Shown here in pieces: positions 1-39,823 of a DNA stretch of 39,823 nucleotides (positions are counted from its first letter, which is position 1; each line of letters opens with the position of its first letter). The stretch lies in contig JAPWVK010000178.1 of assembly GCA_029241965.1 (NCBI GenBank), positions 1 to 39,823 on the forward strand, in the 5' to 3' direction. The notes under the pieces are model-generated. The model had not been told where the DNA came from. It saw only the letters and a list, made by a program, of their open reading frames with translations, and made no database searches. The position numbers were made by a program, and so were the translations under genes. Source of the DNA: Candidatus Methanophagales archaeon (GTDB lineage: Archaea > Halobacteriota > Syntropharchaeia > Alkanophagales > Methanospirareceae).

Positions 1-62
1 AAATAGCTACACTGTTACGGAAACAGCCTAAGGGCTCACGTCGTGTTCTACATGACCAGATA

Positions 63-426
63 GTGACACGGGACAGCACGTTTAAGATGAATGTCGTACT
101 GATCTGGGGAAAGGGATACGAAGAAGCGATGGTTCTGGCGACGACACTCTGGGAGTCGGACCAGTTCATAGTACCGGTGAAGCAGGGTAATGCCTGTAGA
201 GGGAAGGGACTGGCAGGAGCGCGATGGACCGGCAGGGACACACCCTCCATACTCAGAGATGGGCAAGGGCTGTCAACAAAACTGTGGTTCATAATTCTAC
301 GAGAACGTAGAGGATGTACTCCTGAAGAGCCGGATGAGGGAAAACTTCAAGTCCGGTTCTGTGAGGGGGCTCATAGCAACCTTGGGGCTATTACCTCAAA
401 AAGGTGTGCTATGGGCTCTACTCGAC
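63..426 (+). mobile_element. ORF-less group II intron (inner, nested copy; 5' end uncertain)
   Basis: The segment ends in a clear group II intron domain V at 327-359 and a domain VI-like region finishing in CTACTCGAC at about 426. The second intron copy downstream ends with the same nine bases. There is no protein-coding insert between the upstream structured region and domain V, so this looks like an ORF-less intron. Immediately after 426 the reading frame resumes as the C-terminal part of a group II reverse transcriptase (RRLAKFGLTISEEKSRII), so the intron appears to sit inside the RT ORF of a related intron. Homing of ORF-less introns into related intron ORFs is an established pattern in Methanosarcina. 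The 5' end at 63 is a guess based on a GTGAC start; the upstream RT half is not visible. Confidence 0.55.
327..359 (+). ncRNA. Group II intron domain V (inner copy)
   Basis: GAGCCGGA pairs with TCCGGTTC (one G-U pair), and an upper stem GAGG/CTTC is capped by a GAAAA loop. The AGC catalytic triad sits near the 5' base. This is the usual 34-nt layout of domain V, followed by GTGAGGGGGCTC as in the second copy at 943. Confidence 0.8.
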
Positions 427-1032
427 AGAAGGTTGGCTAAGTTCGGGCTGACGATTTCGGAAGAGAAGAGCAGAATCATCGCGTTTGGGCGGAATGCCTG
501 CCAACAATCACGGAAGCAGGACAAGAAGTGTGCTACGTTTGACTTTCTTGGCTTTACACACTTCTGCGATAAGGCCAGAAACGGGTATTTCAAGGTAGGG
601 CACGAGACGTCCAGTAAGAAGTTCAGGCAGAAGATGAAAGAGATGACCCAGTGGCTAAAAGGTATCAGAAATCGCGTGAAACGGGAGGTCTGGTGGCGAA
701 TACTGGGACAAAAACTGGTTGGACATTACCAGTACTATGGTATGAGCGGTAACATGCGGGGAATAAGGAACTTCCATTATCACACGGTGCGACTCGCCTT
801 CAAGTGGATAAACAGGCGCAGCCAGAAGAAGAGTTATAACTGGCTACAGTTTAACCGCTTTCTTTCATTTAATCCGCTACCAAAGCCGAAGATTTATCAT
901 TTTACTTATACCCTATTCAATCGTAGAGGATGTGTTCCTGAAGAGCCGGATGAGGGAAAACCTCAAGTCCGGTTCTGTGAGGGGGCTCTTAGCAACCTCG
1001 AAGCTAATACTCCATCAGGTGGTGGATTATAA
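427..1032 (+). pseudogene. Group II intron reverse transcriptase/maturase, C-terminal remnant
   Basis: The ORF listed as 334-1032 is only meaningful from about 427. It begins with the RT thumb-side segment RRLAKFGLTISEEKSRIIAF, followed by the FDFLGFTH block and a GIIM-type maturase domain (KFRQKMKEMTQWLKGIRN, WWRILGQKLVGHYQYYG). These are typical of LtrA-like group II intron proteins. The palm with the catalytic YADD box is missing because the inner intron interrupts the gene. The ORF has no stop before domain V and runs into it (RGCVPEEPDEGK is translated ribozyme). It cannot make a full RT as it stands unless the inner intron splices out and the 5' part exists upstream. Confidence 0.75.
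943..975 (+). ncRNA. Group II intron domain V (outer copy)
   Basis: Nearly identical to the 327-359 copy: GAGCCGGA/TCCGGTTC lower stem, GAGG/CCTC upper stem and a GAAAA loop. The C at the fourth upper-stem position makes a perfect pair where the inner copy has a G-U. Both copies share the preceding CGTAGAGGATGT and the following CTGTGAGGGGGCTC. Confidence 0.8.
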
Positions 1033-1168
1033 GTTCTACTCGACAAGAAGATATGTACGATGGGCAAAGCGGATGCTCTGCAATTCATTGCGGGTGTGGC
1101 ACGATTGGGGCTTAATGAGAAATATTGAATACGAATAAGAAAACAAAACTGAAATAAGGTGACAAGAT

Positions 1169-1621
1169 ATGAAAAAAATATTCATAGCAGGTTTAATAGC
1201 GGTAGTAGTAATAGTAGAGGCTGTGATGCTTGCTGGGTGCGTAGAAAAAAACCAAGTTGACGTAGAACAGGTGCGAAACTACGCGGATCCAATTACTGCA
1301 AATATCATTCTGGCAATGAATGAAGACAAGTACGCTAAATACTCTGAGCATTTCGATCAAACAATGAAAAACGCTATACCTGATGCTGTTTTTAATGAGA
1401 CAAACGTGGTGATAAAATCAAAGATTGGGGATTATGTATCAAATGAATTCGGGAAAGCGGAGAGGAAAGACCAATACACAATTGTGTACTACAAAGCATG
1501 ATTCACCGAGGAGCCCAACGATGTTATCGTCAAGGTTGTTTTCCAAGAAATTGAAGGAGAAACGGAAATATCTGGGCTGTGGTTAGACTCGCAAAAGTCA
1601 CCAAAGTTACGAGAGGAATAA
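1169..1621 (+). pseudogene. DUF3887-like lipoprotein with in-frame TGA
   Basis: The ORF track stops at 1501, but the same frame continues after a single TGA (1499-1501) for 39 more codons to TAA at 1619-1621. The two halves make one coherent protein of about 150 residues. It has a lipoprotein signal peptide with lipobox LAGC (Cys about 24), then a DUF3887-like body (DPITANIILAMNEDKYAKYS, SKIGDYVSNEFGK, YTIVYYKA, then FTEEPNDVIVKVVFQEIEG and SGLWLDS). In the family the strand after YYKA normally continues without interruption, so the TGA looks like a nonsense mutation, for example CGA to TGA. Selenocysteine is unlikely: no hairpin or redox motif is evident. A sequencing error is possible. A ribosome-binding site is present (AAGGTGACAAGATATG). 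Confidence 0.7.
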
Positions 1622-1710
1622 TGAAAAACGCCTACAGCAATCGGATGCTCCGAATTCATTGCAGGGTGGAGCGGCCGGGACTCCTTTTTGGAAATCTGAA
1701 AACAAAGAGA

Positions 1711-1720
1711 TATTTATATA
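1711..1720 (+). promoter_or_regulatory. TATA box for the small zinc-ribbon gene
   Basis: TATTTATATA lies about 25 nt before the ATG at 1742, the usual archaeal spacing for a leaderless or nearly leaderless transcript. No Shine-Dalgarno motif sits before that ATG, which fits. Confidence 0.6.
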
Positions 1721-1741
1721 ATACAGATTATTATTCCATCT

Positions 1742-1915
1742 ATGAAAAGCAAATTGAAATGCCCAAAATGTAACCACGAGTTCGAGTATAGCTGGGTACC
1801 GTTGGCATCTCTTACAAGCATTAGATTGGGTAAGAAAAGATATATGCGATGTCCAAAATGCCATAAGTTTTCTTTGTTCAATGTAAGGGATACAAGAATT
1901 AGCGAAAATAAATGA
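1742..1915 (+). CDS. Small zinc-ribbon protein (57 aa)
   Basis: This ORF is below the length cut of the track. Translation begins MKSKLKCPKCNHEFEYSW and carries two CPKC pairs, at about residues 7-10 and 37-40, spaced for a single zinc ribbon. The middle (PLASLTSIRLGKKRYMRCPKC) is basic. The family is recognised only as a generic archaeal small zinc-ribbon protein; nucleic-acid or protein binding is inference. A TATA box about 25 nt upstream and no ribosome-binding site suggest leaderless expression. It is an apparently intact gene inside a zone of broken ones. Confidence 0.7.
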   Translation: MKSKLKCPKCNHEFEYSWVPLASLTSIRLGKKRYMRCPKCHKFSLFNVRDTRISENK

Positions 1916-1949
1916 GCGGCGGGCTTCTGCGAAGAGTAAATCCCCTTGA

Positions 1950-2244
1950 GTGTTAGCGGTTATAAACGTTGGAGAACTATACAAAGGAGCTTACGGATCA
2001 TAACGTGGAAAAGAAGTTGAAAGAGGTTGAAGAATTAATTCAAATTCAAATCGTTTTGGATATGAACGTAACTGCGTCCAGGATTTATGGCTTTTATTAC
2101 CACTTATTAAAGAGAAGAGGCGAATTGATTGATGAGCGAGTTCTCATCGCATCTATTGCAATTTCATTTGGTGAGACGAAAATAGTAACGAGAAATGCTG
2201 AGCACTTCAGGAGAATACCTGAGATCGAGGTAATATCTTATTGA
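1950..2244 (+). pseudogene. VapC-like PIN-domain toxin remnant, frameshifted
   Basis: The track ORF (1969-2244) covers the C-terminal two thirds: NVEKKLKEVEELIQIQIVLD, then LIASIAISFGETKIVTRNAEHF and RIPEIEVISY, the standard end of VapC-type PIN ribonucleases. The conserved segment that should precede it, AVINVGELYKGAYGS with the PIN Glu, is present in another frame from 1950 to about 1998. A single-base frameshift therefore lies near 2000. The N-terminal strand with the first catalytic Asp is absent, and the acidic cluster before LIAS reads LIDERVLIAS, one residue shorter than usual. No VapB antitoxin gene is visible next to it. The gene is dead or a relic. Confidence 0.75.
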
Positions 2245-2303
2245 TTAACAGAAAAGAAATCGTTGTGTAATATAGTTGGATCTCCACGCTCCCCTGCACG
2301 CAC

Positions 2304-2653
2304 ACGGGTACAACAAAGCCAACTCAAACAATAGAAGTACAAAAGCTGTACATCCATCCTGCGCGGGCACTGGCGGGCATACCGAATCCGTAAGGATTTA
2401 CGGAAATGATGTGGACGAGCACGCTTCAGGGACCGGTTACATTGAAGATGGGGATACATTAACCTTTGATTCCTCATTTACCTTAGAAGCCGGCAAAATC
2501 AACACCCATAAAATAGAAACAGGCTCGTATCCGCAGATTCCCCATACGAAGGCGTTACAAGCAGAAACCGGCTGGCTAAACTGCACTTCGTTCGTGGATG
2601 CGAATGGAAAGGAATATGACGATTGGATACCAGCAATAAAGTTAGGGTCATAA
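2304..2653 (+). pseudogene. Frameshifted fragment of the recurrent GTGGH/WIPAI secreted domain
   Basis: Reading 2304-2359 in one frame gives TGTTKPTQTIEVQKLYIHP, and from 2362 in the next frame CAGTGGHTESVRIYG through TGSYPQIPH to DANGKEYDDWIPAIKLGS and a stop. Together these match the C-terminal domain of the proteins at 11138 and 12597 and the internal domain at 26302-26691. One base is missing around 2360 at HP-C. There is no signal peptide or start codon in the proper frame, so this is the orphaned tail of a larger secreted protein. The track ORF 2276-2653 has the wrong N-terminus. Confidence 0.75.
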
Positions 2654-2739
2654 AACCCTTTTTTCTTGGAAAACAAAAGGCGGTTATGCTTTATATGCGA
2701 TAAAACGATTTGATACTCCTAATTTGGTTTTACAATGTT

Positions 2740-3831
2740 TTAGTCACGCTGATTTTCCCACAAAGAACACACCGGATCCTCACCCAGATAATCGCCCGAA
2801 GTAGCATACGCCCTGGACCGGCATCCTCCACAGATTCGCTTATATTTGCACGTTCCACAGTGTCCTTTCAATTTACGCGCTCTCAACGCCTTGAACATCT
2901 CTGAATTCCGGACGATATCCAGAAAAGGGGTTTCTTTTATATTCCCCGCCTTTACGGGCAGGTATGCACATGGAGCCACATCACCATTAGGAAAGATATG
3001 AAAACGGGTGATACCCGCCGTGCATCCGGTAAACTTAGTTCCATCCACACGATCCACAATCTCTTTATCTTCCATATAAGCCCAGTATTGTGGATTGCAA
3101 ATCGGTTTAAGCCACGTATTCACTTCCGTTTGCTCAGTCGCCGTATAGTCAAAGAACTCCATGTTCTCATCCGTGGACAAACAAGCTTCAGAAATCTGCT
3201 TACCACGACCAACAGCAATCAAATAAATGAGATAGATTCGCCATATGTTTAAATCATCAGCAAACTTGATTATTTCTGGTATTCCGCTATAATTATCCCT
3301 TGTCACTGTGGTGAAGAACTGTACAGAAAGCCCTTCCTCTTCACATGCTTTCAGCCCGCGGAGCATGTTCTTAAACGCACCATTCACGCCACGAAACACA
3401 TCATGTGCACTGCCAACAGCATCAATGCTCATTGCCGCACGTTCAAGACCCGCTTTTTTCAACCGTTTCGCAACTTCATTCGTTATCAGCGTTCCATTCG
3501 TTGCCATCACGACCTGCATGTCAAAAGACGCAGCATATTCGATGAGGTCATAGATGTCCTCTCTCAGCAGCGGCTCACCACCCGTGAATCCGAACTTGAC
3601 CGGCCCGAGCTTGGCTGCGTCCTCAATAAGCCCGAACCCCTCTTCTGTCGTGAGTTCTCCTGAGCCCACTTCGCTAATCGAACAATGTTTGCACTTTAGG
3701 TTACACCGCTTTGTGACCGCCCAGATGATCTCACCTGGCAGATAGCTGAAACAGCCGGTTCCTACCGCATCGTTTGCAAATATTTCGTCTTTATGTGCAC
3801 TTATCCATGACTTTAGTTCTTCTACTGACAT
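2740..3831 (-). CDS. Radical SAM/SPASM-domain protein
   Basis: The start was moved to the internal MSVEELKSWISAHKDE (ATG at 3831), because the longer frame overlaps the upstream gene and its first 29 residues are antisense to nothing conserved. The radical SAM cluster motif is CNLKCKHCS (CxxxCxxC), followed by GFTGGEPLLRED for SAM binding. The C-terminus is a SPASM region with a Cys-rich end: TGCTAG, DVAPCAY, then CGTCKYKRICGGCRSRAY and a final DPVC. These would hold one or two extra Fe-S clusters. The family includes AhbC/AhbD, PqqE and peptide-modifying enzymes; the exact substrate is not readable. It overlaps the upstream UbiA-like gene by 10 nt, so the two are translationally coupled and may act on the same quinone, haem or isoprenoid pathway (inference). 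Confidence 0.85.
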   Translation of the reverse strand: MSVEELKSWISAHKDEIFANDAVGTGCFSYLPGEIIWAVTKRCNLKCKHCSISEVGSGELTTEEGFGLIEDAAKLGPVKFGFTGGEPLLREDIYDLIEYAASFDMQVVMATNGTLITNEVAKRLKKAGLERAAMSIDAVGSAHDVFRGVNGAFKNMLRGLKACEEEGLSVQFFTTVTRDNYSGIPEIIKFADDLNIWRIYLIYLIAVGRGKQISEACLSTDENMEFFDYTATEQTEVNTWLKPICNPQYWAYMEDKEIVDRVDGTKFTGCTAGITRFHIFPNGDVAPCAYLPVKAGNIKETPFLDIVRNSEMFKALRARKLKGHCGTCKYKRICGGCRSRAYATSGDYLGEDPVCSLWENQRD

Positions 3832-4769
3832 TTTAAATACATTCCTAATCCTTTGAAAATGAAAATACCCATGAGTGCCACGAGTATAAAGAGCATCCCT
3901 ATGAATCCATTCTTGCATATAGCGTCTAACCCTCCTTTATTCCCCCATTCACCTTTAATCATTGGGATTACACTCCTGAGCAGGAAGAAAGCGGGTAACA
4001 GGAGCAATAGAACTGCTATTTCTTGTGTGATAAATATGACGGGAATAAACAGGATCAAAGAGCATAATGTCAATATGATATAGACTGGCGCCATTTTCTC
4101 CTTTCCGAATCTCACGACAAGAGTCCTTTTATTTGCCGATTTGTCCGCTTCATAATCGGGGAATTCGCGAATTATCTTCATTGCCGGCACAGCCACAGTC
4201 CACGGAAGCGCAACGATAAGAGGCAACCAGCTAAATCCCTGATAGATATAATAACCTGCAAATACCGGAATGGTAAATCCAATTGCCATAAATAGAGCGC
4301 TAAACCCATTATAAGACGCTCTCAGTGGTGGTGCTGTATAAAACAGACCCATTAAAATCCCGAATATGCCGAGTGGAATCGTTAATATTCCTGTATCAAA
4401 GTAGAACTGTAATATTACTCCAAGCGGGATAGTAGCGATGAAGAAGAGGATAGACGCCGTTAGAACCTGCTTTCCTGATAAAAGACCCTCAACCAATACC
4501 CGTGTGCCTCCAGTCGTGGTTACTCCGACTCTATCGCCACCAATTCGTCCTATATTTATCCTGTCTGTTTCATAATCGAAATACTCGTTCGACATGAATG
4601 CCCCATTCGTTATAAAATAGGTTATGATAAGCGAAATGACAAACACACGCAAATCTATTGTTCCCGCTTCGGACCATGCAATTGCGGTCCCGAGTAAGAA
4701 CGGTAAAAGTATCGTTGGATGCTTATGCAGTTCCTGAATCCTTACCCATGCAATCAATTTGTTAGCCAC
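3822..4769 (-). CDS. UbiA/MenA-like prenyltransferase
   Basis: An integral membrane aromatic prenyltransferase of the UbiA superfamily with eight or nine hydrophobic helices. The two Asp-rich motifs are present: NEYFDYETDRIN near residue 65, and REFPDYEADKSANKRTLVVRFG in the middle. The second motif resembles MenA (1,4-dihydroxy-2-naphthoate prenyltransferase) more than geranylgeranylglyceryl-phosphate synthases, suggesting a lipid-quinone or similar electron carrier (inference). I chose the GTG at 4769 (VANKLIAWVRIQELHKHP), because a TATA box lies 25-30 nt upstream inside the longer ORF; the 25 extra residues of the track ORF overlap that box. It is the first gene of a two-gene operon with the radical SAM protein. 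Confidence 0.85.
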   Translation of the reverse strand: MANKLIAWVRIQELHKHPTILLPFLLGTAIAWSEAGTIDLRVFVISLIITYFITNGAFMSNEYFDYETDRINIGRIGGDRVGVTTTGGTRVLVEGLLSGKQVLTASILFFIATIPLGVILQFYFDTGILTIPLGIFGILMGLFYTAPPLRASYNGFSALFMAIGFTIPVFAGYYIYQGFSWLPLIVALPWTVAVPAMKIIREFPDYEADKSANKRTLVVRFGKEKMAPVYIILTLCSLILFIPVIFITQEIAVLLLLLPAFFLLRSVIPMIKGEWGNKGGLDAICKNGFIGMLFILVALMGIFIFKGLGMYLKCQ

Positions 4770-4792
4770 ATTTTGCTGTGGGTTATCCTGAA

Positions 4793-4802
4793 ATATAAAT
4801 AT
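4793..4802 (-). promoter_or_regulatory. TATA box for the ubiA-like/radical SAM operon
   Basis: On the minus strand ATATTTATAT sits about 25 nt ahead of the GTG at 4769, which fits a near-leaderless transcript and supports the shorter start. Confidence 0.55.
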
Positions 4803-4803
4803 G

Positions 4804-5140
4804 CTTTTTTGTGTACATATCCAGCCATGAACATAACATATCACAAGGAACTCAGAACTTGAATATGTTTAAAGCATTATGTGCCGCTCGCTAAAAACAT
4901 CCGGATTTGAATTTTAACGTAAGGTTTAGTATTTACTAAAAATTACCCTATTCCAAGAGTTAGAATATCGTTTTATACACGCCCAATGTCCGTTCTGCCG
5001 TTTTATCTTAGGTATGGCCATTTTCAAATATTCGCCTCGACTCTGCACCCTTCTTTTCCATATCGCCACTTAACACCTCTTCTATTTTACTTGTCCATTT
5101 ATTCAGAGCCATTAGCATATCTATTTTGCATTGATAATAT
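4804..5140 (+). other. Intergenic region without a supported gene
   Basis: Two short overlapping minus-strand frames (about 31 and 34 codons, starting MAIPKIKRQNGHW and MALNKWTSKIEEV, the latter near 5115) have protein-like composition. They are too short and unrecognised to call. They may be the remains of a lost gene. Confidence 0.3.
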
Positions 5141-5150
5141 CATATAAATA
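5141..5150 (+). promoter_or_regulatory. TATA box for the PMT gene
   Basis: CATATAAATA lies about 50 nt before the ATG at 5197, so the transcript should have a leader of roughly 20-25 nt. Confidence 0.5.
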
Positions 5151-5196
5151 ATTGTACGGTCTTTGTTCTGCATAAGACTACAGGAACTAAAAGAAA

Positions 5197-6957
5197 ATGA
5201 GGCTGAAAGGAACCTGGGAACTCGCAGCGATAGCCGCACTAACCATCTTTTTCCTGCTTTTTGCGGTCTTTAACCTGGGTGCCGTTACGATGCCTTCTTC
5301 CTGCTGGCAGCCGTCAAAAGCAGCTTTGGGCGAAGAGGATATCCCTGTGGTTTTTGACTTAGGACATGTTCAGCAAGTAAAAGCGGTTTATATATTCTTG
5401 CGTGATGCGAAGCGGACTAAGTTCGAGCTATATGGCTGTGCTGTGGATGATGTGGGGCCGCGTTCAGAAGATTGGCGGATGCTCGCCTCTTATGATAAAG
5501 ACCCCGCAAATAGTGTGCACTTTTCCAATTGGGATAAAAAGGATTTTGGTAATAACAGCGTACGGTTTCTCAAGTTCATATTCGATGCCGCGGAGTCGGA
5601 CGGTAAGATAGGGGAGATTCTGGTAATATCTGCGGGGAATAAAAAGGTTGATGTTGTTGATGTACAGGCGGAAGGTGAGTTCGAAGACCCGGTGCAGTTA
5701 GTAGATGAGCAACAGTTCGTGGAACTTCCAATCACACAGAAGTATGGCGCTTACTTTGATGAGATGTACTTTATGCGAACTGCGGAAGAGCATTTGAATC
5801 GTGAGGAGCCATACGAATGGACGCATCCACCACTCGGAAAGCTCATAATCGCATCGGGCATTCTAAAGTTTGGTATGAACCCATTTGGCTGGCGCATTCT
5901 TGGCGCATTAGCCGCAGCATTGATGATTCCTATAATATTCCTTCTGAGTAAGCGCATGTTTAAAAGTGCATTAATGGGCTTCTTCGCGGCTTTCCTTTTG
6001 ACATTCGATTTCATGCACTTCGCTCTGGCGCGGTTGGCAACTGGCGAGATATACATCGCTTTTTTTTCTCTTTTGATGTTTTATTTTGCCTTCGATTATT
6101 TCTCCAACCGGGAGGGCAGTGAAAAAGGAAAGAACACCTCTCTTTTCCTGAGCTTTGTCTTCTTCGGGTGTTGCTTCGCGGTGAAATGGATTGCAATCTT
6201 TGGTTTTGTAGCAATTTTGATTCTATTAGTGATTAGCGATCTAAAAGTCAGGAAGCCAATTCTTAGCGATTGGAAGACCGTCTTAGCAGGGCTACTCGTT
6301 GCCGCGGCTATTTACATCGCGACTTATATTCCATCCATGTTCGCAGGCGAGGGACATGGTCTCGTGGATGTCATCAAGTTGCAGTTCTATATGTTTGGAT
6401 ACCATGCAGGAATTGACGCGACGCATCCTTTCTCTTCTCCCTGGTGGAGCTGGCCCTTGATGTTTAACCCTTTTGACCCAGGGGTTCATGTACCACTTTG
6501 GATGTACTCCAACACATTTGACGGCACAGTTTCGACAGTCGTTTTGATGGGTAATCCTATTATATGGTGGTGCGGTATTCCCGCTTTGATTTTCATAGCG
6601 GCACGGATCGTATCGGATAAAGTAAGACATATAGGTAGGGATAATAACGTTGAACTATTCATCCTCATTCCGTTCCTGTTGCAATGGATCCCGTTTTTGT
6701 TCATCTCGAGAATCCTATTCATCTATCATTTTATGCCCAACGTGCCGTTCATGATACTTGCACTCACTTATTGGATAAATGAGCTGCATATGAGACCGAC
6801 AACGCGGAAAAGTGTCGCCATCTTTGTTATAATGTACTTGATTGTGTTAGTATCCGCCGCAGTTCTTTTCTTCCTGTTTTACCCTGTTATATCGGGTTAC
6901 CCGGTAACGTATGAATATAAAGAGAGTTTAAAGTGGTTAAGTGGCTGGTCTTTTTGA
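5197..6957 (+). CDS. PMT-family protein O-mannosyltransferase with N-terminal discoidin-like insert
   Basis: A GT39-like (dolichyl-phosphate-mannose:protein O-mannosyltransferase) membrane enzyme of 586 residues. Helix 1 covers about residues 8-28. The first extracytoplasmic loop carries the acidic pair in YFDEMYFMRTAEEHL (about 187-200) and the EWTHPPLGKL motif, both hallmarks of the family. About ten further hydrophobic segments follow. Between helix 1 and the DE motif lies an unusual insert of about 140 residues (about 36-175), with W-P start, FDLGHVQQVKAVYIFL and VRFLKFIF, resembling an F5/8-type (discoidin) beta-sandwich that could bind glycans or acceptor proteins (inference). No MIR domain is present. 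It probably glycosylates Ser/Thr-rich exported proteins on the outer face of the membrane; the next gene encodes a candidate substrate. Confidence 0.88.
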   Translation: MRLKGTWELAAIAALTIFFLLFAVFNLGAVTMPSSCWQPSKAALGEEDIPVVFDLGHVQQVKAVYIFLRDAKRTKFELYGCAVDDVGPRSEDWRMLASYDKDPANSVHFSNWDKKDFGNNSVRFLKFIFDAAESDGKIGEILVISAGNKKVDVVDVQAEGEFEDPVQLVDEQQFVELPITQKYGAYFDEMYFMRTAEEHLNREEPYEWTHPPLGKLIIASGILKFGMNPFGWRILGALAAALMIPIIFLLSKRMFKSALMGFFAAFLLTFDFMHFALARLATGEIYIAFFSLLMFYFAFDYFSNREGSEKGKNTSLFLSFVFFGCCFAVKWIAIFGFVAILILLVISDLKVRKPILSDWKTVLAGLLVAAAIYIATYIPSMFAGEGHGLVDVIKLQFYMFGYHAGIDATHPFSSPWWSWPLMFNPFDPGVHVPLWMYSNTFDGTVSTVVLMGNPIIWWCGIPALIFIAARIVSDKVRHIGRDNNVELFILIPFLLQWIPFLFISRILFIYHFMPNVPFMILALTYWINELHMRPTTRKSVAIFVIMYLIVLVSAAVLFFLFYPVISGYPVTYEYKESLKWLSGWSF

Positions 6958-7360
6958 TAGTTCTTTTTTTGTGCTTCTTATATCCACAAGAATCTCACAG
7001 GATTTGGGTATATAACTAATTGAATATGCCTTTTTGGGTTTGTTGCACAAACTCATTTACCTTCCGTTCGGCAGCCTTTTCCCGATTTCACGGCATAACC
7101 AACCTTTCTTTTTTAAAAAGATTTGCTGAAGCAACAAAAAACTTTATATGTTATTAAAAAAAGATTTGGGCGGTTACCAAATAAGGATTCTGTTAACTGG
7201 CATTTTGATGAACATCATCTCGAAATTAGTTTCACAACATGTGAAACATTTCTGGCCTCTATTGCAGACTATTTAAACTCCTTTTTTCTTAGCTTCTATT
7301 GTGGTAGCGAATAAAAAAAGCTATCATAATCAAAAGTTGTTAAATTCGATAAAAAAAATA
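6958..7360 (+). other. Intergenic region without a supported gene
   Basis: About 400 nt, AT-rich. The only long frame (7123-7314, TTG start, 63 aa) has no ribosome-binding site and no recognisable motif. The region must hold the promoter of the next gene; AATAAAAAAAGC at about 7311-7322 is a weak TATA candidate. Confidence 0.3.
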
Positions 7361-7379
7361 GGAGGTGAAAACGAAAAAA

Positions 7380-8693
7380 ATGATAGGTAATAAAACTATT
7401 GTAGGTCTTATGATAACGACAATGGTCCTTTCTTGTGTTGCAGTTGCGGTTACTGCGGATGAAGGTCCTGTAGAGCCAATGGGTATTCTGCCCGGGTCAA
7501 TAACAACTACGCTCATCGCAGATAGTACTATTGTAGATGCGGATATATCAGGCAGTACGGATATCACATTAGGCGACGGCCAGAGTTTCAAAGGAGCCCA
7601 AGGACTGACAGTTTCAGCCACTAATGCGTTAACTGTTACTGGTGGTGCGGCTTCAACCTGGTCAACCACTGCTGGCGATTTAACTATAGAAGCGGGAATA
7701 GCTACTCCTGCTGCGCTAAAATTAATTTCTGACGAGAGTACTGTGGATGCGGTTACGATTGATGCTACTGTTGGTGGTATAGACATTACTACCGGTGGCT
7801 CAGAAGACATTGACATTACCGGGTCAGGAGGAGTTAACATTCAGTCTTCAGAAACACACGCTAGTGCATTAACTTTGGCGGCTACTGGCGCTGCTGGTGG
7901 AGTTGACATTAATACAACTAATGGTATTATTGCCATAACTGCCGGTGGTTCAGACAATGGTGACATCACTTTGACAGTCGGAGATGACTTCACGCTTAAT
8001 GGTGTCGCTGATTCTGCCTATGCTATTGGTGCCTCAACTGTTGGTGGAACAATAGCCATTGGTGGAACTGCTCAAACAGGAGCTATTACTTTAGGTTCGA
8101 GTAGTGCTGGCCAGACGGTTAATATTGGTACAGGCGCAGGTGCTAGCGACATTAACATTGGTACTGATGCAACCGCTGTAAATACTATTGATATTGGTGC
8201 GGACAGTGACGATACGGTCACTATTCACGGTACTGTGGTCTTCTCGGATGACTATGTCACGAATGACGAACTGGCTGCTAATGCGGTGCCAACGCTTATG
8301 ACTAAATCCGCTGCGAGAGTGTCAACAGTAAATGCATCATATAATGATGGCTATGGCACAACATGGACCAATAATACATGGAACGTTGGCTCGCTGAGCA
8401 TACCCCGAGGTGTTTCAGGTTCAAACCTTACCATCCATTACAGCGCAGAAACCGATGTTAGTGACTCGGCTACCGTGCTTCACGTAACATGCAATGTTTC
8501 TGGTAGTAATGCGGATACTGCGGACATAAAATTCGGTGATTATGCCGGTATTAATCAGACTTACAGTGCAGTATTCTATGCAACAGGTGTTACTGATGGC
8601 AGCGTACCGATAAAGATAGGATACAGAGCTGCAGGTGACGGCACGGTTGGATTAACGAACCAGACAATAGTAGTGGTAGCGTATCCAGCGTAA
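7380..8693 (+). CDS. Secreted repetitive Ser/Thr/Gly-rich surface protein
   Basis: The track start (GTG at 7365) lies inside the Shine-Dalgarno sequence GGAGGTG, so I place the start at the ATG at 7380 (MIGNKTIVGLMITTMVLSC). This gives a signal peptide of about 27 residues ending before ADEGP. The body of about 290 residues is low in charged residues and rich in T, S, G, A, D and I, with short beta-type repeats such as ITLGSSSAGQTVNIGTGAGASD and INIGTDATAVNTIDIGADSDDT. It probably forms a beta-solenoid or fibre. The last about 130 residues (after LAANAVPTLMTKSAARVS) form a separate beta-rich domain ending in VGLTNQTIVVVAYPA. A cell-surface or fibre role is inference. Many Ser/Thr and several N-x-T sequons make it a plausible substrate of the PMT encoded upstream. 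Confidence 0.75.
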   Translation: MIGNKTIVGLMITTMVLSCVAVAVTADEGPVEPMGILPGSITTTLIADSTIVDADISGSTDITLGDGQSFKGAQGLTVSATNALTVTGGAASTWSTTAGDLTIEAGIATPAALKLISDESTVDAVTIDATVGGIDITTGGSEDIDITGSGGVNIQSSETHASALTLAATGAAGGVDINTTNGIIAITAGGSDNGDITLTVGDDFTLNGVADSAYAIGASTVGGTIAIGGTAQTGAITLGSSSAGQTVNIGTGAGASDINIGTDATAVNTIDIGADSDDTVTIHGTVVFSDDYVTNDELAANAVPTLMTKSAARVSTVNASYNDGYGTTWTNNTWNVGSLSIPRGVSGSNLTIHYSAETDVSDSATVLHVTCNVSGSNADTADIKFGDYAGINQTYSAVFYATGVTDGSVPIKIGYRAAGDGTVGLTNQTIVVVAYPA

Positions 8694-8744
8694 GTTGTAG
8701 ACAACACAACACACAGAACTATATAAAAAAACAGTAAAAAGTTC

Positions 8745-8787
8745 AAAAGGGATTTTTTTTTTCTCTCCCTTTTTTATTTATTTTTAA
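8745..8787 (+). terminator. Hairpin and T-run terminator after the repetitive surface protein
   Basis: AAAAGGGA (8745-8752) and TCCCTTTT (8766-8773) are perfect inverted repeats. The arm is followed by TTTATTTATTTTTAA, and the loop itself is T-rich. Located 50 nt after the stop codon. Confidence 0.65.
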
Positions 8788-8857
8788 ACTCTATTTCTTT
8801 ATTTAATATTAAATCTTATATTCCGATAAAGTTAATATCCAATAGAGGTGATGGTAA

Positions 8858-9148
8858 ATGGAAATTTGGTCAGCAAATAAGAATATGGGTGCTTACCCTA
8901 AATGTGAGCAAGAGCTTTTAGCACTTTATCATGTAAAAACAGCGGTGTTTTGTGATGGCAAGCTGCTGAGTGCTGATATAAAAGATAGAGAAACAGTTGA
9001 GGTGGCTTGCATCGAAGCGAAAACATATTCAGAAAAGCTACCAGAGATAAATATTGGTAGGACTTTTTTGAACACATATTTTATCACCTTGAATGGTGAA
9101 GAGATTTGTGTTAAAAGAACGGAGGTAGAATCACTAAAAAATGCCTGA
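8858..9148 (+). CDS. Hypothetical protein (96 aa)
   Basis: No family recognised. The protein is soluble and slightly acidic, with Cys residues at CEQ, FCDG, VACIE and EEICVK. It is preceded by a good ribosome-binding site (GAGGTGATGGTAAATG). Its end overlaps the start of the PsbP-like gene by 8 nt, so the two are translationally coupled, and the pair starts a transcript after the terminator at 8745-8787. A role linked to the membrane-anchored partner is inference only. Confidence 0.6.
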   Translation: MEIWSANKNMGAYPKCEQELLALYHVKTAVFCDGKLLSADIKDRETVEVACIEAKTYSEKLPEINIGRTFLNTYFITLNGEEICVKRTEVESLKNA

Positions 9149-10205
9149 AAAAGAAGTGTCTAAGTTCAGCATAGGGACAATACTCCTAATCGGTTTGTTT
9201 ATTGTGGCAACACTAAGTGCGGGATATATCGGGTACTGGTGGGGAACTCGAGAGAACCTGCCAGCTTCTTCGCCCGGCTGGAATACTTATACCGATAAAA
9301 ACATGGGTTTTGCTCTTTCGTATCCCGCGACCTGGCGTGGTGAACTACCAGAAGAAGGCTACTTGCTTTTTAAAGGACCGGCAGATGATAAAGGGCATGT
9401 TCCAAACATAATCGTGCGGGCTATGCGTTCCGCAAGCTCAGGCGGGAATTACACCTCTTATGAAGATGCAGCATCTGAGATGCTCTCTCGGCTCAAGACT
9501 CGTGATAATTATTCGTTGATATTACGCGATCCCACAACGGTTTGCAATGAATCAGCACGCGAACTCGTTTGCGCCTACTCCTTTGATGGTGTTGCCCTGA
9601 AACAGGCACAAGTAATCTTCCAGGAGCCTCGTACAGAATACATTTACATGATTGTTTTTACTGCTACTAAGGAAAGTTATCCGGATTATATAGAAGCCTA
9701 TGAAAAAGCGAAGCAAACGTTTACCTTCGGTCCGGACTGGAGGACTTTCACGGACCAAAAGCTCGGGTTTGCTCTTGCGTATCCCGCGGCATGGCGTGGT
9801 GAAATAACAAAAGACGGCTACTTGCTCTTTAAAGGTCCTGTTGACGAGAAGGGCAGTAGCCCAAATATCATCGTTCAGGCTATGCATCCCGCAAGTTCAG
9901 GCGGGAATTACTCGTCTTACGAGGATGCGGCATCTAATATCGTGGATCAACTCAAGACTCATGAAAACTATACGCTGAGTTCATATACGCAAACGACAAT
10001 TTGCAATGAATCCGCACGTGAACTCGTTTGCGCTTATTCCTACAACGGGTTTGCCCTGAAAGAGCGCAGGATTATCTTCCAAGACTCAAACACGGGTTAT
10101 ATATATATGATCGTATATACCGCTACGGAGACAAGTTATCCCGAATATATTGGCGTGTTTGAAAAAGCGAAAGGAACATTTAGATTTGACCGGGTAAATA
10201 CCTGA
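9141..10205 (+). CDS. Membrane-anchored protein with two tandem PsbP-like domains
   Basis: An N-terminal signal anchor (about residues 10-32, IGTILLIGLFIVATLSAGYIGYWW) is followed by two copies of a roughly 150-residue domain, about 47-195 and 198-350. Each begins W-TYTDKNMGFALSYPATWRGE or WRTFTDQKLGFALAYPAAWRGE and ends EYIYMIVFTAT/GYIYMIVYTAT...YEKAKQTFTF. This is the PsbP/DcrB/Mog1-like fold of extracytoplasmic proteins, with its GFxxxYPxxW start. The two copies are about two-thirds identical by eye, including ICNESARELVCAYS, so this is an internal duplication. One Cys pair per copy (CNESARELVC) could form a disulfide. Cotranscribed with the upstream 96-residue protein. Function unknown. 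Confidence 0.75.
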   Translation: MPEKEVSKFSIGTILLIGLFIVATLSAGYIGYWWGTRENLPASSPGWNTYTDKNMGFALSYPATWRGELPEEGYLLFKGPADDKGHVPNIIVRAMRSASSGGNYTSYEDAASEMLSRLKTRDNYSLILRDPTTVCNESARELVCAYSFDGVALKQAQVIFQEPRTEYIYMIVFTATKESYPDYIEAYEKAKQTFTFGPDWRTFTDQKLGFALAYPAAWRGEITKDGYLLFKGPVDEKGSSPNIIVQAMHPASSGGNYSSYEDAASNIVDQLKTHENYTLSSYTQTTICNESARELVCAYSYNGFALKERRIIFQDSNTGYIYMIVYTATETSYPEYIGVFEKAKGTFRFDRVNT

Positions 10206-10312
10206 ATGGATTAACGAGATGTGAGATATAATTCCACGAACCCGTAGGTAAATTGTATTCTTTTCGAGAGATAAACATGTCAGAAGTGCTTACAATCTCT
10301 TGTATCCTGCCT

Positions 10313-11008
10313 TCATCTCCTTCTCCTCAAAACATAACCCACCGCAAGTAATCCTGCAACTGCTACTATCGCTTCAAAGCCGGGTAACCGCGATTTTTGT
10401 GTCACTCCTATTATTGCATTCGCAAACTCATTTGCCGCTTCTGAATCCCTTCCAGTTACTATCCGGTCGGAAATCACAACACCTTCATCTACATAGGTCG
10501 CTCCATACAAGCCCACTACTTTTAGCACTGTTCGAAATCCTGTGCATTTCTTATCTTCCAGAATCCCTGCCTTCGCAAGCACCACGGGCGATAAACCAAT
10601 TGCAGACACAACTTTCCCTTTCTCGTATGCTTCTTTAACCAGAGCATGCAAATCCTCGTCTTCCCAGAGATGTCGCTTTGAGCCGGTACCGCCAACAATT
10701 ACAATTACATCATAATCTCCTGGATTCACATCATAAAACGAAATATCAGGTTTTACCTCATCCCCCGACATCCCGCTCGCCGCTTCTTTACTCTTACTCG
10801 CTATCACTACTTCCGCTCCTGCCGCTTCAAATACTTGTTTTGGCTCTGATAGTTGCTTTTCATCGAAGCCCTCTGGCGCGATTACCATCAATATCTTTTT
10901 AGTTTCAAGCTCATTCCCTGCTTCCGTTGCGCTTATTACACCCACGCTTAGCGCCAGCACCGCCAACACCACTACTATTACCGCTTCTGTTAATCTTTTA
11001 ATATCCAT
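10313..11008 (-). CDS. Secreted DJ-1/PfpI-like protein with PGF-CTERM-like anchor
   Basis: A signal peptide (MDIKRLTEAVIVVVLAVLALSVGVISATEA) precedes a DJ-1/PfpI fold: KKILMVIAPEGFDEKQLSEP, VFEAAGAEVVIAS, the YDVIVIVGGTGS turn, and GATYVDEGVVISDRIVTGRD near the end. The nucleophile elbow, normally A-x-C-H-G, reads SAIGLSPVVLAKAGIL, so the catalytic Cys is absent while the neighbouring glutamate of the family (APEGF) is kept. The C-terminus SRLPGFEAIVAVAGLLAVGYVLRRRR is a PGF-CTERM-type tripartite signal, which an archaeosortase would process to anchor the protein to a lipid; no archaeosortase gene is in the window. It probably lacks canonical glyoxalase or protease chemistry and may bind a ligand on the surface (inference). 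Confidence 0.85.
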   Translation of the reverse strand: MDIKRLTEAVIVVVLAVLALSVGVISATEAGNELETKKILMVIAPEGFDEKQLSEPKQVFEAAGAEVVIASKSKEAASGMSGDEVKPDISFYDVNPGDYDVIVIVGGTGSKRHLWEDEDLHALVKEAYEKGKVVSAIGLSPVVLAKAGILEDKKCTGFRTVLKVVGLYGATYVDEGVVISDRIVTGRDSEAANEFANAIIGVTQKSRLPGFEAIVAVAGLLAVGYVLRRRR

Positions 11009-11061
11009 TTCTACCTCTTATATACAATATCGGTACATTAATATGATAAACGTAAAGTCTT

Positions 11062-11094
11062 TATACTATTTATAGTATGTTGACCAATACTATA
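11062..11094. promoter_or_regulatory. Divergent promoter with alternating inverted repeats
   Basis: Three 7-8 bp elements alternate in orientation: ATACTAT (11063-11069), TATAGTAT (11071-11078) and ATACTATA (11087-11094). Neighbours form perfect inverted repeats with spacers of about 2 and 8 nt. They lie between the divergent DJ-1-like (start 11008) and beta-helix (start 11138) genes. The last element also supplies a TATA-like ACTATAAAG for the rightward gene. A dimeric regulator acting on both genes is plausible (inference). Confidence 0.5.
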
Positions 11095-11137
11095 AAGAGC
11101 TATAACTAAAAGGAAAGAGGGGGAAAGTGGTGATAAG

Positions 11138-12643
11138 ATGAAATTGGCTGTATACCTATTTTTGGGATTTATAACGATGGTTTTATTAGTGACGGCAATT
11201 GATGCGAAGACGATTACCGTGGATGATGACTTAAGCGAGTGCCCCTCAGCGAATTTTACTTCTATTCAAGTAGCGATTAACAACTCTGCCGATGGTGACT
11301 CTATCCTGATTTATAACGGCACTTACCGTGAGAATGTGGTTGTAAACAAAATGCTTAATCTGACTGGAATCGGAATGCCCGTCATAGATGGAATGAAGAA
11401 TGGCAACGTAATAAATATAGTATCAAACGATTGCATAATTGACAATTTTAAAATGACGAATGGTAGTTATTCTGATTGGGATGGTGGTGCGGTTTATATT
11501 AATTCTCAAAACAATATAATTAAAAACAATACAATATCATATAATAGGGATACAGCCGGAATTCTTATTGGTAGAAGAAATAACTCAATATATTGTAATA
11601 ATATAGTTTCAAATGTAGAGGGCATTCATATTTTTGATACATATGGCTATGATGGTGAGGCGAATATAATTTGTTCTAATAATATCTCTCGTAATGGCAG
11701 GGGAATTTATTTAGAAACAGGAAAATATAATGAGATTTATTCCAATAATATCTCAGATAATTCTTATGCGGGTTTAGATCTTTGGGATGCTAATAATAAC
11801 AATATTTATGGGAATATAATATCATCAAACACAGAGAATGGATTCTACATCTGGAATTCACGAGGCAACAAAATATATTCAAACGAAATATCCGGGAGCA
11901 AAAAGGGATTGACAATGTGGATTTCCTGCGGAAGCAATACAATCTATTCAAACATAATATCAAACAATGAAGAGGGAATCTACATTTACGATAGGGACTA
12001 TCCCAGTAACAACAATCTCATATACCACAACGATTTCATCGAAAATGCTGCAAATAACGCATATGACGAATGCACAAATCAATGGTTCAACGCTTCGCTT
12101 GAAGAGGGGAATTACTACGATGATTACGAAGAGAAATATCCTGATGCAACCGAGATAAACGGTATATGGGATATTCCATACGCGATTACTGGTGGTGATA
12201 TTCAGGACCTGTATCCGCTGATAGTACCATACATAAAAAAAGGTATCTTTGACACAGGTGAAGGCTCTTATCCCAGCATAAAGGGTACACACAACGGCAC
12301 AATAGTGCCAACAGAAAATATAACCGTGCATAAACTGTTTACATACTCCTGCACTGGTACTGGCGGGCACACAGAGCAGGTAAGAATCTGGAATAATTCC
12401 GGTTGGGATGTAACGGCAAATTGGACTGGTTATCAAGGTGATTTGGACAGCATCTCCTTCCCCCTTTCTTTCTCGCTACTCGCGGGCGAAACCTACTACT
12501 ACACCATTCGCACCGGCTCTTATCCTCAAATCCACCATACCAACAGTCTTTCAACACCTGCTGGTGTTATAACCTGCACAGAATTTATAGACGCAAATGG
12601 CAAAAAATATTGGGACTGGATACCGGCTATTAAGCTGGACTAA
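11138..12643 (+). CDS. Secreted NosD-like right-handed beta-helix protein with GTGGH/WIPAI C-terminal domain
   Basis: A signal peptide (about 1-23, ending DAKTITV) is followed by VDDDLSECPSANFTSIQVAINNSADGDSILI, the usual entrance of NosD/periplasmic copper-binding-type pectate-lyase-like helices. PbH1-type coils follow over about residues 60-330, rich in NNxIYxNxISxN. After a linker, residues about 371-501 are the recurrent domain: FDTGEGSYPSIKG, CTGTGGHTEQ, TGSYPQIHH and IDANGKKYWDWIPAIKLD. Many N-glycosylation sequons are present. Its 3' end overlaps the subtilase start by 47 nt, so the two genes are one transcript. A carbohydrate- or surface-binding role is inference. A ribosome-binding element GGTGATAAG precedes the ATG. 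Confidence 0.82.
   Translation: MKLAVYLFLGFITMVLLVTAIDAKTITVDDDLSECPSANFTSIQVAINNSADGDSILIYNGTYRENVVVNKMLNLTGIGMPVIDGMKNGNVINIVSNDCIIDNFKMTNGSYSDWDGGAVYINSQNNIIKNNTISYNRDTAGILIGRRNNSIYCNNIVSNVEGIHIFDTYGYDGEANIICSNNISRNGRGIYLETGKYNEIYSNNISDNSYAGLDLWDANNNNIYGNIISSNTENGFYIWNSRGNKIYSNEISGSKKGLTMWISCGSNTIYSNIISNNEEGIYIYDRDYPSNNNLIYHNDFIENAANNAYDECTNQWFNASLEEGNYYDDYEEKYPDATEINGIWDIPYAITGGDIQDLYPLIVPYIKKGIFDTGEGSYPSIKGTHNGTIVPTENITVHKLFTYSCTGTGGHTEQVRIWNNSGWDVTANWTGYQGDLDSISFPLSFSLLAGETYYYTIRTGSYPQIHHTNSLSTPAGVITCTEFIDANGKKYWDWIPAIKLD
12248..12640 (+). other. GTGGH/WIPAI domain, copy 2 (C-terminus of the beta-helix protein)
   Basis: About 130 codons. The conserved positions shared with the other copies are: FDTG-GSYPSI-GTHNGTI, K-FTYSC-GTGGH-E, a GY-GD turn, IRTGSYPQIHH, TC-EFIDANG--Y-DWIPAIKL. 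There are two invariant Cys and His at GTGGH and SYPQIHH. Confidence 0.7.
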
Positions 12644-14180
12644 ACGTCGTTCTTTTGTTATCGTTCTGCTTCTGCTCGCAAGCGCGTTGATATTAGCCTC
12701 TGCATTTGAAAGCGCAGCGAACGAAAACGAACCCTGGATAATATGCTTCAATGCCAAAATCCCTGCGTGGGCTTTTGAGACCTACACAGTTATGGATATA
12801 AATGAAGAGCTGAATTGCATACTTGTAAAAACGACAGAACAAGAAGAAACTGTTTTTACCGCAAGTTTAGAAGACGTAAAATATGTGGAAACGAATAAAC
12901 TCGTTCATGCTTTATCTCCCTACTCGCCAGACGATCCTTATTTTTACGCGCAGTGGAATTTGAACTGTATACATGTGGACACGGCATGGGATTTTGATAA
13001 AGGCAGTAAAAACGTTACTTTAGCTATATTGGATTCCGGGATTGATTACGAGCATGTGGATTTAGTGGGTAATTATGCGGGTGGCTTTGACTTCGTGAAT
13101 AATGATTCCGATCCTATGGATGACTATTCCCAATGGCATGGTACCAAGGCTGCCGGGGTTGCCGCAGCTACAATAGACAATGGAATAGGAATAGCAGGAA
13201 TAGCACAAGTGAACATCCTCGCGTTGAAGGTTTTGAATGAAACCGGATACGGAACCACCTGGAACGTAGCAAAAGCTATTACATATGCGGCAAATCAATC
13301 CTCTGATGTGATATGTATGAGTATTGGAACTAATGAATCCACGGTGCTTGAAGATGCCTGCATTTATGCCTGGCACAAAGATTCAATCCTGGTTGCAGCG
13401 GCAGGGAATGATAATTTATCTGTTATTCGACATCCTGCTGTGTATCCCTCGGTAATAGCGGTAGGCGCAATAGATGAAGATGAAAAGCGGGAGAGTCACA
13501 GCAATTTTGGACCGGAATTGGAGTTAGTTGCGCCTGGAACATGGATTTCAACAACTTCTGGGAATAATGGCTATACCTCTTTTTACGCTGGTACTTCAGC
13601 CGCAACTGCCCATGTCGCTGGCGTTGCCGCACTGCTAAAATCTAAGTATCCTGAGTACACAAACGAAGAACTCAGAGTTCGTTTGCGGAATACAGCAAAG
13701 GATTTAGGAAAGAAAGGAAGAGATGTTTATTACGGTTATGGTCTGGTGGATGCCTATGCAGCATTAGATATAAAATTTGATACAGGGCCTGGAACGTACC
13801 CCTGCATCTCCGGTACACATAATGGGACTATAATACCTTTTCAGGATATTAACATCCATAAAATGTTCACTTATTCTTGTGAAGGCACAGGTGGGCATTC
13901 AGAATATGTAAAAATTTTTAACTCGACCTGGAACGTAACAGCAATTTGGGACGGTTACAACGGAGATTGGCACAACATAACTTTTAATAAGGAATTCACG
14001 TTAAAATCGAATCTCACTTATAACTATACCATAAAAACCGGCTCTTATCCACAAATTCATCATGCCAAGAAGTTGAAAATAGATAATGGAATTATTACAT
14101 GCGAGGAATTCATAGATGTAAATGGTCGTACTTATAACAATTGGATCCCAGCCATTAAGTTCTTTTATCGTGAATATTAA
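12597..14180 (+). CDS. Secreted subtilisin-like serine protease (S8) with GTGGH/WIPAI C-terminal domain
   Basis: The ATG at 12597 is the only in-frame start before the signal segment SFVIVLLLLASALILASAFESA, and it lies within the end of the upstream gene, so translation is coupled. A short propeptide-like part (about 45-110) is followed by the S8 catalytic domain: Asp146 in LAILDSGIDYEH, His181 in QWHGTKAAGVAAA, oxyanion Asn271 in AAAGNDN and Ser334 in AGTSAATAHVAG. All four residues are present, so the enzyme should be active, although HGTKAAG deviates from the usual HGTHVAG. Residues about 394-527 are the same domain as at the end of the upstream protein (FDTGPGTYPCISG, CEGTGGHSE, KTGSYPQIHH, WIPAIKFF). 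Extracellular protein turnover or processing of surface proteins is the likely role. Confidence 0.88.
   Translation: MAKNIGTGYRLLSWTKRRSFVIVLLLLASALILASAFESAANENEPWIICFNAKIPAWAFETYTVMDINEELNCILVKTTEQEETVFTASLEDVKYVETNKLVHALSPYSPDDPYFYAQWNLNCIHVDTAWDFDKGSKNVTLAILDSGIDYEHVDLVGNYAGGFDFVNNDSDPMDDYSQWHGTKAAGVAAATIDNGIGIAGIAQVNILALKVLNETGYGTTWNVAKAITYAANQSSDVICMSIGTNESTVLEDACIYAWHKDSILVAAAGNDNLSVIRHPAVYPSVIAVGAIDEDEKRESHSNFGPELELVAPGTWISTTSGNNGYTSFYAGTSAATAHVAGVAALLKSKYPEYTNEELRVRLRNTAKDLGKKGRDVYYGYGLVDAYAALDIKFDTGPGTYPCISGTHNGTIIPFQDINIHKMFTYSCEGTGGHSEYVKIFNSTWNVTAIWDGYNGDWHNITFNKEFTLKSNLTYNYTIKTGSYPQIHHAKKLKIDNGIITCEEFIDVNGRTYNNWIPAIKFFYREY
13776..14177 (+). other. GTGGH/WIPAI domain, copy 3 (C-terminus of the subtilase)
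   Basis: Same motif order as copy 2, with C-EGTGGHSE, TGSYPQIHH and NNWIPAIKF. It is close enough to copy 2 that a duplication within this locus is likely, but the DNA has diverged. Confidence 0.7.
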
Positions 14181-14504
14181 CTTTTCGCGAATATGTGACA
14201 CAGATTTGATGCCACAATCATAATTGCGTAATCCGCTCTTTGGCTTCTGTTTTCTATTTGAATCCAGAGCAAAGAACCCACCCATGGCCTTATCTTTTCC
14301 CCGTTCCGCACTGAATTCGTCATCGCTCTTCTCAGAGTCTTTGCTCCTTTCTTTCGTATCTTCTTAGCCAATACCCTTTTCTTGTCGTTCCCTTTACCTT
14401 CCGTTCGTTAGAGTAGCAGAACTCGTATACTTCTCCGAATTTCATTCTGATTGCAGGTTGAAAGCTATTCAGAATAAGTTGCCTGGTCTCAAATTCAGGA
14501 TACA
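14181..14504 (-). other. Intergenic region with a possible gene remnant on the minus strand
   Basis: A minus-strand frame (14177-14371, starting MAKKIRKKGAKTLRRAM and containing IENRSQRADYAIMIVASNLC) has basic, protein-like composition. It has no recognised family, no promoter and overlaps the subtilase stop. It may be the end of a lost gene. Nothing else is supported. Confidence 0.3.
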
Positions 14505-14514
14505 ATATTTATAT
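14505..14514 (+). promoter_or_regulatory. TATA box for the tRNA gene
   Basis: ATATTTATAT lies about 40 nt before the first tRNA base, so transcription would begin roughly 12-15 nt upstream of the mature 5' end, leaving a short leader for RNase P. Confidence 0.55.
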
Positions 14515-14549
14515 GATTATAGAAATACAATATGTTATATGACCAATGA

Positions 14550-14623
14550 GGGCCCGTAGCTTAGGTTGGTTAGAGCGCCCGGCTCATAACCGGGCGGTCA
14601 AGGGTTCAAATCCCTTCGGGCCC
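14550..14623 (+). tRNA. tRNA with CAT anticodon (Ile2 or elongator Met)
   Basis: A full cloverleaf is visible. The acceptor is GGGCCCG/CGGGCCC, the D arm is GCTT...GAGC, the anticodon stem is CCCGG/CCGGG around loop CTCATAA, the variable loop is CGGTC, and the T arm is AAGGG-TTCAAAT-CCCTT. The discriminator is A at 14624 and CCA is not encoded. No intron. The GGGCCC acceptor resembles archaeal tRNA-Ile2, whose CAT anticodon is read as AUA after agmatidine modification; elongator tRNA-Met remains possible. The 5' terminus is a standard G, so it is not an initiator tRNA of the usual archaeal type. The last 26 bases overlap antisense with the 3' end of thg1. Confidence 0.95.
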
Positions 14624-15386
14624 AATCTCCAAGCATTTCAGATATAAATTTTCGCCCTTCTTCTGACTTGAATAACGGCAGGTCCCATATTTGAACTATT
14701 TTATAACGTGTAATATTAACAGTCTCCGCAGTCTTTGGATTGTATCCCTCTTTATCATATTTTTGCTTTGCAACCAGAATGCCCCTTCTTTGCCATTTTG
14801 GCGTTTCATTCAGGTTTATCCCCATATGAAATAGCATCTCGTGCACATCCCCTGCTTTCATCCCCATCAGCCGTTTCTCGGCTTCCTTTTTACTTAATCC
14901 TTTGTCTATCAGCCCGTAATAGCCATAGGCATTGATATGGTTCCTCCAAGCTTCCGCCTGCCTCTGTGCAAGATACTCTAACGCATCAGTTCCTCCGCAA
15001 ACCGGGATTACCCTTGCATCAAACGCAATAGCTTCTTTAAAATCCAAAATGATGGTTAACGCACTTGCAATGGTACTTGCAATCACAGAATCCAGCTTCT
15101 CTATCCTACCCTTAAAGGGAACAGACTCGAAAAGTATGCTTATCTCATCTGAGAAGATGTACGCAATCACAGGGTCAAAACCGCTCTTCTCGAAGAAAAT
15201 CACCGCCGCTTCCGCCATACTCCTTGCAAATCTTTCGTCGTATGGCTTCTTGAATTCGTTCTCACGCAATACACGCTTGAAGTTTCTACCGTCTACTCGC
15301 ACTATCAAAGGGGGGTTGGTCTTTATTCCTGCGTATATCTCTCTATCAACATCTTTTTTATATCTGTGGTGAGGCCAAGTCGTCAT
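14598..15386 (-). CDS. thg1: tRNA-His guanylyltransferase / Thg1-like 3'-5' polymerase
   Basis: The enzyme adds nucleotides to tRNA 5' ends in the reverse direction; archaeal members can add G-1 to tRNA-His and repair 5'-truncated tRNAs in a template-dependent way. The metal site is visible in LIVRVDGRNFKRV (first Asp) and IFSDEISILFE (the second Asp/Glu pair), with FDARVIPVCG downstream, over a length of 262 residues typical of the family. The last residues, GDWARRDLNP, are the antisense of the tRNA T arm and acceptor, so the natural C-terminus has been extended into the tRNA gene. The gene is second in an operon after the PRC-barrel gene (4-nt ATGA overlap). Confidence 0.9.
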   Translation of the reverse strand: MTTWPHHRYKKDVDREIYAGIKTNPPLIVRVDGRNFKRVLRENEFKKPYDERFARSMAEAAVIFFEKSGFDPVIAYIFSDEISILFESVPFKGRIEKLDSVIASTIASALTIILDFKEAIAFDARVIPVCGGTDALEYLAQRQAEAWRNHINAYGYYGLIDKGLSKKEAEKRLMGMKAGDVHEMLFHMGINLNETPKWQRRGILVAKQKYDKEGYNPKTAETVNITRYKIVQIWDLPLFKSEEGRKFISEMLGDWARRDLNP

Positions 15387-15691
15387 TCCTCGTTATTAAT
15401 CTCTTCTCCCTCCCTCTTTTCTCCCCCTTCCTCTCCGCGCTCTTTAGTCGCTAACCTTCTCTTGACATGTTTTATCAATACGATGTCCCCAATCGCCATT
15501 ACCCACCGGTACGGGATAATTACGCCCTGTTTATTGCCCACATCAAAAGCGTTTGGATTTATATCCCTCACTGCAAACCCGGATATTCGCTTCTCTGTTA
15601 TGTCCACATTTACATCCTCTACTTTGCCGACATACATACCCCTATCCGTGTATATCTCCTGCCCATATAACGAAGACAATTCTATTTCCAT
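15383..15691 (-). CDS. PRC-barrel domain protein
   Basis: Residues about 3-80 form a PRC-barrel: LSSLYGQEIYTDRGMYVGKVEDVNVD, then ISGFAVRDINPNAF and GVIIPYRWVMAIGDIVLIK. The last 25 residues are a Glu/Arg/Gly-rich tail with no fold. Archaeal PRC-barrel proteins of about 80-110 residues are common beside RNA-processing genes, but their partner is mostly unknown. Its stop overlaps the Thg1 start by 4 nt. The upstream region is shared with the divergent site-2 protease gene. Confidence 0.8.
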   Translation of the reverse strand: MEIELSSLYGQEIYTDRGMYVGKVEDVNVDITEKRISGFAVRDINPNAFDVGNKQGVIIPYRWVMAIGDIVLIKHVKRRLATKERGEEGGEKREGEEINNEE

Positions 15692-15713
15692 AATACTATT
15701 TATGAACTAAGGG

Positions 15714-15725
15714 GGATATATAAAA
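15714..15725 (+). promoter_or_regulatory. TATA box for the site-2 protease gene
   Basis: GATATATAAAAT lies about 25 nt before the ATG at 15747, pointing to a near-leaderless transcript. The divergent PRC-barrel gene starts at 15691 and shares this 55-nt gap; a weaker TATA (TTCATAAATAGTA, minus strand, about 15697-15709) is close to its start. Confidence 0.55.
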
Positions 15726-15746
15726 TTAACTGATCACAAAGATACG

Positions 15747-16916
15747 ATGCACACGTCTATTCAAGTGGGTAAGCTCCTCGGCATACCGATAAAACTGCAT
15801 TTCACTTTTCTGATTATATTGTTCCTATTTATTTTTGCATTTGCAACTGGCCCTGCCACGGAATATCGTATTCCAATGGGCTTAGGAGGTATCGAGATGG
15901 ATTCAGTCCTCCGCTATTCTTTAGCCACGTTAGCTGCTGTTCTATTCTTCTTCACTCTGTTACTCCATGAGATGGCGCATTCCTATGTTGCAATGAAATT
16001 TGGGACGAAGATACAGAGCATCACGCTCTTCTTCTTTGGTGGCTTAGCTATGATGGAGGAGATACCCAAGAGCCCGGAGAAGGAGTGGAGGATTGCAATT
16101 GCCGGACCCCTAATGAGTTTTGCCATTGGTACTTTATTTTATCTTGTCTATATCGGGCTAAACCGTTTAAATTTGGGCTTTTACCGTCCGATAGGAATTC
16201 TTGTGTTAGTCATTGGTTCTTTCAATATAGTGTTAGCAATCTTCAATTTAATACCGGCATTCCCAATGGACGGTGGGCGAGTTTTAAGAGCTGTTCTCGC
16301 AAAGCGGATGTCATTCTTAAAAGCGACGAAGAAGGCGGTATTGATAGGGAAAATATTTGCTGGTGCAATGGTAATAGCGGGTCTTTTTTTCGACCCTTTC
16401 ACTTTTATTTTAACCGGTGAGCGGGGAATGAACCTCTGGCTACCCTTACTTGCCCTTTTCCTGTACATGGCAGCAACGGAAGAAGAGAGAGCCACTATCA
16501 CTTTTGCCACGTTAGAGGGGATAAGGGTGAAGAATGTCATGAGAACCGAGAGAGCAAGCGTGTCGGAGGACATGTCAATCATGGAGCTGATGAGAAAGAT
16601 GCTTGAGGAGAAGACAGCCGAATACGCAGTAGTGAATGATAGCGGGGATTTTAAAGGGTTTGTAACGCTTGATGCCGTAAAAAAGATACCGGCCGAGCAA
16701 AGGCACTTTTTTAGTGTTTCTAACGTGATGAGTCCATTCGACAGCTTTGACGATGTTATATTAGATGGGGAACAGGCAGCGGAAGCGTTAAAAAGGATGA
16801 TACGGGACAGACGAGATATTTTGGCGGTGAGAGAAGAAGTGAGTGGGGACTTTGTGGGAATAATAACGAGAAGGGACTTGTCGATTTATATAGAGATGCT
16901 GAGAGGAACTGTTTAA
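15747..16916 (+). CDS. Site-2 protease (M50 family) with C-terminal CBS pair
   Basis: A polytopic metalloprotease of 389 residues. The zinc site is HEMAH at about residues 74-78 in a hydrophobic helix, with the third ligand in NLIPAFPMDGGRVLRA (about 165-180). The middle (KLHFTFLIILFLFIF, FFFTLLLHEM, GPLMSFAIGTLFYLVYIG) gives about six helices. Residues about 255-385 form two CBS motifs (VKNVMRTERASVSEDMSIMELM; VSNVMSPFDSFDDVILDGEQAAE), which bind adenosine nucleotides in family members and may gate activity. This is the Methanocaldococcus S2P-CBS type. It cleaves transmembrane substrates such as anti-sigma-like or signal-peptide remnants; its target here is not known. Confidence 0.9.
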   Translation: MHTSIQVGKLLGIPIKLHFTFLIILFLFIFAFATGPATEYRIPMGLGGIEMDSVLRYSLATLAAVLFFFTLLLHEMAHSYVAMKFGTKIQSITLFFFGGLAMMEEIPKSPEKEWRIAIAGPLMSFAIGTLFYLVYIGLNRLNLGFYRPIGILVLVIGSFNIVLAIFNLIPAFPMDGGRVLRAVLAKRMSFLKATKKAVLIGKIFAGAMVIAGLFFDPFTFILTGERGMNLWLPLLALFLYMAATEEERATITFATLEGIRVKNVMRTERASVSEDMSIMELMRKMLEEKTAEYAVVNDSGDFKGFVTLDAVKKIPAEQRHFFSVSNVMSPFDSFDDVILDGEQAAEALKRMIRDRRDILAVREEVSGDFVGIITRRDLSIYIEMLRGTV

Positions 16917-17056
16917 AAACAAAGCAAAAAGCAAGTTGAACGATGCCGAAGGAACCACAAAATTAGACAAATTTACACGACGAATGAAGATACAAGTCAA
17001 ACATGTATCCTGTAATCTGGCACCAGTCTATCTTGTTTGCTGTTCAGGCATGTCTA

Positions 17057-17368
17057 TCATGCGATACGAGTAGCGCCTTTTATCGTCCCAGAGATGCCAA
17101 TGACTCGTATGCCCACCATGGCTCCGTTCACCGAGTGAATACAAGCTAATGCTGCCCTCACTTCATCAACTTTACTGTGTGCACACCTTAGAATTCCTAT
17201 GCCCAATTTATCATATTTTACCAACCATAGCTTACTTTCGCTTGTACCTATATCCCCATACAAAGAATACATTGAGTTCCATATCGCATTCAGCAACTTG
17301 TACTTATCTACTTCTATCTCGCTCATCACCTCGAACACAAGATACCGTCTCCTATCGCGACGTCTCAT
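17057..17368 (-). CDS. rnp2: RNase P protein component 2 (Pop5 family)
   Basis: A 103-residue subunit of archaeal RNase P, which trims the 5' leader of pre-tRNAs with RNase P RNA. It starts RRRDRRRYLVFEVMSE, the typical basic N-terminus of Pop5/Rnp2, with VDKYKLLNAIWNSMYSLYGDIGTSES and GILRCAHSKVDEVRAALACIHSVNG further on. Its ATG overlaps the stop of rnp3 by 4 nt, so the two subunits (Rnp2 and Rnp3) are coupled. They bind the RNA together as the catalytic-domain pair. The gene is the last of the operon and runs convergently toward the S2P gene. Confidence 0.9.
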   Translation of the reverse strand: MRRRDRRRYLVFEVMSEIEVDKYKLLNAIWNSMYSLYGDIGTSESKLWLVKYDKLGIGILRCAHSKVDEVRAALACIHSVNGAMVGIRVIGISGTIKGATRIA

Positions 17369-18036
17369 AGTATCTCCACTTCTTTCTCCTTATTCCACCG
17401 CTTCTCCAATATGCTCAGCGGAATATCGCTCAACGCACTTACCGCCTCCCCTCGCCGCATCCCAAACAGTGATGTGAGTGCAATCATCTCTCGTGGCGCC
17501 CTCAAATCATATATAGAACGGGCATTGCTGGTTAATATTGACATAGCTTTATATTTCCGCACTAAGTGTAAATTATCGCGCATCCTACCGAGAATTCGCG
17601 CTCTATCGCCTCTCCTGCTGTAAATTAATGCGTTCATGTTGAATTCGATTGCAATACCGTTCTCAACGGCGTATCGCACCAATATGTGGCTCAATACCCC
17701 TTCTCCCTTTTCACCGCAGGGATGCGCTAATATGTCTACTCTATGGTCCTTTAAAGCTGCGAGATTTATTTTTTCGTCGCCGCCATGAACTACTAACAAG
17801 GGCACTTTTCCACTGTGATGCTTTAATTTCCTATTCAATTCGGAGACTGAGTTTGTCCTTATCTCTATGCCCATGTAAATGGAAGGATATTTTTCTTGCT
17901 GCTCTTCCACACTGTCATCGTGGTTCGTTATGGCTATGCCTGCATATCCGTACCTTCTCGCAACTCGGAGCATTTCCTCTGCCGGCGTATGGGTCTCCGG
18001 ATATGCATGCACGTTGAGGTCAAAGAAGTTGGGCAT
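17365..18036 (-). CDS. rnp3: RNase P protein component 3 (Rpp30 family)
   Basis: A 223-residue TIM-barrel-like protein: MPNFFDLNVHAYPETHTPAEEMLRVA, YAGIAITNHDD, then VDILAHPCGEKGEGVLSHILVRYAVENGIAIEFNMNALIYS and MSILTSNARSIYDLRAPREMIALTSLFGM. This is the Rpp30/Rnp3 signature; in archaea the protein pairs with Rnp2 (Pop5) on the catalytic domain of RNase P RNA. A TATA element (ATTATAAAC on the minus strand, about 18049-18059) lies about 20 nt before the ATG, so the operon is near-leaderless. Confidence 0.9.
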   Translation of the reverse strand: MPNFFDLNVHAYPETHTPAEEMLRVARRYGYAGIAITNHDDSVEEQQEKYPSIYMGIEIRTNSVSELNRKLKHHSGKVPLLVVHGGDEKINLAALKDHRVDILAHPCGEKGEGVLSHILVRYAVENGIAIEFNMNALIYSRRGDRARILGRMRDNLHLVRKYKAMSILTSNARSIYDLRAPREMIALTSLFGMRRGEAVSALSDIPLSILEKRWNKEKEVEIL

Positions 18037-18059
18037 GGATTTAAAGAAAGTTTATAATT

Positions 18060-18914
18060 TTAAAAAGTGTTAGCTGTAGTGTTCACCGACATGCTGCAGT
18101 AAGTGTTATAAAATATGAATTTTTGATGTGAGAACAAAATCGGCAATATTTTAATGGACGTTACTGCTAAGTTATAGAACTAACTGCAGGATCCCGCATA
18201 GTGTCCGATACTGCCATTATTCGCCAGCATTCGTTGATATTCTCTACTTTCTGTTTAGCGAGAATTTCTACACTTGTTGGCTTAACGTCTCGTATGTATT
18301 CGGTTCTTAACATCTATTATCATCTCATTCTGAATAAGTGCATCTAAGCCCCTGATGTAGCTCTCGATTTTAGTTATTGCGTACAAGATATCAGCCATAT
18401 ATAGCTTGTAAGTTCTCTTTTTCACGTTCATGCAACGTTTTCATTTCAACACTGATTTTTTTTGCGAAAATCTTTGATTTCTCTTTTATACGCTGTCCTG
18501 CGAAGTTGAGATTAGATTATTTGCATTTGTTTAGCTAACCACCGATTACACAAATTTTCACGAGAAATCTTTTCTTAAAAATAAAAAGCTTTACCAAAAG
18601 AAGTTATTTGCGTTTTTCGTTTAGCACCGGTTTTCTTTTTATAAAAAAGAAAAAGTGTTGTGCTAATCTCGTGAGATCTCGTGGTTTTACCCATGTTGTA
18701 CAAATACCTTTATTCTATGCTTTGTGCCTAAATGCTCCGCCGCATGGAGGCGAGGGTAAAAAGCATTATGCCTCTGAAAATCATCTAAAACACAATTAAA
18801 TAGCAGATAAGTACCAGTCCTTCTATTCCACGACGACTTAGCCGTAGCACACAGGCGACTACTGACATAAATCAGTTAAAAAGTTGTTTATTCTACAAAA
18901 AGGATGGTTTTATC
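18060..18914. other. Long intergenic region with two tiny minus-strand frames
   Basis: No ORF above 60 codons is convincing. On the minus strand, 18282-18398 (38 aa, MADILYAITKIESYIRGLDALIQ) and 18167-18313 (48 aa, starting MLRTEYIRDVKPTSVEILAKQ and containing WRIMAVSDT) are overlapping frames with protein-like composition. They look like one ancestral gene shifted by a base, though neither family is recognised. The remainder (about 18400-18900) is AT-rich with no signal beyond a promoter for the next gene. Confidence 0.35.
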
Positions 18915-19340
18915 ATGGAAGAAGAAGAGAGTGAGGTAACAAAAACAGTTAGGGAAGCGGTGGTGAACGCCTTTGAGAAAGGAGAAGACATAACAGAGAA
19001 AGTAAGTGAGATTACCCGAGATGTCGTCAAGAAAGTATTGGAAGGTGCAGAAGTCACAAGGGATAAAGTAGAATCAACGGCTAAAGATGCGATGAAAGGT
19101 GCAATCGAAGGTGCAGAGAAGACAAAAGTAGAAGTTACCGGGATAATCAAAGGGGCTGCGGAGGGCATAATTGAGGGGACGAAGGAGGCTGGCGTCAAAA
19201 CCGTTGACCTGATGGAGCACGCCGCTGAAGCCGCGCTAGACTCCGCGAAAGAAGTGGGTGGTAAGACCGCAGATATAGCAAAAGACGTTGTAAAAGGCGT
19301 TCTCGGTGCCGTCAAAGAAGTATTAGAGAAGAAGAAATAA
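18915..19340 (+). CDS. Amphipathic helical-repeat (LEA/apolipoprotein-like) protein
   Basis: A 141-residue, highly charged protein (E, K, D, A, V, T) with loose 11-residue periodicity: VREAVVNAFEKGEDITEKV, EGAEVTRDKVESTAKDAM, KGAIEGAEKTKVEVTG, AAEGIIEGTKEAGVK and so on. There is no signal peptide, no Cys and no aromatic residue apart from one early Phe. Such proteins form amphipathic helices that bind membranes or stabilise macromolecules under desiccation, heat or salt stress; LEA-like or phasin-like roles are both possible (inference). The gene is isolated, with a short TTTTATC-ATG upstream. Confidence 0.7.
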   Translation: MEEEESEVTKTVREAVVNAFEKGEDITEKVSEITRDVVKKVLEGAEVTRDKVESTAKDAMKGAIEGAEKTKVEVTGIIKGAAEGIIEGTKEAGVKTVDLMEHAAEAALDSAKEVGGKTADIAKDVVKGVLGAVKEVLEKKK

Positions 19341-19646
19341 TGCGATAATGGCATTTCGTGAAATCAGTCCGATAACTCGGACATATCGCCATATCAATCG
19401 TTATCTTACGGATAGCCCTAAATATCTTCAGGAATTATTATAAACTTACCATCCAAAAACACAATCTCAAAGCGCTTTTCATATCCCCTACGCTTTTCAT
19501 CTTCATCGCTTTTTCGGGCAACTCATATCGCCGTTGTTGCGTGACTGCCCTTTTACATAGCCACATCCCGCGAGATTGCAGAATGTTTATCTATTCATAT
19601 GTTTCATTACTGCTTGGTCAAATACTTTTCATTTTCCACCTTAATT
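19341..19646 (-). other. Intergenic region with a possible gene tail
   Basis: On the minus strand, ending at 19428, a start-less frame of about 34 codons reads VARKSDEDEKRRGYEKRFEI and continues VFLDGKFIIIPEDI. It looks like the C-terminus of a lost protein. Nothing else is supported. Confidence 0.3.
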
Positions 19647-21653
19647 TCACTCTTTTTCATCAATTAAATTCCATCGTTCCACATATTTTTCTAAAATATC
19701 ACCTTCATTCAAAAACCTTGAAACCTCGGAAAAACCCAAATAAGATTGTTCAAAATAGTTCCGTCCCGTGTATTCGATCTCTGGTTTTAGAAGATATAAG
19801 TTTTCTTTAGCCCTAGTTGCCGCCACATATAATAACCTCCTCTCCTCTTCTACATTTTCCTCGCTGTCCAAAGAATAAGTAGACGGCAGATAACCATCAA
19901 CAAGAAAGATTATGAATACGGTATGCCATTCAAGTCCTTTTGCTGAATGAATCGTTGATAAAATTAAATTTTCATCCTCGTTGTCAGTAACTTCTACATC
20001 AACTTGACTGGCCTCTAATGGCTCTAAGGTAGTATCAACTAAAAATTGCTCTAAATTATTATATCTTTCCGCGATTCTAACTAAGGACTCTAAATCCTTT
20101 TGTCTCTTATTAAAATCATCGTATTTTTTCTCAAATAGCGGTTTATAGTATTCAAGTAGAATGACTATTTGTTCTGCAGGTGTAATCTCTTCAGATTTGA
20201 TCTCTTCAATGGTAGAACCCAATCTATTCAAATTCCCACCGTACTTTCTACTTAAAAATCTATTTACTTTAAAAAATTCCAGCCCCTTATCTTTGTCAAC
20301 AATTTCGGTAATTATATCATTCGCCGTTTTGGTACCAATTCCTTCGATCAATAATAATATTCGATGCCAGCTAACAGCATCTAACGGATTAAAAACAATT
20401 CTTAAATGAGCAATTACGTCCTTAACATGAGCGGCCTCAATAAATTTAAACCCACCGTGTTTCACGAAAGGAATATTATGGTTTTTTAATTCAATCTCTA
20501 AATCATTAGAAAGCCATCCTGCCCGAAACAGGACGGCAATGTCATTCAGTGGTATTTCCTCCTCTCTCAGCTCCAATACTCGTTGAACGATAAATTGTGA
20601 CTGATAATTTTCGTTCTCCGCCTCAATAAAGACCGGTTTTTGATTGCCTTCCCTTTTAGTAAACAGGTTTTTAGGGTATTTTTCATTTGCATACCTGATA
20701 ATTTCATTCGTCAAATCAAGGATCGGCTGCGTACTTCGATAGTTTTCTTCGAGGGTGATGATCTTCGTATCTGGAAATATCTTTGGGAAATCCATGATAT
20801 TTTTGAAGTTCGCTCCCCGAAAGGCATAAATACTTTGTGAATCGTCGCCCACTACCATGATGTTTTGATGTTCTGAAGCGAGTAAACAGGCTATACGTGC
20901 CTGTAATTTGTTTGTATCCTGGTACTCGTCAATCAATATATATTTGTAAAAATTTGATAATTTCGTTCTCACCACGTTATTCTCCTCTAAAAGTTGTTTT
21001 AGATACACGAGCAGGTCGTCATAATCCATAATGGATTTAGCTTTTTTGTATAGTTTATAACGTTCATTTATCTTTTGGATGTCGCTTAAATTAACTATGA
21101 ATTGTGGATAATCTGCTTTTACAACAAGTTCAATCGTGCAACTTTTATTTATTGATTTGCTTATAACCTTTCGAATGGTTGCTTTTTTGGGAAATCTTTT
21201 CTCTTTTTTGTGAAACCCGAGCTGCGTTCTGATTACATTAATGGCATCTTCGGCATCGCTATTGTCGAGAATCGTGAAATTCGTGTTGAATCCAATGAGA
21301 CCTGCGTATTTTCTGAGGATTGTATTTGCAAAAGAGTGGAAGGTCCCACCCGCTACTTTTGAACATCTTTCATCCAGGATACTTGATGCCCTTCTGAGCA
21401 TCTCATTAGCAGCCCGCCTCGTAAAAGTAAGCAATAGTATTGACGCAGGATTTATACCCAATTCAACCAGTTTTGCTACTCTATATACCAAAGTTCTCGT
21501 TTTGCCTGTGCCCGCACCCGCGATTACTAATACCGGGCCATCCGTTATCGCTACGGCTTTGTGCTGAGCCTCATTTAGTTCTTCTTCATAGTTTATCTTA
21601 AAAGACTTTTCTGGCTCTTTTCTTAGCTTTTTTAGTTTGTATTTTTTTGCCAT
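19647..21653 (-). CDS. UvrD/PcrA-like superfamily 1 DNA helicase
   Basis: A 668-residue SF1A 3'-5' helicase. Motifs in order: Q-motif LNEAQHKAVAI, Walker A AGAGTGKT (about 45-52), Ia LLLTFTRRAANEM, II ILIDEYQDTN, III VVGDDSQSIYAFRGA, IV TLEENYRST, V STIHSAKGLEW, VI ERRLLYVAATRAKENLYL. It would unwind DNA in repair or in a defence module. The protein looks bacterial-like and is more AT-rich than its neighbours; transfer from bacteria is a reasonable inference. It has no nuclease domain of its own. Upstream on the same strand lies a decayed PD-(D/E)XK-like gene and the DUF4062/TPR-like pair. Repair UvrD cannot be excluded. Confidence 0.9.
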   Translation of the reverse strand: MAKKYKLKKLRKEPEKSFKINYEEELNEAQHKAVAITDGPVLVIAGAGTGKTRTLVYRVAKLVELGINPASILLLTFTRRAANEMLRRASSILDERCSKVAGGTFHSFANTILRKYAGLIGFNTNFTILDNSDAEDAINVIRTQLGFHKKEKRFPKKATIRKVISKSINKSCTIELVVKADYPQFIVNLSDIQKINERYKLYKKAKSIMDYDDLLVYLKQLLEENNVVRTKLSNFYKYILIDEYQDTNKLQARIACLLASEHQNIMVVGDDSQSIYAFRGANFKNIMDFPKIFPDTKIITLEENYRSTQPILDLTNEIIRYANEKYPKNLFTKREGNQKPVFIEAENENYQSQFIVQRVLELREEEIPLNDIAVLFRAGWLSNDLEIELKNHNIPFVKHGGFKFIEAAHVKDVIAHLRIVFNPLDAVSWHRILLLIEGIGTKTANDIITEIVDKDKGLEFFKVNRFLSRKYGGNLNRLGSTIEEIKSEEITPAEQIVILLEYYKPLFEKKYDDFNKRQKDLESLVRIAERYNNLEQFLVDTTLEPLEASQVDVEVTDNEDENLILSTIHSAKGLEWHTVFIIFLVDGYLPSTYSLDSEENVEEERRLLYVAATRAKENLYLLKPEIEYTGRNYFEQSYLGFSEVSRFLNEGDILEKYVERWNLIDEKE

Positions 21654-21940
21654 GATAAAACCCTAAAATCTGTTTTTTTTCCGTTGTGTATAAAGTATAA
21701 CTTCTAGCTATTTAATTTCGGACGCAGATTTATACGGATTGCACGGATTTGTGTTCTTCTGCGTTAAACTGCGCTAAACGTGGTCAATACTTAAAATTAG
21801 TTGAATTACATGCTTTTCACCTTTGTCAATAGATAACTGCCGTATCTTAAAGTGCGAGATAATTACTCTTTTTACCGGATATAACCAATCGTGACATCGC
21901 TCATCGCAAGTATATGAAAACGCATCAGTGCCAATATTTT
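21654..21940. other. Intergenic region without a supported gene
   Basis: About 290 nt of AT-rich sequence upstream of the helicase. TTATACTTTATAC on the minus strand (about 21690-21702) is a candidate TATA box for it. No ORF is supported. Confidence 0.3.
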
Positions 21941-22232
21941 TTATTTTAATCCATATCCGCTCACTCTTGCTTTTATCAGGGCTTCATCAAAATATTTAAT
22001 CTCTACCATAAATAGATGGTTTTTTCATCTTGATTTGATACCCAAACACATCTGCTATGAGGCAGGTTTTGCCTTTTTTCCGAGATAATTCACACCCTAC
22101 GTATTCAGAAAGACAACTCTTTTTGGTCTTCAGGAATTTTTCCACTGCCGGATACAATTCCTTCTCGTATATTTTATCCTGCCTGACTCCTAGTGATTCA
22201 TTTAGGATGCGCTGAAATCCTTTTGCCTTCTT
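21941..22232 (-). pseudogene. Decayed PD-(D/E)XK-like gene remnant
   Basis: From 22232 down to 21996 a start-less frame reads KKAKGFQRILNESLGV, then EKELYPAVEKFLKTKKSCLS and CLIADVFGYQIK. The end continues in another frame as MVEIKYFDEALIKARVSGYG (22009-21941). Put together, D-V-F-G, then V-E-I-K-Y-F, resembles the D...ExK arrangement of PD-(D/E)XK nuclease-like proteins with a small N-terminal helical part. The missing start and the frameshift around 22010 mean it is a relic. The family assignment is inference. Confidence 0.45.
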
Positions 22233-22243
22233 TTAACCTATTA

Positions 22244-23308
22244 TTACCAAAATTTGGGGATTTTACCATCTCTCCTTCCGAACCCAGGTAGAGGTTGGCT
22301 GTGCTGAGGACATGGGTCAGTTAGAACTCCTGAGACTCCAGAACTTCCTTTCGCCCATTTTATGTTATCAATTGCCTCAATAAACTTAGACATATCGCCA
22401 ACCCCAGAATCATCAAAAGTATGATTTAAAGTCAATTTTATAGAAACTTCTGGTTCCTCAAGAAAATCTCTGGAAATGAACCTAAAGAAAAGTCTTTTGG
22501 AACTATTTTTCTCAATTTTACACGTGAATACATCAGTATCAAAATCTTTCCACTCACCATCATCCAACTTGATCCTATATAGAATGGTAGTTGTTTCCTT
22601 ATCGTCAGTAAACGCTGTTAAAGAGACATCATCTATTGTTGTGTCGTAATCAGCCCTATTATAGAAAATTGAGCTCACTAAAAATGCTATAAATGATTTT
22701 GAGTTATTGTCGCCTCTTATCTCTACATTCAACTCATCTGCATCAAAACTTTCCCCATAACATGAATTCTTTGAACTACTATAATATAGCTCTGGAACGT
22801 GCCGAGCACTTTTTATAATCACTTCCTGACTCCCCTTTCTCTTATTCCATAAATCCATCAAACGTGTTTTAACCAAATCTTTAAGCTGATCCGGGTTTTT
22901 AAATGGTTTGTAAGTATGCTCATTCTCTTTGATCTCGTTTATCCATCTATCAACTTTCTCTTCCCTATCCTTAACCTCTTTGATATAAATTAGAATACAA
23001 TCCTCTTCAATTTCAGAACAAGCATCGTTATACTCTTTGTGCGTTGGTGACTCCCCGTAATCATTGTTTCCATATTCTGAACCTAAAATTAAAATATATA
23101 TGTCGCTATCTCTAACTCCTTCAGATTGAATCCTATCTGGTTTTTTCCCACTGGGTATCTCTTTCGCGTTTTCCCAATCCCAAACCTTAAATGGTATGCC
23201 TTCGTGGTCCCAAAGCTCAGAGATCCCTTCCTTTACCTTATTTTTTTCCTCTTTTAATTCATCGAGTCTCGAACTTATGAAAACCATTGGTGGCTTCTTA
23301 TTATTCAT
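22244..23308 (-). CDS. DUF4062 (TIR-like) domain protein with unknown C-terminal domain
   Basis: Residues about 6-150 are a DUF4062 module: MVFISSRLDELKEEKNKVKE, DRIQSEGVRDSDIYILILGSEYG, SPTHKEYNDA, CILIYIKEV, then a DLVKTRL end. The domain resembles TIR folds and is common in STAND and antiviral proteins, where it senses or acts as effector. Residues about 165-330 (HVPELYYSSSKNSCYGESFD, LNVEIRGDNNSKSFIAFLV, DGEWKDFDTDVFTCKIEK) form an unrecognised beta-rich domain. No P-loop is present, so this is not a complete STAND protein. It starts by ATGA overlap with the upstream TPR-like gene, and the two are the obvious functional pair. A defence or signalling role is inference. Confidence 0.75.
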   Translation of the reverse strand: MNNKKPPMVFISSRLDELKEEKNKVKEGISELWDHEGIPFKVWDWENAKEIPSGKKPDRIQSEGVRDSDIYILILGSEYGNNDYGESPTHKEYNDACSEIEEDCILIYIKEVKDREEKVDRWINEIKENEHTYKPFKNPDQLKDLVKTRLMDLWNKRKGSQEVIIKSARHVPELYYSSSKNSCYGESFDADELNVEIRGDNNSKSFIAFLVSSIFYNRADYDTTIDDVSLTAFTDDKETTTILYRIKLDDGEWKDFDTDVFTCKIEKNSSKRLFFRFISRDFLEEPEVSIKLTLNHTFDDSGVGDMSKFIEAIDNIKWAKGSSGVSGVLTDPCPQHSQPLPGFGRRDGKIPKFW

Positions 23309-24030
23309 AATTCTTTATTCCACTTTTCTAAAAGTCTCTTATCATTTTTAGTAAGTAGAGAAGTATTATATTTCTTCTCCAAGTTATAAATTGCATCATA
23401 TATCTCGATTGCGGTTTTAATATTCTTCTTGTTATAATGAATTTTGGCTTGGAATCTATAAGCTTTGGAAATGTCACGAAGCGCAGCAGGCAAAGGCAAA
23501 GCCTGAATCCAATATAATATTGCCTCATTAAGATTTCTCCATGCATCATCATTGACATTTTTTGCATTCATTCCAGTTTCTATTGCTTTTCTCCAATAAG
23601 CATCTCCCAAAGTCCAGTAAATACTTTCAGCCTCAAATTTTGTAATAGACAATGCTTCTTTTGCTAATTCTATGCCTTTGTCATATTCCCCATTTTTTAT
23701 TAGTGATAGTGCCTCAAAATACAATAGATTTGCTCTTTTTTGTGTCTCTGAAAATACTGCATAATCCTCTATGCTTGCTTTTTTTAGTATCAATTGAGTG
23801 ATTTCAAAAGGACTTAAATTAACATAATTTGGATCTAGTTTCTGCAGTATCCCATCTTCAGTTAGATTTATGGGACTATTTTTAGATTTCCTAGTCACGA
23901 CTTTTTCATCTTTTGGATTTTCATTTTCTTTAGTCTCTCCTTTGCGTATTCCTTTCGCTTCTTCCATTTTTTGTTTTGAATATTCCCTTTGTTTATTTCT
24001 TTTCCCTTTAAATCTATCCAGTATTCCCAT
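23305..24030 (-). CDS. TPR-like helical protein, partner of the DUF4062 gene
   Basis: A 241-residue protein with a basic, disordered N-terminus (MGILDRFKGKRNKQREYSKQKMEEAKG, about 1-50). A helical-repeat region follows from about 75: KRANLLYFEALSLIKNGEYDKGIELAKEAL, ESIYWTLGDAYWRKAIETG, LNEAILYWIQALPLPAALRD, YRFQAKIHYNKKNIKTAIEIYDAIYN. These are two or three TPR-like units, a protein-interaction scaffold. It is soluble. Its stop overlaps the DUF4062 start by 4 nt, and its start lies inside the end of the mini-lipoprotein gene, so all three may share one transcript. Confidence 0.7.
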   Translation of the reverse strand: MGILDRFKGKRNKQREYSKQKMEEAKGIRKGETKENENPKDEKVVTRKSKNSPINLTEDGILQKLDPNYVNLSPFEITQLILKKASIEDYAVFSETQKRANLLYFEALSLIKNGEYDKGIELAKEALSITKFEAESIYWTLGDAYWRKAIETGMNAKNVNDDAWRNLNEAILYWIQALPLPAALRDISKAYRFQAKIHYNKKNIKTAIEIYDAIYNLEKKYNTSLLTKNDKRLLEKWNKEL

Positions 24031-24178
24031 CTATTTCGCCCCCTCTTTTATAGTGCTCATCTTTCGAAACGGGAGTATGTGAGGGTGTTGTTGCCATCTC
24101 CTCAATACATCCCGCTAACATAGCTACTGCTATAACCGCTGTGATTGCTACTAAAGCTGCTATGGTTTTTCTTTTCAT
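24014..24178 (-). CDS. Mini-lipoprotein (54 aa), probably a truncated paralogue
   Basis: Too short for the ORF track. MKRKTIAALVAITAVIAVAMLAGCIEE gives a complete lipoprotein signal with lipobox LAGC, followed by only about 30 residues (MATTPSHTPVSKDEHYKRGG) and a stop. Its signal peptide and 120 nt of upstream DNA are nearly the same as those of the lipoprotein at 25006-25665, so it looks like a duplicated 5' module that lost its body. Its end overlaps the TPR-like gene by 17 nt. It could still yield a small lipid-anchored peptide. Confidence 0.55.
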   Translation of the reverse strand: MKRKTIAALVAITAVIAVAMLAGCIEEMATTPSHTPVSKDEHYKRGGEIDGNTG

Positions 24179-24244
24179 TTTTCTTTTACCACTTCCTACT
24201 CTTTTTTATATCTGGAAAGAAAAGAGGATTAATAATAATCCTCT
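24125..24244 (-). repeat. Duplicated lipoprotein 5' module, copy A
   Basis: This segment (start of the signal peptide, ribosome-binding site, TATA box and preceding hairpin) is nearly identical to 25612-25733. Shared features are TTTTTCTTTTCATTTTTCTT, ACCACTTCCTACTC, TATATCTGGAAAGAAAAG and GGATTAATAATAATCC. Confidence 0.75.
24224..24243 (-). terminator. Hairpin terminator after the 24243-24998 lipoprotein
   Basis: On the minus strand GAGGATTA-TTAT-TAATCCTC is a perfect 8-bp stem with a 4-nt loop, directly after the stop codon, followed by TTTTCTTT. Confidence 0.6.
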
Positions 24245-24998
24245 ACAAGGTATAACTCAGTAGAACCACACCATATGCGGCACTTGTACTTTCAGATTTC
24301 ACGACTGCACCGTTTTTGAGTATCTCAACAGTTAAAGTACGGTCAGTATCATCCTTTTTTTGGATTGATGCACTAACAATAAATTTCGGTGATGATATAG
24401 TGAATGTTTCTGAACCAGTGCCATCTACTGATTTTAAACCCTCTATGTCACCATAACTACCAGACCATGAACCTGAATAAATAACGTTTAATTGTATCCT
24501 CTGTGGTTTTTGTGTGACCGTTGTTGTTTTTATTGTTTGTACAGGGGTATCCTTCTCCCTTTTTTTGTCAATCTCCCCAATTTTCATGTACCCATTATCA
24601 ATCTGTGCCCACCCTGGGCATTTAGCATAATTAAACCCGCTTGCATTTATCCAGGATCCATTCTTTCCGTTCACTACTTCGATCAATACATACCCTTCAT
24701 TCCTTGAATCTAATATATGTGAACCAAAAATCGAATTTGAATTCGTCCCCTTTCTGTGAATTATATCTCCCACCTTGAACTTTGGCGTTGGTATAGGAGT
24801 AGGTGTTGGAGTCGGTTCTAGTGTAGGCGTAGGTGCCGGTGAGACCCTAGGCTTCTCTGTCGGTTGTGGCAGATTTTCCACATATTCTGTTAAAAATTCA
24901 CTATTAGATTGTTCACTATTTTCCACACAACCAGCCATCATACTCGCAACTAAAACCGCCACTATTGTTATTCCAATACACATATATTTTCTTTTCAT
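24243..24998 (-). CDS. Lipoprotein with Thr/Pro linker and C-terminal beta domain
   Basis: The real start is the internal ATG at 24998 (MKRKYMCIGITIVAVLVASMMAGC), giving a lipobox MAGC; the 55 residues before it in the track ORF are the antisense of the upstream gene. After the Cys come a TP-rich linker (PTEKPRVSPAPTPTLEP), an SH3-like segment (KFKVGDIIHRKGTNSN, GYVLIEVVNGKNGSWIN), a second linker, then a beta domain from about residue 160: LNVIYSGSWSGSYGDIEG, SETFTISSPKFIVSASIQKKDD, TLTVEILKNGAVVKSES. The last domain recurs in archaeal lipoproteins; function unknown. It starts 8 nt after the upstream lipoprotein stop, so the two are cotranscribed. Confidence 0.78.
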   Translation of the reverse strand: MKRKYMCIGITIVAVLVASMMAGCVENSEQSNSEFLTEYVENLPQPTEKPRVSPAPTPTLEPTPTPTPIPTPKFKVGDIIHRKGTNSNSIFGSHILDSRNEGYVLIEVVNGKNGSWINASGFNYAKCPGWAQIDNGYMKIGEIDKKREKDTPVQTIKTTTVTQKPQRIQLNVIYSGSWSGSYGDIEGLKSVDGTGSETFTISSPKFIVSASIQKKDDTDRTLTVEILKNGAVVKSESTSAAYGVVLLSYTL

Positions 24999-25005
24999 TT
25001 TTCTT

Positions 25006-25665
25006 TTATTCCTCATAAAGTCTAAAAATATCGCTTCTATCTGCGAAAGTCCCTTGTTTTGGTGTGTAAATAGTCGCTTCCACCGCACCATACCTATAAT
25101 CTGTAGAAGGATCAACAGATATTTCTTCTTTGGGAATACGAATCTCGGGACCCAAAAAACCAAGAATTATTTGATCTTCTGTATAATGAGCAGAAAATAC
25201 CAATTTTGTCTTTGGTGCTATAGAACTCTCGCCAGCATATATTTTTACATCAGCCGATATAGGCATCTTTTCAGTGCTTTTATCAGCAATAATATCCCCT
25301 TTTGCATCCAGATAAACTATTTCGATAACAGGTCCATCATTTTCCATATCTGCATCCCAATTATCCCAATTGAGACCACCGCTAACCCTTATTGAAGTAA
25401 GCCCTTCTATCTTTTCAAATGGAATAGCTGTTGGAGTCGGGCTCGGTGTTGGTGTTGATGTCGGCACAACCGTTGGAATAGCTGTTGGTGTTGGCGTTAT
25501 CTCAGGAGTGGATGTTGGCACTGATGTTGGTGTCGGTGTTGGAACCAGTGTTGGTGTAGATGTTGGAACCTGCGTTGTTGCTTCCTCTTCTACACAACCC
25601 TCAAACATCGCCACTGCTACAACCGCTGCGACTGCAATTAAACTTACTATGGTTTTTCTTTTCAT
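25006..25665 (-). CDS. Lipoprotein with Thr/Pro-rich linker
   Basis: A signal peptide with a lipobox-like FEGC (MKRKTIVSLIAVAAVVAVAMFEGC) is followed by about 55 residues of PTPTP-type repeats (TSTPTLVPTPTPTSVPTSTP), then a globular part from about 82: ISTIR/LNWDNWDADMENDGPVIEIVYLDAKGDIIADKS, KTKLVFSAHYTEDQIILGF, VDPSTDYRYGAVEATIYTPKQG. The body resembles archaeal secreted proteins with immunoglobulin-like folds; no function is known. The Thr-rich linker would suit O-glycosylation (inference). Its 5' module is duplicated at 24125-24244. Confidence 0.72.
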   Translation of the reverse strand: MKRKTIVSLIAVAAVVAVAMFEGCVEEEATTQVPTSTPTLVPTPTPTSVPTSTPEITPTPTAIPTVVPTSTPTPSPTPTAIPFEKIEGLTSIRVSGGLNWDNWDADMENDGPVIEIVYLDAKGDIIADKSTEKMPISADVKIYAGESSIAPKTKLVFSAHYTEDQIILGFLGPEIRIPKEEISVDPSTDYRYGAVEATIYTPKQGTFADRSDIFRLYEE

Positions 25666-25733
25666 TTTTCTTTTACCACTTCCTACTCTTTTTTTATATC
25701 TGGAAAGAAAAGGGGATTAATAATAATCCTCCG
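25612..25733 (-). repeat. Duplicated lipoprotein 5' module, copy B
   Basis: Partner of 24125-24244. It includes the first codons of the 25006-25665 gene, the ribosome-binding site GGAAGTGG, the TATA-like AGATATAAAAAAAG and the upstream hairpin. Confidence 0.75.
25714..25729 (-). terminator. Hairpin terminator between the SBBP protein and the lipoprotein pair
   Basis: GGATTA-TTAT-TAATCC on the minus strand, just after the SBBP protein stop (25741) and followed by CCTTTTCTTT. Same hairpin as at 24224-24243. Confidence 0.5.
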
Positions 25734-25740
25734 CTCCAGT

Positions 25741-27489
25741 TCAAGCTTTCAACTGATCTATTAAATTCCCGCTGGCATCATAGAGTTTCGCAGTATCGCC
25801 ATCATTATTCCAAATGGGTCTCCCGCTTCCCCAGTATAATTCAATAGTGGTATCGGTCCCTTTGCCTGTGTATAGTGTTACTGTGGCTCCCGAAGATAAA
25901 GTGAACGAAGGGAAGATGTATGTGTGTATGGCACCCTCATCCGTGATTTTCCACTCAGTTAGTTTTATTGACGATGCACCGGAATTGGTTATTTTTACCC
26001 ACTCATCAGCAAGATTAATTTCGCTGATATACACGGAAGGGGTTGGTGTTGGTGTTGGTGTCAAAGTTCCATGTACTTCTGATAGTCCGCCAGCCGTTAC
26101 CTCTACCGAGGTTGACCAATCCTGATAACCATCCTGTGAAAGCTTAATCGTGTGGGTACCGGGGGACGTTGTAATCGTGGTTGGTGTTATTGACATAGGT
26201 CCAACAGCCCTTTCGCCATCGAATTCTATCACGGCACCCGAGGGGTCCGAAGTGATTTTGATAGTGCCGGATGTAGGTGGTGTCGGCGTCACGTTGTATC
26301 CCAATATAATCGCGGGAATCCAATTATCGTATCTTTCCCCATTTACATCCACAAATTCAGTACAGTTTATCCGCCCGTTTACTGTTAGCAGTGCATCCGT
26401 ATGATGAATCTGTGGATACGAGCTTGTACGTATCTCATAGTTGTATGTTTTGTTTGCACACAACTTAAATGATTCAGGGAAAGAGAGGCTTTGCCAATCG
26501 CCGTTATATCCTGCCCACGGCAGTGTCTCGACACTCCAAGATTCATTACAAATTTTAGCGTATTCCGTATGCCCACCCGTTCCTGTGCAGGGATACGTGT
26601 AAAACTTTTGCACAATGATTGCTTGGTTTAACTCTATTGTTCCATTATGCGTGCCTGCGATACTGGGATATGTTCCGGTACTGGTGTCGAACACTAACCC
26701 TTTAGAAACTGTTATTGCTTGGAACGTTGTATTTATCGCACCATCATCATCGGTTACTGTTAGATTCACGGTGAAAGTACCGGCTGAAGTGTAAGAATAG
26801 GTGATAATTTGTTCTGTCGTGTTCGTGATGTTTCCATCTCCAAAGGTCCATTCGTATTTCGTGATGTCTCCATCAGGGTCTGTTGAATTGGATGCGTTGA
26901 ATGTTATCGTTTGTGCTACAATAGGATTTGCCGGTGAATACGTGAAATTAGCAACCGGTGGTTGGTTCTCCTTTAACGTTACGTTCCACATCCAAGCATG
27001 CATATCAGTCCCATTTGCATTTGTCACGATTGCCGAAACGTTCCAGGTTCCAGCGACAGCACTCGTGTTCGTATAAGTTACTTCCGTTACGCTTTCGTTT
27101 GTTTGAACTTCGGTTCCATTTATCTGCCAGCTTACGTTTACTGTTTGGTTTACAGTTATGTTGAACGTTCTTGTTGCTCTTTCAATGTCATTTACTGGCG
27201 ATTCTGGCGCATAGAATATTATCTTTGGTGGTGCTCCCGTTTTTTCTCCATACTTTATCGTGTAGTAGTTGAAAGTGTAAAGGAGAGTGTGAGTGTTTCT
27301 ATCATGAGAAGTGCCAGTTACGATTACATTACCTGATGTGTCCGTGGCTACACCATAAGCAAAATCACCGAATACACTATCATAGCCACTATCAGAGCTT
27401 TTGCTCCATAACTCATATCCATCGGGGTCATACTTTATCGTGTAGTAGTTATTATTGCTTCCATCCTGAGAAGTGCCAGTTACGATCAC
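25741..27489 (-). CDS. C-terminal part of a large SBBP/PKD/PEGA/lamin-tail surface protein (disrupted gene)
   Basis: The open frame really extends from the TAA at 27828 with no start codon until the GTG at 27489, so this is the downstream part of one gene with 27899-28465. Domains in order: SBBP beta-propeller repeats (GVATDTSGNVIVTGTS, NYYTIKY), an Ig-like segment, a PKD domain (PPVANFTYSPANPIV...DPDGDITKYEWTFGDGN), the recurrent GTGGH/WIPAI domain (26302-26691), a PEGA domain (IKITSDPSGAVIEFDGERAV), a PT-rich linker and a lamin-tail domain (SVYISEINLADEWVKITNSG...WNNDGDTAKLYDASGNLID). Many N-x-T/S sequons. Probably cell-surface; the alien insert at 27826-27891 separates it from its signal peptide. 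Confidence 0.82.
   Translation of the reverse strand: MIVTGTSQDGSNNNYYTIKYDPDGYELWSKSSDSGYDSVFGDFAYGVATDTSGNVIVTGTSHDRNTHTLLYTFNYYTIKYGEKTGAPPKIIFYAPESPVNDIERATRTFNITVNQTVNVSWQINGTEVQTNESVTEVTYTNTSAVAGTWNVSAIVTNANGTDMHAWMWNVTLKENQPPVANFTYSPANPIVAQTITFNASNSTDPDGDITKYEWTFGDGNITNTTEQIITYSYTSAGTFTVNLTVTDDDGAINTTFQAITVSKGLVFDTSTGTYPSIAGTHNGTIELNQAIIVQKFYTYPCTGTGGHTEYAKICNESWSVETLPWAGYNGDWQSLSFPESFKLCANKTYNYEIRTSSYPQIHHTDALLTVNGRINCTEFVDVNGERYDNWIPAIILGYNVTPTPPTSGTIKITSDPSGAVIEFDGERAVGPMSITPTTITTSPGTHTIKLSQDGYQDWSTSVEVTAGGLSEVHGTLTPTPTPTPSVYISEINLADEWVKITNSGASSIKLTEWKITDEGAIHTYIFPSFTLSSGATVTLYTGKGTDTTIELYWGSGRPIWNNDGDTAKLYDASGNLIDQLKA
26302..26691 (-). other. GTGGH/WIPAI domain, copy 4 (internal in the SBBP protein)
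   Basis: FDTSTGTYPSIAGTHNGTIE, YPCTGTGGHTEYAK, RTSSYPQIHHTD, NCTEFVDVNG and YDNWIPAIIL. Unlike copies 2 and 3, this copy is followed by PEGA and lamin-tail domains, so it is a mobile module and not a C-terminal sorting tail. Confidence 0.7.
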
Positions 27490-28400
27490 ATTACCCGATG
27501 CGTCCGTTGCTACTCCTCTTGCACTATCACTGTTTCCACTATCATAGCTTCTATTCCATAACTCATATCCATCGGGGTTATACTTTATCGTGTAGTAGTT
27601 AGTATTGTTTCCATCCTGATTTGAATTGCCGGTTACGATTACGTTACCTGATGCGTCAGTAGCTACTCCTTGAGCCCCACCTCCGCTATAGCTTCTATTC
27701 CATAACTCATATCCATCGGGGTCATACTTTATCGTGTAGTAGTTAGCAGTGCTTCCATCTTGAGAATAGCCAGTTACGATTACATTACCTGATACGTCAG
27801 TGGCTACTCCGTTTGCGCTATCATTTTACGTTTTCATTTCCTCGTACGTCTTGGGCTCGAGTGTTTCCTCGATCAGTAAATCCTCATTCATAGCTTCTCT
27901 ACCATAACTCATATCCATCGGGGTCATACTTTATCGTGTAGTAGTCACCATCAGATGTACCAGTAACGATTACATTACCTGATACGTCAGTGGCTACTTC
28001 ATAAGCAGTATTAGTGTATCCACCATCATAGGTTCTGCTCCATAACTCATATCCATAGGGGTTATACTTTATCGTGTAGTAGTTACGAGTGTAACTATGG
28101 GTTAAAGTATCCTGAGAACACCCGGTTACGATTACGTTCCCTGATGCGTCAGTGGCTACTCCGTGAGCCCACTCATAGTTTCCACTATCATAGGTTCTGC
28201 TCCATAACTCAGTTCCATCGGGGTCATACTTTATCGTGTAGTAGTTCTCATTCAGTCCTTTAGGAGACTTCATGTGCCCAGTAACGATTACATTACCTGA
28301 TGCGTCAGTAGCTACGCCTTGAGCCCAATCAGATCCACTACTATCATAAGTTCTGTTCCATAACTCAGTTACTTCTGCACTCACCGGCATCACAGCTAAA
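27247..28400 (-). repeat. Seven tandem SBBP repeats (about 130-165 bp each)
   Basis: The DNA repeats GATGGATATGAGTTATGG, GTAGC-AC-GACGCATCAGG, AATGTAATCGTAACTGGC and TACTACACGATAAAGTATGA seven times by my count. The encoded repeat is ELWNRTYDSG...GVATDASGNVIVTG...YYTIKYDPDG. Seven copies would make a seven-bladed propeller. Blade 4 carries the insert. Confidence 0.75.
27826..27891 (-). other. Short foreign insert in the SBBP gene
   Basis: Compared with the other repeats, blade 4 contains about 64 extra bases reading MNEDLLIEETLEPKTYEEMK plus T and TAA in one frame. This has no resemblance to the SBBP repeat and looks like the C-terminus of another protein. The insert and a nearby change create TAG at 27899 and TAA at 27826, cutting the gene in two. 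Confidence 0.65.
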
Positions 28401-28465
28401 AAGAAGAACGCTATTATCGATACCAAAGCGATTAGGGTTATTTTCTCGCGTTTCATTTTTCTCAC
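27899..28465 (-). CDS. N-terminal part of the SBBP surface protein (disrupted gene)
   Basis: A signal peptide (MKREKITLIALVSIIAFFFLAVMPVSAEV; ATG at 28465 or more likely 28456) is followed by three complete SBBP repeats and the start of the fourth, ending in a TAG at YELW. This is the 5' part of the gene whose remainder is 25741-27828. As it stands, it could be secreted as a truncated half-propeller of about 185 residues. The ATG overlaps the stop of the AbrB-like gene by 4 nt, so translation is coupled to it. Confidence 0.78.
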   Translation of the reverse strand: MRKMKREKITLIALVSIIAFFFLAVMPVSAEVTELWNRTYDSSGSDWAQGVATDASGNVIVTGHMKSPKGLNENYYTIKYDPDGTELWSRTYDSGNYEWAHGVATDASGNVIVTGCSQDTLTHSYTRNYYTIKYNPYGYELWSRTYDGGYTNTAYEVATDVSGNVIVTGTSDGDYYTIKYDPDGYELW

Positions 28466-28647
28466 ACCGTCTTTTTCCCATACACCTTCTTTACAACCAG
28501 ATCAACTTCAACGTCAGCCCCGGCTATGTTTGTAATACCCGCTTCTTTACGGTTTCGCAAAGGGATTAATAACCGTCCCGCTTTATCCATGTATGCGAAG
28601 CAATGCACCCGCTTTTCCGCTTTCGCTTCTTCTGGCGTAAACATCAA
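28462..28647 (-). CDS. Small AbrB/SpoVT-like protein
   Basis: 61 residues. The core AYMDKAGRLLIPLRNRKEAGI...ADVEVDLVVKKVYGKK has the D-x-x-GR-(I/L)-IP...VEV pattern of AbrB-type swapped-hairpin DNA-binding domains, though weaker than the classic consensus. It could be an antitoxin or a local regulator of the surface-protein gene that follows with ATGA overlap (inference). A TATA-like TTTAAAAAG lies about 28 nt upstream on the minus strand. Confidence 0.55.
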   Translation of the reverse strand: MMFTPEEAKAEKRVHCFAYMDKAGRLLIPLRNRKEAGITNIAGADVEVDLVVKKVYGKKTV

Positions 28648-28669
28648 CTTAATTGGTCACATAGGCAGT

Positions 28670-29003
28670 TCGCTTTTTAAATCTTTCGGGTCATAAAATC
28701 CAGGTTATTGGCATCGTCGGTCTCTTCAGTGCGGGTTTAATGGCTTTTTATCTTTTATTCTCTATTTTGCGGCATGGTAAGATGTAGATATTCCTAATAT
28801 ATGCCCACCTTTTTTCAGCTTCTTTCTAACCCACAACTTACTCATGCAATCGCAGCAGAGTCAGTCCAGCAATTTGAAACCGATAGAATAAGAATTAAAT
28901 TTTTTAGTGCTAAAAGCAATTGCAGGACAACTTCTGTAGTCTATAACAACTCTTGATGGCAAGTCCCTGTTCATCACTAAACCTTTAATCACTTCGTCCC
29001 ACC
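28670..29003. other. Intergenic region without a supported gene
   Basis: About 330 nt. A start-less plus-strand frame (HKIQVIGIVGLFSAGLMAFY, then LLFSILRHGKM and stop, ending about 28787) looks like a transmembrane tail, but nothing supports it as a gene. The upstream edge holds the promoter of the AbrB-like gene. Confidence 0.3.
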
Positions 29004-30833
29004 TCACTCCACCGTCACACTCTTTGCCAGATTCCGTGGCTTATCTATCTCACATCTTCGCGCTTTTGCAGTCCAGTAAGCGAGCAAATGAAGCGCAACG
29101 GTGTTAGGAATTGGTGAATATATCGCACTTGTTTTAGGTACCCTTATCACTCTATCAACATACTTCTCCACCTCGTCATCTCCTGTTTCCGCAATGGCAA
29201 TCACCGGTGCACCACGTGCCTTTATCTCCTTTACGTTCCCCAACGTCTTCTCATATATGTTATCCCTTGACAAAATGGCAATCACCGGTGTATCCTTAGT
29301 AAGCAACGCAAAAGGTCCATGTTTGAGCTCACCCGCGGCATAGCCCTCGGCATGTATATACGAGATCTCTTTCAGTTTTAACGCACCTTCCAGAGCAATA
29401 GACAGGTTTACTCCGCGTCCCACGAAGAATGCATTCTCATACCCTGCGAGATACCGGGCATGCTTCTGAATATTCACGTCTTCTTCGTCGAGCACTACCT
29501 GAGCAAGTTGTGGTATCCGCTTCAAACCCTCGATGCTTTCTTCAAGCTCACGCTCCGGCATCTTCGCACGGGACAGTCCCAGCAGATAAAAAGTGACAAG
29601 TTGCACAATAAAGCTTTTTGTCGCTGCAACGCCTATCTCCGGCCCCGCTCTGACGTATATCGTATCATCCGCGATTCTCGTTGCCGTGCTGCCCACAACG
29701 TTTGTTATCGCCACCGTTTTGCATCCGAACCGCTTCGCTTTCTTCAGTGCCATCAACGTATCCGCAGTCTCGCCCGATTGTGTAATCGCCATCACCATCA
29801 TGTCATCCAGTACGAAATCCGAGTAATTGAACTCAGATGCTAACTCTACCTGAACCGGGACTTTTGCCAGATGTTCTATTATGTATTTACCGCACAGAGC
29901 GGCATAGTAGGACGTGCCGCAGGCAACCATCAAAATACGACCAGCATCAAATTCAACCCCTAAATTTATTCCATCTTCTGATAAGTAACCTCTTAACGTA
30001 TCTATAATCGCCTTTGGCTCTTCATGAATCTCCTTTAACATGAAGTGTTCGTAACCGCCCTTCTCCGCATCTTCTATCGCCCATGGGATAATTTGTTCCT
30101 CCCGTTTCACCTCCAAATCGTCATTCTCTATGTATATCGAATCCTTCTTCACTACGGCGATGTCCCCTTCCTCTAAATAAATTATCCTGTTCGTCTGGTC
30201 AAGCACGGCTGGCACGTCCGAAGCAATGAAATTCTCCCTGTCGCCAACTCCGATAATAAGCGGCGAATCCTTCCTCGCTACCACCAACCCATCAAAACCT
30301 TTTGCAGTAGCTATTATCGCGTAGGAGCCCCTCAAATGCGACAAACACTCTCTCACCGCGTCTTTCAATGTAGCGTTTTTTATTGAACTTTTTGGAGAAT
30401 GTTGATGATTGAACTTTTCTAAAGATTGATGAATCAGATGAGGTATCACCTCGGTATCGGTATCAGATTTAAACCGGCAGTTGCTCAAAGGTCCTTCTTT
30501 CAGTGCCTGGAAATTTTCGATTATCCCATTATGGACCACGGCTATCTCGCCGTCACAATCAAAGTGTGGATGCGCATTCCGTCTTGATGGAACGCCATGC
30601 GTTGCCCATCTGGTATGCCCTATACCTAAGGTCCCGGCGTATTCTGACTTCGACATGTTCTTCTTCAGTTGTGCTATTGATTTCATGCTCTTGTGCACAT
30701 GGATTTTCCCCTCATTATTATCCTGCACTAAAATGCCACAGGAGTCATATCCTCGGTATTCAATCCGCTGCAACGAATTTAAGATAATTGGCAGTGCTTC
30801 TCGTTCTCCTACGTACCCTACTATTCCGCACAT
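29004..30833 (-). CDS. glmS: Glutamine--fructose-6-phosphate aminotransferase (isomerizing)
   Basis: 609 residues, the normal length. After Met removal the nucleophile Cys2 begins the N-terminal glutaminase domain (MCGIVGYVGEREALPI, RIEYRGYDSCGI, HTRWATHGVPSRRNAHPH, HNGIIENF). The C-terminal half has two SIS domains (VACGTSYYAALCGKYIIEHL, AITQSGETADTLMALKKAK, AEGYAAGELKHGPFALL). The end DKPRNLAKSVTVE is the conserved GlmS tail. It converts fructose-6-P and glutamine to glucosamine-6-P, the entry to UDP-GlcNAc. It is the last gene of an operon with two GlmU-like enzymes, which supports amino-sugar nucleotide synthesis for N-glycans and the envelope. Confidence 0.95.
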   Translation of the reverse strand: MCGIVGYVGEREALPIILNSLQRIEYRGYDSCGILVQDNNEGKIHVHKSMKSIAQLKKNMSKSEYAGTLGIGHTRWATHGVPSRRNAHPHFDCDGEIAVVHNGIIENFQALKEGPLSNCRFKSDTDTEVIPHLIHQSLEKFNHQHSPKSSIKNATLKDAVRECLSHLRGSYAIIATAKGFDGLVVARKDSPLIIGVGDRENFIASDVPAVLDQTNRIIYLEEGDIAVVKKDSIYIENDDLEVKREEQIIPWAIEDAEKGGYEHFMLKEIHEEPKAIIDTLRGYLSEDGINLGVEFDAGRILMVACGTSYYAALCGKYIIEHLAKVPVQVELASEFNYSDFVLDDMMVMAITQSGETADTLMALKKAKRFGCKTVAITNVVGSTATRIADDTIYVRAGPEIGVAATKSFIVQLVTFYLLGLSRAKMPERELEESIEGLKRIPQLAQVVLDEEDVNIQKHARYLAGYENAFFVGRGVNLSIALEGALKLKEISYIHAEGYAAGELKHGPFALLTKDTPVIAILSRDNIYEKTLGNVKEIKARGAPVIAIAETGDDEVEKYVDRVIRVPKTSAIYSPIPNTVALHLLAYWTAKARRCEIDKPRNLAKSVTVE

Positions 30834-30904
30834 TTTTGTTTATCTTTTTGAATTAGACTAATCCCTATTGACTATTGCCTACTTGGCTATTGCCTAATCC
30901 TTCT

Positions 30905-32086
30905 TTATACCACCAGGCTTCCATCCGGTATTTTACCACTCAGCTCCTTCATTGACTTTATCACCGCATGATTTCCTATTATCGTTCCCGGATTGGCAAT
31001 TATGTTGCTGCCAAGCTTACAATATACACCGATCATCGCTCCGACTTTCACCTTGTGATACTCACCACCGATTTCTATATCTGTCTCCTCGCTTCGTGCC
31101 ACGAATCCTCCTTCCGCATACGAGCCCGTATCAAATATAGAATCATGAATTGAAGAAAACGAGCCAATTCTTACCATATCCATCAATACCGAGTTCTTTA
31201 CCTCCGTAAATGCCCCTATTTTAGCGTCATTTCCAATACTAGTGGAAGGGAAGATACAGGCATTAGGACCAATTTCGCAATTCTCGCCTATTATAACAGG
31301 TCCTTTCACATACGAATTTGCTCTTATCACCGATTTTTTCCCTATTGTAACTTTTCCATCTATGGTCACACCTCGTTCAATCTTTCCTTCTATCTTTGCG
31401 GGCTCCCCCTTCAGGACTATATCGTTCAATCGAAGGATGTCCCAGGGATAAACGACATCCAGCCATGCTCCGTGTGTTGCATACGCTCTGACAGGATTGC
31501 CCGCACGAACCATGCTTATTAATCCTGACGTTAGCTCATCGTCCATGAACTCGAATATCTCCTTTCCAAAGGCGTATATGCCCGTATTGACCAGATTGCT
31601 TATTTCTTCCTCCGGCTTCTCTATAATATCCGTAACCATACCGTTCTCCTCCGATACAACGCCATACCTGCTCACATCCTCATGTGCTTTTATCAATATC
31701 GCATTTCCTTCTGTATTCAAAAGCTCAGAATCCGAGATGGTCGCCGCATCAATTACGTTATCGCCGGACAAAACGAGAAATCGGTCTGCTGTCTTAGTCT
31801 CCGCTTGCTTCAATGCGTCCCCAGTTCCAAGCAGATGTTCCTGAACCACATACTCTATTTCCACACCTAAATCTTTGCCATCACCAAAATAATCCATAAT
31901 CTTCTCTTTTTTGTAGCCCACGACGAATATAATCCGCCTTATGCCGTTTGTTTCCAACGCCTCCACGACATACTGCAGAATAGGCTTATCTCCTATTCTT
32001 ATCATTACTTTCGGCTTTGATACCGTGAACGGCCTCAGCCTTTCCCCTTCTCCCGCAGCAAGCACTACCGCCTGTTTAAATTGCAT
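30905..32086 (-). CDS. Bifunctional sugar-1-phosphate nucleotidylyltransferase/acetyltransferase (GlmU-like), copy B
   Basis: 393 residues. The N-terminal nucleotidyltransferase has VVLAAGEGERLRPFTVSKPKVMI, LGTGDALKQAE, VLSGDNVID and GAWLDVVYPWDIL. The C-terminal left-handed beta-helix of hexapeptides starts around residue 230 (VTIGKKSVIRANSYVKGPVIIGENCEIGPNA) and continues through IGVYCKLGSNIIANPGTIIG. The architecture matches the archaeal ST0452-type enzyme that makes UDP-GlcNAc from GlcN-1-P. It starts 1 nt after the stop of a paralogue upstream. One of the two may prefer another sugar, such as glucose or galactosamine (inference). Confidence 0.85.
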   Translation of the reverse strand: MQFKQAVVLAAGEGERLRPFTVSKPKVMIRIGDKPILQYVVEALETNGIRRIIFVVGYKKEKIMDYFGDGKDLGVEIEYVVQEHLLGTGDALKQAETKTADRFLVLSGDNVIDAATISDSELLNTEGNAILIKAHEDVSRYGVVSEENGMVTDIIEKPEEEISNLVNTGIYAFGKEIFEFMDDELTSGLISMVRAGNPVRAYATHGAWLDVVYPWDILRLNDIVLKGEPAKIEGKIERGVTIDGKVTIGKKSVIRANSYVKGPVIIGENCEIGPNACIFPSTSIGNDAKIGAFTEVKNSVLMDMVRIGSFSSIHDSIFDTGSYAEGGFVARSEETDIEIGGEYHKVKVGAMIGVYCKLGSNIIANPGTIIGNHAVIKSMKELSGKIPDGSLVV

Positions 32087-32087
32087 T

Positions 32088-33287
32088 TTAAAGTATCCTC
32101 GAGTTTTGTTCTATATGCCCCGAAGCGAAAGCACCGGGTCCCACAAGCGTGTTGTTTCCGATAATCGCTCCTGCATCTATACTTGCATTTATCCCGGTCC
32201 TCACACCATCGCTTATGATTGCCCCGAATTTCCTTCTCCCTGTATCCAATCCTTTTGCTTTCACATGTGCGTTATCAAACCTTAAGTTTGCTATCTTCGT
32301 TCCCGCACCAAGGTTGCATCTACATCCAATAACAGAATCTCCGACATAGCTGAGGTGCGGAATTTTCGTATTGTCCATAATAATCGAACTTTTAAGCTCA
32401 ACCGCGTTTCCTATATGGCAATTATCGCCAACGCTCGTATTTGGACGTATGTAGCAATTAGGACCAATTTCACAATTTTTCCCTATCACAACGGGACCTT
32501 CTATGTAAGAACCAGATTTAATTAACGTACCCTCTCCAATCAATATTTTACCTTTTATACTGACATTTTCCTCGTGTTTACCCTTATTATCTGTGCTTAT
32601 CCTATCAATTAGAAGTTCGTTTGCTGCCAGCAAATCCCACGGGTAGCTTACGTCGGTCCAACGCCCGATCTTCTTCCAGGAGATAAGATTGCCTTCGTCT
32701 ATCAGCAACTGTATAGAATCCGTGAGCTCAAATTCACCCCTTTTCGATTTAGGAGTCCTTGACAAGGCGTTAAAAATAGTCTCGTCTAAGAGGTAAACAC
32801 CCGCGTTTATCAGGTTCGATGGAGGCTCTCGCATCTTCTCGTGTATTCTTGTTATCTTCTCTCCTTCGGTCTCAACAACGCCGTACTCTTCGGGATTTGT
32901 TACTTCAATTACACCGAGTGTAATATCACCAGTTATAACTCGCTTAATATCATCCGCACTTACAATTGTGTCCCCGTTCAGCATGAGGAATTTATCTTCT
33001 ACTAACTTTTCTGCTTTCCACAGTGCGTCTGCAGTGCCAAGCTGCGCTTTTTGCGTTACATACTGGATTTCTACATCCCAGTCCGCGCCATTTCCAAAGT
33101 AATCACGAATGGTCTCATCATGGTATCCAACAACGAATAAAAAGTTTTTTATCCCCGCTCTTTTCACCTCCTCCAGCAAATGCTCCATTATCGGCTTTCC
33201 CGCTATCGGTAGCATTACTTTTGGCCTTTCGTAAGTAAGGGGTCGCATCCTCTTTCCCTCACCCGCTGCTAAAATTACTGCGTTCAT
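32088..33287 (-). CDS. Bifunctional sugar-1-phosphate nucleotidylyltransferase/acetyltransferase (GlmU-like), copy A
   Basis: 399 residues, same architecture as the gene at 30905: MNAVILAAGEGKRMRPLTYERPKVML, LGTADALWKAEKLV, MLNGDTIVSADD and GRWTDVSYPWDLLAAN for the transferase. The helix from about residue 235 reads GKILIGEGTLIKSGSYIEGPVVIGKNCEIG through RTGINASIDAGAIIGNNTLVGPGAFA. The C-terminus IINN...GVRTGINASIDAGA is closer to the acetyltransferase-active group. It is first in the operon, with a TATA element (TTTATATTATA on the minus strand, about 33320-33332) about 35 nt upstream. Confidence 0.87.
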   Translation of the reverse strand: MNAVILAAGEGKRMRPLTYERPKVMLPIAGKPIMEHLLEEVKRAGIKNFLFVVGYHDETIRDYFGNGADWDVEIQYVTQKAQLGTADALWKAEKLVEDKFLMLNGDTIVSADDIKRVITGDITLGVIEVTNPEEYGVVETEGEKITRIHEKMREPPSNLINAGVYLLDETIFNALSRTPKSKRGEFELTDSIQLLIDEGNLISWKKIGRWTDVSYPWDLLAANELLIDRISTDNKGKHEENVSIKGKILIGEGTLIKSGSYIEGPVVIGKNCEIGPNCYIRPNTSVGDNCHIGNAVELKSSIIMDNTKIPHLSYVGDSVIGCRCNLGAGTKIANLRFDNAHVKAKGLDTGRRKFGAIISDGVRTGINASIDAGAIIGNNTLVGPGAFASGHIEQNSRIL

Positions 33288-33315
33288 AATTATGGCACGG
33301 TCAAGAATATCTAAG

Positions 33316-33332
33316 AACTACGTATAATATAA
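33316..33332 (-). promoter_or_regulatory. TATA region for the glmU-like/glmS operon
   Basis: CTTTTATATTATACGTA on the minus strand lies about 30-45 nt before the ATG at 33287, giving a short leader. Confidence 0.5.
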
Positions 33333-33378
33333 AAGAGTAACTTAGCAAGGAGAAGATGGAAGGAGAGAAAGGATTATT

Positions 33379-33530
33379 TTAAATCAATCCAAGCAATTGC
33401 TTATTCACGATATTCACGTGCTTCTGATGTCTTCTTGCGGCATCAAAGCTGGACCCGTTGGTGCCAATGAGCTTAGTCGCCAGTTTACGTTCCCTTTTAG
33501 CTCACAATAGCTTTTTTCGCATTCTTTCAT
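33379..33530 (-). pseudogene. Frameshifted small ORF downstream of the mini zinc-finger gene
   Basis: MKECEKSYCEL (from 33530) is followed after a one-base shift near 33500 by LKRERKLATKLIGTNGSSFDAARRHQ and KHVNIVNKQLLGLI to a stop at 33379-33381. The second half has good protein-like composition. It could be a separate small gene or the continuation of the zinc-finger ORF at 33538-33636. Family unknown. Confidence 0.4.
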
Positions 33531-33537
33531 CACCAAC

Positions 33538-33636
33538 TCATTCCGCCTTCACGTAGAGCATACATCTACCATTACGTATGCAGCCAACACAAACTCGCAA
33601 AGATGCTTTTTCTTCGCCGCATATAGCGCAGTTCAT
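33538..33636 (-). CDS. Mini zinc-finger protein (32 aa), coupled to the wHTH gene
   Basis: MNCAICGEEKASLRVCVGCIRNGRCMLYVKAE has C-x2-C (CAIC), then C-x2-C (CVGC) and a further Cys, as in a treble-clef or zinc-ribbon knuckle. Its ATG overlaps the stop of the wHTH gene (GCATGA), so it is translated by coupling. Too short for the track. It may have been longer originally, as the frame downstream is broken. Confidence 0.5.
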   Translation of the reverse strand: MNCAICGEEKASLRVCVGCIRNGRCMLYVKAE

Positions 33637-34007
33637 GCCGCCTCTTCCCGTACCCTCAACGTTATCCCCTTCTTATTTACCAAGACCTCAAGCCTTTTAC
33701 CGGTAACGCTCTCAAACTCGTCTAATAAATTGAATATCTTTCTGTCCACGTGTATAAAATCATCTATACTTTTATCTTCAAATTGCTCGGAGTTTCCTGT
33801 TCTGTTTCCCACTTCCACCCTTTCATTCGCTAAGGACCAGAGCTTTGTCGGGCCTATCATCTCGCAGATGATTAATCCCTTGCCTTTCAGACCTTCAAGA
33901 TATTTTAGAGTTGTTGTTTTGCTCATATTCGCACGTTTAACCACTTCGCTCGTGTTTAATTTCTCGTTCTTCAGTAGTTCAAGTAATTCTTTTTCTCGCC
34001 AGTGCAT
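33633..34007 (-). CDS. Winged helix-turn-helix transcriptional regulator
   Basis: I use the ATG at 34007 (MHWREKELLELLKNEKLN), because a TATA box (AATATATATA, about 34024-34034) overlaps the codons of the longer track start and lies about 20 nt upstream. Residues about 3-58 form a wHTH: EKELLELLKNEKLNTSEVVKRANMSKTTTLKYLEGLKGKGLIICE, with a wing PTKLWSLA. Residues 60-124 (SIDDFIHVDRKIFNLLDEFESVTGKRLEVLVNKKGITLRVREEAA) are a small helical/beta ligand or dimer domain. ArsR/MarR-like in layout. The target may be its own operon or the divergent side; nothing in the sequence shows it. Confidence 0.78.
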   Translation of the reverse strand: MHWREKELLELLKNEKLNTSEVVKRANMSKTTTLKYLEGLKGKGLIICEMIGPTKLWSLANERVEVGNRTGNSEQFEDKSIDDFIHVDRKIFNLLDEFESVTGKRLEVLVNKKGITLRVREEAA

Positions 34008-34023
34008 ACGCTGTTCACCATAA

Positions 34024-34034
34024 GAATATATATA
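34024..34034 (-). promoter_or_regulatory. TATA box for the wHTH/zinc-finger operon
   Basis: TATATATATTC on the minus strand, about 20 nt before the ATG at 34007; this decides the start of the regulator. Confidence 0.5.
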
Positions 34035-34120
34035 CATAAATAATCTTCGGATTTGTTTGACAACAGATTACATACAACCTCTCTTTCTGCGTTTTTTTCT
34101 TTTAGCACCGCTTTTATTTT

Positions 34121-35836
34121 TTAAAACAGCATTTCCCGCTTGCGCTCCGTAGGCACGCCGTTATCATCCCAACCACGCATACGATAATACGCCTCCAGCG
34201 TATTCGAAAACTCTTCCCGGTCTATTACTCTTCCATTCACCTGCTCGTCAAAGAATCTATTGGGTAGCGTATCATCTTCTCTAGAAAACCCCTCTCTCAC
34301 ATTATAAAGCCGTTCAAGGTTCCATATCCGCTCGCCAACACGCATCAAATCCTCTGACGTATAAACTTCGCCAGTTACCGCGCTTAATATGTTCGCATAT
34401 TCCTCCTCGCCTGCACCGAAGAATGCGAATTTACAAACCACGAGCGAATCAACAGCGGCAAATCTATCCTGGAATATCTTTGTGTGTCCTGCTTTGCCCG
34501 CAAGTGTGTAAGGATCAATCGCCTTCGGCTTTCGCAGTATCTCCGGCGCCACGAGATATGCCCTCGTATGACATCCGCCACGGTTAGAGGTAGCGTAGCT
34601 AAAACCCAGCCCTTTTACGCCACGAGGATCGTATGCAGGCAGTTCAAGCCCTTTTACCTGCATTGACTTCTCAATACAGCCTTCAGAAGCCGAAAATAGC
34701 TTCGCACCTCTGCCAAGCTTTTCCCCAATACTCTCTTTTTCACCTATCATTCTCGTCAGCTTTAAAAGTTCGGCATGCGAAATACCCGCATTCCTGATTT
34801 CGCTGTAGCAGCCCAAAACGCCCGCGACTGAAATTGTATCCAAACCGTAATCGTTACACAGCCTGTTCGCCGCAACAACTGCCTCGTAATCAGAATTTTG
34901 AATGTTCGCGCTCATCAGACCGATTGTTTCATATTCCGGTAGCTCATTGCCTTCTTTATCTACACTTTTGCATGCGATAGGGCAGGAATAGCATGCTCTC
35001 TTTGCGGGCGAATATTTGTCGTTTATAGCTTTTGCAAAAAATGGCGTCAAATCAGTCTCAGACTCAACCTTACTAAAATTGGCAACAGGCAGAATTTTCA
35101 TCCAGCTCGTTATCTTCACTAAAAACGGCGTGCCAAAGACCGCCAGACCTTTACTTATCGTAGGACTCGCAACTAATAACCGGTTAATCGCTTTCTTTTG
35201 CTTTGAAAACTCTGCGTTGTCGTAAATTTCTACTTTGCCTGTGCCCTTTACCACTATCGCCTTCAGGTTCTTCGAACCCATAACCGCGCCTACACCGCCA
35301 CGTCCAAAGGCATGAACGGCTTCAGAGATGATCGAAGCTATAACTACATGTTTCTCACCCGCTCTGCCTATACAAGCTACGCTGCCCTTTCCTTTTAAAA
35401 GATGGGTTGTCTCTTTTACGTTCTTACCCCACAGCGTCAAAGCGGATTTTATCTCTGTTCTTTCGTCTTCTATTTCAATAAAAACAGGGTCGGGCGATTT
35501 GCCAGTAATAATTATCGCATCGTATCCCGCCTTTTTCAATTCAGGCCCAAATGAACCACCGCAGTTAGAATCGAATATCGTTCCGGTCAAAGGCGATTTC
35601 GTGGACAGTGAGACTCTACCCGAAGCGGGAGTGGTAGTGCCTGTTAACGGACCGGCGGCAAATACAAGCAGGTTATCTGGTGAAAGGGCTTCTACACGCC
35701 CCACATCGTAAACTATTTTCGCGCCAAGTCCGCGACCACCAATATAATCTTTGAGTAACGAATATTCCGGCACGAAGCTATCTATTCGACCTTTCGAAAG
35801 GTCTATTTTGAGTATCCTATTATTCCAACCGTTCAT
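34121..35836 (-). CDS. Tungsten-containing aldehyde:ferredoxin oxidoreductase (AOR family)
   Basis: 571 residues, close to the family length. Order of motifs: MNGWNNRILKIDLSKGRIDSF, YIGGRGLGAKIVYD, GPLTGTTTPASGRVSLSTKSPLTGTIFDSNCGGSFGPELKKAGYDAIIITG (tungstopterin-binding domain), GRGGVGAVMGSKNLKAIVVKG, then the [4Fe-4S] ligands CYSCPIACK near residue 295 and the fourth Cys in DSLVVCKFAFF. GLELPAYDPRGVKG and SNRGGCHTRAY are typical of the middle domain. It oxidises aldehydes to acids with reduction of ferredoxin in the cytoplasm. The substrate is unknown; no AOR-maturation gene is adjacent. The gene stands alone in its direction. Confidence 0.93.
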   Translation of the reverse strand: MNGWNNRILKIDLSKGRIDSFVPEYSLLKDYIGGRGLGAKIVYDVGRVEALSPDNLLVFAAGPLTGTTTPASGRVSLSTKSPLTGTIFDSNCGGSFGPELKKAGYDAIIITGKSPDPVFIEIEDERTEIKSALTLWGKNVKETTHLLKGKGSVACIGRAGEKHVVIASIISEAVHAFGRGGVGAVMGSKNLKAIVVKGTGKVEIYDNAEFSKQKKAINRLLVASPTISKGLAVFGTPFLVKITSWMKILPVANFSKVESETDLTPFFAKAINDKYSPAKRACYSCPIACKSVDKEGNELPEYETIGLMSANIQNSDYEAVVAANRLCNDYGLDTISVAGVLGCYSEIRNAGISHAELLKLTRMIGEKESIGEKLGRGAKLFSASEGCIEKSMQVKGLELPAYDPRGVKGLGFSYATSNRGGCHTRAYLVAPEILRKPKAIDPYTLAGKAGHTKIFQDRFAAVDSLVVCKFAFFGAGEEEYANILSAVTGEVYTSEDLMRVGERIWNLERLYNVREGFSREDDTLPNRFFDEQVNGRVIDREEFSNTLEAYYRMRGWDDNGVPTERKREMLF

Positions 35837-36210
35837 ATAATTTCTTTAGTGTGGTGCTATTGAAATATCTTTCATTCAAAATCATAGAAGAAAATTGAAA
35901 AGAGTGGTAGAGACGCCCATCTATATTCTTGGCGAGGCACAAAGAAGTGTTTGAAAAGTTCGGGGCGTTAATCCGCTCTCTGGTATAAGCCCTTTCTAAT
36001 CTCGAATCTCCTGACCGGAACTCAACGCCAGTTGATTAAAATAAGAGGTGGATAACACTGTTGTTGCTCCTATTGTTCTACCCTTCTTTACAGTTATGTT
36101 AATGCTTATCCTCCTTGGGAGCACCTTGGATATTAAATCGAAAGTTTTTACGCGGATATGATCGTTAATCCGCAACAGCACTATTGAGCCACTTGCGTGG
36201 CAGAACCAAA
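35837..36210. other. Intergenic region without a supported gene
   Basis: About 370 nt between divergent genes. A plus-strand frame around 35907-35993 (VVETPIYILGEAQRSV, then one frame over FEKFGALIRSLV) hints faintly at a broken thiolase-like start, too short to call. Both promoters must lie here. Confidence 0.3.
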
Positions 36211-36211
36211 A

Positions 36212-36219
36212 CTATAAAT
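36212..36219 (+). promoter_or_regulatory. TATA box for the coiled-coil gene
   Basis: CTATAAAT lies about 28 nt before the ATG at 36244, which supports the internal start and a near-leaderless transcript. Confidence 0.5.
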
Positions 36220-36243
36220 CTGACTACCGTCTACTTAATAGAT

Positions 36244-37521
36244 ATGAAATGGCTAAACAAAATCCTTGGCAAGGAGGAGGTAATACCATCCACCGTCGCC
36301 TTCAATGAACTAGATGCCTGGTTAGAACTGGTATCGAAATCGTTATTTCGTGGTCTGGGCACGAACGCCGACCAGTTATACAAAGAGATAAGCGATACAC
36401 GTGATAGACTCAAGCAAGACACCACCGAACTTCAAGATGCCGAATCAAAGGCGGATATGCCAGATACTATCGCAAAAATCGGTTTGCCAAACCGCGATAA
36501 ACTGGTAAAAAATCTCTATTCGCTGACCGAAAAGATTTCTATTCCGACCCGGACCGATTATAAAACCGTTTTAGCCTTTTATGGCACTACGCATTCCAAC
36601 ATAGAATCTGCGCTTGGTAAATCATCGAAGACCATCTACTATGTTCGGTCGCTCTTTCCTGATGAGGTCAAGGAAGTTGAATCAGATCTCAAACGATTGA
36701 GAACCGCTCTTAATCTACTTGTCACACCCATAAAGGGAAAAGAAAGCAAGATTACGAATTTAGAACGTGTGCCCACGATAGTACAGAACATAAAAGATTT
36801 GAAATTAGGAATAGCGAAGGAGAAAGAGAACGTTCGCGAACAAGAGGAAGAGAGTTCGACACTCGAAATGAGGATAGGAACAGAAGAGAAAAGATTGAGG
36901 GTGATAGAAGATAGTGAAGACTGGAGACGGTTCAAAGAGTTCGAGACCGAATTAGCTACATTAAAAGAGGAACTTACCGCAGTCGAATTGGAAATTAGCA
37001 ATTTGTTCGCGCCAATTAACAAAGAGCTCAAGCTATTGAAGAAACAGGATGAGACCGGGCGGTTTACCCTCACGCCGGAAGAGCGAAGAGCGATCTCGGC
37101 AATCTTATCAACCCCAATTCAAGCGCTTGGTGAAGATATCAACGAATATCTCCGCTCTATAAGGAAGCTCATAGAAGGAGAGGATTCTATACTGAAGGAT
37201 CGAAAGCGAGAGAAGGCACTGAAATGGATAGACCATCTGTTAAGTGCGGGGCTATCCGCGATAAAAGACAAACGTGAACGGCTACAATCGAAAATTGAAG
37301 AGGCCGGAGGTACGCTTTCTGATATGACGATACTCAACGATAGAGTGGAGGTCGAAGAATCTATTGTGTCTGCTAACGGGCAACTCACGCGATTACAAGA
37401 AGGAATAGCACGAGCGGAAAGGCATGTAGTTTCGTTGGAGGAGGAACTTACAAAGAAAGAGGGGCTTTTGTTAGAGACTTTGGAACGTATTGCGGGTACG
37501 GAGATAGAGGTTCAGTTTTAA
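36244..37521 (+). CDS. Coiled-coil protein of unknown function
   Basis: The start was moved from 36184 to the internal ATG MKWLNKILGKEEVIPSTVAF because of the TATA box. 425 residues, mostly alpha-helical with long heptad-like runs: about 45-75, 150-260 (TNLERVPTIVQNIKDLKLGIAKEKENVREQEEESSTLEMRI) and 350-420. A non-coiled segment at about 255-300 reads NLFAPINKELKLLKKQDETGRFTLTPEER. No signal peptide, no Walker motif, no SMC hinge or head, so it is not an SMC/Rad50 ATPase. It resembles archaeal SMC-like coiled-coil proteins of unknown function. Followed 18 nt later by the cupin gene, so cotranscription is likely. Confidence 0.7.
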   Translation: MKWLNKILGKEEVIPSTVAFNELDAWLELVSKSLFRGLGTNADQLYKEISDTRDRLKQDTTELQDAESKADMPDTIAKIGLPNRDKLVKNLYSLTEKISIPTRTDYKTVLAFYGTTHSNIESALGKSSKTIYYVRSLFPDEVKEVESDLKRLRTALNLLVTPIKGKESKITNLERVPTIVQNIKDLKLGIAKEKENVREQEEESSTLEMRIGTEEKRLRVIEDSEDWRRFKEFETELATLKEELTAVELEISNLFAPINKELKLLKKQDETGRFTLTPEERRAISAILSTPIQALGEDINEYLRSIRKLIEGEDSILKDRKREKALKWIDHLLSAGLSAIKDKRERLQSKIEEAGGTLSDMTILNDRVEVEESIVSANGQLTRLQEGIARAERHVVSLEEELTKKEGLLLETLERIAGTEIEVQF

Positions 37522-37539
37522 CTTTGATTTTTATTAAAA

Positions 37540-37872
37540 ATGAAAGTGGTAGGGAAAAAATCAAACAGCGCTTTTATAGCAAAGGACGGCTCTGAGATAA
37601 TAGAGCTGTTCAAATCGGAGAGGATGAGTTTGGCGGAAGCAACGGTTTATAAAGAGACGAAACGCCATTTTCATAACACATCCGAGGAACTATACCACAT
37701 CTTGGAAGGTAAAGGCGTTATGGAGATTGAAGGTGAGAAGAATGATGTTTCTGTGGGGGATACGGTGGTCATACTACCCAAAGAGACGCATAGGATATTC
37801 ACGACTAATAAAGTAAGATTCTTGTGCCTCTGCTCGCCTCCATATTCAGATGAGGATACGGTATTGGGATAG
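37540..37872 (+). CDS. Small cupin-domain protein
   Basis: 110 residues, a single conserved cupin barrel. Motif 1 reads ETKRHFHNTSEELYHILEGKGVMEIEGE (two His, Glu and a G-x-G turn). Motif 2 reads DTVVILPKETHRIFTT (P-x3-H). The metal-binding set H-x-H-like plus Glu and His is present. Such proteins are mannose-6-phosphate isomerase-like or sugar/metal binding; enzyme activity is not deducible. It is cytoplasmic (no signal) and sits between a coiled-coil gene and a DUF2103-like gene with gaps of 18 and 6 nt: a three-gene transcript. Confidence 0.85.
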   Translation: MKVVGKKSNSAFIAKDGSEIIELFKSERMSLAEATVYKETKRHFHNTSEELYHILEGKGVMEIEGEKNDVSVGDTVVILPKETHRIFTTNKVRFLCLCSPPYSDEDTVLG

Positions 37873-37878
37873 TTCGAG

Positions 37879-38184
37879 ATGACAAGGTTCAGATACATCC
37901 GGAACGGAGTCAAAAGGAAACACGGGATTATAGAAGGTGTTTTACCTTTATTGGAGCGAATATCTGCGATAGAAGGAGTGGAAAAGGTAGTGCCTGCTTT
38001 GATCTCCCATTCTACTGCAAGAGGTACAAAACAGCCAGAATTGAGGTTTCAGAGAGATACACCCTCGGGGTTCAAGTTATTGGCGCACAGCAAAAGAAGT
38101 ATTCAGGAGATATTCGTGGTGGTTACGGAGTCGAAGAAAGAAGAAGTTAAGAAGGAATTAGAGATTGCAAAGGGATTGTTTTAA
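37879..38184 (+). CDS. DUF2103-like small protein
   Basis: 101 residues, basic: MTRFRYIRNGVKRKHGIIEGVLPLLERISAIEGVEKVVPALISHSTARGTKQPELRFQRDTPSGFKLLAHSKRSIQEIFVV. The His and Arg-rich core and length fit the archaeal predicted metal-binding DUF2103 family, from memory only. It begins 6 nt after the cupin stop. Function unknown; a possible RNA- or metal-related role is inference. Confidence 0.6.
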   Translation: MTRFRYIRNGVKRKHGIIEGVLPLLERISAIEGVEKVVPALISHSTARGTKQPELRFQRDTPSGFKLLAHSKRSIQEIFVVVTESKKEEVKKELEIAKGLF

Positions 38185-38301
38185 GTACAGGGACGAGAAT
38201 GTGAAGGTCACAGATAAGTTGTTAAGCTCATTAAACTTTAATACCTTTCTGTTTGCTCACCAATTATTTTTTATCTGTTGAAGTAAAATAAGTAGTAGAA
38301 G

Positions 38302-39823
38302 ATGCCTAATGAAACAATTACGTTCTTGAGCGGAGTGGACATATACGTCTTAGCCGCCTTCTTCAGCATCATAGCAGGAATAGTTGCAATATTCCTGCGT
38401 TTCATTGCAATATTACCGTATATAAAATCTAAAAAGGATTTCTCTGACCTATTCATCTACCGCAAAGCGAAGGACCTGCAACAGAGTGATTTCGCAATTC
38501 AACAGCCTTTACATGCAAACGCAGAAGTATATAAAAGAAGGGATAGTGACGAGACGATAAAGAACTCGCTTAAGAATCATGAAAACGTTTTGGTTGTAGG
38601 TATGCCAAAATCAGGGAAGACTAGAAGTATCTATCAGGCACTAAAAGCAGTCCTCCCGGATTTTATTGTGATTAAAGTCCCGCCCAAAGAAGTAGAACAA
38701 GTTCGTTTCCCATTCATAAAGAGGAATTATTTGGTATTTTTTGACGATTTAAACAAATTTAGTGATGTGAATTTTGATTTTGATTTGTTTTTGAAGAAGA
38801 TTAAAGCGAAATCAAAGAACTTGATTGTCGTTTCAACATGCAGGAGCGGCGATGAGCATACATTAGTTAAAAATAAGTCCATGCAGTTTTTGAGTACTTT
38901 TACAAAGGTTGTAGATCTGGATGAATACGAATTGAATGAAAGCGAGGGAGAAGAATTAGCAAGGGAAGCAGGAGTAACATGGAAGCCCGAGCAATTTCTT
39001 GGAACGCCTGGCTCGGTGATCCTTGACATTGAAGACATGAAAAACAGGTACCGGAACTCAGGGACTTATGAAAGATCTATTTTGAGGGCGTGTAAGCTTT
39101 TAAAACGAGCTAACATTTTTAGTTACGAGAAGGTGCTAATAAGAGCAGTTTCCACTTCCATTTTTGAAACTAAAATCAATGAGTCTTCTTGGATTGATTC
39201 AATCACCCATCTTAAAGAAAATAATCTTGTTACATGGTCTTCCATTCCTAAAATTGATGTCTATGACCCCACATTAGAATCGGTTGTTGGTGATTATGAC
39301 CCAGTAGATCATCTTGAAAGTCTATTAAGCCTTTTAATTGGGTTAGAGGATGCGAAAAGTCTATTTTATCTCGGGAATGCCTTTTACAGGGATAAAAATT
39401 ACGAGAATGGAGAAAAAAGCTATAAAGAGTGTTTACGGATTAGTCCAGAGGTGGCAGAAGTGCATAATAATCTTGGGATTTTGTTAAACAATGTGGGAAG
39501 AAAAGAGGATGCGGAGAAGGAATACCGCGAAGCTATAAGGATTAACCACGATTACGCGGGAGCACATAATAATCTTGGGAATTTGTTAAACAATGTGGGA
39601 AGAAAAGAGGATGCAGAGGAGGAATACCGCGAAGCTATAAGGATTAACCGCGATTTTGCAGAAGCACATAATAATCTTGGGGTTTTGTTAAACAATGTGG
39701 GAAGAAGAGAGGATGCGGAGAAGGAATGGAGAGAAGCGCTAAGGATTAAGCCCGATTTCACAGAAGCAGGTTATAATCTTGGGAATTTGCTATATGATTT
39801 GGGAAGAAAAGAGGATGCAGAGG
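38302..39823 (+). CDS. Membrane-anchored P-loop (STAND-like) protein with TPR repeats, truncated by window end
   Basis: Not in the track because it has no stop inside the window. An N-terminal transmembrane helix (about residues 12-33, VLAAFFSIIAGIVAIFLRFIA) is followed by a linker and a P-loop NTPase: Walker A VVGMPKSGKTRS near residue 101, Walker B YLVFFDDLN, sensor-like LIVVSTCRSG, then a helical region about 205-350. From about residue 370 there are TPR repeats of 34 residues (AHNNLGNLLNNVGRKEDAEEEYREAIRI), almost identical in DNA. The architecture matches STAND-type signalling ATPases, which oligomerise on ligand binding by the repeats. Ligand, effector and cellular role are not visible. 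A short promoter region precedes it. Confidence 0.75.
   Translation, partial: MPNETITFLSGVDIYVLAAFFSIIAGIVAIFLRFIAILPYIKSKKDFSDLFIYRKAKDLQQSDFAIQQPLHANAEVYKRRDSDETIKNSLKNHENVLVVGMPKSGKTRSIYQALKAVLPDFIVIKVPPKEVEQVRFPFIKRNYLVFFDDLNKFSDVNFDFDLFLKKIKAKSKNLIVVSTCRSGDEHTLVKNKSMQFLSTFTKVVDLDEYELNESEGEELAREAGVTWKPEQFLGTPGSVILDIEDMKNRYRNSGTYERSILRACKLLKRANIFSYEKVLIRAVSTSIFETKINESSWIDSITHLKENNLVTWSSIPKIDVYDPTLESVVGDYDPVDHLESLLSLLIGLEDAKSLFYLGNAFYRDKNYENGEKSYKECLRISPEVAEVHNNLGILLNNVGRKEDAEKEYREAIRINHDYAGAHNNLGNLLNNVGRKEDAEEEYREAIRINRDFAEAHNNLGVLLNNVGRREDAEKEWREALRIKPDFTEAGYNLGNLLYDLGRKEDAE
39421..39823 (+). repeat. Tandem 102-bp TPR-coding repeats
   Basis: Units of 102 bp with GCACATAATAATCTTGGG, AATGTGGGAAGAAAAGAGG and TACCGCGAAGCTATAAGG repeat with few differences, continuing past the window end. 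The high DNA identity suggests recent expansion or gene conversion. Confidence 0.75.

What the first reader, a model, noticed from the sequence alone, without database searches (positions are those of the whole stretch)
1..1044. Nested group II introns: ORF-less intron inside the RT ORF of a second intron
Two near-identical domain V hairpins lie 616 nt apart. The region after the first resumes exactly in the RT thumb sequence, while the region after the second leaves the element. Both 3' ends share CTACTCGAC. Homing of ORF-less introns into related intron ORFs is established in Methanosarcina, but an ordered series in one place can date the invasions and tell whether the outer RT depended on splicing of the inner copy.
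Basis: partly seen in the sequence, partly recalled or inferred. Interest (0 to 1): 0.5.

Follow-up and report, generated by a model that had tools for sequence, protein, structure and literature searches.

The report
Broken nested group II introns
At the left edge of this archaeal contig, a small self-splicing intron had jumped into the reverse-transcriptase gene of a related intron, and both were later cut off on their left side by a fusion to a transposase gene; it is a dead example of a nesting habit already known in archaea.

Summary
Two group II domain V-VI units lie at 325-426 and 941-1044. The second follows the 3' part of a group II reverse transcriptase (RT) gene.

The nested insertion is real. 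The first unit ends precisely at 426, at a codon boundary of the RT gene, between motifs RT-5 (YADD) and RT-6, not in the thumb. At least 14 related RT genes run uninterrupted through that point. The inner copy matches complete 671-nt ORF-less introns elsewhere in the genome (98% to contig C107).

The structure is not a working twintron. The inner intron starts only at about 140 and lacks its 5' end and most of domain I. Left of it, and in contig C185 (joined by an exact 141-nt overlap), is a truncated IS4-family transposase, fused at a 10-nt microhomology. No RT N-terminal half is present. The outer domain VI also carries more mispairs than any relative.

Most likely history: outer intron inserted, an ORF-less intron homed into its RT gene, then a microhomology-mediated deletion from a nearby transposase removed both 5' halves. 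Neither intron can splice here. Nested homing of this kind is documented in Methanosarcina acetivorans. This is a new, decayed member of a known kind.

The parts
1..149 (+). 3' end of a truncated IS4-family transposase gene (rest in contig C185:27426-28242); crossover with the intron lies within the shared GACGACACTC at 140-149
   Evidence: Exact 141-nt overlap with the end of C185; NF033591 E 4e-29; intact homologs read through this point as GGCGAC(T/A/G)ACACTCGCGAAACC
140..426 (+). 3' 287 nt of an ORF-less group II intron (end of the 5' domains, ORF-less domain IV joint at 303/304, domains V-VI); the first ~380 nt including the 5' splice site and EBS1 are missing
   Evidence: 98% identity to complete ORF-less intron C107 (L072), 86% to C86
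325..426 (+). domain V-VI of inner intron; 3' splice end CTACTCGAC|
   Evidence: RF00029 52.4 bits; all consensus pairs kept
427..940 (+). 3' part of the outer intron's RT/maturase ORF (RT-6, RT-7, thumb/X) and the short stretch before domain V; open frame, interrupted in phase 0 between ...AL(R/K) and (K/R)RLAKFGL
   Evidence: TIGR04416 E 4.6e-14; uninterrupted in at least 14 homologs
941..1044 (+). domain V-VI of the outer intron; 3' end at 1044; four mispairs in domain VI
   Evidence: RF00029 54.4 bits
1071..1941 (+). 3' flank of the outer intron, orthologous (92%) to an intron-free locus in a congener, G004:C241 2285-3154

Best explanation
Window 1-1044 is the decayed 3' remnant of a twintron. 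An RT-encoding group II intron (outer) sat in an intergenic site. A related ORF-less group II intron (inner) then inserted by reverse splicing/retrohoming into its RT gene, between motifs 5 and 6, probably mobilised in trans by a related RT such as the intact one spanning contigs C155-C97. Later a microhomology-mediated (GACGACACTC) deletion or rearrangement fused a neighbouring IS4-type transposase gene to the inner intron. This removed the inner intron's 5' ~380 nt and the RT's N-terminal half. Shown: both domain V-VI units, the precise 3' junction in the RT, the empty site in relatives, the ORF-less source copies and the transposase/intron fusion in the contig. Inferred: the order of events, mobilisation in trans, and deletion as the cause of the fusion.
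For: Two RF00029 hits. Inner matches complete 671-nt ORF-less copies (C107 98%; C86, C159; G001:C29 96%) with the same ORF-less joint. RT homologs are continuous across the insertion point in at least 14 loci. Relatives share the exact 3' boundary CTACTCGAC and the 5' boundary GTGYGCC or GAGTGCC. EBS1/IBS1 pairing across 27 relatives scores 0.78 against a shuffled maximum of 0.68; by my reading of that table the C107-type EBS1 (CCTTTT) pairs 4 of 6 with the RT site, as well as with C107's own site. The transposase reads into the intron at a 10-nt shared word. No hit in the relatives searched, other than the window itself, spans the fusion. The outer domain VI has 4 mispairs and the inner none. 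An intact RT frame spans C155+C97, which overlap by 141 nt.
Against: The contig starts at window 1, so everything to the left rests on one assembly overlap with C185. No read depth is available to exclude a chimeric junction at 140-149. The outer 5' half and the original 5' exons were not located. The outer RT fragment still shows protein-level constraint on its own branch (25 synonymous, 18 nonsynonymous changes), so the disruption is recent or the inner copy spliced for a time.
Confidence: 0.8

Rival explanations
1. The transposase/intron junction is an assembly or library chimera; in the cell an intact ORF-less intron lies inside an intact RT ORF (a complete twintron).
For: Contig ends exactly at a branching node 141 nt long. 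Fusion point is a 10-nt microhomology and is not seen in relatives. RT fragment is free of stops and constrained.
Against: The junction is 140 nt inside the contig and a 10-nt repeat is too short to confuse a 141-mer assembly. The missing 5' halves are not linked to it among the contig ends examined. Outer domain VI is degenerate.
Confidence: 0.13
2. The 5'-truncated inner intron is an incomplete retrohoming event: only the 3' end was reverse spliced, cDNA synthesis stopped early, and the cDNA end joined the transposase DNA by microhomology.
For: Precise 3' end with truncated 5' end and microhomology at the 5' joint.
Against: The 5' joint should then lead back into the RT 5' half; it leads to a transposase contiguous with unrelated chromosome in C185.
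Confidence: 0.06
3. A single intron spans both domain V copies (partial 3' duplication), with no nesting.
For: The two domain V-VI units are 91% alike over 89 nt.
Against: Inner unit is closer to the C107-type ORF-less introns, outer to RT-bearing C97/L061; the RT gene is interrupted precisely at an intron end.
Confidence: 0.01

Closest known systems
Nested group II introns of Methanosarcina acetivorans (ORF-less introns homing into related intron sequences; reviewed in PMC4424553)
   Same: Archaeal introns, intron inserted in a related group II intron, site-specific homing balanced by loss through recombination
   Different: There up to five nested introns; here one insertion in an RT palm region, both truncated by fusion to a transposase, in a Syntrophoarchaeum-like genome
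Thermosynechococcus elongatus twintrons (PMC2882425)
   Same: ORF-less intron inserted in the ORF of another group II intron; inner copies younger than outer
   Different: Bacterial; insertion between the first two ATGs so the RT can still be made; intact and mobile
IS4-family transposase (NF033591)
   Same: The first ~270 codons in C185 match the family
   Different: C-terminal part lost by fusion to the intron; an intact homolog is 390 aa

Membership tests
Group II intron (inner copy) | Domain V-VI structure with RF00029 above gathering score | tested here: met
   52.4 bits against cut-off 40; all consensus pairs kept
Group II intron (inner copy) | 5' GUGYG end and domain I with EBS1 | tested here: not met
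   Missing in this copy (starts at ~140), present in complete relatives as GTGYGCC or GAGTGCC. The copy is a remnant, not a complete intron
Group II intron (outer copy) | RT/maturase ORF upstream of domain V | tested here: inconclusive
   Only the RT-6 to X part is present (TIGR04416 profile 230-352); N-terminal half absent from the linked contig C185
Twintron (intron within intron) | Precise intron end inside the sequence of another intron, with uninterrupted homologs | tested here: met
   3' junction at 426/427; at least 14 continuous homologs. 5' junction not available
Twintron (intron within intron) | Inner intron must splice for the outer to function | not testable with these tools
   Needs RNA; both copies lack their 5' splice sites here
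ORF-less mobile intron lineage | Multiple copies sharing the same ORF-less domain IV joint | tested here: met
   C107, C86, G001:C29

The most novel reading that the evidence does not exclude
The genus represented here carries an unusually large group II intron load for archaea (about 30 domain V units in a 2.66-Mb genome), with repeated nesting of different intron families into RT genes (window site and YADD-site insertions in C227 and C42) and into domain VI. It would be a natural series for following homing into introns and its removal by microhomology deletions.
Probability: 0.5. Interest if true: 0.4.

Novelty: new member of a known kind. Interest (0 to 1): 0.22.

Why it matters
It extends intron-into-intron homing, described in Methanosarcina, to Syntrophoarchaeum-like archaea, and gives one inferred order: outer first, ORF-less inner second, transposase fusion last. 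It shows how such nests decay.

Tried and rejected
Looked for the RT N-terminal half and the inner 5' half joined to this locus: contig C185 carries a transposase instead, and the other 5' halves examined (C155, C231) do not link to C178. Tested a duplication within one intron: rejected by the RT homologs. Looked for the outer intron's 5' flank through the intron-free congener locus: the upstream ATPase gene of G004:C241 gave no gene-length match in this genome, only repeats. Synteny of C185 in congeners gave only the transposase, one nitroreductase-like match and a ~160-nt interspersed repeat. EBS2/IBS2 could not be identified clearly above shuffled controls.

Full report
OBSERVATION. Rfam's group II model matches 325-426 and 941-1044 above its cut-off. 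The two units are 91% identical over 89 nt and share the end CTACTCGACA. Across about 50 related copies the sequences diverge after CTACTCGAC, so the intron ends are 426 and 1044.

WHAT FOLLOWS THE FIRST UNIT. From 427 the sequence is the 3' part of a group II RT/maturase (TIGR04416, E 4.6e-14, profile positions 230-352). It begins with RLAKFGLTISEEKSR, between the YADD motif and RT-7, so the site is in the RT palm between RT-5 and RT-6, not in the thumb. The interruption is at a codon boundary: homologs read GCA CTG AGG | AAA AGG TTG GCT and the window reads ...CTCGAC | AGA AGG TTG GCT. At least 14 homologs, in this genome (C97), Syntrophoarchaeum, Methanoperedens and other relatives, are continuous across the point. 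The insertion is therefore derived.

WHAT THE FIRST UNIT IS. Window 140-426 is 98% identical to the 3' part of a complete 671-nt intron in contig C107 and 86% to C86; both lack an RT ORF. In RT-bearing relatives the ORF lies between the positions equivalent to 303 and 304. The first unit thus belongs to an ORF-less lineage with several copies, including one in a congener (G001:C29, 96%). Across 27 relatives the EBS1/IBS1 pairing covaries (0.78 of positions paired; best of 30 shuffles 0.68). By my reading of that table, C107's EBS1 (CCTTTT) pairs 4 of 6 with the RT site, as good as with C107's own exon.

WHAT LIES TO THE LEFT. The window begins at a contig start. Its first 141 bases are identical to the last 141 of contig C185, as expected of neighbours in a k=141 assembly graph (the assembler is my inference). 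C185 ends in a transposase (IS4 family, NF033591, E 4e-29, below that model's curated cut-off because the protein is truncated). Intact relatives of that gene read GGCGAC(T/A/G)ACACTC|GCGAAACC, introns read CACAGACGACACTC|TGGGAGTC, and the window reads GGCGACGACACTC|TGGGAG. The fusion lies in the shared word GACGACACTC (140-149). The inner intron therefore lacks its 5' splice site and most of domain I, and no RT N-terminal half is present. No hit in the relatives searched spans the fusion.

STATE OF THE REMNANTS. The inner domain V-VI keeps every consensus pair. The outer one has four mispairs, all in domain VI, more than any of the 17 others (0-2). The outer RT fragment has no stops, and on its own branch shows 25 synonymous and 18 nonsynonymous changes (9 and 4 on the L061 branch), so most of its history was under constraint and the disruption is recent. 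The genome also holds an intact RT frame across C155-C97 (141-nt overlap) that could have mobilised the ORF-less intron in trans (inference).

HISTORY. Outer intron insertion (its 3' flank is intron-free in the congener G004), inner insertion into the RT gene, then fusion to the transposase, most simply by a microhomology deletion. The last step depends on one assembly junction that I could not check against reads.

COMPARISON. A review states that M. acetivorans holds up to five nested introns formed by repeated site-specific homing, balanced by deletions through recombination (PMC4424553). T. elongatus twintrons likewise hold ORF-less introns in intron ORFs (PMC2882425). The present case is the same kind, in another archaeal lineage and already broken. 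No paper in the library combined the terms for group II introns, archaea and Syntrophoarchaeum.

OTHER NESTS. In this genome a different intron sits at the YADD codons of RT genes in C227 and C42. In relatives, introns are inserted inside domain VI of others (L122, L150). The genome has about 30 domain V units, against a maximum of 10 per archaeal genome in a survey of near-complete genomes (PMC8919778).

Noticed in passing
G000, 30 places listed: About 30 group II domain V units in a 2.66-Mb archaeal genome, in several families; a survey of near-complete archaeal genomes reports at most 10 (PMC8919778). Many contigs start or end inside them.
   Followed up: partly
C227 (L071) 6599-6674 minus; C42 (L079) 5270-5345 minus: A different intron type ends at the YADD codons of two distinct RT genes, suggesting a homing site at the RT active-site sequence. 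Both contigs begin inside the inner intron.
   Followed up: partly
L122 (G025:C108) around rc 2742-2765; L150 (G029:C112) around rc 2469: An intron apparently inserted inside domain VI of another intron: two consecutive CTCTACTCGAC ends.
   Followed up: no
L069 5380-5540 (C185): A ~160-nt interspersed repeat with dozens of copies in most members of the genus; several contigs end in it.
   Followed up: no
window 1067-1094 and 1639-1665: Similar short sequences (GGATGCTC...GAATTCATTGC), hairpin-like in the congener, flank the small lipoprotein-like gene next to the outer intron.
   Followed up: no
L062 5442-5580: A second related intron begins 10 nt after the end of the first (tandem introns) in a Methanosarcinales MAG.
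   Followed up: no
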